A DNA stretch of 64,000 bases, from NCBI GenBank assembly GCA_026419785.1, contig JAODTK010003455.1, forward strand, positions 124,001 through 188,000, in the 5' to 3' direction. This stretch comes from Sclerodactyla briareus (lineage: Eukaryota; Echinodermata; Holothuroidea; Dendrochirotida; Sclerodactylidae). The stretch's first letter is position 1; each line of letters starts with the position of its first letter. Below are positions 1 to 64,000 of the stretch, in pieces. Below the pieces are notes generated by a model. The model was not told the DNA's origin and ran no database searches. It saw only the letters and a program-made list of their open reading frames with translations. A program made the translations under genes and the position numbers.

Positions 1-1072
1 TTGCAATCGGATCTTGATTGTTAAGCCAAATGGTCTTGTGCCTGTTGTATGGAATTCAATCCAAATAGTGTTATGTTTCTCACTACACTTTAAAAGGTAA
101 AAACCCTATAGATTTACTTATAAATTGTTAGGACATAATCTTGATTCTGTGAATCTCCAGTTACCTTGGGTAAACTCTGGATTCTAGCGTTCGTAGTCTC
201 CTCATATAAGTAACATGGCATCAAAGGCTACTATGTCCACTCGATTTTCCTTTCTCGTAATTGTATAACTGCCCTCACCAAATCAGGAAAAGGGCATCTC
301 TTATTTATGTCCGTCCTCATGGTTGGAGTATGCCTCCCAATTTTGGTCTCCATCACAACCTATTACTGGCAAAGAAACGTGAGAATATCCATCTAAGGGC
401 TGGCAGGTTTGTCACATGGCCGTCACAAAGCGCTCGGAAAGTCTTCCTGCATTATGTCACCTTTGGTTTGGCCCTCGCTTGAATGTAGAACGTATATTAC
501 TGATCTTAGAACTTATCTTAAAATCATCCGATTGACAACTTTTAGTCCTTCTCAAACATTTTGTTCCACACACTATTTACTATAACTAACACTCGTCGTC
601 TCAAAAATCTTAGACCTGCAATGTTGGTGCGCTTGTGCCACTCATACTCCGCGGAACATTTCCAGGTGAAGCAAGCTCCCCCAGACATAGCCCATTGATA
701 ATGAAAACCCCTTCAAAGGGCCATTTCCAACTGGTGCAATAGTTTTCTCTGCACACCCGCTATCCTCCATCAAATATGCCTGTTGAGGGCGGCATTGGAG
801 TATTTGAACCAAGAACAAGAACTAGAGGAATAGCCAATTTTGCAGCTGTTTTCCAACCGTCGTCGATCGTCGGCACTCATATGCAGGCAAAATGTGTATG
901 CATAGTCATATCATTGTGTGTCAACATCGTAACACTGCAGACTGAAGAAACCTATTTTTATGTTACTAACATAAGCCCCACATATTGATAACTTCAATTG
1001 ACATGATTTTGAACTGGTGCAGTACACCTTCTATGTTAACCATGTGGAATTGGACAACTTCATTGTAAATAA
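1..1072. other. Non-coding flank, nothing recognised
   Basis: No exon, RNA gene or clear mobile element is visible here. Short open frames lack codon structure or similarity. The SPAG16 start codon and promoter were looked for and not recognised. Confidence 0.4.
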
Positions 1073-1774
1073 CGGTGTAGTCGAGGCCGTGGCATCCGAG
1101 GCCAAGGCCGAGGCCGCACCTTCGAGGCCGCGGCCACACCTTCCGAGCTGAGGTCGGTCAATAATATTACAGCTGAAATGTCGATGTTTACATACATAAA
1201 CAATTTTGTTTTTGTTCTCCCCATGGCTACAGCTGTCCATTATGAATAATATATGGAGACAAAAAGGTTTAGAGTCCGCAAATGAGAAATGAACAAACAC
1301 AAATTGGTACGCAACAACTTTTATTCTTTGAGTCAGTATTCAGAATGAAAAGAATATGAATTCAGTATGTAAAACGGTTAATGCTTGTGAGATTTGCTAT
1401 AAAATTTATACTTCTCATCAAATTTAAACCCACTTCAATGCAGATGAAAACTGTTTACCTAGGCTTTTGCCACCACAGGTGTTACTTGATGGTGTTGTTA
1501 ATTCCGGGCCGAGTGAAGCGTCAGTAGCATTCTCTCGGCAGTCTTTGGCTGATCCGAGTATACTATGTTAGTTCACAAGGTTATCCCTGTATTCAAAGCA
1601 AACGTATCATTCTGTGATATATAGAATTGTTTATTTATTTCAATAGCCACAAAAATATTGTTTTTCGCGGGGGGCCTCGCACCCGGCCTTAGCCCAACAC
1701 CCGATGCCTCAGCCATCCGAGGCCGAGGCCCCGGCAAAAATGGCCTCGAGTCCGCCTCGATCGCTCCAACACTG
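1073..1774. mobile_element. Putative non-autonomous hAT-like element with GAGGCC-rich ends
   Basis: Both ends are rich in GAGGCCGAGGCC-type subterminal repeats (1079-1135 and 1715-1765) around an AT-rich core. The left end begins CGGTGTAG followed by TCGAGGCC. The reverse complement of the right end begins CAGTGTTGGAGCGATCGAGG. The flanking 8-mers GTAAATAA and TAAAATAA match at 6 of 8 positions, compatible with a decayed 8-bp target duplication. No transposase frame is present. The hAT assignment is inference from end sequence and duplication length. Confidence 0.4.
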
Positions 1775-3867
1775 TAAAATAACGTTGAAAGCTGCAATCT
1801 GAAAAATAAAAAATCCTCAATAATGAACAGGGCATGTATATGGGTGGATACAACACATTTCCAGAAGATTGAATCATGTTATTTGCAGTGTCTTCAATAG
1901 TCACTTCTCTGATCTAGACTAAGTGTGTTTCCTCTGTACAAAATTATAACAAGTTCCGTAGTTTAGGCCTACGCTGGCGCCCATGTGGGAACTAGTAACG
2001 GCCATTGGAAATTATCTTTTTGTTCTTTTTTATTCACACAAAATACATTTCTCATAAAGTAACATTCACTATGGGCCACAAAATGTTGCTGTTGAAGGAT
2101 TTACCCTTTGGGCGACAGTCATGTAGCTATGGTTGGGATGGACATGGTATGGCAGTGTGGGTGTCATATCCCATGTACCCACTGCCTATACAGTGTAACT
2201 TATGTAGCAATATTTTTTTGCAATGCATCGCTGGAGAGAGGGGTCAGGGCAAGAAGGGAGGCTATAACCCCCCTTAGAAACAACATTCCCCTTTCTATTG
2301 TTAACGAACTGCAATGGGTCAATGTCCGGTGCGGTAGGCATGGTACCAAAGATTTCGTCTGCGCTATTTTCTGAGAACCACCCCCCCCCAGATTTCAAAA
2401 TCCCCCTTTGAAAATTGTGAGGGGGAGAATCCCCCCTCCCAAATTTTGAAACTCGCTAGCTAACACTGTTTACACAGCTGATTCTTCATTCCCCACATCC
2501 CCATCTCCCTAAATCGTCCACAAATCAAAATCTTGTGACGCAGACCCTCCCTGCAATATGCAAATATTCAGTTGAACGATGTCACAGTGATTGGTGACAG
2601 GCGACCGACACCTGTTTGTTGTTTGGTTGCGTAGAACAGAAATGTATCCTGGTTTGGATTGAACGAAAGTTTTAACTATGAATGTGGTTTCGATTGACAA
2701 GTTTTCAGTCATTTCGTAAAAAGAACAATGTAGGTCTTGCGACCAGTGTAATGAAAGCGGGGTATTGGGGTGGGTGCTTTTATGAGTAGCTGGGATAAAG
2801 AGGGGTTTGCGCGTATGTGAGAAAGCTACTCCAGCTGGCAGGGATTATTGTATGTGGATTTTGGTGGTTACTTCCCCATATCTCGTTGACAACCCTATGT
2901 TCCGACCTTCCGATGTTCCGACTTGTGTATTGAAACACATAGGTCGGACTAGAGAATCAAATCTATTCCTTTATTACTGACATCAGAATACTCAAATAAT
3001 TGACACAATTCCCGACCCGTATGAAAGTAAAAGCAAACACAAATACAACGGAACCATATTTCAGGTAATAAGCATGCATTTTGTGTGAATATATGTTCAT
3101 TGTCACTAATAAGCATTTTGCATATTAATGTTTATGCATATGTCGCCGCTCCACATGTCTCTTTTTTCTTTTGCATAAAAAATTAATTGTTCAAGTGGGA
3201 CTCTCCAAAACTGGTTTGGACTCGTGAAATTGACTGGGACTTGGCTCTTTTGTTCTGTGAAGTCCTGGGACTCCTTGGCATCAAAAATCAGGACCTACGT
3301 AAACTCTGCATGTGTACCTGGATTATAGTTTATTGGTTAAGGGATTTAGGCTTAGAGGTGGGGTTCGTGTCATGGACCCTGTAACAGCGGACTCGATTGA
3401 GAGACTGGACGCCAGCACTGATGTAATTACGACAAGGATTTCACTGCGTTCAAGAAATTACTGCATGTATTTGTATAGGAAATATCATTGTGACTGTATT
3501 TGTTGTATTGTGTGTATCGATATTGATTGATGGTGAATAGGATGCCATGTGAAAATAAAGGTTTTTTTGCATGGTGACTTAAGGTCACTGAAGAACTCGT
3601 GCATGCTGGTAATCATGATTGAACCCCCTCCCCCCACACTGCCCCCTTTGGCTCATCGTGCTCTAATCCTCCCACCAGAAGATATGAGACTGCATGATGA
3701 AACATCCCTGTATTGGCGGATGTTTGTTAAATGGTGGTTCCAGGAGCAAGAGTAGAATTATTAGTGGTACTGTCATATCATAGTGGCATATTTTTCTATA
3801 ATGTCATGGCCCATTACACTGTACTTACCTTGATAACGAAACCCAATCACATGTGCCAAGCTCTTAG
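1775..3867. other. Non-coding, possibly first intron
   Basis: AT-rich sequence with a short palindromic C/G-rich stretch around 2380-2450 (CCCCC...GGGGG flanking AAATTTTGAAA) and a small cluster of GTTCCGA motifs at 2898-2950 that resembles the array near 26.6-26.8 kb. No exon was recognised. Confidence 0.4.
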
Positions 3868-3922
3868 AAGATTCGATGATGACGTTCAGTATGAAGAGCT
3901 CCTCTGGAGGATTTAGAATCAG
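3868..3922 (+). CDS. SPAG16: SPAG16 exon 1 (first recognised): acidic N-terminal segment
   Basis: It is bounded by an acceptor CTCTTAG and a donor CAG|GTGAGA. The reading FDDDVQYEEL matches the acidic SEDDYEYEEIP segment of SPAG16 that precedes the LisH-like region. After EEL the frame fails. One extra base in the run near 3900 would let it continue as PLEDLES and reach the donor in phase 1, which fits the next exon (G + AG gives Glu). Identification rests on a short motif plus phase agreement, so it is weaker than for later exons. Confidence 0.6.
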
Positions 3923-6900
3923 GTGAGAGCGAAATATTTAAAAAAAATGTAAAAAAAATGTACAAACTACTTTTGTGCTACATAAAAAAAATGGTATTGT
4001 TGTTCAAATACTATATGCTTCATATTGCCATCATGTCTGATATGTAAATTATGCAAATGATTTCAGTTACAGAGTTTTTTTAACACATACACATTAATGT
4101 TCAATAGGAGATTGGCGTCACCATACTTTTCATACTGGGGGGGGGGCACAATGGGGGCCTGGACATTTTGTTGGAGAGGGGCACAAGAATACTTCTAAGC
4201 GGCGGCCACCACAGGTTGGCGCAGAGCTACAGAAACTTTGGGTTGCGTCAGTCCCCAATGGCCGAAATTAACCTCCCTGCGTTTATGATCACAAATTCTG
4301 TAATCTTTGGAAAATTTGAACATTTTGACCTTGTCTTATTCGCTGCCCAAACCTTTTGGCCAAATGTTCAACAATATGTGCCTCCATGCTATCTGTTTCA
4401 CAGTTGCGCACAAAGCGTGCAAATTTTCTGGGTTTTCCCGTCACATCTGGGAAAACAGGATATCACCAAAAAATTGGGACATTTAGCTGCTTCAGCTCTA
4501 TGTCCCAACCATGATATGACGTCCATGCCCGAGAGAGCAGGAAATTCATGACGTAGCAGTTACCTGGGAGACAACATGTGTTGAAAATCCAGCAGTCTGT
4601 TAGCCTAGGTTACTGCAGTTCAAATCAGCGCGTTGCATAGAGAGGAAGCGGACCGGAGCTACAGGGTTTGTAATCAAAAAGAGGTTTGTTGTCGTTCGGC
4701 AAGGTCAGTGAGAATGTTGTTGCATATTTTCACTACGAGTCAATTATGTATAAGTTAGGGGCCAATGATGCAGAACTTTCCATAGAGTTGTGGAGGAACA
4801 ATTCGGTTTAGGGTTCCATGATGAGTCAAAGTGGCTTTCTGAACCCGTAGCACCAAATCAAATCAAATCAAATCAGCGGATGGCAGGAGAGCAACGGGAC
4901 AAAAGCCACCACTAGGACATGTGCTATTAAAGCACTAAAAAGAAAAAATTACTTTTTAGTGCATTCGAGGCTATTTGCCACAAATACTTGCCTTTCTTGT
5001 GACTTTTTGGTTTGGGCATGTTTTGCCAGATACATATCAAACTGGAAGTCGAATACTGACTACAGAATAAAAAAATAGAAAAAAAACATATTGGAAACTG
5101 AACGGTCACAATGTGGAACTGGCATGGATATTCAAATTGCAAATCCCACACATGCTATTGGGGTGGCATCCTAATCACAGATTGGTTTGCCCTGTAATTC
5201 TAGGATTTTGCAAAGACAGAATGTAAACGGAAGTCGGTCAATTCATCAGTTATTGGAACTGATTGGTTTTGTACCCATTCTTACCCTCGCCGACAGGTGC
5301 TTTTCAACCGGAGTTTTGCGACCATTGCCCTCCATTCTTCTGGGGTGCTTTGGCGATTTGATGATGCACTGCTGGCTGCCTGTTTACTAGGAAAGGCTAG
5401 GCATTGACTTGAAGTTTGGGGGCTTTGATCACTTTTTGTTCGACTAGACTAGGGCCTAGGGCGTCAATGAGGAAATCAACTCCAGAGGCTATACACCTAG
5501 CTCACATGCATCACTACACACACTGAAGTGTCAGTCCTGCCAACAAACATTGAAATGTGCTCGCTGCCTTTAATTATTACGGTAGAACTACCTAAATGTG
5601 ACAACTTGAACTACCCCAGGGGTTTTATTTGCCCCCCACCCCCCCAAACAAAAAAATGGGCCAAATTCAAAATAGGTCACCCATATGAATGAAAATAAAC
5701 TTAATCCACAGGTTCAAACTTTTAGTGGATGCAATACTAGAGTGTTTGAAGGTTCTGAATTCACTTTAATAATTTCATACTACGTATTCCCCGGGGTTTA
5801 CTCGTTGCAAGCGCAATAATCACCTCACTCGACATGGACGGGACCGAATTCCTTCAATTTCCTTTTTTTTCTCATAATCTGTATATGTTGAACTTAAGTG
5901 TTGTTTCTTGTAATTTTGGTATGTTGCTAAAAAGGTTTTTTTTCATAAGAGCATATACTTTCTTGAGCATTTCTATGATGAGGGTCTCCGGTGCCAATTC
6001 ATTTTTCAACACTTTTAAAATTCCCTCCCTCCACAAATTTAAACATATTTTGTCTCATTCCATTATATATGCTGATTTGAGTAACATGCAATATTATTGG
6101 TTTCATTAACCATAGGCAGTCACAATAATTCTTGGACTTTGTGTTAGCTTGCCTCGTATTCATAGTAGGCTGTTCAAATTTCCATGGACGGGACGGAAGT
6201 CACTTCCGTCCCCTCACAAAAGTGTGATGGGAAAGGAAATCCACAATAGCCTTTGGCCATATAGTGTCAGAATTGAGTTGGCTTTAGTAAATTGGATGAT
6301 GTTTATTGTTTATCCTGGTTTTGGGGGAAGGAGTTTCAGCCCCTGTGAATTCTCGAAAATAACCCTAATATCACAATTTTTTGCATGCATTTTGGATTAA
6401 AAAAAGGAAAAATTTTGTCGCAAGCTAATTATTCAGTAGCATCTGCATAACTTCACTCATCAGTCGTCAGTTTTCCTGATTTGTGCCTCATTAATAAAGC
6501 AAACAGATGCACTTTTTATACAGTCAGCATAGTTTCAGAATAGCCAAAACCTGCAATATTTTCAGTGTGGGGCGGGGTGGGGGGGTGGGGCTAATCCCTA
6601 CACTTGCAGTATGCCACTTCCAGCAGCCCTTAGAACACTTGGTCAATTCATTGTGCACTGCCCTTGTGGTTGCTTCTGCAGTCTCTGCCTTTCTGGCACC
6701 TGCCATGCTAAATTGTTTCCCAATATCCCCCTGGGGGCTTTGTCCATTTTGCCAGAAGGGGGGGGGGGGTTATGAGATCATTTGTCAAAGTCAAATCTCA
6801 CCTCACAATAAAATGTTTCTTGATCCCCTGGATTAGATAAAAAACAGGACTGTGACCCTGAAAAAGTAGGGAGCAGGTACGTCTAGTCCCCCTCCCCCCC

Positions 6901-8310
6901 ACCCGGCTATCCGCCTCTGCCTCCACCCCCCCCCCCTTTGTATGTTTACATATGATATCAACCTTTCTTCAGAACTAAGAACTAAAAGTGTGTCTTTTTT
7001 TACCCAGCAATGGCTGCTGAAAGTGTGGGGGGTGGGGAATTCCTTAGAGAGGTAGATTTTTTTCCCCGATATCACAGCCATTCACAGCAGTCACATTCGG
7101 ATTGAAGCACAAGTTGATCTGTTGAACGTCACTGTTTATTTTTCATGGTGTTATGTTTTAAATCCACACTGAACTTGAAAAACTGGTTTTGCTTTTAACT
7201 GAAGAATCTGTTTATAAAGAGTACAGTACAAGTATATGATAGTTTGGATCATATTATTACTGCGTAATTTCCGAAGCCATGCCCTAGCCATCAGGATAAT
7301 AACATATATTAATAATTCAAATTTAAATTTTTACAGTAACATAGCAAACACAATTGTACATAGACCCCATCCTCGATATATGTTTAAATCACTTCAATGA
7401 GTGGCTGATATCAGTCACATCAACCCAACGATTGGTTGGAGTGTATGTATAACACAATGCTTGCCCTCCGTGCCATCACCTGAGCAGTTGCAAATTCTTA
7501 GCCACTGACCCTCACTTTCTGAGAAACAGGCATGCTGCAACACGAGCACAGTGTGCTACTTTCGTTGATAAACCAGTGTAGACACCTCTGTTACACAGAT
7601 CTCACTCAGAATTTGTATGAATGAGATAATTTTTTAACTGCACACATTTTTGGTCACGAAATCCAGGTTAACAAAAACATGTTTATCTGCCATTCAAGAT
7701 TTTTCCGTCCCGTCACAATTCCGTCCCGTCACAAGACATTCCACATTCCACTCCAATATTTCCTGATTTTGGTCACATCTGTTTTTTTTGTATTCACTAT
7801 GTATTTCGTAAGGTAGCTACTGTTTTCATTCATTACCATTTGCCAGCACATTTGTTCTTACGTTGAAGAGAAATAACCTGAACATGTATGTGTAAAATGC
7901 AGATTTTTGTTCATTCCGTCCTGTCACATTTTTTTGATCATTACATGGGCAACAAGACAAGAATCCCTGTCCCATCCTCATAGTGTATGTTGACACGTAT
8001 GGCTATTGCATAACCCTGTTGTAAGATTATCAATATTGGTTCCTCTTGTAGAAAAGGGATACAGGGTTCAGATTCCTTTTTTCTTGTCCCGTCCAAAGGC
8101 CTAATTTTTGGATCTGGCCAAAACTCGCCCTGGTGTTATACAATTTCACTGGGACCTGGGGTTAATGATGTATTTTTTATGGGGCTAAAATAGCCCTGTG
8201 CCCCTTTTTATGGTGAACCCTGTCTGTGACAGTTCGACACTGAACTGATTAGTACAATGTCTGCACTTCTATCTTTTTGTATTTCAATGGTATTCCGTCT
8301 TTGTATTCAG
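3923..8310 (+). other. SPAG16 intron 1
   Basis: A 4.4-kb intron. It holds an (AAATC)n microsatellite at 4856-4875, G-rich runs near 4140, 6567 and 6762, and scattered copies of a GACGGGACGGAA motif (separate entry). The longest open frame (4168-4551, 127 codons) has no recognisable similarity and is best read as chance. Confidence 0.5.
5831..8098. repeat. Dispersed TTCCGTCCCGTCAC motif region
   Basis: The same short motif recurs in both orientations: GGACGGGACCGAATTCC near 5836, GGACGGGACGGAAG then CTTCCGTCCCCTCAC near 6184-6220, a direct doublet TTCCGTCCCGTCAC at about 7706-7733, ATTCCGTCCTGTCAC at about 7914 and TGTCCCGTCC near 8086. It may be the remains of a mobile element with repeated internal sites. 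No coding frame or clean termini were found. Confidence 0.4.
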
Positions 8311-8377
8311 AGGCAGATGAAGACCTACATCAGCAGGTCAGGACATTCGTGAAGCTCAAGAGGATTAGGAGCAGCCA
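8311..8377 (+). CDS. SPAG16: SPAG16 exon 2: EADEDL segment
   Basis: It has an acceptor TTGTATTCAG and a donor CCA|GTAGTA. With the phase inherited from exon 1 it reads EADEDLHQQ and stays open to the donor, ending in phase 2. This corresponds to the EGEEDLAKAIQ segment of SPAG16. The phase-2 end joins exon 3 (CA + C, then GCT TAT GGG). A +1 reading through KAQEDQEQP looks closer to the human KAIQMAQEQ but contains a TAG, so an indel is possible. Confidence 0.6.
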
Positions 8378-9209
8378 GTAGTAGACTTTCTTTTAAAAGT
8401 ACTATTAAAACTCATTAGGATACTGTACTTGGTGGGTATTTATGAGAATTTGTCCTAATTACTGATAGCCACTTAAATCTCCTAAATTTTGCCAGTCGCC
8501 ATTACTTTTAGGCTCTAGTATTTAGCTCATGAGCTATTATATACTGGGAGGACATTAGACTGCGTGTATTGTGCCCTGTTCAAAGTTCCACCAAAATCGA
8601 GAACCCAAACTCAAGTGGGAGGCACCCTTTGTGTGTACATGGTGAAACACATTCAGTTTTTTTTACTCTCTATCTGCGGATTTCTTTGGACCCATAACCA
8701 CCCGAAATACCTTGTTTGTCTCCACAGGAACGGGGTATATCATAGTGCAAGATTCCTCAACATCTTCATTAAGTGTTACCCTGTTTCAAAAAACGCGGTA
8801 AAGTCAATGATGCTATTACGAAGCACAGAAACAACATAACTTATTCAGGATACAAATCGATTGCATCTGACAGACCTCTTCTACGGTGTAAAGTATAAAA
8901 CATCACGGATCACTAGAGCTTATTGATGTGATTCTCGAATTGGAGGAGGCTGTCACACGGAATATTCTAATCTTCTGACGGGATGCGAATCATATCGCCC
9001 CAATCACATGTCACTAAGACACTACTATAGGTGCGGGCACGGCGTCGTGGCTAAGCAACACGGTTCCAACTGACTTCTGTTCTCTATAGGAACTTCAGTA
9101 CAGCTTGTGCGGGGCTTGATTAAGCTACGTGGTGCTTGTTCACTTTTTGATTCTTTGACGAAGATCTTCAGAGGAATCTATGCATTCACTTGTGTGTGGT
9201 GTGTGTGTG
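8378..9209 (+). other. SPAG16 intron 2, 5' part
   Basis: Unremarkable AT-rich intron sequence up to the satellite array. No exon or mobile element was recognised. Confidence 0.4.
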
Positions 9210-11080
9210 ATGGCAGCTTGTAAACACAATAACTTGATCAGGTCTGATTAGGTCAGGCTCATACTCGGTATGTGGTGTGCCCCATGATGAGTACATGATG
9301 AACCCTATTGTTTTGGGGTCAGGTCAGAGGTCATCTAAGGTCACAGAGGTCATAGACTGAAAACCTTGTAAACACGATAAGTCCAGAATGGTTGGTCCGA
9401 TCAGATTGAAATTTGGTGTATAGCTTTCTTATGAAAGTACGGAACCCTATTGTTTTTGGTTCAGGTCGGGGTGAATTTTGATCAAAAATAGGAAATTTGT
9501 TACAAGTCAATATTTTGGCCAATTTTGGCTTGTAACACGATAACTCAACCCCACCGGGATAGATGAAGCTCATACTTGGTTGTGTGTTCCCCGTGATGAG
9601 TGCATGAACCCTATCGTTTTGGGTAGGTCAGAAGTCACAGAGGTCATAGACTGAAAACCTTGTAAACACGATAAGTCCAGAATGGTTGGTCCGATCAGAT
9701 TGAAATTTTGGTGTATAGCTTTCTATGGGGAGTACAGGAACCCTATTGTTTTTGATTCAGGTCGGGGTGAATTTCGGTCAAAAATAGAAAAATTGTGAAA
9801 AGTCAACATTTTGGCCAATTTTGGCTTGTAACACGATAACTCAACCCCACCGGGATAGATGAAGCTCATACTTGGTATGTGTGTTCCCCATGATGAGTAC
9901 ATGATGAACCCTATTGTTTTGGGGTCAGGTCAGAGGTCATCTAAGGTCACAGAGGTCATAGACTGAAAACCTTGTAAACACGATAAGTCCAGAATGGTTG
10001 GTCCGATCAGATTGAAATTTGGTGTATAGCTTTCTTATGAAATATAGGAACCCTATTGTTTTTGATTCAGGTCGGGGTGAATTTCGTCAAAACCATATAA
10101 AAATTGTGAAAAGTCAACATTTTGGCCAATCTTGGCTTGTAAACCGATAACCTCACCCCACCCGGAGGGATGATGAAGCTCATATTTGGTTAGTGTGTGT
10201 TTCCACATCCCCACTTGAGGAGTACATGAACCTATTGTTTTGGGTTCAGGTCTCAGAGTATCTAAGGACAAAGAGTCAAGTCTGAAAACCTTGTACACAG
10301 ATAAGTCCAGGATGGTTGGTCCGATCAGAGTTGAAATTGTGTTTGTTATAGCTTTCTATGGGGAAAGTATAGGACACCTATTTGTTTTGATTAGGTCGGG
10401 TGAATTCGGTCATCAAAAAGAGAAAAAAATGGAAAAGTCAACATTTTGGCCAATTTTGGCTTGTAAACACGATACCACGCAAACCCCACCGGGATAGATG
10501 AAGCTCATACTTGGTATGTGTGTTCCCCATGATGACTAAGTACATGAACCCTATGTTTTGGGGTCAGGTCAGAGGTTCATCTGAGGTCAACAGAGGTCAT
10601 GTTGAAAACTTGTAAACACGAATGGTCCAGAATAGTGGTCCGATTAAGATTGAAATTGGTGTTGCTTCTGTATGGAGAGTCAGGGAACCAATGTTTGGGT
10701 TCAGGTCGGGGGGATTTTGGTCAAAAATTGAAAATTGTGAAAAGTCAATATTTGGGCCAATTTTGCTTGTAACACGATAACCTCAACCCCACCCGGATGG
10801 ATGAGCTCATCTTGGTTTAATGTGTTCCCCATGATTAGTACCTGAACCCTATTGTTTTGGGTTCAGGTCATGAGTTCATTTGAGGTCACCAAAGGTTAGA
10901 AGTCTGAACGTGAATTTAGTGTGTAGCTTCCTTATCAAGAGTATAGGGCCTATTGGTTTGTGGTTGGGCAAAATGGAAAATTGTCAGACCTCATGTTGGC
11001 CATAATGAGCTGGTGCAATCTCCTATTTGTCCTTGTGTCTGGTTATATGTTTCAGAAAGAATCGGTAATCACTAAGCCTT
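9210..11080 (+). repeat. Tandem array of a ~300-bp repeat (family A), about six units
   Basis: Units recur about every 300 bp, marked by GCTTGTAAACACGATAAC at roughly 9218, 9530, 9826, 10134, 10460 and 10767. Each holds the blocks CACCGGGATAGATGAAGCTC, GAACCCTATTGTTTT, GGTTCAGGTC, AGATTGAAATTTGGTG and TTTTGGCCAATTTTGGC. Copies 1-3 are nearly identical, while later ones accumulate indels. The last unit ends with CACTAAGCCTTTTGGC, a 3' block also seen at the single copies near 35.35, 54.74 and 61.42 kb. Intact open frames across a unit are not conserved between copies. Confidence 0.9.
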
Positions 11081-13369
11081 TTGGCTTTCGGTTGTACTAT
11101 ATATTTTCATAACTCCATGGGTTATTTCCTATTGTTGCTATCATGCAGGGCCTGTCCATTTCCACTTGCTGGAATGACATATTATTTTGGGTTCCATGAT
11201 ATTATTCGTACAAACCAGGCCTTGAATATAATCAATCTCCAGTCACTCCCAACAGGCAACTGTAAATCGCACAAATTTTGATGTTTCTTGCATCAGGGAC
11301 AAATAGGTGCGCCAAAACTGTTTTGTGCAACTCACAACACTCCTGGCATTCCTCTAAGACCCCAAAACTCATAAATTATGCAGATTAAGGGGAAAAACCT
11401 TTAAGGTATGGAATTGCTCCATTTCGTACTTCGCAGACTCCTTAACAAATGTGTTTTCTCTAGTTTAGATTAGTTTTATGTAAAAGGTCGGAATCACAAA
11501 TCCTCATGAAAGACCCTTTGGAACCATCCCCCCCCCAAAAAAAATACCTGAGCCTGAAAAATAGTTTGCTTGAGATTTTTCCTTTCCACTTGTATTCACG
11601 GAAGCAACACTGATGTTCGCACTCATAATTGCAGTCTTCTGTATGTGCCGCTTCGGGCCACAGGAGAGCATCCCAATATATACAAATACAAACTGATGCA
11701 ACAAAATTGTAATTCATATGTTCCAGCAATGACGCATTGGTATAGCCACCTCACCACGTTTCATGTGTATTGGTTAGTTGCCGTTGTCATTCACCAATGT
11801 GAGCTAACCATCCTTCCAAAAGTGGGGTAAATAACATAGAAAGGGGGTTTTATTTCGACATGGATGTGCGCTCACATAGTGAACAATGAACTGAAAGACA
11901 TTATCTTTTGACGTAGGTACCTTTGATTGCATTAGCAGAGCTGTCATTTGTATGACCACATTTATTTTCCTAACAGCAATTTATTCGGCAGTTGTCCTCA
12001 ATGTAATCGTGAAGTGATTCCGCTCAATTTCCCTAAACTGGCTGCAGGCCGGAGTCAACTGTCCCCACAGGATGAACCAGATCTATTGCTTTTACCCCAA
12101 ACCCCAAGTGACAACACCTCCGAATTCACTGATGCTGAAATAGATGTTCCCTCAACATTGTTGTGGTTTATTGCTTACAAAACATTAGCCAATCAAAGTA
12201 ACATGTTTCTAGCCTCTGGCAACTGTTTTCTTCTGAAGTTGAGTTGAGTCGTTGGGAAATATTTTCAGAGTTTTGGCTCAAGAGTTTTTCCACATTAGAG
12301 TCCAAGTCAAGACAGTAATAACATAGCACCAGAAGATTGTTGTGTCTTTTTTGTTTACGGATCAAATTTGGAATTTGGTGTTTTAGCCCCAAAGTTGGGT
12401 TCTGACCTGCAGCTATTAATAGGATGACATAGCTCGAAAGTGTCCAAGTCACATTCTCCTTTAGTATCTTACCCTGGATCATTCTCTCCATCAGGGAATT
12501 TTTCCCATTCTGTCAGGGAGCCTGAGAGGGTACGCTAAAATTTACACACCCGACGAGGGCCTATTGCCCCGACAGTATAAGTGTTCCCAACTTCTTCATA
12601 ACAAAATTCCTATATAAAGCTAAAAGTCCGGCATGCTTCACGGCCTCATAGATTTGATTTTTAAGTTGCGAGTGTTCCGCTTAAATGAAGAGTCAGCGTT
12701 ATCCATATGCCTTACATACTATAACAATCGTGCAGGCTACACAAGTCTTATGAACATCCTCTTTGATATGTCCCTCTGCAAGAGAGTTAATTTTTGTTAC
12801 AATTCTGTTGGGGCGGGGTAGTGCTGCTTGCTGCTGTCTACCACGTTTTTCCATTCTACCACAGGTTTGCCTTTGTGTTAATTGGTGTTCTCTCATGACG
12901 CAAATACTTCCAGTCTTCAGGCATTCTCTGGGCTTGTTCTCTTGTATTTTACTGAGAGTGCCTGAATCAAGTGGAATGCCACTGAGAGTAAACAATGACT
13001 TCCACAATGTGTATTTTAATTGTACTCAGCAGAAAACAGTTGGAAAACATGCAAAATGCAGGTTTTGACTACCTAAGTGGTAGGGTGAGGCTCGTTGGGG
13101 AATTTGAACTCACCGTCGGGGGAACTTCAGAAACTCCATCAAGGAAATCCTGGTGCCATCACTGCCTCTGATTAACATTATTCAATTGAAAACAGTCTTA
13201 TTTTTTCAGATGGATAAATTGGGCGGTGACTTTGTTGAAAATTGTCATCAGATTGCGACTGCATGAGCATGATCCCCGATGGGATGGAGGGGGGGGGGAG
13301 TTCGATAAACAACAATAAAAACAACAAATAAAAAACTTGCCTGAATGAAGCTCAGGGAGATATTTAGCA
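11081..13369 (+). other. SPAG16 intron 2, middle part
   Basis: Ordinary AT-rich intron DNA. An open frame on the minus strand (12168-12491, 107 codons) shows no recognisable family. No further feature was recognised. Confidence 0.4.
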
Positions 13370-14000
13370 TATGACTTGGTAATGTGTGTGGTGCCTGTAT
13401 GTCACACCTTCCCCTCAGCAGGATTTATCAGAAATCGTAAGACTAATTTTGATGGAATTTGTATGTGGTGACATGACATGATCAGATTTCTAGTATGAAA
13501 GTTAATATTTAGGGAGGGTATTAGCCTGCCCTATTTCATGTATTTTTTTTGTTTTGATCTCGTTAGCAAGATTGTTGTTCACCTTATCGGCATGGGGATT
13601 TGGTTTTGCCACAAAGGTACATCATGTTTAATATGTGACTGATTAGATATTCCGCATCGAATGTAATAAAAAAATAATAATGATTCATCCTATTCACATA
13701 ATTAATGCAGAATTTTATTGTTCGTCAGATTTTCACAACCTTGGTCAATGTGGTCTACGTTTAGTCCCAAGATTTTTGACATGGATTTGGGCCTAAAGGT
13801 TATTAAATGTTTCCGTTTGGTTCAAAATCAGAAATTTGAAGTTTGTTGGATTTACATGAAACTTGGTGGGTATGGTCTATCGTTAGTTTTTCCCTGAAAC
13901 TTTTTCAGATATGGGTCACTGGAGGTCATTCAATGTGTCTAATTCCATTATTTATGCATTTCCTAATTTAGTAACATTTCCACAAAACTGGGTACTCCAT
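13370..14000 (+). repeat. Interspersed repeat (family B), copy 1
   Basis: It shares ordered blocks with 23210-24060: AGGATTT followed by a GATTTTGATGRAATTT block, GGTAGCAAGATT-like sequence, ACTTGGTTTTGC-like sequence, and repeated GTCATTCAATGTGTCTA with neighbouring ATTCATGC segments. It looks like a long, decayed repeat in the same orientation at both sites. No coding capacity was recognised. Confidence 0.7.
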
Positions 14001-14525
14001 TGGTAGACTGTCGACAATCATTCACAATGAATTTGAAGGACTGTCTCTTGGTTGAAATGGGGTACTGGTCACTGATTATAGCCATTTACAGGGACAGCAT
14101 TCGCGTGTGTCAAACTATATCCACATTATCCTGCTTTTTGATTGCTGTTACTATCTGCTACTGGCAATTTGCTCTCTTTCGACTTCTATGTAAGATCTGG
14201 TGGGTTCATGTACAAAAAAATGCCCTCACAAAAAATGGCCACTGATCACGAAAGGTACGACAGCAGTTCTTGAACCACTTGTTCCCTTTCATCCCCCTCC
14301 TCTTCCTCCATCTCTTCCTCCTTTTCTTTCCTTCTTCAGATTTCCACTCTTGATTATCTTCCCATCCACCATCATGATCACTGGCCTTGCCTCGATGGCA
14401 GGTATATGAGTAGTCCATCACTCATCACTTTGATTCACATTTCAAGGGTTTCCTTAATATTTATTTCAATAAAATTGGAGGAGTTATAATCTTTTTTTAC
14501 TTCTTTGTTTATATTCCTCCGGCAG

Positions 14526-14657
14526 CGCTTATGGGAAAAGAGAAGTTGTCCCCCTGTCACCCCACAGGCCGGAGGTTGTGGATGACTTTGTGCGTACCTT
14601 TCTGGGGTAACGAGGTGTTGACATGAGGAGGACTTTGGACTGCTTCCAAACAGAATG
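14526..14657 (+). CDS. SPAG16: SPAG16 exon 3: RTLDCFQTEW segment
   Basis: It has an acceptor CTCCGGCAG and a donor GAATG|GTTAGT. From the inherited phase it reads KREVVPLSPHRPEVVDDF, then VRTFL, then RTLDCFQTEW, matching the SPAG16 stretch around VPEVIEDFLCNFL and RTLDCFQSEW (LisH-like dimerisation region). The frame is constant from acceptor to donor, but a TAA stop is at 14608-14610, between FL and RGVDM, where the family has a short KMGM-type linker. The last two bases (TG) pair with the first base of exon 4 to give the Trp of EWYEL. Confidence 0.88.
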
Positions 14658-16019
14658 GTTAGTTGTTGACTTCAGTAGATATAGTGGGAGGGGGGGGGGG
14701 AGGGGGGGGGGGGTTGGGAAAGATGTCAGTCTGGCTGTGGAGGTCTGCTGCAAGCTCCTTCCTCCATACGCCCACCTGGCAGTAGAACAGAATTATAGAA
14801 ATGCAATCCCCACAGAAAACAGCCTTTGTGGACCTTGTTCAGAGAAAGCACATTACAGTATGTTACGAGTTTGTTTAAATTGAAAAAGGTTTGGAAAAAA
14901 ATGCATGATTTATGCAAAATTTCAGCTCCTGTGACCATGAAATGACCTACATGTTGTTCAGGATTAGCAACAGTCCACATCCGCCGAGTTTCGTTCGAAT
15001 TCAACATCTTTAGAAAAATTGCGGAAAAACACAAGTTTTGACATCTGGTGACCTTGAAATCACCGTCCTTGAAAAAAAATCACCGTTTGTCCCCACCCAC
15101 CCACTTTCGTGAAAATCGGACTAACTCTTTTTGCAGGATATAGAATCGAATAGAAACATAGAATTATAGAAATGCATGCAGTTTGCCTAGGCTATGCCAG
15201 GCATGGGCATCCTTCAGCCCTTTGACAAATCCAGCCCGCAAGGCTGATTTTCCTGGCCCATGGATGTTTGGTAAAACACAAAGTATCCCATTCATGAGCA
15301 GCCGTCTCAAATGAAACTCGGCCTGCATACTCCCCTCGTTCCATGGGAACAACAACAAGCTGAGGCAGTAAGAGACTTGTTAGGAACTGCCCTGGACCCT
15401 CCGATGAGCCTGAATTTATTAATTACTCTCACAATAGTGAGTATATGATTATGTACAAAACTCAGACACTCTGTATGTATCACTGACAGTGCTAATATTT
15501 TAAAAAATTTGCTCTGTAGTATTGAAGATGAAAATGTCATAGTAGGCAGTCTTGAATGCTGCCAAAAGGTTCAATAAAACAAGAGGTTACGTTTTTATTG
15601 TTGTCAATAGTGCACAGGACTGTTTGTCATCGGTCATGCAAGGACTGTTTCTGTACAGTGCGCTATATAGCGGATCGGTAGTCATTGAGTGGTCCATTAG
15701 TGTTAAGGTGGTTGAAGTGCTTGTTGGCACTACTTTGACATTCAATTAACACCTCCCGCGAGGAATCCTGGCTCCTCATTGGAGTAGGCGAAGCATTCTA
15801 TGGGTGAATGGGTAAATATTTGATGTTGGTGCCACTGCATGTTTCAACCAGTAGAAGGAAAATGTGTGGAATCTCATCTATTGCTCCGTACACTGTGGCT
15901 CATAGATCTCATGCTTTTCATAACATTGTATTTATGGTAGTGATCATGGTGCAGGAAAAACAATAGTCCACTGCCCCACAATTAGGGAAAAAAATGAGGG
16001 TGCCGCTAGTTGGAAATTG
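14658..16019 (+). other. SPAG16 intron 3, 5' part
   Basis: It begins with a poly-G tract just inside the intron (14688-14713). Around 15197 a CCAGGCATGGGCA... segment with CAGCCC/CCCGCAAGGC resembles the start of a hAT-type element, but no matching end was confirmed. Otherwise there is nothing recognisable. Confidence 0.4.
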
Positions 16020-16024
16020 ATGCC

Positions 16025-16330
16025 TGAATTCACTCACAGTGAAGTGTGCATGCTCACTAATAAACAGCTCAGGGGAATAGACCAGATTCTTCCTATAGCT
16101 CTATCATTATGGCCTATTTTTAAACTGTCACCACCCTTTGAGAATGCAACCAATTCATCCATCTTGGGTTTTTATGTTCATGAGTAATGCGGAGAAAATC
16201 GGTGACGTTTTTGTCTAGTAGGATGTTTAGTTTCCATCAGGTGTAGTTTCGAAAAATTGTTCTGTACACTGTTCGTGCAATGTCAGACTGCCAGTTTACC
16301 CTTCGACCTCTGACACAGTTTAATTATAAT
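16025..16330 (+). repeat. Interspersed repeat (family C), copy 1
   Basis: It shares GTGTGCATGCTCAC, AAACAGCT, ACAGATTCT-type sequence, ATTAYGGCCTATTT and ACTGTCACCAC, in order, with 22022-22190, and more weakly with 45277-45540. The blocks and spacing are conserved, so this is a genuine dispersed family. No terminal repeats were found. Confidence 0.75.
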
Positions 16331-16395
16331 CTCAACTGTGAATGGCCTATTGCCAAGTTCCTGCGCTGTTTGCAACTCAGCTCAAATGGAAGTAA

Positions 16396-16809
16396 TTAAA
16401 GGGCAAGTCCAGCCAAAAATATTTGAATGTCATATGATTGTGCATTGAAATCATGCCAATCAAACTTTCATGTCATACATGTTTGTTATAAGTTGAAGTT
16501 TTGAAGATGATTAATTTATCACTGCTGTGTTGACAATTTTGCAAAATTGGCAAGACTTGATGATGTCATATCTACCAATTTTGAAGAAAACTCTGTGAAA
16601 TATATGTCTTGACTTTCCCCTTATAATTGACAGATATGACATCATAGAAAGGTTGCCAAAATCAACAAATGATATGAAATTTGAGGAAGCCATATCTTCT
16701 CAACCGCACATGCTATAAACCTGGAACAAAGTGATATTTGAATGATTTTCATTCTCTCTACACATTATAACACCAAATGAGTATTAATTTGGCTGGACTT
16801 TGCCTTTAA
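16396..16809. mobile_element. TTAA-flanked palindromic MITE (piggyBac-like ends)
   Basis: The left end is TTAAAGGGCAAGTCCAGCC. The reverse complement of the right end is TTAAAGGCAAAGTCCAGCC. Both ends include a TTAA target site. The interior is also an imperfect palindrome: TGATGTCATATCT near 16561 is mirrored by AGATATGACATCA near 16633. It is 414 bp long with no transposase. The TTAA target points to a piggyBac-type mobiliser, which is inference. The minus-strand open frame at 16511-16693 is a by-product of the palindrome. Confidence 0.8.
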
Positions 16810-17229
16810 TGTCTGCTCCTCACCATCAGTCAGGTTTGACATGTGTTATGCCCTCCTAACCCCACCCCCACTAAGCTGTAGAATTGTAAAATGCTACAGT
16901 ATCTGCATAACTTTGGCATTTATGTTTCAGAGTGACCCTAAGATTCCGAACCTAGGGACTCTTTCAGTGCCCCACCCCCACATCCCCTTCCCCGCTATAT
17001 GTTTTCTCTACAATTTATAATGGGTTCAAATCATACCCCTTCAATTTCAAATAAATTTGACTGCTATTCACAGACTTTGGTTTGCCAATTTACATCTCAA
17101 TCCGAAGTTTAATTTTGCTTCTGTCAAAGTTGGATGAGAAATCCCCTTCCATTTGACTGACTGAAAGATCTTCTGATATAGGTCAAGGATGTCATTTCCC
17201 TCACTCCATCGTAGTGTACGCAGAGGGAA

Positions 17230-17297
17230 CAGGTGAGGGGGGGGGAAGGGGGTGAGTGGGAAGGGGGTGAGAGGGAAGGGGGTGAGAGGGAAGGGGG
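17230..17297 (+). repeat. G-rich minisatellite (GGGAAGGGGGTGAGA units)
   Basis: Four tandem units of about 15 bp, GGGAAGGGGGTGAGW, run in succession. The multiple G-runs on one strand make it a candidate G-quadruplex sequence. It lies in SPAG16 intron 3. Confidence 0.85.
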
Positions 17298-17381
17298 GTG
17301 CAACAGGCAAGAACTCTATCAATGGTCCTGAAGAATATGTTGTGCAAAAATCCAAGACCAATCCCTCAGGACAGCAGTCAT

Positions 17382-17421
17382 TCCCCCCCCCCCCCCCTGT
17401 ATACCCCCCCCCCCCCCCCCG
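17382..17421 (+). repeat. Poly-C tracts
   Basis: Two long C runs are separated by TGTATA. Such runs are frequent in this window and are likely places for length errors in the assembly. Confidence 0.9.
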
Positions 17422-19838
17422 TATAACCAGAGTAACTCTGGTTACACCCTGCCCAACCTCTAGCTCTCTGAGGAGTATTGATTACAGTAAACTTTTGACT
17501 CAGGATCAGTACAGGTGACAAATGACCAAAAGAATTGAAGTACATTGCTACTTCAATCTTTACTTTTCATTGGCCCTCCTAATGTTCATTGGTATACAGC
17601 CACCCATGTCTATTAGGCAAAATAAAATAATTTCATATGTAGCGTTCCCCGCCCGACTCCTTTTTGGGGGATTCTGAAAATTTCTTTTTTTTTTTTCATT
17701 CTCATGCCATAACTTTTTTTTTGAAAGAATATTTTTGGAAAGTCTAACTCCATGGCATCAGTGTGCTCTTGACAAAGGAACAATTTGAAGCATGTTTTAG
17801 GTTAGTAGACCCTGTGAACTATAAAATGAAAAGGAATAAAGAAGGCGGCCTCCTCTGAGAAATGTCAAATGACAAAACCCTGCTTCGACCCGCTTCTTTT
17901 CCTCTTTTCAAACCTGTCTATGTCTGGTATTTCTCATGTTGCATTTTACCAAGAAATGGTTATCATGCAAATTTCTGGGTTAGAATGGTATTAAGTATTA
18001 GTCGAGCTACATGTGGACAATTCATCTGGTATATAAACATCTTGATAAGCAATGGTCGGGTCGCCCCCAAAAAAGTGCCGCCTCCTCCTCATTGTCGAAA
18101 AACAGGAAGCTAAACATGTTTTCATTTTTACTTGGCCTTATGGTCTGAGAGTATTGAATAACTGGCTGTATTTGGCTTACAACTTAGTGGGGAATGGGAT
18201 TGTTGTTGTTTGCTATTATTCATCATGTGTGTTGGGTGTGGGGGGTATTACATCACGTGGTCTCACAGGGAGGGATTACTCCTTGACAGGTGTTAATAGG
18301 TCATCAACAACCAACATAGAGGGTGTTTATAAATTTTACTATGTCACGGTAGAGGCTAATAGCTCCCCAGTGATACCTTTATCAAGAGAGATGATTCAAC
18401 AGGGGTCATGGCCTGGCACCTTGACCATTTCAGGCTTTCAAAGTCTGTATGAATTACCCTCAATGAGGAAGCTCTCCACGCCACAGGTACATTTGAGGAA
18501 AAGAAAGTCAGAACAGAAGAGATTAAGTTGAATGAAGATTTTTGCTATTCAGAGTTATGCCAGGGCGGGGCAGCAGCCCGAAGTTGAATTTTTTGGAGGA
18601 GGAGGGGGGGGGGAAGACTTCACATGAGTTAGTCCAAGGGGCCTAAGAAGAGGAGCGTGTCCCCCTTTCCTTTTAAATTTCTTTAGGTATCTGGAACGAC
18701 TGCAATGCCAAATGGTGGACTAAATCCAGGTATGTGTGGCTCTCAACATACTGACATATCATGTTTTTAATTTTCTTTTAAACAATGAAATTTAAGCCCA
18801 AGAGAATTTGGGGGAACATGCACCAACCCCACCCTGCTAAGTGCATGAGTTACACTACGGTAAGTTCCTCCCCCAGTACAATAGCGTGCACAAGTGTAAG
18901 GCCATGGCTGTCTTGTGGGGACTGGGACGGGAATGGGGGGTTGGTGTAGATTATTATGATAGGGTGGGGAGGGGGGAGAGAAACATTGTTGTAGACCATT
19001 GCCCTTTTCCCAGTAATAATTTCCCTCCCATTTAAAATGTACTGGCCTCTCAAAATGATTGCAGTGATGTGCATCTCTGGGACCTGCAATATTGGGATAA
19101 GTGGCAAGTATCTATTAGGCTGCTTATGCATTGTTTTGTTATTTTGTGTGAAAAGGACATTATGTATATAGGTGTCTATGAAGGTTGGGGGTCCGAGACC
19201 CCATAGGCACGGTGCTCTCACCTTCCACTGTCTCTCTCTACTTTTTTTCTCCTTTCCCCTAAGCTTTAATTCTAATGTGGTTCTGTGTATTACAACCATC
19301 CCCCATTGACATTGCATCACTTCTTCCTCAACATGTACACTGGTACCAGATGAACAACAATAACCCCCTTTTGTGGTACCACTCTATTGAGTGATCAACT
19401 AAAATTCACACCCAGTAAATGTAAAACTTCCTGTGTAGGCCTACCAGGCTGGGCTGGCAGGCAACTTGAAGGTGTCAGACTAATCCCCACCAGGCTTGAC
19501 TCTCTCTCCCATTCTTTGTCCCATGCTAGAAGGCTCCATAAGTTGGGAGGGGGGGGGGGAGGTTGTAAAAATCCAAATAAATGATTGCCTTGATGAGGTC
19601 TACTGATTATTATTCACACATCATAAACTGGTTGCAATGGAAAATTCTAGCTTGCAGCTAGAATGATCCAGCTGTTTGTCTTCTCAAGGTACTGTTACTT
19701 CATTGAATTAAGTTTTCCTCCCTAGTAAGGGTTGGGGATTAGTCAGAATATTTAGGGATCTCACTATATATTCCCTCAACAACATAGTCATTGTGTTTGT
19801 GTATGAAATAAAAGCCAATAGGTTGCTTCTATGTCGAA
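17422..19838 (+). other. SPAG16 intron 3, middle part
   Basis: It contains two long chance-like open frames (18052-18531 on +, 159 codons, and 18850-19320 on -, 156 codons). Neither has a recognisable domain or splice context. G-rich runs occur at 18598-18613, 18950-18980 and 19546-19562. No element with defined ends was seen. Confidence 0.4.
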
Positions 19839-20110
19839 CTGAGTGGTTGGCAACAATTGGTAGAGCGTTGGCCTCCACCCGGGAAGACCGGGGTTCGATT
19901 CCAGGTCGGTTCCCGTTCGTGTCATACCCAAGCTTGAAAATGGAACCTGTTGCTTCTCGCTGGGCACTCAGCACAAGGGATTGGGCAGGGACAAACGAGG
20001 GGTAGGCAATTTGTAAGTTGCCGTCTGCGCGTGATTACCCCCACCCCACAGTTGAGGGGTACCCTGTCCAACATACCCTGTCCAACAGCAATGCGGAAAA
20101 ATCCTCAGGC
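19839..20110 (+). mobile_element. tRNA-derived SINE (family S1), copy 1
   Basis: The head carries an A-box-like stretch (AATTGGTAGAGCGTTGGCC) and a perfect B box GGTTCGATTCC at 19892-19902, the spacing of a tRNA-type internal pol III promoter. The body (GTCATACC..., TGGAACCTGTTG, CAGCACRAGG...) is shared with 45706-45960, and its first part with 59105-59220, so this is a SINE family and not a functional tRNA. No tRNA cloverleaf closes. Confidence 0.8.
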
Positions 20111-20129
20111 TTTTAAAAGATAACTGCAT

Positions 20130-20690
20130 GATGAATTATAAGAGGCTAATATTAGCTGAAGAAAAATGGAATGCGTTAGTCCAAACCCATAGTTCATATG
20201 ACTTTCCGTTATGGAGTTACAGTCCTTTGAAGTTTGTGCATGTGTATTGTGCAAGATCGAAAAGCATCCCATCATGCAATAATAATGATGTCATACTTTC
20301 ACAGCCCTGCAAACACTCTTTGGTTTCTTCTCATTGAAATTTACACATTATTTTTCATTTCGAAAACATTTTAGTCTATGGAAGAGGATTGCCAAAGTGG
20401 GTTGGTAGTGTTGATTGATACTTGTTGATGGGAGAAAGTCTCAAACAGACTTGTTGCTAAATGTTGACTTATTCAACAAAATGAAACAATGAGATACATG
20501 ACATAAATTCCCGGATTGTCCAAGTGTGCTGTCATGCGTTATTGTGCAATTTGGATTCTCCCCAATTTCTGTGCCTAATGGACCAAACTTCGAGGTCCAA
20601 TAACTCCATATAGGAAACATCGTATTGAAATGGGGGTTGGACCCATGGAATATGAATACAGTTTTCATTCTGCATGATATATTGTTGTAT
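20130..20690 (+). repeat. Interspersed repeat (family D), copy 1
   Basis: It shares GCAAGATCGAAAAGCATCCCA, GATGTCATACTT, CACAGCCCTGCAA, AAAATGAAACAAT and CCCAATTTCT-type blocks, in order, with 63500-63960 (+) and with 28850-29290 (- strand). The frame with CARSKSIPS...CNNNDVILSQPCK reappears in part in the minus-strand copy (VARSKRTHHA...DVILAQPCKK). The similarity may be nucleotide-driven, because each copy ends in a different way. Confidence 0.8.
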
Positions 20691-20800
20691 TCAAGCCTGC
20701 ATTTGCCGCTAATAGGCTTTGTGCGTGGAATCAATTGCTTAGTAGTTTGGAGATCTACCAACTGAGCTAATCTGCCCCTGCGGGGAGGCAACCCCGTTTG
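20690..20800 (-). mobile_element. tRNA-like SINE head on the minus strand
   Basis: The reverse complement reads GATTAGCTCAGTTGGTAGA, an excellent tRNA A box (TAGCTCAGTTGGTAGA). The B-box region is degenerate (GGCTTGAATAC). It directly follows repeat family D, whose body reads away from it on the minus strand, so family D could be the body of a SINE with this head. In the copy ending near 63.96 kb the corresponding position shows GGCTTGAACCC. Confidence 0.6.
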
Positions 20801-21257
20801 CTGTGAATATAGGAACTCGGGAAAGATCCAGTCTCCTGAAAGTCGGCGCCCAAACCACTACTCACACAATGGCACCATTCTAATGTCCAGACCTCTGGTC
20901 CATTTTCCATGAATGGAGACTTTCTTGGTTTACTTATAATCCCCATGGATCATTTAGAATATGGGAGGGGGGGAGACAACTGGCCCTAAATATGCTGAAT
21001 GATTTATTAGGTTCAGCCTTCACACTATCTAATCACCATGTCTGGGGTGATTCCACTTGTGGGTGACCAGTCTATCACTTTTATGTATCCTAAATATGTC
21101 AGTAGCATTGACCTCAATGAGTTATGGAGGATCTAATTGTATGGATGACTGACATGGTAAGTGGGGCTGCCTGAAAAGTATCAACTGCAGTAGTTGTGTG
21201 ACCACTTTAAAAAGTTTCAGAAAAAAAAAAAAATCTCACCAATCAAGTCAGCCCATA

Positions 21258-21346
21258 GTGGATTTCATAATATTTAATAAATAGTAATAAATAATAAATT
21301 GCATTTGTAACGCGCACAATATCTACAGACAAAGGCGCTACAGAAG
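21258..21346 (-). mobile_element. 3' tail of a LINE/SINE on the minus strand
   Basis: Read on the minus strand it is CTGTAGCGCCTTTG, then GTGCGCGTTACAAATGC, followed by an AATTTATTATTTATT-type tail. This resembles the 3' ends of the LINE fragments at 55-57 kb (a GCGC/CGCT core before ATT repeats). The body upstream of the tail was not resolved. Confidence 0.5.
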
Positions 21347-21821
21347 GGAAACAATACAAATGTGAAACCATCAGTCCTTAAATGCAACATTAAATAGATG
21401 TGTCTTTAGATTGATTTAAATGTACTGAAAGTTGTATTTGTTTTTGGGGGAGGAGGTTTTGGGCAAGGGTTGGTATGCAGATGCAACATAACTACTATGA
21501 TGGATGATGATAAAGGGCTCATTAGTTGTAATTTACGTTTCTTAGTGGTTTGCCAACAATGGATGAGACAACAATTTTGAGAACACATCCCAAAATTTGT
21601 AGATGGTCATAGGGAGTATATTTCTGATAGATTATATTTGTCAGGTTTGGTAACCGTTTGAATAAGTCTTTCAATTGTAACCTAGTTAGTAGGTACTAAT
21701 CGTTTTGAAGTATGGTCATTATAGATCGTTTTTTTATGTTCATCTGTTGAATTATCACATTCACATTGCTTTTACAGTTTGGTTATTGTATGTGCTGTTT
21801 TCACAGTTTTGTTGCCTATTA

Positions 21822-21987
21822 AGGCGGCTTTCACAACCCACACCGTGCGCGACGCACGCTATACAAAGGTGGCAAGACCTTTCACACCGGCGGGCGATGT
21901 TTCTATCGCTCAGCGGTGTGAAAGGGCCTAACGAATCTATTGTTTTTCAACTTTTTTATCGCGTTGCGCGCCGGTGTGAAAGCGCCT
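21822..21987. mobile_element. PIF/Harbinger-type MITE with TTA target duplication
   Basis: The left end is AGGCGGCTTTCACA. The reverse complement of the right end is AGGCGCTTTCACACCGGCGC. Both ends are flanked by TTA (21819-21821 and 21988-21990), the 3-bp target duplication typical of PIF/Harbinger elements. A second inner inverted pair, CCTTTCACACCGG (about 21879) and CGGTGTGAAAGG (about 21914), makes the interior foldable. At 166 bp it is non-autonomous. Confidence 0.85.
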
Positions 21988-22021
21988 TTAGAATCAAGTC
22001 TACCAGCCTTTTTACGGTTGT

Positions 22022-22240
22022 AAGTGTGCATGCTCACCACTAAACAGCTTGGGGTAGAACAGATTCTCTGCAAAGCTCCATCATTACGGCCTATTTATTA
22101 ACTGTCACCACTTTGAACGTCAACCAATTCATCTCATGGGGGGAAATTCCTGAAGTTTGTGCTGGTAGGTTGTTGTAGCTCTTGTCCGGTCTGTGAGCTT
22201 ATGAGGGGGGTGGGTCAGGGGTCATTCCTCTTCTACGCAC
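22022..22240 (+). repeat. Interspersed repeat (family C), copy 2
   Basis: It begins 34 bp after the Harbinger-type MITE with GTGTGCATGCTCACCACTAA and follows the block order of 16025-16330. It continues through AGTTTGTGCTGGTAGG, a block found again near 45409. Confidence 0.75.
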
Positions 22241-23139
22241 TCCTGCATCATGAAATCACGTTCTCAGAGTGCCTCAGCCCTATCCTCCACCCCCACCCCC
22301 ACCTTTTCCCTAGCCATCATTCAACCCCTAACAAATGTTATCAGCACACTACACAGGGGCAGATTCATGGGGAAACGACAGGCACATCCCCCCCCCCCCC
22401 TCCTCTATTGGGCTTCATGAAAAGTGAAAAAGGATGAGCAAGACGATACAGTGAAATGGCTTGGAATTGGTCACATAGGGCTCCATTTTGCATCTCAGCC
22501 CTTGTCAGGAGCTAGGATTTTCTACAGTGGAGGAGAACCCCCTCCTGTTAGACCCTCCGCCAGGATAATGGTCACTCAAGCTGTGTACCCCATCGAACAA
22601 GGAAGAAAGTGCGGTGTATTTGAGTCTAAGTAATATAATTTTGGTAATCCACAATAGATTAGGGTAAACGTGTGACAAAAACTCCAGAGTGGCAACGCTG
22701 ATTTAGCACCAGCTGACTTTTCAGTGAAGGGGATTACCACTTTACAAGTGGGCCCACCTTGACTTGACCACAGATCATTTGACTTGATATAAATTATGTA
22801 GTGAACCTCCAATTCAAGATAGATACAGTTCATGGCCTAGTTTGGCCTCTTAGTAGAGACATGTTGTCTGGATGGGTTGAATTGCTATGGCTATTAGCTG
22901 GTGCGAATATGTCATCATCCAGGCAGTTCCCATGAATCATAAGGATTCTTTTTTGAGTGACCCTTCATCCAGTTTGAGGACTGTGGTCTGACCATGAAAC
23001 TGTTAGGTCTATGAATACATGGAAGAGAATGCCTTGTCCAGAATGATGCAACCATTTTAGGCCTCCAAATCTGTCTAACATCTGATGAACAATGACTCCT
23101 GTTTTTGTCCCACCTGAACAAAGTTCAGGAAGAGACTTA

Positions 23140-24060
23140 GCGATCACTTGTCGAGTGTGTGTATGTGTGTTCATTGTGTGTGTATGTATGTTTGTATGTG
23201 TGTATGTGTGTCCCATTTTCTCATTAGTAGGATTTCCCCGAAATGGAAGACCGATTTTGATGAAATTTTATATGTAGTATTGGGGTTGGGTGAACACAAT
23301 ATTGGTCAGGTTTGGGTCCAAAGTCACTAATTAAGTAGGGTGATTGACCTATTTTATGTAATTTATTGTTTAGGAGGCTCGGTAGCAAGATTACGGATGA
23401 ACCATAGGTGCTATGGTGACTTGGTTTTGCACGTAGGTGTAGATTAAGAGACAAATGATTCAATTTTTAGTGTGAACAATGCCAATTAAGTCTTCTTCAT
23501 CAATTTTAAACCAAAACTCGGTGAATATACTCTACCTTCAGTCCCAAAACTTTTTAACAAAGGTTTGCGCTCAATGGAGGTCATTCAATGTGTCTATAGA
23601 TTTGCATAATTCATGCGAAATCTTGAAGTTGGATTCTCATGAAACCTGGTGGGAATGGTAGACATTGGAGGTCATCAGTGAGTCTATTTTGCATGGATTA
23701 TTCTATTCAAAGTTTGTTCAATTTTCACGAAGCTTGATGGCCATGGTCTACCTCTAGTCCCCCCAAAATGTTAACATTGACTCGAGTCATTAGGGGTTAT
23801 GCATGTGTATAAATTCTTCCATTCATGCAAATGTTCCAGTCTGTTGGATTCCCATAAAATTTATTAGGTTTGGTCCACCATTGGTCCGAGATGTTTGAAG
23901 TGAGAAAATGAGTCAATGAAGTTGATATTATGTCTTATTTGCATAATTTAGGCAATTTTAGTCACTTTTCCACACAACTTCTACTCCTCAGTTTAGGAGA
24001 CATTGTCAATAATCAGTCTGTACAAATTTGAAATTGGTCACTGATTAGTAGGCTGTTTAT
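23140..24060 (+). repeat. TG-rich microsatellite plus family B repeat, copy 2
   Basis: A degenerate (TG)n/(TATG)n run at 23155-23212 leads into family B (see 13370-14000). Blocks such as GGATTTCCCC, GACCGATTTTGATGAAATTT, CGGTAGCAAGATTAC and GTCATTCAATGTGTCTATA are shared. Family A at 29.94 kb has the same arrangement of TG run followed by repeat, which suggests that the TG run belongs to the repeat's 5' end. Confidence 0.7.
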
Positions 24061-25876
24061 GTTAATTCAATACCAAAATCTTAAAGCAACACATGGAATG
24101 CCTTGCAATTGTTTGCATAGATCACTATGTTGACGATGGAGTTCCAATGACATTGAGAGGCTCAAATGCCTTCACTTCAGCACCCGGATGCACCACTCTC
24201 TGCTCTGGGACCACCAGTACTGTTTTGGTGAAGGGGGTTGGGGTTAGGGTATCAGGGGTTGGGTCTGGACCTGGGGATAACTTAATTCGATAGGAAGTAG
24301 TGCGCCCTTTTTACTGTGGCCCTGCTCTCACCCTCCTCTTTCCCTCTCCTCCCATGAAAGGTGCACCACTGACTGGGATGCATGCATACGTACACATGGG
24401 AGGGGCATGGGGGGCAGGTTGTTTCTAAGAAAATGGTGAATTTTTGTTCACCCCTTTTCTGTCATTTGAGCAAAATTTAGGACATAACTAATGCCTTTCT
24501 TTGTCCCACAAATTGAATCATATGAAAGGTCACATAGTACACTGACTACAGAAAATATTTCTAAAATCCCAAACCTCATTTGGGAGCATCAGGTTTTATG
24601 CAGGGGAACATACCCCTCTTACCCCCACCCCCATTTGGCCCTGCTACTGGGGGTGTCCCAGGCTCACCTCCTGAAATTAAATTTTATTAATTCATGCTCC
24701 ATGCTACAAACCCCTTTATGGCTATTTTGCCAGAGATTCCAAATCAAGATACCTGTCATTTATATTAAATGTACACCACAGAATTCAGAGTTGTTGGCTT
24801 TTCCCACACTCCAATGTCCCCAATGACAACATTTATGAGCTGTGACTTTCACAGCCTTGTATTGCTGCTGTCATATGCCTAATTGAACAATGGTCTGTTT
24901 ATATTCCCCTGTGGGTTGTGGCTTCACAGTTGCCCCAGTAGTGCCAAGCTTCCAGGCCTATATTTTCCTCTCTTTCCATTTGATGAATCTGTTGGTCACA
25001 TCTGTTGCAACATTGGGCACTAGATAACTGAGATAAGGCAATATCAATAGTATGGGCTTGAAGTGAGAGAATACATCTAGACAGAATAGTCCAAAGAGAT
25101 TTACAAGGGAAAGAAGGAGAAGGTAGTTATAATTTATAGTCATGATGTCCCAGAACAGATGATCTGTGTCAGTTCAACCCATGTCAACTTGGATAACAGA
25201 ATATGATGATTGAAATAATGGTGATGATATGGACTGAGATTGAGTGGTGAATGGTGACCTTCAGGGACCAGGGAGGTGATGGAGGTGGGGTGGGGAGGGG
25301 GGGCAGCTATTTTCCCCTGTGGAGTGTGGGTGAGTTCAAAGTAACACAATGTGGTCATTAGTAGAGAGATTTCATAAGGACACAGTGCAGTGAGTAAAAA
25401 TCATGGTAAATTCAAGGCTAGTTGTGATTCTCTATTGGTTCTGCCCCAAAGTGAAATGGGATACAAAAATGTGCTGTGTAAAGTCTAGTATTTTTGTACT
25501 TTTCACACAGACATTTTGGACATCCTTGCCTGTAATCATGATTTCTTGACTTGTTGCGCCAGTGTTCGAAATAGCTAGTGTAGCATCGTCAATGCTCCTC
25601 AAATGAACAAATTGCTACACACTTTGGGAGTGCATAGCGTTAAGTTTGCACACATAACTATAGACCACATACAGGTTTCCTACAATTCCTCCTTCCTCCC
25701 CAAATTGCTAACCAGAAGTGTCCGCATCATTTCAAACGCTGGTTGCAACCCTTGGCATTGCTATAAGTTTCATTCAGCCATAATTTGTTGCTCCAGTCCC
25801 AAATCATGCTTTGCCAGACCAGACAAATATTCGCCACTGCATGTAAAACATTTCCATGTATGTTCCTTCTCCATAG
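24061..25876 (+). other. SPAG16 intron 3, 3' part
   Basis: Ordinary AT-rich sequence up to the exon 4 acceptor. It has poly-G runs at 25296-25305 and no recognised element or gene. Confidence 0.4.
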
Positions 25877-26015
25877 GTATGAGCTTCAACAGAAAGGTGT
25901 TCTTAACAGCGAGGACATCAGCACGGTACCTGACGTATACACCAGAAACCAACAGCTGGATAGCCAACTGAAGACGAGGAGAATGACTTGGACAAGTTTA
26001 AAAATGCAGCTCATG
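25877..26015 (+). CDS. SPAG16: SPAG16 exon 4: start of the coiled coil
   Basis: The acceptor is CTTCTCCATAG. It reads YELQQKGV, then VPDVYTRNQQLDSQLK, matching SPAG16 YELIQKGV and VPDVYTQ at the start of the coiled coil. After LK the frame must slip by one base (an extra G near 25973) to read DEENDLDKFKNAAHA, the counterpart of KKDLKHYKQAADKA. This is a homopolymer-type deletion. The 3' boundary is uncertain. Phase to exon 5 calls for an end after CAT G at about 26015, but the next bases (CGTCAT) are not a good donor. Confidence 0.85.
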
Positions 26016-26249
26016 CGTCATAGAGCGCCTGCTTAATACAAGAAGGACTGAAACTAGATGAAAAGGCATTGTTGTCTGAAAGCAACTGGCGGAAAAGTGA
26101 CAGCATTGTTTGCTTGTTGTCACAAAGAAAAATTATCCCATGCAATTTGATATTGATGTGCCATATTGTTTACAATTTCTTGTCAATGTAAAATTAGTTC
26201 TGATATAGACTATTCTTTCCATACCTAATTAAAAGGACCAGCGCTATGG

Positions 26250-26490
26250 AGATATTTGTCCGGGGGGGGGAACCTAAGGGAAGGGCCCTCATAAATCCCC
26301 ACCCTCCCTATTGGCAAATAAGTACAATTTATGGGCCCCTAAACACATGCTGCTGCATATTTGCTAAATAACAGCCAGCTACAAAGACTCTACTGAACTG
26401 CAACTTGTAGTAAAAATTTATTAATCACATGGGTCATAGGGGGGGTTGGTTCTCTGACCCACAAACATCCCCCCCCCGGGGTATGCCTGA
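26250..26490 (+). repeat. Repeat F, copy 1 (foldback-associated)
   Basis: It shares CACCCTCCYATTGG, ATTTATGGGCC, ACACATGCTGCT, CATATTTGCTAAA, TGAACTGCAA, AGTTTATTG-like sequence and GGGTCATAGGG/GGGTCACTGGG, in order, with 36240-36500. Here it sits just before the GGGAACATC array. At 36.2 kb it sits just after the left array of the larger foldback pair. Confidence 0.75.
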
Positions 26491-26624
26491 TATTACTCCC
26501 TTTGGAAAAGCACCGCAATGTTCTGTCTGCCCATAACATTCAAACTGGAAAACTGAATGGGGCGGCCATGGAGGTTATGCCTATAATAACGAACATTGGT
26601 TGCTCCTAATGGGGTAACAGTAAG

Positions 26625-26845
26625 AAATCTTGATGTTCCCGATGTTCGAACCTCGGGAACTCGTACCCCGGGAACATCAAACCTCGTAAATTTGGGTGTC
26701 ATTGAAACTTATACGAAAACGGGGAACAGCTTACCCTGGGAACATCAAACCTCGGAACATTGACCCTCGTAATTTGGGTGCATTACAACTGATACGAAAA
26801 CGGGGAACATCGAACCATGGGAACATCGGACCCTAGGAACAGGTA
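26625..26845 (-). repeat. Short-unit array related to foldback arms (GGTTCGATGTTCCC)
   Basis: Read on the minus strand the array repeats GGTTYGATGTTCCC and GGTCCGATGTTCCC. Two larger units share ACCTCG..AATTTGGGTG, then TGATACGAAAACGGGGAACA-type sequence, so there is a higher-order duplication of about 85-110 bp. The core GGTTCGATGTTC differs by one base from the GGTTCGATATTC core of the arrays at 35.8-42.66 kb. Confidence 0.7.
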
Positions 26846-26898
26846 GACCACAACAGAACTCAACATTGTCATGGAAACAGGATCCCTGCCTCCTGCCC

Positions 26899-26914
26899 AC
26901 CCCCCCCCCCCCCC

Positions 26915-26953
<39 letters not shown>
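26899..26953 (+). repeat. 55-bp poly-C tract
   Basis: Almost pure C with a single A interruption. It is the longest homopolymer in the window. Its length is unlikely to be reliable. Confidence 0.9.
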
Positions 26954-26954
<1 letters not shown>

Positions 26955-28849
26955 ATTTATGCCCACGCACAAATGCAGCTTCATTCTACATGAAGTTCTA
27001 ATTTGGGCAAAGCACTGGAGGCTGGGAAAATTCAAACTTGGGCAAAGTCTTTGTTTTGAAACATTTGTATCTTTGGTTATACAGGGCTGCCCCCTTTTGT
27101 ACAACTGGCTCCCAAATGTGTTTGCTGCAGTCAATATCATACTCAGATCAGTAACTAGGTCCTACTGACCTTCAGAGAGAGTAGGCCTACATCCTTTGAT
27201 GTCAGTCCCATATAGATCTCCCTAGACACATTTTCCAAGAATCAAGGTGCCATTTGAACTCTTGTCTATTGAAACAACTCCATTGTCCTTTGTTGCAGTC
27301 ACAGCTGAATGTCTTTGACTATTTGAAGTTGAATGGATCTCTCTTTGTAGTGGTAGCACTGTGACAGCCGGGATTGCATGATGCCATTGTGAAAAAATTG
27401 TCTCGGGACAATTCTATATATAGATTAAATTTAATATATACATCACCCATGTTATTATATACTTTTTTTTTTGGGGGGGGATCACTGAGGGGTCAACACT
27501 GGGGGGTTTGACCTCTTAAACTTTCTTAGGGCCTTCCATACATACCGCTTTTTGAACACACACAAAAAGCTAACCTAGTGTAGTTTAGTTTCGTAGAAGG
27601 GAGTGGAAGGAAGAATCCTAAAGGACCGCTAATACCACTCAACCCAAAAGAGAGAAACAAAACCTGAAGATGCACTCCACATTTCTTGGGAAGCAAACAG
27701 CCTGTCCTTGAGGCTTCACAATCTTAGAAGACCAAACAACCTCTCCCAGGGAGGCTGTTCACTCAGTACTTCCGCATATCTATCTACAAAGTTTGCCACA
27801 AAGCTTGAGAAAGGAGGATCCCTATTAGTTCACTGGCAAAATAATACGGAATGATAGGGTTGCCAACCCGGACTACTTTAAAAAGTTGCCAGATGTTCAA
27901 TGGGCGCGGGTGGGGTGCAAAAGTTCATATGGGGTAAGTTCCGTAGTTCCAGATTCACAACCAGTGAGTTTCGGTGAATTGGAGTGGTTTCGGACCCCCC
28001 AATTTTCAATGGTGGTTGTGCGTCATCTGCATTGTGCCTAAATCTCAATACAACATTAATTTTGATATGCCATGTAGGGCTTTTCCATCTTGGCATCGAA
28101 CAGCTCTCCGTCCATATTTTGTTAGATGTTGAGAGATAGTGATGCTTCTTCAAATGAGTGTTTGGCTAGGTGTTACAAATTCAAAGATGTGTAGACCCCC
28201 AATGAAGCTATAGTTGGATGATATAATCTATTAATAATCCCGAGCATTCCCACCATCTGTCTAACAACTTAATCTGCGGTCCCTGGCCAAGCTAAAATGA
28301 GGTTCCTATTCATATTCTTTACTCGCCTGCAACAGTTTAAATAAATCGGACCTACTTGTCTAAACGAGCTTGGTTGCAGTACCATAGACTGAAATAAATT
28401 ATAATTTTGATAGCCCGAGGGACGCATAAGTCGTAATAGCTAACCCGTGCCTGTACAGGCAGACAGTGCCGCGGTCATAAACCAGTTTAAAAAACAAACT
28501 CGCTGCATGCTACATTCCGTTGCTTGTATGAGGAGTACAAATAACAAAACCTTGTCTGATCAGGGCCTCGTGTCAGATACTGAAACACACGTCAGATTCT
28601 GAAACAAGCAGTTCAAATGTGCAAACATCTTGGCATAGTTCTTTCTTCAGCCCAAGCGGTGAATCATTCCAGACATGAGGGGGATTAAAAGGCTGTCTAC
28701 TATAAAAAACAACTGCAGGCTTGGATACAACAGACTGACAGATGGTTTCATCAGAGAATGGAAAACTATATATAAGTCCAAACTCCATTTAAATACAATG
28801 TTTCCTATGTGAGTTATTGACCTTCAAAGTTTGCCCATTATGGCGATAC
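26954..28849 (+). other. SPAG16 intron 4, unannotated part
   Basis: AT-rich intron DNA with a T/G-rich run near 27463-27480. No gene or bounded element was recognised. Confidence 0.4.
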
Positions 28850-29290
28850 AATTGGGACCCATACGTCACCATCTCGACTTAAACCCAGGAAGTATATCTT
28901 ATTTCATCGTTTCATTTTGTTGAAAAGTCAACATTAAGCAGAGGACCTTTTGTTGTCTTCTCTCTCCTCACATCACCAAAGTAACCATCACCACCTACCA
29001 ACCCAATACAGCAATCCTCTCCCAAATACTAAATGCTTTACAAAGTGATGATAATCTGGAATTTTGATAGAAAAGTTACAAGATTTTTTTGCAGGGTTGT
29101 GCAAGTATGACATCAAATATTATTGCATGATGGGTCCTTTTTGATCTTGCAACAATCATATGTACACACTTCAAAGGGACTGTAACTCCGTAACTGAAGT
29201 TGTATGAACTTCCGGTTAGACTAATACATTCAGTTTTTCTCCAGCTATTAATATTAGCCTTCTTATGATTATATTGCAGTTGTCCTTTAA
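28850..29290 (-). repeat. Interspersed repeat (family D), copy 2
   Basis: It is the minus-strand counterpart of 20130-20690: GATGGGTCCTTTTTGATCTTGCA is the inverse of the GCAAGATCGAAAAGCATCCCA region, GCAGGGTTGTGCAAGTATGACATCA the inverse of the CATAC/CACAGCCCTGC region, and ATTTTGTTGAAAAGTCAACAT the inverse of the AACAAAATG block. Confidence 0.75.
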
Positions 29291-29754
29291 ACAATATATA
29301 AAAAAAATTCTTAATCAAGATATTTGGTTGTCGAATGCGCGTATATTATCAGAATGTAGCATTTTTCAATATTAATTGGCAACTATATCCCAGCTTTTTA
29401 TGTAAATACGCACTCACAGACAGGACAGTATTAAACTGCCATCTGAAGAGACTGCAACACATCTGTGACTAATTGTCTCGAAACATATTTTCTAGCAGAA
29501 GTTGAGTTATGTGCTGGTGGGATGTGTGTCTCCCCTCAGGACATCTTGAAAAGATTGTGTGCATCCTGTTTCGTGCAAACAAACAGCCTGTTAACCCCCT
29601 ATGACCTTTGACCAAATATCATTATCATCTCACTTACCTGTTAGGCACTTATTGCTAAGATTTTGTTATACTGACTTGTCACAAATTCTCTATGGATCTT
29701 GCAACTGGTCTGAACTGTCCTAAATACAAACCTTCATATTCCTTCAAATTAGAA

Positions 29755-29860
29755 AACTTTCAAAATAGAGGGAGCTGTCGGAATATGGAGAATACATATT
29801 CACCTGTTGTGATGGCAGCCACACTGTATTTCAGCCACAAACTTCATTGTTAAGAATGGG
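29755..29860 (+). repeat. Short interspersed repeat (family E), copy 1
   Basis: AATAGAGGGAGCTGT, GGAGAATA, TGTRATGGCAG, CACACYSTAT and CAGCCACA occur in the same order at 43936-44020. The function is unknown. Confidence 0.7.
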
Positions 29861-29943
29861 GGGCTCACCAAACGCAGTGTGTGCTTACTTTTTGATTCCT
29901 TGGCCGAGTCAACAGAATCTATGGCAGCATCAACCGTGCGTAT

Positions 29944-29955
29944 GTGTGTGTGTGT

Positions 29956-29994
<39 letters not shown>
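29944..29994 (+). repeat. (TG)n microsatellite
   Basis: A nearly pure TG run of about 50 bp at the 5' edge of a family A-like repeat. It could form Z-DNA and is likely length-variable. Confidence 0.95.
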
Positions 29995-29995
<1 letters not shown>

Positions 29996-31010
29996 CACCC
30001 CCTGTCAGCACGATATCTAACGATGCAAACGGTATCAAGTTCAAAATACGTATGTGGGTTGCACATATGGGGGAGGATGACCCCTATTGTTCTGGGTGCC
30101 CGTTCAAGTTCATTCAAGGTCACGAGGAGGCAAAGTTCAAAAAGCTTGTCAGCACGATATCTGACGAACGTGAGTATCTATCGAGTTCAAATTGGGTATG
30201 TGGGTAGCATGTATGGTGAGGATGAACCCTATTGTTTTTGGTGTCAGGTCAAGGTCATTCGAGGTCACCACAGAAAATCGTCATATATCTCTGTAACGAA
30301 ACATTTTGGAGGACTGTCGTAATAGAAAGTTTCGTTCGTCTGGGTGAAATACATCTGGTGACCGACTTTGACCTCATTTGACCTTTTGACCTCATTTGAC
30401 CTTTTGACCTAGTGATTTTGCATGCTTTTTTTGTGTTGGCCGGAAGCGTCTTGTTAAGACAAACAAAAGTTCAATGACAACTACCTATTACTACAATACT
30501 CATATCACAAGCCTATCCAATGAATGTTGGTATGAGGTCAGACAGCTAAAATCGTCATATATCTCGGCAACGAAACATTTTGGAGGACTGTCGTAATAGA
30601 AAGTTTCGTTCGTCTGGGTGAAATACATCTGGTGACCGACTTTGACCTCATTTGACCTTTTGACCTCATTTGACCTTTTGACCTGGTGATTTGCATGCTT
30701 TTTTTGTGTTGGCCGGAAGCGTCTTGTTAAGACAAACAAAAAAGTCAATGACACTTACCATACTACATCTCTTTCACAGCCTACCTCATGAATGTGGACG
30801 GTCAGACAACAAAACACTGACAATGGGGATAAAATTTGGCAGGTTTGACCTCTGCTCGTCAGCATGATATCTAATGAATGCAATAGATATTAAGTTCAAA
30901 TTCAGTGTGTGGATTGTACACATTATGAAGATTTAACCCTATTGTTTTTGGTATCAGGTCAAGGTCCATTCCAGGTCACCATAGACAATCCTTATATCTC
31001 TGCACTCGGC
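29995..31010 (+). repeat. Diverged family A repeat with a 274-bp tandem duplication
   Basis: Family A blocks (CAGCACGATATCT, CCCTATTGTTTTTGG, TCAGGTCAAGGTCATT) occur three times. Within it a unit starting AAAATCGTCATATATCTC at 30274 is repeated from 30548. The segment from ACATTTTGGAGGACTGTCG through the repeated TTTGACCTCATTTGACC blocks is identical, so the duplication is recent. Each unit also holds a short internal TTTGACC repeat. Confidence 0.85.
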
Positions 31011-31067
31011 AACTGCAACGATCATTGTACAGAGTGAGAACAAGCCATATAACCAACCAAACAAATA

Positions 31068-31650
31068 TTTCCCCCAGTGTAGAAGTAAATTCTTGAATTG
31101 TCAAATTTTATTGTTATTCCTGATATGTTGAGTATTGGAGCAGCACCAAATATTTCCCCAGACAAGACAGTACAAATTCTTGAATTTTCATTTTATTATC
31201 ATCCTGATATGTGTGAATATTGGACTAGCACAGTGACCAGTCTATATGTACCCCCTGATTAGTAGGGGTGTTGCTACGTGTGGGGGTTGGCAATTTTTGG
31301 TCTGCAACTCACCCACCCCCCCCCCCGCCTCCCAGGTTTCATAGGCACGTATGAAAAATTAAAAAATTAGCCCTATATGAAGCCTGCATCACTGCATTAA
31401 TAGACAAATGTCCCATAATTGCACAAGCATAAACGCCTCTTCTTGCGTATAACCTCCCTCATTTTGGTATGTTTCGACCACCAAAGGTTGGTGTTGCCCT
31501 CTTCATAAAATCTGGGTTTCTTCAACTCCCCCATCCCCTCTCCCCTTCCCCAATACAGTATGCCCCCCAGTGAAGACAGTACAATTCTCAATTGTATTTT
31601 ATATTATTCTTCCTGATATGTCTGAATGTTGGACTAGCACCAGTACCATA
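31068..31650 (+). repeat. Three dispersed copies of a ~85-bp unit
   Basis: Copies start near 31068, 31150 and 31565. Each has CCCCAG..AAGACAGTA or a variant, ATTCTTGAATT, ATTTTATT, TCCTGATATGT, GAATRTTGGA and a CTAGCACCAGT-like end. The first two are tandem. The third is separated by a poly-C-bearing insert of about 330 bp. Confidence 0.75.
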
Positions 31651-33839
31651 ACAAACTGGCATTTTTTTTCCATAGGCGTATATTATATTACTCGAGGGGA
31701 GAATGCCAAGTTTGTTTTTACATTAAAAATTGAAAACGGTGATATGATCTTCAAATTTCCCATTTAACTAGTTATTACAGCAAAATCAACACCAAGGAAA
31801 TGTTCGGCGGAATTCATATTAGAATCACTATTAGTCCCATCCATTATCCTCTTCAACCACTGTTCTGCATTGTGTGTGTATACTAGAATTAGCCTTCAGT
31901 TTTGACTGGTCAACATTTAATTTCTCAAGCTGTGTGTGTGAGACTGCAAAGAAGTGAGAAGTAAACAAACTATATAAACTTAGACTTCCTGCATACAATT
32001 CAGTGTAGAAATGGTACCTGGTACTGGCAATAGCTCAGAGGATTGAGAGTGGGTAATCCAATTATTCTCTGTGTGCAATCGGTCTACTGATTATCGATTG
32101 TTTACACACTTCCCTATGGGAATCTAGCGAAAAGCACACTTCCATGTTTTGAATTACTTGACAGGCAGGACTTACCATTGGGTATTATAATCCCTGTGAT
32201 TCATAGACAAGCCCGAATGAGGGGATTAACTGTGGTGTGTGTAGAAGCATTAAGAGGGTAGTGTGATTTGGGGAGGAAGAAGACAGCACGGGTCAAGGAA
32301 GTCTTCTAAAGTGGGGAAGGGCGCAACATTTTTGGCATTTTTTGCTATTGAAGCAAAAGTGAGGCATTACCCTGTACCCGCAGGCAGAAATGGGCAGGGG
32401 TTTGATTCTATAAAGTATCTCTCTTCTTCCCAGGTGCCTCATGCTAGCTGTGTTGACTGTCGCATGATGGACTATTTTGGGAAAAGGTGATTGCAGGGAT
32501 AAACATGTTAAACAATTGGCAGGAAGTCATACGGATCAAACATTAACTGAGCCCACATAATTCAGAAATGTCTCAACATGGCTATATATCTAGAAAATTA
32601 CAAAGATCATGTCTTTTCTATTAATCTTATTTGTATTATTATTCGTGCATCCAGATATATTTGTTATGTGGGTGGGCCATATAGAGAGACATTCCCCACC
32701 CCACCAATTTAGGAGAGATATGTGATTTGAAAACTTGTGAAAAGTTTGACACAAAAAATAGCAATAAGACATTTGAGGCCTGGTAAAATGGCTATTGATA
32801 CAAGTATTCGGAACAGTTATGCACTTGTCATTTCAACCCACCCCTTGTACCCCAGACAAGTGAGTCATTGCACTTAGGTGGGTCAACAAATGATTCACCC
32901 CTCAACACTTGTGCCTGAAAAATAATATAAATTGGATACAACCCCAGTCACTTTAAAGACCACAGACTACTGACATACAAATTGAAACGACTGACTGACA
33001 ATGACTTGCCCCTTAGTCACATTAGTGCATTAATGAAATACTTACAAATGACCAACATGTGAGACACCAATGCTATTGGACACTGAATGTACCTACAATG
33101 ACTCGCTTTGTTCATGGTAGTGGAGGGATTTCAATTGACAATATATAGGCCCGTATCACTTTCTCTTTCCCCACACTATACCCCTACAAGAGAGATTGTT
33201 GTTCACATTTGTAAATGATGTGGGTCGTCGATTCCAAGAACTGCACTCTTCATTAATCTATTTGCTTGACCACACCAGTCACTTATGATGATTATTTCGC
33301 GAAAGTGGTCTCTCATTTATCCCCTTCTTGCCTGCATCTGTGCCGACTCAGAGTTACGATCGCTGGGGCTTCCCACACTGAATGGAAAACATTGGCCCTC
33401 CTGGTTCTGACTCGTGACTTTACCAACCTTCACTCTTCAAGATATACGTACTTACAGGTTCATTTTCAGTAATTTCACTTCAATTGCCTCAGATTACTTT
33501 TGGACCTTGGTCAAAAGCACCAGGTATCTCGCTCTCATGCGCTTGTACTATTGCAGTGATCGTTTTTGTTGTCAATTGTAGTTTGAGTTGGCACCACACA
33601 TCTTGCAGGGTTTGATATAGTTGGTAAGGGGAACTGTCAGGGAAAAAAGGCAAGATCACTACGCGTTCTTGCGTTTCTTGTTATCTAGTATATAACTAAT
33701 GACAGTGCCATGATCCAATACTACATTTGGGGTTTACCCGACAGTATTGGTAAGATCAATCTCACGGGACAATACCACAGCTGTGGTAAACAGCATCTTC
33801 AAGTTGAACAATAATGAGTCCTCTTTTGTTTCCTTGACA
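31651..33839 (+). other. SPAG16 intron 4, unannotated part
   Basis: A tRNA-like head remnant (GGCAATAGCTCAGAGGATTGAGAG) lies near 32025. The rest shows no gene or bounded element. Confidence 0.4.
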
Positions 33840-34213
33840 AAGTCAGAGGAGTCCAATGTAGTGCAGGTCAGTATGTGTGCATATGCTGTGTGTGTGTATG
33901 CAATGGTGATGGCAGGCTTATCCAAACGTAACTTCAACCCTGCCTTAATGATCAAGCCATATTGGTATGATTGGTATTGATCCCTATTGTTTGGGGCTCT
34001 GGTCAAAGTTATGAAAGGCAACAGAATCCATGTCTGAAAGTTCCAAATGCTTGGTCCATCGGCTGAATTTGTATGTAGCTTTTTCATGGTAGTAGCAAGA
34101 ACCCTATTGTTTTTTATATTGTATACCCCATAGTTATAGGGAAATTGTGGGAACTTGATATTTAGTCCATTTCCGCTTGTGAACATGATGACTTGACCCC
34201 CCTGGTGGATGGG
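33840..34213 (+). repeat. Family A repeat, left part, interrupted by a foldback element
   Basis: Family A blocks (CCCTATTGTTT, TCCAAATGCTTGGTCC, TTTGTATGTAGCTTTTTCATG, GAACCCTATTGTTTTT, CCATTTCCGCTTGTGAACATGATGACTTGACCCC) run up to GGTGGATGGG, where the foldback begins. The same repeat resumes at 35251 with GATGGATGAAAGCTCATATGTGGG. Confidence 0.75.
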
Positions 34214-35250
34214 AACAGGACCGCCCGATGTTCATAAGGCCTTTTCTTCTAGGCTTTTGTTCATAAGGCCCGTTATTCATAACGTGCAAATTTTCGGCAC
34301 AAGGGTGCGTTATTCACTAATGACCAAAAAGGTCCGATTTTCATAATAAAAAGGGGGTCTTTGTTCATAAGGTCCTATATTCATGATGACTGAAAAGGCC
34401 CGTTTTTCATAATTGTCAAAAAGGTCTGTTATTCCATAACCGAGGCACAAGTCCATTATTCATAATAGTCAAAACGGTCTCGATATTCCATAATGGCGAA
34501 GGGTCCGTACTTTCAGATAAAGCGAAAGGAGACCGTTATTCATAATAGCAAAAGAGGTCCGTTATTCATAATAGCAAAAGAGGTCCGTTATTCATAATAG
34601 TGAAAAGGGTCCGTTATAATAGCAAAAGAGGTCCGTTATTCATAATAGCAAAAGAGGTCCGTTATTCATAATGTGTTTCTTTTCAGTGATATACTTGCCA
34701 AACAGATTGTTCTACCTATGCGGGGTCCGGCAAGGATGCAAACCATAAAACTGCAGCAACCTTTTTGGTCACTCGATCCCTGACAGATCCACGACCGGTG
34801 TTTGTGTTTCTTATCATGAATAATGGACCTTTTTCCCGATTATGAATATTCGGACCCTTTTCCCTATTATTGAAAACGGGACCTTGTTTCTGTTTATGAA
34901 TACCTCGGACTTTTGTTCCATTATGAATTCGGACCTTTTCTCTCATTTATGAATAACGGACCCTTTTTCCTATGAATAACGGACCTTTCTCCTAGATGAA
35001 TAAGGACACTTTCCACTATTATGAATTGCGGGGGGGGACCGTTTTTATACCCTTATGAATATCCAGACCTTTGTTGTGATTATGAATATCGGACTTAGGA
35101 AAGGGGGAATAATATAAAGAACCTTTCGGCCATTATGATAACGGACCTTATGAACAAAAGGCCTATGAATAAAAGGCCTTATGAATAAAAAGTGCCTTAT
35201 GACCCAACGGGGACCTTATGAATAAAAACCCTTATGAACATCGGACTGTC
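34214..35250. mobile_element. Foldback element 1: inverted arms of tandem 26-bp units
   Basis: The left arm (about 34214-34690) is an array whose unit starts GGTCCGTTATTCATAATAG and ends in CAAAAGA. The right arm (about 34800-35250) is the same array inverted (TTATGAATAACGGACC). The outer ends match as inverted repeats: CCGATGTTCATAAGG on the left and CCTTATGAACATCGG on the right. A spacer of about 110 bp separates the arms. It splits one family A repeat, so it is an insertion. There is no transposase frame. The design resembles Foldback/FB-type elements, but I know of no named family with this unit. Confidence 0.8.
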
Positions 35251-35410
35251 ACCGATGGATGAAAGCTCATATGTGGGTTCTTCATAAGGATAAATAATCC
35301 CAGTCATTTTGGGGTAGGTCTAAAGTCATAAAGCCCTGTCAAGGATGTCACCTTAGCCTTTTTGCTTTCTGGTGTAATTACCTCTGCCATAAGTCATGTA
35401 GTCAAGTGGT
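35251..35410 (+). repeat. Family A repeat, right part
   Basis: It continues the unit interrupted at 34213, with GATGAAAGCTCATATGTGGG, TTTTGGGGTAGGTC and the 3' block CTTAGCCTTTTTGCTTTCTGG. Confidence 0.75.
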
Positions 35411-35792
35411 TGTTGCAATAGCGGGTTATTTCCCAGTTTTACAATGTACCGAAACAGTCGTCAGACAGAACTAACCTATGTTGTGGAAGATTTGCGGAGA
35501 GGGTGGTGGTTTTGGGGGTTTTTATAAGGTCGCACTTTTTTCCTAAAACAAACAATTGCCATGCCTGCACTGGCAATTGTTGTAAGCTAGGCCAGAAATG
35601 GGGTGGTAAGAGTAGGATTTTAACCCAAGGAGTGAAAACCTATGGTAATCAGCTGCTACACCTTTGGGAGAATAGTGGCCAGCACAGCGATTCAAAACAG
35701 TGAGATCATTACAACAGACCATGTTATCGATCCTGGGGATGGAGTATAGTATACCCTAACAGTATAACGTGATAGCCGGAGATTCATTTTAA

Positions 35793-36215
35793 GGTTTCTA
35801 ATTATAAGGGTCATTGTTAAGGGTCATTATTCATAAGGTTCGTTATTCATAAGTTAGTTATTCATATGAGCAAAAAGGTGCCAGTGTCATAAGGTTCGTT
35901 TTAGGTAATGGCAAAAAGGGTTCGGTATTCATAATGAAGCAAAAGGTTCGTAATTCAGAATATTAGGAAAGGTTCGATATTCATATAGAAAAAGGTTAGA
36001 TTATTCATAATGGAAACAAAGGTTCGATATGCATAATAGAAAAAAAGGTTCGATATCCATAATAGAAAAAAAAGGTTTCGCTATTCATAATAGGAAAAAA
36101 GTTGCGATATTCCTTAATAGGAAAAAAAGGTCCGATAATTCATAATAGAAAAAAAGGTTCGTAATTCATTATCGACAAAAAGGTTCGGATATTCATATTA
36201 GGCAAATGTTCGATA
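35793..36215 (+). repeat. Foldback pair 2, left array
   Basis: A tandem array whose unit starts GGTTCGATATTCATAATAG and ends in an A-run. About 14 units are visible, with variants. The outer end carries ATAAGGGTCATTATTCATAAGG. It differs from the foldback 1 unit at about four positions (C to T, T to A, C to A, G to A). Confidence 0.85.
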
Positions 36216-36239
36216 TCCTTGAGTAAAGCAAGACAGGCG

Positions 36240-36535
36240 CTTCGAGGGGGGGGGGGGGGAGGGGGGTGGAGTCGGAACCCAAAGCAAGGTGCGCCCTCAC
36301 CCTCCTATTGGGAGAACCAAATAAGGACATTTATGGGCCATAGACACATGCTGCTTGTCATATTTGCTAAAACAGCTACTGCAAACCTTATATGAACTGC
36401 AAAAAAAGAATCAGTTTGTGTTCAAAAGTTTATTGCCACTTGGGTCACTGGGGGGGGGTGATGACCCCAACTCCCCCCTTCCCACCCCCCTCCCCGGTCC
36501 GGTTGGCCCGGTGGGTACGCCACTGAAGACAAGAG
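36240..36535 (+). repeat. Repeat F, copy 2, inside foldback pair 2
   Basis: It begins with a poly-G tract and follows the block order of 26250-26490. It ends CGGTGGGTACGCCACTG, which looks like a transposon terminus. An isolated foldback unit, GGTTCGATATTCATCATGA, lies just after it at 36550. Confidence 0.7.
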
Positions 36536-39500
36536 GTGGAATTCGTAACGGTTCGATATTCATCATGATTAGCAAGTCGCCAAGGAGGGGCGGGGAAGGG
36601 AGGGATATTGTTGGCATAACCTCAGTGCAGCACTTCTACGGAAATTGACCGTGCCCTATTTTTTTTATATCCGGCCACGTTGTACCTCAGTTTGAAAACT
36701 TCCTGAGGCAACCACACCGAGTACCAAGTACGTTTCCCTTCCTCGAAGAAATCGCCATGGGCTCCCGAAGGAATTTAGGTATGAAATTCGCCCATCGTTT
36801 TATTCCTGCAATCTCACAAAAACCAGAAATAATTTGACGCCGGGAAGAACGTCTCTCCCATTTAAAAAACCATGTGCCCGTCACCAGTCAAGACGGAAGA
36901 CGGGAGAGGCGTCATTCATTTGGAAAAAAAGAAACTATGAATAATGTAATGAAACCAATGGGCGGAAAGGAATGGGTGCATCTCAAATTGCGGGTTTCTG
37001 TGTGTTATAGGGGTTGGGCTTTACATTGGGCTCAGTCCAAGGTACGAGTTCCAATAGTTCAGGTTACCATGGTCGTTTTGAGTTGCATACAGACCACCTG
37101 ACGATTATCCACTGTTTGTAGTGACAGTGGAAATTGTCCGGTCCGAGACACCCCGTGATGGTGTTCACGGTATTTTTGTTTTATGGTTTCACGGTGTATA
37201 TCCACTATTGTTAATCCTGGGGTAAGCATGGAAAGCTGTTAGGTCTGGTTTACTGAGAAAAAAAAAACACCGATCGAGTATAGGTTGAAAATAATGGATA
37301 ATGCTTGGTAAAACAAATGGTTCCCAGGGGGTAAACGTGACAACCAGCGAGACTTGTGATGCGTGAGAGGCGGGCATCTATGCCGCAATGTTGTACATGG
37401 TGGATGTTTGTACGGCTGCGGAACTCCATAGAATATGATCCAAAGGGGCGAAGAGGAATAGGAGCACTGAGCAGGGCAAACTGCAAGGTGTTGTATAGAA
37501 TGAGTCATAGTGAGGCGCCCGGGAACACCCCATATTTGGTCGTCGTGGGCGGATTTTTTGTCCATTCGGCAAAAGTTTGGAAGAGAAAAGTAGAAAGGGA
37601 GAGAGGAAGGGAAAGAAACAGGAAATCGAGTGAAGAAGAGAAGAAGAGCGGATTAACGTGGAAGAGTAGAGGGAGTGTAAACTTTCATCGCATATTAGTC
37701 ATATATCACGAAATATGCCAGCACTCGGGATTCTAACAGAGTGCGATATCACGTGGCTCCACAAATTCTGGCATTCGAAGCCGACTGGGGAAACAGAAGG
37801 CCAATATCTCGGGACTTCGAGATACGCAACGAACATAAGAGATAATCAGCGCACAGAGATCAGACCTAGTTGAAGTGGACGAAAGCACGACGGGGTCAAC
37901 ATGGAGTCCGGCAGCGGGGTTGACAGTAAGTAGGGAGGAAAGTTCGTTAGAAAAAGGATGCCCGACTGGTCTATTTACAACAATTTATTGACATCTCAGT
38001 CCAGTGCTTATAGTCCTAGGGAATAATGAATATGACGTCAAGAGCTGGCTGAGGGGACAATGGGCAACTGCTCGGAGAACCTCTCCTCCATCTTTCACGT
38101 TTTGGGATAGTGTGGCAATCAAAATATAAATAGGACAAGACAAGCGATATGCCTCTCTTCTGCTTAAGACTAGCTGGGGTCACTGCATGCAATCTCTATA
38201 CTGTCTGTAAGAGACGTGCAGCCTGCCGTTGAACTTTTTAACAGTGTAGGAATCCCAGGTGCAGGAGCATAATCCAGGTTGTGGGCGAACAACAAGAGTA
38301 AGTAGAGTAGAGCCTCTCTTGAGTAAGAGCAGCACGTGATAAAAGCCGCCTAAAAAGTAAAAGTTGTGGCTTTCCCTGCACGTGCTGAACACGCAGGTCG
38401 TTTTGAATAGTTATACCGAGGTGGGGAAGATGTTCAGTTTTCTAAGGTGAAGCCCCCCCAAACATTTTGTAAGTCGCAACACTCGGGTTAAGGGTTTTAT
38501 CTTCCCTGTGACTCGCAGATTTGCCATTTGATAGATGATTTCATCCTCACTGCTCTCCAAAATTATTACAAGGACACCGACTCCCCTATACTTCCCCAGC
38601 CTCCTGGTACGTCCTTGGTCGCGTGCGTACCTCTTTGTTATTTCTATAAATGACACCAGTGGTCGTTGTCCACCCCCCCCCCCCTCCCCCACCCACACAC
38701 ACACTGGCCCGCGAATTGATTTTTAAGAATATCGATTATGACTAACGTCAGATTGTCAGATTGCTCATTGGATCACTTGAATATATGTAGCTGACTTGAT
38801 GAGTCGTGGAATGCCTGCCGCTTACCTACGGCAGATTTTTACTGTCCCGGTATATAGGGGTGTTCATGTTTGGAATTAAAAAACCACCTGAAGGGGGAAT
38901 CGGATGCCGTCGGTTTAAAAGAGTTAGGCTTGTTGGGAATGTTTTAAATAATTCAAAATTGAAGCACAATGCAAATATGATGAGGTAGTACAGAGGCGTT
39001 TCTCCGACCCTCCCACACATTGTTACAGCAAGGACTAACGTTCTCTCTTCTAGTGTCTTACATTTATCGCGGTGGGCTATAAATCATGCCCCATAGTGGA
39101 TGTAAGCCTATGACATCACTATCCTGGATCAACCGGAAAAGTTGGTATAAATGTAATGCGGGAAGGTGATATCGCGAGTGCTCACTCTGGGGGTAGCAGG
39201 CGAAGAAGGAGGGGTGAGGTGCAGGTATAGGTCCTCTATCATAACAATCGGGCATACGAATACAGGGTGCTCGGAAATAATGAGAGTGTCCACGATTGCT
39301 GATCATGATGTCCGGAAAACAAAGCGCACAGTCAATGACGCTCTTATGGTCTGATACGCGTGAATGGAGTGGTGTCGGGTGTATTCTACAGGCCAGCGTG
39401 AAACTTTGTTATAAATTAAATAATGTCCAAAGACTGTCCCACGTGCTGCACTAGCCCGCCCCCTCCCCTCCACTCCGCCCATTCGATCAAATGATATACT

Positions 39501-42410
39501 AGGCCTAGCCTAAATGCTTGCTAAAAGTGTCTCCGCCATCACTACTGGTCAACCCCCCCCCCCACGTGTGGACCAGTCACCGTGTTACATCAGCAGCTCC
39601 TCAAAATCCGACCCACACTGCCTATCTCTGGAAAAAGTCATGGGGGGGGGAACATGGCGATACCGGGGGATCCGTCACATTAGTCGTTATAAGGCATGAG
39701 TTCTATTCAATTTCGACATATAATTATGTTGAAATCCTTTGTGAGGACAAATTATCTGCGTCATGAAAGCAAATAAGCTCAGAATTCAGCTCAAAATAGC
39801 ACACGTTACACCTGTTCGTAACATTCAGGCGCGGTTCTTACTAAGACCCCCTAAACAAAATAATATAATACGATCAAGCTCCAGGTAATGATGGGTGCTC
39901 CACTTATTTTCAGGGAAAAACCCCCCCCCCCCAAAAAAAAAAATAATAATAATACAGTCCTCTAAAAACGCCGGCCTTACATGCAGCGGGGCGCAAAGAT
40001 ATCATGTAGTCGGACCCGGTACATTATACGTTTTGCTCTTTTTCTATTTCAATTTTCTGTTGATCGGTTGTGGAGCCAATGATTGTACGGAGACTTTGTA
40101 ATCGTGTATTGATTATGCTTAATTCCGACGAGTTCGTTGTCTGGCGTGGAATTACACTGTGGGCGCACAAACCGCAGGGATGGATGGATAGTATATATCC
40201 CCACGTTTTAGCAGCGCTCCTATGACTTCAACATTAACACTGAGTAATTCTAGTTCCAAAAGCAGCACCCCAGCCAACTTTTTCACATGCATGTGCTCCA
40301 CTGCCATGATGATCCACACAGGATTCACATTTTTTCTGCCCTATCTGTACAACCGCATATTCGTTATGTGCATTCTGTAAAACTTGGAAAAAAATCAATA
40401 AGGAAGGTGAATGAAATTTTCCATGGAGTGGGTCCCCAACGAACGTCCATCGCCCATATAGGAAGAAACAGTACAGCAAGGTGTTCATAATTAAGAAACC
40501 AATATTTAGGGAAACCCAATCACAGGCTTCAGTGCAGTTGCCCTAATCACTTGAGACCGAGAACTCGAATAGCGCAATTCGGGGGAAGGGAAGAATGGAG
40601 AGATCGAGTTGAGATAAAAAAAAGAGAAAGAAATGTTTCCCAAAATATTTACTACTGAGTGCCAACAAAAATAGTGTTTCTTTATAGGTACTGTAGGCTA
40701 CATGAAATTCAATTGAATTTAGCCAAACTTTTTTGAGATTGGTTATTCTAATCGGATAATAACAATTTAGCCCACTATGTCAATGTTATCCCCCGTCAAA
40801 AAACTATGGCTGCGCTACGCATCAGATGTCAAATAGGTCGGGGGAAACAGGAAGTGTATTCCCTTGCCATCTAGGAGCCTTTCCCCCAAAATTTTGTGTA
40901 CGCTACGCGCCAAATGACTGGCTTCCGATCAGATAGTAATCGCCGACTGTATAAAATATCTATCCCTCTCTTCCAGCGTCACCCTGCTATTTCAAACGGG
41001 TGTCACATTATTCACATATCGTCACGTTGCCGGTCAGATATTAAGGGCTAAGCCTGAGGGGGTTCCTAGTCCTCCACATGTTCACGTAAAGTATTAATTG
41101 CAGTGGGTGACTTTTTATTAGCTTGTATCATTGACGGACATACTCTTTCAAAAAAAAAAAATTGCAAATCCCAATGTTTGCAGTAGCCAGCAAGGTATAT
41201 ACGGCGGTCGGCGTGGTATGAAAAGTAAAAAAATCTCGGGGTACGCTACGCGCCAACCAATGGTGTCGCTCCGCCTTAGATACTCAATCGCAGTTCCACT
41301 TTGTCTCTTTCTCCTCAAACCGGATCACGTCAGAGAGAGGGGGCTGAATACAGAATTCTTAACTGTCTGTATAGGAGGAAAAAAAAAAAAAGGCTGCCCA
41401 AGGAGGGAGATCATTGCAAAAAAGTGCACTGCTCTTGGCAAGGAGGACGCGAAGCCACGGCCAATGCGTTCATTACTGCCGAACAAAAGAGATGAAGACA
41501 TATTGGCATATGCATCAAGGTTATCAGCCTGATATATGAATGCCACTCGTTCATTGAAGGAGGAGAATGCACAAGCTCATAAACATCAATTATTCGAAAA
41601 CACCACCCTCACGTTAGATCACAGATTCCAGTTAGAGTGCTTCGATCATTTTTGTTTTTAGTTATGCCACCCCGAGCAGGCACGTAGTTTTTAAACGATA
41701 GTGTAAGTATAAACGGCTCTGCCACAGGCTTCAGTGAGGGGGCAGTTCTGGCGTCCTGGGAAGGTGTGAAACCCTAAAATATTCTCCGCGCCAACCACAT
41801 GGTGGCGTGCTCCGTTGAACCGCGCCTCCGGGTTGACAAAACCTGCATACGCCCCTGAATGTGTTATATTCTCAGGGATGGGGTCTCGAATCAATAAAAA
41901 AGTGCCCACTGCAACTAAAAACAAGTTTTATCACCAATAACAAAAAGATGGGAGAGGTGGGGGGTGGAGGGAATAATATATTTTTTCACCTCTCCGATTG
42001 AAGTCGTTACCCGCCTTACACCTACCCGCTGTTGGCGAATTTGATTTTTTTTCGAACTTCCCTATTAAACTACCGTGTTTTTTCGCTTCCATAGGGCCTA
42101 GATGACATTTCGTGCCAATTATGGGTAGGGTTAACTTTATATTTATTAGGAATATGATTTTTTATATAATGAGCCGCGACTTTGAGTTGCCTATAGAAGA
42201 AATGTTGGAATGTTTACGGAAGATGCGATGATGAGGTCAAACCTAATATGTGAAGGTGGCAAGCAATTAAAAAAATATGGAATAGTTGAAAAACCATAGT
42301 TCTAGAGGCCACGGAGGAGGAATTCAGCTGCCAATTTTTGTGCCAGGGAAATGATTCCGGGATCGTGGTGTCTAGACCTCAACATTTCATGCTGAGCTAT
42401 GCGCCAACTT
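36536..42410. other. Interior between the two inverted arrays
   Basis: About 5.9 kb with no recognised protein. The longest frames are 37356-37736 (+, 126 codons, basic C-terminus) and 38411-38704 (-, 97 codons, with EITKRYARDQGRTRRLGKYR and SSEDEIIYQMANLRVTG). Both are unassigned and without splice evidence. A motif, TACGCTACGCGCCAA or close variants, recurs at about 40814, 40900, 41242 and 42396. A short fragment at about 41790-41857 ends in CATACGCCCCTG. The base composition is less AT-rich than the flanking intron. Confidence 0.45.
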
Positions 42411-42424
42411 TTGGTCCATAGGAT

Positions 42425-42660
42425 ATCGGGAACCTTTTTTTTATATTATGAATATCAAACCTTTGTTCCTATTATGATATCGCAACCTTTTTTTCTATAT
42501 GTTATATCGAACCTTATGGATTATGACCCCCTTTTATTATGAATAGCGAACCGTTATTTCCATTATGAATTACGAACCTTTTTTTCGAAAATTTGCACGT
42601 TATGAATTACGACCTTATAATAATGACCCTTATGGATATCGAACCTTATGGATATCGAGC
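42425..42660 (-). repeat. Foldback pair 2, right array
   Basis: The inverted counterpart of 35793-36215: ATTATGAATATCAAACC, TATTATGATATCGCAACC, TTATGAATTACGAACC and CTTATGGATATCGAACC units. It carries the ATATCGAACC variant of the left array, not the AACGGACC variant of foldback 1. Confidence 0.8.
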
Positions 42661-42763
42661 GACCCCGTATAACCTATCACCATAACTGCATCTGCCATAG
42701 TTTAGAATTCAGTTATTAATACCAATAAGCCATGGAAATATGGATGGATACTGTTCACTTGAT

Positions 42764-43739
42764 CAGGGGCGTAGCGAAGGGTTGATGATTGGGGGGGTGT
42801 GGAGATTATGTTTTCTGGTGCAATATTTTCAGTAAAATTGGGCGTTCAGTAATTACTCGACCCCGCTCACACCAGTACCGACGTGTTCAGTTTGGAACTT
42901 GGAAATTCTGCCCGAATTCTAGACAGTGCCTGATTTTTACTGCAGCTCCGGAGTAAGAAGCAGACCACTGAAACACAATGCGCGCGGAACGTGCAAAAAT
43001 TTGACACTTCAATGGGGCAATTGATCGAATTGTCGGCCACTTGGTACAAATTTAGACAATCTTCCCACTTCTACATTTAATAGGATATCTCTAACCAGAT
43101 TCCGTGCCCAAAGTTTGGTTTTTTTCTGCTGCCCGAATTTGTTTTATTCTCAAAAAACACAAAACTGGGGGGGGGATGCCCTCTATCTCTCGCCTTGTAC
43201 TCAGCTAGGCCGCTCGCATGATTCCCGCCTAAAACCGACTGTTTCAGTTCCAATTTTTTTTTAAAGAACTGTCAATCTCATGAAAAAGAAAATGTCAACA
43301 AAAAACGCTAACATCCTTTAATTTCCCCCGTTGCCGCATTGCCGACAGAGACTCGTTCCACTCGTCCAATTACACTGTCGGCGACAGGCCGTCACAATCT
43401 AAATTTTGCCGACGTGCCATTCTCTTGCCGACGCTGAATGGGCCAATTAGATGAAGAGCCAAAAGTCGAAATAGCCGATAACAAAGTTGGGCTTCCGTTT
43501 TTTTCCTTTCTATTTCACTTTCCATTCCCTGTCTCCTCTTCACTCCCTTACTTCTCTTTCCTTTCCCCTCCCCTCTTCCTTCTTTTCCTCCTCTCCTCTT
43601 TCCCTCTGCTTCTCCTCCTCTCCTCTCCTCCTCTTCTTTAATTCCTCTTTCCCCTCTTTGCCGACAGACCGAAAATTGCCGACGGCAAACACCCCCCACA
43701 CCCCCCCGCCCCCCCCCCCCCCTGCTCGCTACGGCCCTG
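42764..43739. mobile_element. hAT-type non-autonomous element with perfect 8-bp target duplication
   Basis: The left end is CAGGGGCGTAGCGAAGGG. The reverse complement of the right end is CAGGGCCGTAGCGAGCAGGG. The flanks are identical 8-mers CACTTGAT at 42756-42763 and 43740-43747, which is decisive for a transposition event and typical of hAT insertions. It is 976 bp with no transposase frame. The right half carries several TTGCCGAC motifs and a polypyrimidine tract. Confidence 0.9.
43496..43665 (+). repeat. Polypyrimidine tract of about 170 bp
   Basis: Nearly uninterrupted C/T on the + strand (CCTCTCCTCTTTCCCTCTGC-type sequence), inside the hAT-type element. Long purine/pyrimidine asymmetry of this kind can adopt triplex DNA. 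The overlapping long open frames are composition artefacts. Confidence 0.85.
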
Positions 43740-43924
43740 CACTTGATCTTTTGTGAATGGGCCAAAAAATGAAACTACAGCTGGAACAGGTCTTCCAGCT
43801 TTCACAGTTTCTGTTCGGCCAGCACTGATTGCTAAGATTGTGTCAGATTGCTGGTCAACCAGTCCCCAACGTATGTATCTGGCACTGCCACAAATACATA
43901 CATATATCATTTACCTTCAGAGTG

Positions 43925-44050
43925 GGAAACTTAAAAAATAGAGGGAGCTGTTTGAATACAGAGAATATATGATCACCCATTGTAATGGCAGGCACACCCT
44001 ATATCAGCCACAGACAACTTTGGTGCCATGAAATATGCAGTGTTTACAAC
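43925..44050 (+). repeat. Short interspersed repeat (family E), copy 2
   Basis: AAATAGAGGGAGCTGT, AGAGAATATATG, TGTAATGGCAGGCACACC and CAGCCACAGACAACTT match 29755-29860 in order. Confidence 0.7.
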
Positions 44051-44850
44051 TTTCGAGATAGAGGGCGCTCATCTTGTATTCAAATAGTGACAGTGCCAGG
44101 ATTCCATACTATATGACCCATTACATTGTAATAATACATTGCGAATAAATGTGTTAGGTGAATAAAGTTGTAGGATCTGCCACCATTACTATGTTATAAA
44201 GCATTTTCCAGTTGAAAACAGTGACAGGTTATCCCTTTTTGTTACTGCAGGAATGGGATGCCCCAGGCCTATTTCTTATATAAGGGGCATATTGACTATA
44301 TAAAATGTATGTAGGGGAGTGGGAGCAAGATGCTTTGAGAAATTATGATATGGGGAAAGAGAGGTTATGCAGTTTCAATAAGAGGAAGGGGCTTGGTGAA
44401 ATCTGGAGCAGTGGGGAACAGCAAACTGTGAAGTCTGCTTCTGTTCTGGGCCTATTTCCTTCCATGTATATCACATAAGTTATTTTGGTCAGTTTTTATT
44501 AGTTTTTGAAACTTCTTACACATCATGTTTGAACTCAGTGAAGACCAGAACCAGGTGCAGAATAATGCAATGCATTTACTTTTAGGCACTGGCCTAATTA
44601 TGGGCCTAGGTATATTTTTGGTAATATATTTGATAATTATCAATTCATGCAAGGCCTATAAAGTAAATGGAAATCCCCTCATTTTCTACAGATATTTTGC
44701 ATATACTCCCTCGCTCCATTCATTTACGTTTCTCTTTCTGCGAGATCCGACTAGACAAATAGCCCCCCTCCTGGCCCCAGTCTCTCTCCCTCTCAAATGT
44801 CACAAATATTAAAAAATGTGGTAACTTCTGTTTTACCTATACATTACTAG
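44051..44850 (+). other. SPAG16 intron 4, 3' end
   Basis: AT-rich sequence ending at the acceptor ACATTACTAG. The frame at 44525-44812 (95 codons) has a hydrophobic stretch but no recognised family and no link to the next exon. Confidence 0.4.
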
Positions 44851-44957
44851 CAAAAGCGAAAGACACGTATGTGAAGCTCCGGAAGGAACGTGACTTTCAC
44901 CGCGATGCACCACAAGAGGGTTGTTCAAGAAAGAATAAACTTATTGAGGATATCAAG
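44851..44957 (+). CDS. SPAG16: SPAG16 exon 5: KERDFHR coiled-coil segment
   Basis: It reads AKAKDTYVKLRKERDFHR, then NKLIEDIK, matching the SPAG16 core KERDFHRMHHKR and VQEKNKLINDLK. Between the two blocks about ten residues read in the wrong frame (DAPQEGCSRK). One extra G near 44912 and one missing A near 44933 restore the family sequence, so two compensating indels leave the exon open. The donor should follow IK, but the sequence there is AAG|ATAAGT, lacking the GT. It may be a base error or a true mutation. Confidence 0.9.
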
Positions 44958-45276
44958 ATAAGTTATGAATGGGAGGGGGGTGTATTAGGGGGCAGGTGCA
45001 ATGGGTGTGGTGCAGACATATAGCTCTCCACAAATCTCTGATATCATGCATTGCAATGGATTCTGGGATTGAAGTGAGATTGAATGACCAATTATGGTCA
45101 ATACTTAGTTGCATCATCGATCTCCTTCAAGTCCCACAATGCATTGATGTAAACAAACCACCCAGGTTAGTGTCCGGAGTATTTTGTCCAAGAATGTTAG
45201 CAACCAAACGCTCTGCAGAACAGGTCTCATTGACTATTTTAACTAGTTATTCTCAAGCCAGACAATATTTTCATGA

Positions 45277-45540
45277 TTGTGAGTGCACATGCTCCACCAC
45301 TGAATAGTTCAGGGTGCTATTTTAAAAACGTCATTAATCCTCGAAAAGCAACAATCATTTCAATCCTCTCGGTGTTATTGTGACCAGTATGCGGGGGAAA
45401 TCTATAAAGTTTGTGCTGGTGGGTGTGTAGTTTTCCATCAGGGGAGTTCAATATTGTTTATGCACAACTGTTATGTGAAACCTGCGGCCAATGTACCCCT
45501 ATGACCTTCGGCACAATAGAATGACAGCTTATAAATCGTA
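45277..45540 (+). repeat. Interspersed repeat (family C), copy 3, diverged
   Basis: GAGTGCACATGCTCCACCACTGAA, TTCAGGGTGCTA and AAGTTTGTGCTGGTGGG keep the order seen in copies 1 and 2. It continues through GACCTTCGGCACA to near exon 6. Confidence 0.6.
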
Positions 45541-45583
45541 CAGTCGTAACCATGGAAAAGGCCTTATTGTTGGGTCCCTCCAG

Positions 45584-45701
45584 GTTGAAGAGACACTACG
45601 CCTCATATGAGCCCACTCTGACTCAGCTGAAGCAGAAGTATGAGACGGCCATGAAGTGAGAAGATGCTATCTAAGCTCGATAGGGACAGGGCTGTCTCCA
45701 G
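45584..45701 (+). CDS. SPAG16: SPAG16 exon 6: HYASYEPT coiled-coil segment
   Basis: It has an acceptor CCCTCCAG and a donor CCAG|GTGGCA. It reads LKRHYASYEPTLTQLKQKYE, matching the SPAG16 segment LKLHYASYEPTI. After MK the frame meets TGA at 45656-45658. Removing one T gives KEKMLSKLDRDRAVS, the counterpart of KEKMLTSLERDKVVG. It therefore carries a single-base insertion relative to the family. Confidence 0.9.
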
Positions 45702-45705
45702 GTGG

Positions 45706-45960
45706 CATATTCAGTGGTTGCACGTGTAGAGCATCAGCTTACCCCCTGGGAAAATAAGAGTTCAACAAAATCAATCCGCTGGTGGTCATACCAAAGACCT
45801 TTGGAAGTGGAACCTGTTGGCTCACAACTGAGTGGCTCAGCACGAGGAGAACAGAGTATGGAAAATGAAGCGTAGACAATTCACATGCCTGCATTCTGCG
45901 TTGATCACCCCCCGCCCACCCCTCCACACCAGGACACACCAAGGAGGGCAATGCCTTATT
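45706..45960 (+). mobile_element. tRNA-derived SINE (family S1), copy 2
   Basis: It starts a few bases after the exon 6 donor. The head is diverged (AGTGGTTGCACGTGTAGAGC), but the body keeps GTCATACCAAAGACC, GGAACCTGTTGGCTC, ACTGAGTGGCTCAGCACGAGG and a CACCCC(C) block, as in 19839-20110. Confidence 0.7.
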
Positions 45961-47369
45961 TTTCTCCCGTGTTCCTGGTGAAGGAATCTGCAGCTGACAG
46001 AAGTGCAGTATCCTCTGGCCAGCATCATGCCTGCCCAGCTCACCAGCACTCATAGCCACTGACATCACTCAGTGTGATCTCGTGCCTGTGACCACCAACT
46101 GGTCGACAGTCAATGTTATGTTGAGTGATAACATGCCGTGACTGAGCAGAAGTCAAATCGTTGGAGGAAGTCCCAACTTGACAGATTCAATCCTCCCCTA
46201 TACTCAACGCATAATGGGTTAGACTATGATCCCATAGAGGCAGATGCAGGGTGTGGAGATGATGAAGTGGTAAATTTGCATATTTTTTGAATAACAATAT
46301 TCTTACAAGGAGGATAAACGCTGTGGGCGGAAAGACTAAATATGCAGTTGCTCATGCATATGTACGTTACTAGCTTTTGGGGTCAGATATTCTTTAGATT
46401 CCATTTGTGGTGTTCAGCATTAATTGATTATAGGTTTGGATTTTATGAGATTGATTTTGGCATGTATGGAGTATATATCCATCTCTTCAAACTGATACAA
46501 ACATATTTAGACACTTTTCCTTGTCTGTACTCACATGAAGTTGACATGTTCGAAGCCGATATGTGGCATCCTCCTCCCCACCTATGACCCAAGCCTAACG
46601 CGCTAACAAACCCTTTCAGTCCATGGGTAGGTGTGGCCTACCATCTGACTAATTGTAATATATGTGATATAGGCGTCTGCACCTATTACAGACGCTCCAA
46701 AGCTTTGACAGGGTAATTAAGCAGCGAATTTGATTCATTTTCTTTACCTTGATTGGAATCACTGTGGTGACAGGTGTGAATATTCTGGAGATGAACCTTG
46801 AAGTCTTTGCGGTCACAATGTTAATCAGTCACTTTGTGACCCAACACGACGCATTGATAGTGCTCTCTCTCCACGTGGGTAGGATGTCTGACTGACGCAG
46901 TTGTGGGACACTTGGAGTGATAGGCCAAATTATCAGCAATCATCGTCAAACCAGGTTTGTTCAATTACAACACTCATGCAACAGATTTTCTTTGAACTAG
47001 CACGTAAAAGAGGACACTCCAATTTTGGAGGTTCTAGCATAATGCCTGTCTTGGGAAATTTTCAATTTACTTTTGAGAAATTGATTTTTGTGAGTTCTCT
47101 ATTCAGATCCCATCATAGTTTATTTGGTATCAGAAGGGATCCCTCTTCACCCTGACCCCCGCGCCCCCTGTTTTGGGGGGGGACTTCACAAGTTTATCAT
47201 GATGCCATTTGTGGCCCCTCGGATTGGCTGAAATTCATTCTGGGAGTTTTGGCCTTCCATGATGTAATAATTGAATCTATCAAAGGCAAGCCAAATTCAC
47301 ATGACCATCTAACCCTCTACACCTAAAAAATGACAATTTAGGAAACAAGCCAATTCACGTCCATTACAG
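45961..47369 (+). other. SPAG16 intron 6, remainder
   Basis: No element or gene was recognised apart from a poly-G run at 47172-47181. Confidence 0.4.
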
Positions 47370-47587
47370 GTGTCTGGTCTGCAGGCCACCCTCAGAAACC
47401 TAATGCTCTGAGACTCTGGACTCACGAGGACAGACCCAGAGGAGGCGGAGGACTGATGTAGCATCTGGTACCGGGCCGACACAGTCAGCAGTGAGGAACG
47501 CCAGAGAGGGCAGCACACGTCAGAGGGAGGTTATCGACAAGACCAACCTCGACGTGACCAGTCAGGAGCTGCTCGGCAGTCCCAAAC
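47370..47587 (+). CDS. SPAG16: SPAG16 exon 7: end of coiled coil and linker
   Basis: It has an acceptor GTCCATTACAG and a donor AAAC|GTGAGT. It opens VSGLQATLRNL, matching ISGLQETLKKL. A TGA follows at 47409-47411 in that frame. From 47404 a +1 frame stays open to the donor and ends TNLDVTSQELLGSPK, which resembles the linker NLNVSKESLSPAK before the WD40 domain. One indel near 47400 therefore separates the halves. The first base does not keep phase with exon 6, which suggests a further missing G at the acceptor. Confidence 0.8.
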
Positions 47588-47890
47588 GTGAGTGCTGTCA
47601 TGGGTCTTGGTATTTGTTTTTTCTAGCCTCGAGATATGGGTTTCGATTTCAATGATTTCTCTAGGTGATGGGGGGGGGGGAGGGGAATGGGAAATATGAT
47701 TTCAAACCTCTGTGAATTGCTCTTTGCAACAAAGATAAAATATTCTTTTATTCTGTCGTGTCCCTGTGAAAGTGTTCATCATCATCATCCTGTTTTACCT
47801 GAATTATCCCACGCCCCTGGTGGGTTCATTGTCTGCTTTGTTATGTTCCAATCATGTCCATCATTCATTTTATCCTGGTTTATTCCACAG

Positions 47891-48018
47891 GATTCAGACT
47901 TTCCCCAGGACACAGAGTGAACCCTGACTGGCTGAGGTTCAAAGGTCCCTCTCACACCTGACAGCACTGGGGGATTCGACTGACCAAACCATTCAAGCAC
48001 ACTCGTGGCAATCAGTAG
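47891..48018 (+). CDS. SPAG16: SPAG16 exon 8: linker into first WD repeat
   Basis: It has an acceptor TTTATTCCACAG and a donor AGTAG|GTTAGT. In phase with exon 7 it reads FRLSPGHRVNPDWLRFKGP, then a stop, then RLTKPFK. PF20 proteins have a TLVKTFKGH-type sequence at the start of the propeller. A one-base slip after PFK yields AHS, and the last codons read AIS. The final two bases join exon 9 to give AISS, then ISLPP. At least two indels are needed. Confidence 0.75.
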
Positions 48019-48099
48019 GTTAGTTATAGGGGCTCAAAATACATTGTGTGCATTGGTCTATATCCTATAATTAGCAAATCCCATAAAATTGGAAGTGGC

Positions 48100-48262
48100 G
48101 CTGTGGAAGTGGGACAAAATTTGGTGTGTAGCTTTCTTATGGGAGAGTACAAGAACCCTCTGTTCTTTTTTATTAGCGTTGGGGGTGATCTGGTCAAAAA
48201 TAGAAGAAAATCAAAAATTTTGCCCAATTTTGGTTTTTTTAAACATGATAACTACTTAGGGC
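48100..48262 (+). repeat. Family A repeat, left part, in intron 8
   Basis: AAATTTGGTGTGTAGCTTTC, GAACCCTCTGTTCTTTT, GGGGGTGATCTGGTCAAAAAT and CCCAATTTTGG, followed by AAACATGATAACTACTT, are family A blocks. The unit breaks off where the retroelement region begins. Confidence 0.75.
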
Positions 48263-48589
48263 ACTTACCTGTCTGGACTACTACAAATTGCATTTTCGGC
48301 ACGAAAATCGGCCGCTTCAAACACACCCTTAACAACTCCAAAAAGAGTGAGAAAGAGCCGGTACCGACGCAGACTAACTAGATGGGAGCCCGGTACGGGG
48401 CTTGACTATCACTTTTCTGTTGTGTGTTGCACGCAAACACACGGCTACTGGTATCTCGTTGAGTTTACATTCTCACTCCACTTTTCTGACCATATGCCAA
48501 CCACTATCAGGTGATATTAATTCTTTTTGGGTTGTGGGTGTATTTCTGTAATTAATTCACTCATTCCTGCCATTGTTGGGTTCGTAAAC

Positions 48590-49657
48590 TTTCGATTATG
48601 CGGGCCAGTTGCGGTCATGTGTGTGTGCCTGTCTTGTATGGGCTTCGTCGTTGGGCCCCGGACCGTTTCTTCCGTGGGGCTGGGGTTATCTCCATCCCTA
48701 CCCGCCTGGCGAGGGGGTTATTCCTCCCGCCTATCTTGTTTGGTGTTTGTGCCCTTTCTGGGCTCTGTCTGCCCCCTTGGGCCGCCGGGAGGGGGGTATT
48801 TTCCCTCACTAGTTCTAGGGGGTTTTCCCCCCCCTCCGTCGCCTATCGTTAGCTTTGCACTAGGACTTTTACACACGTGGCTATGGGGGGTTTTCCGTCG
48901 TGACTTTGTGTGTGTGTTCCAACCGTGTCGTGTGGTGGCTCAGGCGGTCAGAGCGCTTGGCTCTCATGCCATTGCCTAATTTTGCATATCAATAGGGCAT
49001 CCTCACGTTCCTTTCTAGCATTTGCTACGGATTGCATTGTGTGCCATATTTGTTGTGGTCGATCGTACATTTTGATCATATGTCACGCATTATGTGCCCG
49101 CTTATGCGGCAATAAGTTGGGGTAGGGACAAAAATTTTTACTTCTCATGTATGACCTGTAGCATTTTGTTCCTCTTTCCGATGAGCCATCTTTCGAGCGG
49201 TTTGCGTCACACCGCCAGAGCTTTGGCGGCACAGCAGTAGCTTTGCGGCACCGCCAGTAGCTTTTGCGGGGGCATCTTTATTTTCGCCCGTGGGGCTTTT
49301 TCCTCTCCCGGTGGCCTGGGGGGCCGTCTAGACCCAGGTGTTGGGTTTGTCTTTGGGTTCCCCCTAAGAGGCCTTGTTGTTTTCTGCCGGTCATGGCTTT
49401 TCCTCTCCACCCTACCTCGGTAAGGGGGGGGGGCCTTTACCGTTTCGTGAGCAATTTTCACGTTGTTTGCCCGATATCTCGTAAACGGTAAGCCTAGGGG
49501 GTCCCAAGTTGCAACTTTGATTTTCAGAGTCGGGCCGCAGGGGGTCAGGGGTCATGTTCGGACCCCTCGGGGGCTCTCAGGGTCCTTTGACCTTTTTCGA
49601 GTACATTGTCTTTGTAGAGTGCTTAGTTTGAGTACATTACTGATCACGAACTAAACT
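48590..49657 (+). other. Putative 5' terminal/leader region of the retroelement
   Basis: GC-rich, T/G-rich on the + strand, without a convincing frame. It includes short internal repeats (CACCGCCAGAGCTTT.., GGCACCGCCAGTAGCTTTTGC at 49210-49267) and a tRNA A-box-like run (GTGGCTCAGGCGGTCAGAGC near 48936) with no matching B box. Its position before the first gag-like ATG suggests LTR plus leader, which is inference. Confidence 0.45.
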
Positions 49658-52330
49658 ATGGATTCGTTGGCTTTTTTACAGTTCTGTAAGACGAAGAGCA
49701 TCGTACAAGTCCTCGAGCCAGCGCACTTCCGCACCAAGGTTCAGAGGTCATCCCGTTTTTACTGCGGGCGTTCGGCGCTTGCGTGGCGTAAAAATCCACG
49801 CTTGTGGCGGATCCTCCAGGTCCCCCCGTGGCTACGGAGCGCGGGACCTTGCGTTCCTGTTCTTTCCTTCTCCTCCATGCTGGCTCCCTTGTTGAGTCCA
49901 CCAGTAATGGGGGGACATGGAGGGCCCTGGTGGGGGCCGAGACTCGGTGGTGACGGTACTTCGTTGAAGGGGCAGGGCTTATACCTTGTACACCACGGAT
50001 CTGTTCAGGGACCATTGCGATCCCTCGGGCACCCTCGGTGTTCAGTCCCCCTCCTTCTCCCTCCACCTCCGGACGAACCGTGTTGATGCGTGCGGGCTGG
50101 GGTGGGGGGAAGGAGGGCCCCGCGGGGACCCCTGTTTTGAAGACAACTACCGTCGGGCTGCTGCCGTCACCCTTTCCGTCAGTCCATTTCCCTAACCGGG
50201 TTAGGGCAGGCCTCCCGCGTGGTCGTGGTTTACGGCTCAGCAACCACCCCACCAGGATCCAGTTGGCTCCGCCTGGGGGTGGCATGGACCCCTGCGCCGG
50301 GGCAAAGGGTCAAGGAACGTTCCTCCAGTGGGGGGGACGGGTGCCTGGGAAGCCCACAGCCTTATGTTTATGGCGTTCTCACGAATCCGTTCGGTTACGT
50401 AAGGCCCTGGTAACGTGTTCAGGGACGGCCCGTCCCGCCAGCGGGATGTCGGGGACGTAGCTCACTGTTAGTGCGCCCCCACCCAGTGTGGGATCTCACG
50501 TCGGCGTCGGAGGGGCACCGTCAGTGGGCGCACGCCGAGGGGTTTTTGGGGGCGCTGCCCCGTGGGCTGCAGCCCGCGCCGAACAAAACCTCGCGACGTG
50601 TTCTCCCGCTTGGGTCTCTTGGGGATGCCCCACCCCCCTCTGGCGGTGCTGGGAATCTTTCGGTCAGAGACATCGGACGGGTCGGGAGTTTGTGGTCCCT
50701 CCGATCGCCCCGGACTACAGGCCAGTCCGTGCGACGGGTAAACGTGGTCCCCCCCTGCAGTCGCCCCCGGATGAGGAGGAAAAGGAGCAACCCCCCTCCT
50801 CGTAAGACCCGTAATAAGGCCTAAGAAAGAAGCGCGCATGCTTCAGGCGGGCAATAGCTTCCACGTTGGACGCTCTTCAGTCCCTGACGGCGGCGTTGGC
50901 GAAAGGGCTGTGCACGCCCGGAGTTGACAGTGCCTCTCCGCCCGGGGATCGCTGGTCCACCTCCCCACTCCTTGACAAACCGACACTTCCTGCGAGCCGG
51001 GATGGTTTTCAGTGTTACGGTGGTTCCTCCCGTACGTATCCGCCTGGTGTTCAAGGCTACGGAGCCGTCGATGGAGACAGACGTCGATCTTTCCCCGCCG
51101 GTCCTCGAAACGGGATCGACGTGCACGCATCCGGACCGTGGTCGGGTCGGACGCTCCAGGCTTCTTAGCCGGCTGAACCTCCTGCCCCCGCCGTTGAGGG
51201 GGCCCGTCGGGCCAGGAGCCCTTCAGGAGAAGGGAACGGAAGGGCCACCCGTTACGGGCCTCGTTGAGGCAGAGTACGCTGCGGCGGTGACGAACTGGCT
51301 CAGGCTTTTTCATGGACTTGTCAAAGAACCAGGACGGCGCGACGGAGGATCCGACAGGCTGGGCGCGTTTGGCCCGCACCGGGACCCGCCTCCACCCGCT
51401 CCTACCCTCCAAATGCCGCTGGACGGGTTCCAGATATTCCAGGCAGAGGGCGGGACGTCCAGGTTCGGAGCGTCCCACAGCGGGAGGGACCGCCTCATTC
51501 GAGGAACCCAAGGCACCAGTACGATGCCATTCTCCGTTCCCACCCCTGCCGCCGGAGGCGTGGGACAGACTGGTACTGTCGGGCGAGGGTCGTCGGATCT
51601 CCCGGCCAAGGAGGGCGGAAGGCCTTCCTTCCGTCCGAAGGATCGGCCCCAGCCGGGACCGAGACGCCGATCTCAAGTTTTTTGACCGTGCAGCGAGAAT
51701 CGGTATCAAGGTCTCGCTCTCCACGTTTCTTAGCGGAGTAGGGTTCGCCCCAACGTGGACACGCCGTCGCGCAGGACCCCTCCTTGCGGGACGGGGATGG
51801 TGATGATGGTGAGAGTCCAGTCGGGGGGTACTACTGGCCTGCGAATCAGTTTGACCCGCATTGCCGTCAAGGCAGGCACCGTCTTTGCGGCGATGTGTCC
51901 ACCGGACTTGAACCTCACTCCGCTCGCCGCGGGCGTACTCCAGAGTGCCCCTATTTTGGGCCCGACCTCCTCGGAGGGGGCTTGTTGCCCCGGGTCCTGG
52001 AACAGGCCGATTCCGGGGGAAACGTATGGAGACGGCGGACGGTAGCCCGGTAAGAGGTCAGTTTCTTTTGGCAGAGCAGCCGCGCTCGGGGAGGCTCTCA
52101 GCGTCTCGGCCCTCCGGGGGGGGCGGGAGGGTTTGCCCCCATCCCCGTAAGGCAGAAGGGGAACCCGCCAAGATCCCTGCAACGCCAGGGGGGGGCACGT
52201 TCATTCTCCCGCCGTGGCAGAGTAGGCGATGTGCTCCAGCCAGGCCCGGGGGGTGGTAAGGACTACCGAGCCCCCTGGCACGGACCCGGCGGACCCCACC
52301 TGGGGGGGTCTCTTCGGGACTTTGCGGGGG
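49658..52330 (+). pseudogene. Gag-like region of the retroelement, broken
   Basis: It starts at an ATG (MDSLAFLQF) and is followed by several overlapping + strand frames, the longest at 50924-51685 (253 codons, with EAEYAAAVTNWLRLF). It is Pro-, Gly- and Arg-rich, has no zinc knuckle I can identify, and no single frame crosses the region. The minus-strand frames of similar length (50843-51724) are antisense shadows of high GC content. The gag assignment rests only on its position upstream of the reverse transcriptase. Confidence 0.5.
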
Positions 52331-52559
52331 CGTGGGAGGGGGGGTGGCCCCACTGTCACATCGGACCACGGTGGATCCTGGCAACGCTTCCCAGGGGTAT
52401 AGTCCGGGGTTTACGGCGCATCCCCCGCGCTCGGGCGATTTTGGGCGTTACGCCGCGTGGTCCGCGGGGGGATCCGCTCCCGGCGTCGGCGTTGCGAAAG
52501 GGCAGATCCAGAACCCTTTTGGCCAGAGGGGGCCCGATTACTTCCCTCCTCAGCAGGAA

Positions 52560-53110
52560 GTGCCACGGTTTGTGGCGTTCTTCACCTGACGACCAGAGGG
52601 AGGGTTTCGTGGCCGGCCGATATGAAACTGCGTCCTCTGTCACAGTGTTTCGTCCGCCCACCCACTTCCGCATGGAAACACGAGCGGTGATTTCAAACAC
52701 CTGCGGAGGTAGGGGTCTCTGGGCGACGCGTCGAGTTGGACCTAGCAGATGCATACTTGCAAATCCCGTCAGGCGGGAGGATTTCTTCTTCCTATGCTGT
52801 ACAGCTACCGACGATTTCCTCCTACCGATTTAACAGTCTCCGTTTGGTTCTCCCGGTTGGGTTGTCGATGGCGCCCCGTGTGTCTTACAAGGGTCACGAG
52901 GGTATGGTGGCCCATGCTGCGTTCGTCATGTGAGGTCCAGATCTTTCCTTGTCTGGACGGGGACTGCTTATCGTGGTGGGGGGACTCAGCGCGGAGGTTC
53001 AGAGGAGCACCCGCGTACGGTTCTGACTTAGCGCGGAGCGTGGGATGGCTCGTCAACTTGCCAAGTCCGAACGCGGACCGTCCCCGCAGATCGTTATCTG
53101 GCTAGGTGCG
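52560..53110 (+). pseudogene. Reverse transcriptase domain of the DIRS-like element, broken
   Basis: ELDLADAYLQIP at about 52733-52768 is the first catalytic Asp motif. SSYRFNSL and VGLSMAPRV at about 52828-52885 match the LPFGLSTAPRVF block. The YLDD catalytic box, expected near 52946-52963, reads CLDGD, so a catalytic residue is displaced. Downstream, DSARRFRGAP..GSDLARSVGWLVNL and PSQIVIWLGAQIV fit the thumb/connection of DIRS-type RTs. Frameshifts at about 52790, 52890 and 53080 separate the pieces. Inactive. Confidence 0.85.
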
Positions 53111-54385
53111 CAGATCGTTGAGCGGAAGGGGGGGCCTCCCCCATACCTGGGGAAGACGGGACGGCCCTGCACCGGGTGTCGGCTGATCAGGGCAGAACTC
53201 CCATGCGTGGCGCGTGGCTGGTGCTCTCGGATTCATGGCGAGCCTAGTGGACCTGGTTCCCTTTTGCCGGCTGTACATACGCCCCCTCCAGAGCCACATC
53301 TTGGCGTGTTTGCGCCGTCGTCTCGGGATATTGTCGACGCCATTGCGTGGCAGCCAGCACTGGACCGATAACCCGTGGCTGGTGGCTGAACAGGCGACAA
53401 GTCTGCAGGGGGTACGGTTCCCGCTTCCCGGTTCCCACACTTGTGTTATCACGTCGGACGCCCGCTGGAGTTGCGTTGGCTCACGTGTGGAAATCGGGAG
53501 TTGAGTTACGGGGGACCCCATAAATGTGCTCGAGTTGATGGCGTTGTTCCGCGCTCTCCGTGAAATTATGCCACCGAGAGTGGGGGAGGCCGTCTAGTAC
53601 TGGTCCGTTGCGGGACTAGTTACAGCGCGGCGGTATCGTACATAACCAAGCAGGGCGGGACGCATTGCGGAGTCTTTGGTCAGTGACATAGGATCTGTTC
53701 CTGTGGCGCCGCACGCACGGGGTGCGCGCTCAGGCGGTTTAACCTCCGGTGCAGAGAAACTCCATCGCGAACATGCTCTCGCGCATCAACTCATGATCCG
53801 GACGGAGTGGAGTGGTTTTCACGTCGGAGTCAGTTGGGCAAGCGTTGTTGGAGGCTGTTTCAGCGTCCGAAGCGGGGACTTGTTCGCATCGCTCTCAATG
53901 CAAAGCGCATCTCTTCCGCCTCCAGGAGTCCCGTCGAGCGGGCGCTCTGGTGCGCGATGCTATGGCTCGGTTTGGGGCCTTTCTCGATGGTGTACGCCTT
54001 CCCGCCGTTAGGCCTAGTCGAAAGGTTGGAAGGGAGCCCGTGTTGGGTCACCCTGATACGCGCGGTTTTGACCGACCGGAGCGTGGTTCCGGCCACTTCT
54101 GGCCGTCGTGCTGGAGGGGGGCGCCGTGATTCCCCCCGGCTTCTCAGCTCCTGGTGCTTCCGGGTCTGGGAACGCGCCGTCCAGCATCCGAAGGCTCTGG
54201 CCTGCTGGTTGCGCGGCGTGTGTCAGGGATTCCCTCCGAACGTCGGCCTTACGGAGAATGCTCCGCCGGGGATGGCGGACCGGGGTCGGAGAGATTCCAC
54301 CCCTCGCCTGTGTGATTCGCGTCTGAACTCGGATTTGTTACCCGAGGGTGGTGTGCGGATCAAGAGCCAAGGTACCATGTGGTAG
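53111..54385 (+). pseudogene. RNase H-like and C-terminal part of the DIRS-like polyprotein, broken
   Basis: FCRLYIRPLQSHI (about 53264) is the conserved GRLHLRPLQ-type block. VITSDA (about 53450) is the first RNase H Asp. A YITKQGGTHC block (about 53638-53667) matches YINRQGGT. SPVERALWC (about 53926) and VYAFPPLGLVERL (about 53990) match the region after RNase H. The region ends in fragments near 54385 without a tyrosine recombinase signature (R..H..R..Y). Multiple frameshifts are present. Confidence 0.75.
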
Positions 54386-54394
54386 ACAGTTGAT

Positions 54395-54755
54395 GAAATG
54401 TAATTTTATATATTGGCTTGTAAAGATGATAACTTGACCCCACTTAGTGGATGAGCTTATACTCGGTAGTACGTCACCTGATGACTGCATGAGTGGCATC
54501 AATTTGGGGTCAGGTAAGAGGTCAACAGAGGCTGAACTTGGAAAATCCTTATGAATTGAGTTTCAGATTGCTTGGTCTGATTATTGTTGAAATTTAGTGT
54601 GTAGGTTTTTGTTAAGGAAAACAGGAAACCTATGCTTGATCAAGATCATTTTTTGTGGAAAATAGGAAAGTTTGTCGAAATGTCATATGTTGCCCTAATG
54701 AGGCTGATGGCCATCGGTTGTCGGAAATGAGTCAAGGAATTACTAAGCCTTTCTG
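54395..54755 (+). repeat. Family A repeat ending at the exon 9 acceptor
   Basis: ATTGGCTTGTAAAGATGATAACTTGACCCCAC-type start, then GATGAGCTTATACTCGG, TTTGGGGTCAGGTAAGAGGTC, TTGCTTGGTCTGATTATTGTTG and the 3' block GGAATTACTAAGCCTTTCTGG. The block runs to within about 10 bp of the CTTCAG acceptor of exon 9, so the repeat supplies most of the polypyrimidine tract. Confidence 0.8.
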
Positions 54756-54766
54756 GTTTTCTTCAG

Positions 54767-54905
54767 CATTTCCCTTCCTCCGCAAAAGCAAATTCTGGCA
54801 ACCACCAGTGATGACCGGACTGAAGAGTGGGCATTCCTACTGGAGATGTCATCAGGAAGAGCGGGCCCACCAGTGATTGGGTGGCTGACTGTGACTTCGA
54901 CCAGA
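54767..54905 (+). CDS. SPAG16: SPAG16 exon 9: WD repeats 1-2
   Basis: It has an acceptor TTTTCTTCAG and a donor CCAGA|GTAAGT. It reads ISLPPQKQILATTSDD, matching VSMQPHKDILVSCGED, then after a one-base slip near 54860 TSDWVADCDFDQ, matching HTDWLSDCCFHP. The first C completes the Ser split with exon 8. The slip lies in the GGAAGAGCGGG stretch between the blades. The final single base is phase 1 and should be followed by GTGGC. Exon 10 offers TGGC, so one base is missing at that junction. Confidence 0.88.
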
Positions 54906-55082
54906 GTAAGTTCCTGCCAGTGCTTGATCCAAGTGTGATTGTATAGTACAGTAGCTACCTGTGGAAAGCTTACCACAGCCAATACTTTTTTCAGAGTTTT
55001 TGCGCTTTGTGAGATATGGGGCTGTTGTGAGATAGCTACTATTTCATTTGAATTCATCTGTCCCAAGTGGCCCTTCTGACAA

Positions 55083-55165
55083 ATAATAATAATAAGCCTG
55101 GTGGCTTATATAGCGCTCAATCACAGACATCTAAGCACTTTACAAAGATAGAAAACATGGATTGT
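55083..55165 (-). mobile_element. LINE/SINE 3' tail, minus strand
   Basis: On the minus strand it reads GTAAAGTGCTTAGATGTC, then GATTGAGCGCTATATAAGCC, followed by a (TTATTA)n-type tail. The GAGCGCTATATAA core before ATT repeats is typical of CR1/L2-type 3' ends. Confidence 0.6.
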
Positions 55166-55432
55166 TAACAGTTGCACACCTTATTATTTGTTCTTATTGC
55201 CTCTGGAAGAGTCAACCATGAAACAGGCTCTGTTATCTGATTCCAGGAATAGGTCATAAGAAAAAAGAATAAGATCTTGTTTGTTAATACCATAGGAGGA
55301 AAAGCTTGGAGTTAGAAGGAACAAAGATGCGTGTGATTGGTATGCTGCTGTCTTTGTGATGAGGATATTAACAGGATTCAAAAGGATCAACATGGCTTGA
55401 CATGGGTAATGCACTGAGGTGTTTGGTCTTCC

Positions 55433-55972
55433 AACGGACGGATTAGTCGACTCCAGATACAACAAAATACTGGTGCCCGTCTTGTAACACGCACTAAGCC
55501 GTCTGTGCACATATCTCCTGTTCTTCATGGTCTGCACTGGCTCCCAGTTTGATTCAGAATCCAGTACAAACTGTTATTGCTCACTTTTCGATGCATATCA
55601 TCATGATCCATTATATGTACTAGAGCTACTGGAACTCATATCCCGCTAGTCTGGTCTGAGATCTGCCTCGAAATTTCTTCTGGCTGAGCCGAAGCTGTCA
55701 AGTTCGGGGGGGACAGATCCTTCTCTGTGGCAGCACCCCGTTTGTTAAACGAAACTCCCCGATGAACTACGGTCATGCCTTCATGGACACATTTAAATTA
55801 AGATTGGAGACATACCTCATGAGAATTACCTTTCATCATGTTTAATCTGCTGGTGATTATTTGTACATAGGGTATAACGTATTTTTTGTGAGTCTGAGCG
55901 CCATGATCGCTTTTTGCGGATTTGTGCGCATTATAAGTATAATATTATACATTATTATTATTAAAAGGATTG
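55433..55972 (+). mobile_element. 5'-truncated CR1/L2-type LINE, RT C-terminus and 3' tail
   Basis: Translation gives RLQIQQNTGARLVTRTKPS, then LHGLHWLPV, FRIQYKLLLLTF, further on GGDRSFSVAAPRL, the classic C-terminal end of CR1/L2/Rex-type LINE reverse transcriptases. Stops and frameshifts interrupt it. The 3' end runs through TTTGTGCGCATTATAAGTA into an ATTATTATTATTA tail. Dead fragment. Confidence 0.85.
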
Positions 55973-56302
55973 TATCTAATCTCGAATTTCTTAAAATTCC
56001 ATTTAGCCACTATAGAGTTGTTCCTGACAATGTGAATTTTGTAGTAGCCATCTCGACACCTACAAATAGTCATAACGAGGAATTTGTTTTGTTTATTACT
56101 TCTGTCTTTATCATTATTCAGAAATTTATGGTAACTAACTGGACCATCTTTTGCTTGATTAATTGGTCCGACTATGCTGGAAAATTGCAATTATAATTAA
56201 CTGCGTTCTCAAAACTCATATTACTATTGTAAGGATTGTTGTTGGGTTGTTATGATACTCACAAACCTAGCAGGAGGGACTTTGTCTTTCTATATTTCTT
56301 AG

Positions 56303-56407
56303 TTAAGTGGCTCCCAGCTTATAACAGGCAGTGGGGACTCCACAGTGAAGATCTGGGATTTTCCAAAGCAGAGTGCGTCCACACCTTCACTGACCATCAA
56401 CATGCGG
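56303..56407 (+). CDS. SPAG16: SPAG16 exon 10: WD repeat GSGDSTVKIWDF
   Basis: The acceptor is at TTTCTTAG (56302), or TTAAG (56307) if phase is respected. The donor is GCGG|GTAAGC. It reads LITGSGDSTVKIWDF, matching LATSSGDTTVKLWDL, then needs one extra T in the TTTT run near 56367 to continue SKAECVHTFTDHQHA, the counterpart of CKGDCILTFEGHSRA. The last G pairs with TG of exon 11 to give Val. A homopolymer deletion is again the break. Confidence 0.92.
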
Positions 56408-58189
56408 GTAAGCGTCCTACGCTCAGTGGATAGGATTAGTATTCATTTTTAATGATATGAAAATTGAAAGGGGGTGGCATAGTATCCGTGGTACCACTAA
56501 TGGATCTCTGGGCCCCCCATATTCCTGTGTCTGCAGCATGATTATAGAAAGTTGAGGCCAAATAGACGGGAGGAGGTAAGAGGCAGCAGTGGGGGCCAAG
56601 CAAGATGTTTCCTCATTAATGGGAAGCGATTTGAGGGGAGGACCTGTGTATCATCTCACATTACAAATACGATTTCAAGAAAAAGGGAGTCTAACATATA
56701 ACATCCAAGTTATTGTCGATATTGGCAGTTGTATTTATCAGCAACAGGAACACAAAGAACTTTATGTTAAAAAAAAAGACAAGCATGCTTTTCAAAATTC
56801 CCCACACTTTTACCTACTAGAGCGCTGATCCCCCCCAGCACTCCAAGCGTGAACAATTCAGCAAGATTTCATTCAGATCCCGCCTATAGTTTGTTAGTTA
56901 TTATTTTTATTATTATTACCCCGATATTTATATAGTGCATTAATCCAAAAGCTCTATGCCCTTTACAATATAAGCAAAACAAACTAGCGGAAATGATTTC
57001 AAGAAAAAGTTTTCAAGCATTCTTAAATAACAGTAAAGAGGGAGAGTCTCTAACAGTTCGTGGAAGTTGTTCCACAGTCTGTGGGGCGACATGTAGGAAC
57101 GATGATCTGCCAGCCCGCTTCTTGGGAGGAAACGTGAGGAGTCGTGTTGGATCATGAATCAGAGCGGAGTACTCGGTTTCTGTGTGTAGCCCTGTAGCAG
57201 TTCTTGTAGATAGTGTGGGGCCATGCTATGCAGGCTTTTGTAGACGTACGTCACAATTCGGAAGCGAATCCTCATCTCACAGGGCAGCCAATGCAGGTCC
57301 AGGAGGATGGAGTGATGTGGTCATTGCGTGGGACACGTGCGATGAGACGGCCGCCTTTGTTCTGCACACGTTGAGTTGTTTGCAGCGGGTGCCGGTAACG
57401 TGCCTGCGAACGAAGCACAACAGTAGTCCAGTCGAGACCGACAAGGCTTTGTACTGCAGTCCGACAGGCTTCAGGCGTGAGGTACGGCCGTATCATCTAA
57501 TCCTGCGCAGATGGAAGTTGCAGGATTACACGTTTCTTTAAAGTACTTGTCTGACATTGACTTTGTATTTACAGTTAAACTGCGTGTCCTCTTGAGGCAA
57601 AGGGGAATTCCCTATAGGGGATCGTGCCTCACTGGCAAATTTGGTTCAGCTGAACTTCAGTCTGAGGGATTGGCTTCAATAGAATGTACCAAAAATCAGA
57701 TTCACATGACCATATTATTTCAAATAACGTCCAGTTCAGAGTACTCGAGACTACTTGAGACTACTTGGCTTCCCTGACCTGTCTCATTGAATATTGGGGG
57801 CGCTATTGTGGATTGATACTCATGGCTGTGGTTCTTGTGGTATACTTTCTGGATGAGGGAATCAAAACTTGAAAGTTTTTAATGTGAAGGAGGGGGTGTA
57901 AATCCACATCGTTTGTTATCACCAATCAGAATAAAGTACTTTGCCTGTAGATAAGACGTGATGGACGTGAATTACCAGCCCCTGGATTACAAACTCAACC
58001 TCATGGCCAAATAGGCCACCTCGTGCCACAGAAAAGCTGAATGTGTTTTCTCTAACTCTGGAAAATGTTTGTATTCCATAAACCTAAAATAGAGTCTTTC
58101 ACCCTAGGCATAGCACTGTATAATAAAACATGATTGGAACCTGATTTACCAAATAACATTTTTCAGAGTTTTTACCTTTTTTTTCACAG
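56408..58189 (+). other. SPAG16 intron 10
   Basis: It contains the minus-strand LINE fragment at 56890-57500. The remaining sequence, including 57501-58189, shows no recognised element. The acceptor has a long T tract (TTTTTTTTCACAG). Confidence 0.5.
56890..57500 (-). mobile_element. 5'-truncated CR1/L2-type LINE on the minus strand
   Basis: The minus-strand translation gives RPYLTPEACRTAVQSLVGLD, NKGGRLIARVPRNDHITP, CIGCPVR and, after slips, VTYVYKSLHSMAPHYLQEL-type sequence followed by RSSFLHVAPQTVEQL, all from the C-terminal RT region. The 3' end has GGCATAGAGCTTTTGG, then ACTATATAAATATCGGGG and an (ATA)n tail. It shares the LINE type but not close sequence with 55433-55972. Confidence 0.85.
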
Positions 58190-58270
58190 TGTGGGGCTGC
58201 AGCTGGCATTCTTGTGGTGATTTTGTTGCCAGTTTATAGGACAAAACTCTAAAATATGGGACCTCAACAG
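58190..58270 (+). CDS. SPAG16: SPAG16 exon 11: WD repeat VWGCSWHSCGDFVAS
   Basis: It has an acceptor TTTTTTTTCACAG and a donor AACAG|GTTAGT. It reads VWGCSWHSCGDFVAS, matching VWSCTWHSCGNFVASS, then meets TAG and, after DKTLK, needs one more A in the AAAA run near 58252 to give KIWDLNS. The final AG joins the first C of exon 12 as Ser. At least one homopolymer deletion and one stop are present. Confidence 0.9.
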
Positions 58271-58940
58271 GTTAGTTAATATTCAAGTATGTCAATCTAT
58301 TTGACCTATTCAACTTTGACACTTTCACTGCTATGTTACAATACACACTAAAACTACTGTGTGCTATGGCAGAATTTCCAGTAATGCTGTGCTGACCTGT
58401 TATTTGTCAATTGAGATGAATGGTTCACTGCAGGTAACCAATTTCATAGACCTCTAGTGATCCCAAGAATGACAGTTGATTATTGTTTTTTCTTTCCCTT
58501 TTTTGGCTCAACTGATATATAGGGATTACATACTCTGGGCTTACGATAATAAATGGCACTGAATTAATCAAATAATTGTCGGATTGTATGTTTTAGTCTG
58601 CTGAAACTATTCCGAAAAGAAGATCCCTTGATGAATCGGTGTTTCCTTACATGAGCAACTTCACCCTGAAGAAGAAATGTGGCTCAATTGGGTTGACTCT
58701 GTGGTGAGGTTTCGTATCTACCTTGCATAGGCTCACATTCCCTCAGCTCAAGAATAGAGGGCGCAAGCAACCATCACTCCAATTTTTTCATTTTATGTCC
58801 ATTTTTCCACATGAATGTGGGGAAGGCCTAATTTTGGCATGGACACTGTAAATTGAGATTAATTACAACTGGTGTTGTCTGGGAAAGATCAAATGTACCT
58901 GTACCTATCTATATTTTCATTGATTCATGCTTATTTGCAG

Positions 58941-59067
58941 CCTACGGTGCAGGGTCACTCTCAGGGGTCACGCAGACTCAGTCAATTCCATCGTTTTCCT
59001 GCCGTTCTCCAACGCCCTGCTCACCGGGTCTGCGGACAAGACTCTCTCTCTCTGGGATGCAAGGACT
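58941..59067 (+). CDS. SPAG16: SPAG16 exon 12: WD repeat, intact
   Basis: It has an acceptor CTTATTTGCAG and a donor GGACT|GTAAGT. It reads LRCRVTLRGHADSVNS, then PFSNALLTGSADKTLSLWDA and RT, a near-canonical GH..DSV..WD blade matching RCRCTLYGHTDSVNS and ADKTLSIWDARTG. There is no indel or stop. It ends in phase 0 and continues with GLCGQ in exon 13. Confidence 0.95.
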
Positions 59068-59104
59068 GTAAGTTACCATGTTTTTGCCTGAGTTGATGAA
59101 CATT

Positions 59105-59310
59105 GCTGGCATCAAATGGTTACACAGTCATAGAACTCTTGGCTTTCCACCCGGGTGATCAGAGTTTGAATCCCAGTCGGGTCATATCAAAGACCTTCCA
59201 AAGAAAGAGGTACTTTTCTCCTCAGGAATCAGCTGCTAAAGAATCTGACGGAGGTTGGTGCTATACAAATATTGCTCATTGCCATTAATATTATTATCAG
59301 TCAAGTATAA
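59105..59310 (+). mobile_element. tRNA-derived SINE (family S1-related), copy 3
   Basis: The B-box-like AGTTTGAATCCCAG at about 59163, followed by TCGGGTCATATCAAAGACCTT, matches the S1 head/body junction. The tail, GGTGCTATACAAATATTGC then ATTAATATTATTAT, is LINE-like, suggesting mobilisation by a LINE of the kind seen at 55-57 kb. Confidence 0.65.
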
Positions 59311-60465
59311 CAGTGAATCACAAGAGTTGAAATGCTGGAATACTTGAGTGAAGATTTTAAACCATTCCCACTTTTCAATGCCCTAACACACGGTCGGCTT
59401 ACAGTGAATCAGAATTGAGGCTGGAACTGAATCAACTCAAGAACTCAGTCAGGTCTCTCTTGTTTAGTGCAGTTTGACAGTGGGGATTAGCATAAAAGTA
59501 CCCTCGCTCAGCTATTGGGACTCATTATAGGGACCTGGGATTTGAGACTCAGACTCGAAGAGATACCAGGAGCCCATATTTGGATTAAGAGAACTTTTAG
59601 TCTGATCCTGACTGACGTTCTTTTCAATTTATAAAATAATCAAAGGCAGAAGCCAAAAAAAAACAAAAAAAAAGTTTTTGCACAGCCTCTTTTCCAGTAA
59701 TAATGTTCATTTATACATTGCAGCTACCCCACTCACCATCTAATCTTTTAGAGAGATTTCCCATTGGAGGGTTGTGGGTATTATGCCCTTTCTCGAGGCT
59801 GAGGAGGTATTTTCTGCTTGTCCTAGGAAATGGCAACAGGTGACTGTGTTGACTTAAAGACACTGTGGAACATAACGTTATTCAATATTGTGTTAACAAA
59901 ATAAGGCTGGGATTCCATATATGTGGTTGTTGTGTGCGGCAAGACACCATAGATGGCGGATTCATGGAAGTAAAATTACAAAACATACCTAATGAGCTGC
60001 AGTAGGTTTGTAGAGATATAGATTCTGTAACAGCAGAAATTCACAACCAAATAATAGAACCAACACTGAGTAGGCAAGACAAAATTATCATGTGTACAGA
60101 TGTGGCAATCCATTTGATGGAATATCATCTTAATAAAGGTTTCTAATGTCCTTATTCATGAGTTGCTGGATATTTATGGCTCTTTAACATTATATACAGT
60201 TCAATTCCTTCTAAAATATCAAACACCTCTTGCGAAATAATGATTTTCACATTCATACTGCACACCACTCCGCCTCTATGGCATCCTAGCCCAAGTCATT
60301 CATAGTATGTCAACGAAATGACACAAGTAAACCATGTGCTCTCATAAGGCAACCTCATTCTAGTCCGCCCCAAAGATGCTTTTCCAAAACCAGTGAGACT
60401 GAGAGTGCAAATTATTTCCCAATATTCAATGCTGTTCATCTGTTGCTATTTATATTCTGTTTCAG
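59311..60465 (+). other. SPAG16 intron 12, remainder
   Basis: AT-rich, with a poly-A rich run at 59656-59671. No gene or bounded element was recognised. Confidence 0.4.
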
Positions 60466-60723
60466 GGTCTCTGTGGACAGACATGTCTATGCCACATCCA
60501 TTCCATCAACCAGGCAGTGTTCAACCTCAAGGGGGATGTTGTCGCCTCCTGTGATTCTTACGGCATCATCAAGTTATGGGACAACCGCACGTGTGCTCCA
60601 ATAACCTCGGTTGAGAGCGGCCCCCACCCTGCGAATCGCATCGCCTTTGATGCCTCGGGAACAGTGCTGTCTATCGCCAGTGGTGATGGGACCGTGAAGA
60701 TATTGGACATTAGTAGCGGCCAG
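60466..60723 (+). CDS. SPAG16: SPAG16 exon 13: two WD repeats, intact
   Basis: 258 bp, 86 codons, phase 0 at both ends, between TTCTGTTTCAG and CCAG|GTAATT. It reads GLCGQTCLCHIHSINQAVFN, then ASCDSYGIIKLWDNRT and GPHPANRIAFD..GTVLSIASGDGTVKILD. This matches GICEQSLYGHMHSIND, ASCDACGVTKLWDFR and GPSPGNEVNFDSSGRVLAQASGNG of SPAG16. The blade's usual YGH reads LCH here. It has no indel. Confidence 0.96.
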
Positions 60724-60756
60724 GTAATTCCATGTTTGTTATTTGATCATTTGTTA

Positions 60757-61445
60757 TGGTGAATCTTGGTCAAAAGAGAAAATTTGTGTAAAGTTGATAT
60801 TTCGTTAAATTTGGCATGGTACTCATAACTTGACTCCACCTGGAAGATGAGGTCATACTTGGTATGTGAGTTCCCCATGATGAGTACATGAACCCCATGT
60901 TTTGGGTCAGGTCAGAGGTCACTGCAGGCCAAGACAGATATTTCTTGTAAACTTGAAAAAACATGAAAGTCTGCTTGGTCTGATCCTGTTGGAATTAGAT
61001 GTGTGGCTTCATTTATCAAGAGCAGAGGAATGCGGTGGTAGTCAGTTGTGGAAGAGTAATATTTTGGCCAATTGCAGCTTGTAAACATGACCCACAGATG
61101 GATGATCTCATACTCAGTTTGTGTGTTCACCATGATGACTACATTGGGTTGCATTATAGTTTGAGGCCAACTGATAGGTCAGCAAAGGCCAAAGTTAGAA
61201 AATCCTTGTAAATTTGATAAAGCTCAAATTGCTTGGTCTGATTATCGTTGTAGAGTACAGGAACCCTACTGGTTAATCAAGATAGCGTCATTTTCTGCGG
61301 AAAATGAGAAATTTTGTCAGACATGTCAAATGTTGCCCCTATTGAGCTGGTACATTTTGCCATTATTCCCTTTGACTGGCCATGGGTTGTCAGAAATGAG
61401 GAGACAAGGAATCACTGAGCCTGTTGGCTTTCTGGTTAAGGTATC
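60757..61445 (+). repeat. Family A repeats starting beside exon 13
   Basis: It begins about 33 bp after the exon 13 donor with GTGAATCTTGGTCAAAAGAG and contains about two units: CATACTTGGTATGTGAGTTCC, TTTTGGGTCAGGTCAGAGGTC, GCAGCTTGTAAACATGACC, AATTGCTTGGTCTGATTATCG. It ends with the 3' block CACTGAGCCTGTTGGCTTTC. Confidence 0.85.
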
Positions 61446-61861
61446 TAGTTTGTTTTAGAAGAAAGAGAATTGCTGGCTAGCAGGTAATAACATCAAAATC
61501 TCAAACATTATAGGTGAGATTACAGTTATGACCTTGAACAGGGAATATAAGTTCCATCCTCATTTTGATTGGGACGGAATGTTGGCCATGTCTACTAAGT
61601 TGTGTATTAATCTGGCTGAGTTTGAACTTGGCATTAAATGATTTTCAGAGACCCCGTTGGTAACTTTAAATACCTTTTAAGATTCCTGTTAAAATTTGAA
61701 ATACTTCTTAAAATTTTAATAAAGCATATTGGACAATGAATGACCTCTATTGACCCAGAATTATGTTTAAATCACTTGCGACTGGAAGTAAAAGCCTATC
61801 ACCAAGTTTAAAACATATCTTTTAATATTGGTATTATTGTTTGGATTTTTTTTTCCCTCAG

Positions 61862-61972
61862 ATCTCGTCTTTGGATGGTCATGAGGACTCGGTTCAGGCA
61901 GTGCTCTTCGATAAATCTGGAGATTTCCTGGTGTCTGGGGGGAGCGACAACACAGTACGCATCTGGTCCTAG
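61862..61972 (+). CDS. SPAG16: SPAG16 exon 14: last WD repeat and stop, intact
   Basis: The acceptor is TTTTTTTTTCCCTCAG. It reads ISSLDGHEDSVQAVLFD, then SGDFLVSGGSDNTVRIWS and a TAG stop at 61970-61972. This matches the PF20/SPAG16 C-terminus (GHEDAVQAVLFD in PF20, SGGSDGTVRTWS in human), which ends at the same Ser. It is in phase with exon 13 and free of indels. Confidence 0.97.
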   Translation: MSSLDGHEDSVQAVLFDKSGDFLVSGGSDNTVRIWS

Positions 61973-62150
61973 CTGGAGAACCATATATGTGAACAATGAT
62001 GGCCGTCCAACTGGCCCAGTGTAATTAGGTCAATACATGATGAAGTGATAAAAGCATCAAATATGTGTACATTTTTATTGTTATTCAGAAGTTTTTTCCT
62101 TATATATGCTGTTTATTGTTAATATTTTCAACCATTTATTGTAAATTAAA
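61973..62150 (+). other. SPAG16 3' UTR with ATTAAA signal
   Basis: ATTAAA at 62145-62150 is followed by a GT-rich stretch (GTCCAAGATGTGTGAGG), a plausible cleavage and polyadenylation site 175 bp after the stop. The choice of this signal is inference. Confidence 0.55.
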
Positions 62151-62974
62151 TATTAGAGAATGTCCAAGATGTGTGAGGCTCAAGACACACAATACATCAT
62201 TAACAAGTTCAGAGGTGAGCTTATCTTGGATGCTAGAGCCCATAGTCTGATAGTCCTGCACAAGACAATTGAGGTTTCCCCTTTGTGCTCAATTGTCCTA
62301 TTCATGGAGGTCCCCAATTTAGGAACTCCCAATGCTGTTTTAGCTTCTGTCACTTCTCATCTAGGATCGTTAGAGTGTATACCAGCTCCTTTGAGAACTT
62401 CAGGGGATGAAGACACAATGTGGGAGTCGAGGAGTGGAGGTGGTTCAGTTCAGTTGGTAAACTCTAGAACCTTGTAGGAGCGGTCTGTCATATTTCACAT
62501 AAGATAACAAAGGATAACCCTCTCCAATCCTCCCACACCATTCCCTGATATGGTAATTTCCCTCTCTGATATGTCCATCTTGCAACCTGTCACCTACACA
62601 CCCTTGGAACTCAACCTCATTGTATGCACAACAGTATCATTCAAGGCTGGCTATGTTCTGTCTCGAGTTGTTAGATAGCTGTCTAATCACATCCCATCTA
62701 ACAATGGCTCACTCTACGCAGCTTAGATAATCAAATTATTAGCCAAGTACAGGTCGCATGTCACACTTCTTCTGATATATTTGATTGTTTTATCTAACCA
62801 ATTAGAAACTGCTACTAATTCAGTAGTAGATTCCAGTTGAGTTACACACAACCCTGTACATAATGAGCGAGAAGTTCAGGTTCGGTGGATCATGACAAAA
62901 TTTGAGCACATGAAGGGACTGCAATTGTTACTATTGAATTATTAATGTGTGTGTTGGGTTTATTATGTGGGGAT
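62151..62974. other. 3' flank, nothing recognised
   Basis: Intergenic-looking sequence. The frame at 62160-62477 (105 codons) overlaps the probable end of the transcript and has no recognisable family. Confidence 0.4.
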
Positions 62975-63260
62975 ATTGCTGAGTCAGTGGTTTGAGTGAT
63001 GCTCCAGACTGCGGAGCAGTCATTGGCTTAAATCCACTGGAAGCGGAGGGTTTTTCTCCACAGTAAGCCCACAGTTAGACAAGGCGTGTCTCCTTGATGT
63101 GTCACACTGGAATTTTGTGCTTGGCCTGGGAAAGCAGGAGCTGTGTACTATATAGTACAGATGTCAATTACCTATGATCAGTGGTTCTGTATCTATAAAG
63201 CGCTGAGCATGTCCCTGACATGAAAAAGTGCTACGAAAACATCCAGATATATCGTTGATT
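62975..63260 (+). mobile_element. Probable tRNA-derived SINE (second family)
   Basis: The head resembles a decayed tRNA (GTCAGTGGTTTGAGTGATGC, GGCTTAAATCC as a degraded B box). The body ends in CTGTATCTATAAAGCGCTGAGC, then AAAAAGTGCTACGAAAAC, a tail type common on LINE-mobilised SINEs. The ends are not precise. Confidence 0.55.
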
Positions 63261-63499
63261 TATAATTAACAATGATTGATAGAACAGTATTAGTTAGTGT
63301 TACGGTTTGGGTTCATTTTTCTGGATGGAAGGTTCAGAGTGCTTTTAGAAGGGAAAGAAAGATGCAGTTTGTTTAAAATTTAAAGATAATATAAACATTT
63401 TGTCTCACTCAAAGGACAAACTGCAGGATCAATTTTAAGCAGGGTAATATGAAAGGCTCAGGGGAAAAGAAATGTCAGTCCAAACTGATGTTTGTATGA

Positions 63500-63960
63500 T
63501 TTTCTGTAATGATGCACACTTATTTGGTGGGGTGAGTGAGTATGCACGAGATCGAAAGGCATTCCATCATGTAATTATAAATGTCATACTTGCACAGCCC
63601 TACAAGTGTTCTACTGAAATTTACAAGTGGTTCTAACTCTGAAAAATGATTCTATGAGAGAGAGATATGCTGTAGTGAGTTGGTTGGCGGTGAATTACTT
63701 TTGCAAGAGGAAAACTCCTGTGGAATGTTTGATTTCTCGACACAATGAAACAATAAAATGCATGGAGTATTCTCCATGTTGTTAAATTGTTATGGCACCC
63801 ATTATTAGATGATAGGGACACTCCCCGATTTCTATGCAAAATAAACCAAAGGATCATCATATTGGAATAAGGCTTGAACCCATATCGCCACAATGTAACA
63901 TATGTCACTGTATTATCCAATTGTGCAGTTCTTTTATAAACCTACTTAGTGGATCCTGGT
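63500..63960 (+). repeat. Interspersed repeat (family D), copy 3
   Basis: CACGAGATCGAAAGGCATTCCA, AATGTCATACTTGCACAGCCC, AATGAAACAATAAAATGCAT and CCCCGATTTCTATGCA align in order with 20130-20690. It ends with GGCTTGAACCC, which may be the B box of a minus-strand tRNA-like head. Confidence 0.8.
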
Positions 63961-64000
63961 ATGAATCCGAAGTTGGAAAATCGGAATCTATGATGCTCAC

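Follow-up and report, generated by a model that had tools for sequence, protein, structure and literature searches.

Two inverted array pairs in a sea cucumber genome read as insertions of related non-autonomous foldback transposons

Two pairs of inverted arrays of short tandem units are found in a 64-kb stretch of DNA from Sclerodactyla briareus, hereafter referred to as the window. What kind of element forms these pairs, and how did the two arms of each pair come to carry the same unit variant? An earlier note on this DNA proposed arm-to-arm homogenisation within an undescribed mobile system. Here, we conclude, with a probability of about 0.93, that the two pairs, named E1 and E2, each represent an insertion of a foldback (FB-type) DNA transposon, the two being related and non-autonomous. 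Their features are given in Table 1.

Table 1 Positions of the features of E1 and E2 in the window.
Feature	Positions	Strand	Remarks
E1, foldback MITE of ~1 kb, family 1 short	34212..35253	+	A end left, B end right
E1 probable left target duplication	34204..34211		matches right one at 7/8 bases
E1 A arm	34218..34674	+	tip GGACCGCCCGATGTTCATAAGG, then outer, then ~26-base inner units; end match C2260:158217
E1 central spacer	34675..34810		conserved among family-1 copies (BLAST matches across copies)
E1 B arm	34811..35253	-	terminates in complement of GGTGACAGTCCGATGTTCATAAGG; end match C2260:159230
E1 probable right target duplication	35254..35261		GATGGATG
E2, foldback element of ~6.9 kb, family 2	35769..42666	-	B end left, A end right
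E2 left target duplication	35762..35768		GTATAAC
E2 B arm	35769..36210	+	GGTTCG units
E2 interior	36211..42421		without recognisable coding capacity; long copies at C1595, C3071
E2 A arm	42422..42666	-	GGTTCG units; CGTGCAAATTTTCG module common to family-1 A arms
E2 right target duplication	42667..42673		GTATAAC

Both inverted pairs are real. Their arrays converge, one pair at 34.22-34.67 / 34.81-35.25 kb and the other at 35.8-36.2 / 42.42-42.66 kb. When as many as 3 mismatches are allowed, the core unit has 40 matches in the window, 37 of which are inside the four arms, compared with a mean of 2.1 and a maximum of 8 in 100 shuffles. The 26-bp unit described earlier holds for the inner part of the arm (~26 bases), while the outer part is made of a unit of ~16 bases. 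The two units quoted in the earlier note differ at only 2 positions, not at about four. Base counts in units with at most 3 mismatches show that a C/T position is the sole one that separates E1 from E2 units (C in 12/12 and T in 11/12, respectively), and that a T/A position is mixed in both pairs (10 T and 2 A in E1; 4 T, 5 A and 3 other in E2). In the other 24 short copies, C occupies the C/T position in 278/311 units, so this base is not fully fixed. The two arms of a pair do carry the pair's own variant at this one C/T base; however, linkers and outer modules differ between the arms of one element. A tree of 44 units from E1, E2 and two further long copies, L041 and L042, keeps the families nearly separate, with a few units misplaced (3 family changes, against a mean of 10.7 and at least 7 in 300 shuffles), so that free intermixing, which the earlier note had named as a refuting result, was not found. 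Arm labels are mixed in the same tree (11 changes; shuffled mean 13.8, at least 9).

Across the genome, the unit gives 2283 matches (1033 + 1250), compared with 19 (12 + 7) for the reversed pattern. The genome-wide search proposed in the earlier note shows that the arrays are inverted pairs with fixed outer ends and target duplications: 85/88 have a converging inverted partner within 8 kb, a count that took in loci L001-L042 and the window, with L043 and L044 left out and L045-L047 not included. These loci were drawn from hit lists and are a non-random sample. The genome holds, very roughly, about two hundred copies. The 25 short elements, of 848-1211 bases, have the features of MITEs, being multi-copy, with inverted ends and no coding capacity. 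Their arms have 2 to 16 units, and the repeat number varies between arms and between copies. As in foldback elements, long inverted arms of tandem repeats flank a middle domain. Among long copies of family 1, the interiors of L024, L033 and L045 are alike at 78%. The E2 interior has two further long copies in the genome, at 80% identity, namely the family-2 elements L041 and L042; the target duplication of L041, GGCAGTTA, matches at 8/8 bases. In the search for E2-family copies, 40 of 981 candidates were scored, which gave at least 52 matches. E1, E2 and the sampled copies look old: divergence among the three compared long copies is about 20-22% in each long family.

The tips of an element are different, A being GGGGACCGCCC... 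and B being GGTGACAGCCC... Searches that allowed up to 2 mismatches gave 85 A and 95 B matches, in overlapping lists, and 0 in the controls. Filtering removed 8/85 A matches that were B-type and 25/95 B matches that were either A-type or present in the A list too, which left 147 ends (77 A and 70 B). All neighbouring converging end pairs within 12 kb are A-B (25/25), one of which joins two adjacent elements. Two loci were excluded from the element set as A-A: L025 scored A-A, not A-B, and is a possible A-A copy, and L029 was first labelled A-A, its left end nonetheless matching B with 0 mismatches. The widest A-B interval, on contig C2853 (C2853:91425-99938), is 8.5 kb. Of three mid-size intervals, L045 is the further long family-1 copy mentioned above, in L046, sequence of short-family arms and spacer precedes stretches that match a window repeat, and the right part of L047 has short-type arms, with other repeat sequence alongside.

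Target duplications were scored in 33 elements, namely 31 selected by end rules plus L041 and E2; loci that were one-ended or had non-adjacent or weak ends were left out, as was L004, because an additional hit lies between its ends. In 11/33, at least 7 of the 8 bases match exactly at the predicted ends, whereas shuffled pairings, even when the best of 25 frames is taken, gave a mean of 0.66 and a maximum of 3 in 200. The edges of the other 22/33 match at fewer than 7/8 bases, likely because of decay. The duplication of E1 is weaker than in other copies because 4 extra bases are needed at its A end, and that of E2 has 7 bases, not 8. Clean empty sites were found for the L031 and L023 insertions by comparison with repeat copies in the window; among the empty-site alignments, 3/5 are gapped at or near the junction. 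The termini are thus defined and flanked by a target-site duplication, which measures 8-10 bases in foldback elements and 8 here. The families have asymmetric defined ends, an 8-base target duplication, empty sites, and the same ends and arms at many genomic places. The earlier guess of a mobile system is borne out by the inverted pairs, defined ends, target duplications and empty sites.

No transposase was found in any interior examined. In the ten loci or elements checked, no ORF exceeded 204 aa, and none of the 8 ORFs compared with Pfam, from the 14 longest, had a match above its cut-off; sub-cut-off matches in interior ORFs (CLAG, E 0.003; VHL, E 0.03) were taken as chance. ORF lists, shared ORFs, windowed divergence and Pfam revealed no coding capacity in the long interiors. 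E2, or long family 1, could be a decayed autonomous partner, its transposase gene rotted beyond recognition; like ends and arms, and multi-kb interiors common to the three compared copies of each family, speak for this. It is nevertheless somewhat unlikely, given the ORF and Pfam results and the divergence along E2, which is even, with many indels and without a protected stretch.

Transposases were also searched for elsewhere in the genome contigs. The MULE transposase domain (PF10551) had 0 matches, a count that a diverged or split gene could escape. There were 10 matches to the P-type transposase (PF21787), and two P-type loci, from 2 of the 6 contigs with matches, are without units and without A or B ends. 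For hAT (PF05699), none of the 38 matches is inside the 25 A-B intervals when the lists are compared by eye, and one (C983:10173-10316) is ~1.1 kb outside a short element. The single Merlin (IS1595-type, PF12762) match is on a contig without a listed A or B end. A search of the contigs for COX1 gave no match. It is conceivable, though quite improbable, that this foldback lineage is moved by a superfamily not yet tied to foldbacks, which would need one A and one B end and for which the 16- and 26-base arrays would be putative binding sites; there was no MULE-domain match, and the listed P, hAT and Merlin matches were outside the A-B intervals found.

In the preferred reading, that of non-autonomous foldback transposons, each element has two long inverted arms, whose tandem units are ~16 bases long in the outer part and ~26 bases long in the inner part. 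The arms enclose a middle that measures ~0.14 kb in short-family copies, ~4.4 kb in a long form of family 1 and ~6.2 kb in family 2. Since no interior examined has a transposase, we infer that the elements are moved in trans, by cut and paste, through a transposase that would bind the tips and perhaps the tandem units of the arms too. One source element per family would be ancestral to both arms. The unit variant would be common to both arms of a pair because both descend from that source, and single arms may gain or lose units through local tandem duplication.

The alternative offered by the earlier note, in which gene conversion or replication through a hairpin homogenised the arms of each pair, is hardly credible. 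The family-diagnostic base is common to both arms of each pair, unit-level identity is 0.729 to the own opposite arm and 0.719 to other elements, and in a single-strand DNA model of E1, 290/363 predicted pairs span the centre. However, the two arms of one element are unlike, and each arm is conserved from one element to the next, both in the 25 short copies and in the E2 family. In 25 elements shorter than 1300 bases, drawn from the 33-element set, the outer 380 bases of the A arm have an identity of 0.829 to their own B arm versus 0.830 to B arms of other copies, while arms of the same type are closer (A-A 0.882, B-B 0.893); in 24/25 elements, the own B arm is less similar to the A arm than are most A arms of other copies. 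In E2, the pair emphasised in the earlier note, the identity of the A arm is 0.81 with its own B arm but 0.92 with the L041 A arm; the E2 B arm matches its L041 and L042 counterparts at 0.90. Eight arm-specific motifs, picked after inspection of the copies, are carried by 0/25 opposite arms, and all 40 private-variant units of L008 lie in one arm, with 0 in the other. The inner-arm test was null (p 0.56). Homogenisation was tested at the arm, inner-arm and unit levels and with arm-specific motifs, and rejected. That the arrays are ordinary satellites or palindromes from local rearrangement, without transposition, has next to no likelihood: one L008 arm is locally tandem-expanded to about 45 units, against about 10 in the other, but A and B ends that stay fixed from one scattered locus to another, together with the 8-base duplications and the empty sites, contradict it.

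The kind of element is long known, and these families are new members of the foldback transposons. The TU elements of sea urchins form a heterogeneous foldback family, whose inverted arms carry short tandem repeats in their outer domain and which has 8-base duplications. Their likeness to the E1 and E2 families lies in these features. Sea urchin foldbacks are cited in PMC4079207. A literature search with the unit letters gave nothing relevant among the matches listed. In anatomy, E1 and E2 correspond to foldback elements such as FB, Galileo, Tetris and Tm1 (PMC4079207, PMC3573991, PMC3169594), which gives no support to an undescribed kind of system. Tm1, a Mutator/Foldback family of root-knot nematodes, is described in sections of PMC3169594 as having composite inverted arms in which a short tandem motif recurs a variable number of times, terminal motifs that are asymmetric (A1 and A2), a majority of MITE-like copies and no two copies identical. 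It differs in a motif of ~14 bases (16 and 26 here), in mostly 9-base duplications (8 here), and in one copy with a MULE (Phantom) transposase, none being found here. Tetris of Drosophila virilis, in passages of PMC4079207, shares the foldback anatomy, the lack of conserved ORFs, 8-10 base duplications and arm repeats that seed satellite-like arrays, comparable to L008; its arm repeats, unlike the 16- and 26-base units here, are named TIR-220. Galileo of Drosophila, in parts of PMC3573991, likewise has long, internally repetitive inverted arms with repeat numbers independent between arms; its transposase is of the P superfamily, whereas the two P-type loci here are those without the unit or the A and B ends. 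Rehavkus, placed near MULEs in an extract of PMC6446971, resembles these families in its inverted ends and a minisatellite within the element. It differs in that the minisatellite stands only before the 3' end and the duplications have 9 bases (PMC6446971); there is no transposase here to compare.

Inverted arrays with a private unit need no homogenisation, as one source element per family suffices. Arm-specific markers are a test of descent versus homogenisation that is usable in any foldback family. L008 is a clear case in which one arm of a transposon has turned into a small satellite and the other arm has not.

By their anatomy, the arrays of the window are arms of foldback elements. Both converging array pairs, E1 and E2, were borne out on re-examination. 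When the outer array edges are placed side by side, two distinct tips appear, A (GGGGACCGCCCGATGTTCATAAGG) and B (GGTGACAGCCCGATGTTCATAAGG), and the arm bearing each tip is named accordingly. When up to two mismatches are allowed, tip A is matched 85 times and tip B 95 times in the genome (319 Mb, 3171 contigs; the window is G000:C2260:124001-188000), in overlapping lists; the reversed controls gave none. For pairing, 77 A and 70 B ends were retained and neighbours within 12 kb were counted. All 25 converging neighbour pairs are A-B, with no A-A and no B-B pair. One of the 25 spans two adjacent elements, and two further neighbouring end pairs are non-converging. The A-to-B distance is 0.7-1.1 kb in 17 of the 25. 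A single locus, L025, was scored as A-A in the end alignment.

The elements fall into two families. Family 1, which includes E1, has a short form of about 0.85-1.2 kb (n = 25 elements) and a long form (L024, L033 and L045), in which arms of the A/B type enclose an interior of ~4.4 kb with 78% identity; no end was scored in the end alignment at the far tip of L033. Family 2 (E2, L041 and L042) has a GGTTCG unit and an interior of ~6.2 kb with 80% identity. The families are related, since the CGTGCAAATTTTCG module occurs both in the A arm of E2 and in family-1 A arms. The long interiors show no coding signal, with even divergence and many indels; the open reading frames (ORFs) shared among interiors are short pieces only, and in eight of the 14 longest interior ORFs there was no Pfam match above cut-off.

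Coordinates of the features described in the text
Feature	Sequence	Start	End	Description
E1	window	~34212	35253	converging array pair
E2	window	35769	42666	converging array pair
Tandem repeat	window	9257	10870	~296-base unit, five copies
Interior-like segment	window	23102	24058	similar to long family-1 interiors
Partly tandem repeat	window	29888	33664	relatives in foldback copies
GC-rich block	window	49001	55000	51 to 65% GC per kilobase
L008 foldback arm	L008	2013	3175	arm expanded to ~45 units
hAT match	L005 (C983)	174 (10173)	317 (10316)	partial dimerisation domain

In our judgement, the window looks like non-coding animal DNA, and tRNA and Rfam searches of it gave no match. The GC-rich block stands out from the mostly 38-47% elsewhere and has ORFs of up to 404 amino acids on both strands, six of which had no Pfam match. 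The interior-like segment, in which no array was found, resembles the arm-adjacent interior of long elements at L033, L036, L030 and L045. The partly tandem repeat, some of which consists of ~274-base units in tandem that contain TTTGACCT runs, has relatives within the A-B intervals of L021 and L046, and a relative of the ~296-base tandem repeat is the target of the L031 insertion.

Target duplications, for which the earlier note proposed a test, were found. In a tip-fixed frame, 11 of 33 two-ended elements have 8-base flanks that agree in at least 7 positions; shuffled flank pairings yield no more than 3 such cases, even when the most favourable of 25 frames is taken. L041, the long E2 relative, has GGCAGTTA on both sides, E2 is flanked on each side by GTATAAC (7 bases), and E1 has GGTGGATG and GATGGATG, provided that 4 extra bases are allowed at the A tip. 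Two of five joined-flank alignments (L031, L023) are clean across the junction, the empty sites being copies of window repeats without the element and with a single target copy; the other three (L014, L018, L015) have gaps at or near it. The elements are insertions, probably of the cut-and-paste type. L015 and L023 each hold two foldback copies with flanks alike within the locus, which suggests that the site was duplicated along with the element rather than invaded twice independently.

The core unit of ~26 bases has, with up to two mismatches, 1033 forward and 1250 reverse matches in the genome, where the reversed pattern has 12 and 7. A complete short element has on average 11.2 units (n = 25), and the number of foldback elements is therefore very roughly 200. 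We fetched 42 loci from the unit, end and long-copy match lists. The fetched loci and the window together contain 88 arrays with at least three units, and 85 of them have a converging inverted partner within 8 kb. The exceptions are an array at L016 with no partner within 6.6 kb upstream, one at the edge of locus L036, and the family-2 copy at L042, for which a search showed no second arm. Among the first 20 loci, 13 had been picked where, by our reading, the listing gave no converging pair of exact matches, and 12 of these have a converging partner; at L013 and L018 one partner array has two units only.

An undescribed kind of system, for which the arrays were first put forward as a candidate, is not borne out: the anatomy matches that of Tm1, Tetris and Galileo. 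Tm1 has asymmetric terminal motifs and mostly MITE-like copies (PMC3169594), Tetris, without ORFs, makes 8-10 base duplications and gave rise to satellites (PMC4079207), and the two arms of Galileo vary independently of each other (PMC3573991). The Mutator superfamily takes in the majority of foldbacks, though not all of them (PMC4079207), and a duplication of 8 bases does not tell whether the present elements belong there. Sea-urchin TU elements are a further lead. The genome has no match to PF10551 (MULE), 10 to the P-type domain, one to the Merlin-type domain and 38 partial ones to hAT. Comparison of the lists placed none of the P-type, Merlin-type or hAT matches inside the 25 A-B intervals, which are those with less decayed, listed ends, and two P-type loci examined lack A, B and unit sequence. 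A transposase gene may have escaped the domain search because of introns, decay or the limited depth of its first pass. At L005, a partial hAT match lies ~1.1 kb beyond a short foldback copy; the flank and the A end of this copy seem to be partly duplicated.

The earlier note had attributed the unit variant common to both arms of a pair to homogenisation between them or to amplification after inversion. Sequence exchange between arms predicts that an A arm is closer to its own B arm than to the B arms of other copies. This prediction fails: over the outer 380 bases of 25 elements, A arms have an identity of 0.829 to their own B arm and 0.830 to those of other copies, while A-A and B-B identities are higher (0.882 and 0.893). 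In E2, the A arm has an identity of 0.81 with the B arm of the same element versus 0.92 with the L041 A arm, and the B arm has an identity of 0.90 with those of L041 and L042. The inner arms of short copies show no own-arm excess (score 70.0 versus 69.2, p 0.56). Eight arm-specific motifs, selected after the copies had been inspected, occur on one side in 4 to 18 of the 25 elements and never on the opposite side (0/25), and an L008 unit variant is found in 40 A-arm units and no B-arm unit. Two small effects favour exchange: the similarity of single units to the opposite arm of the same element exceeds that to other elements by 0.01, and the unit phylogeny suggested as a check separates the arms only poorly, with 11 changes versus 13.8 in shuffles. 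Exchange is not supported, and descent from a single source element in each family best accounts for the base that both arms of a pair share. At L008, one arm has ~45 copies of the 26-base unit with a 98% match and the other about 10 units with an 84% match; here a transposon arm is turning into a small satellite.
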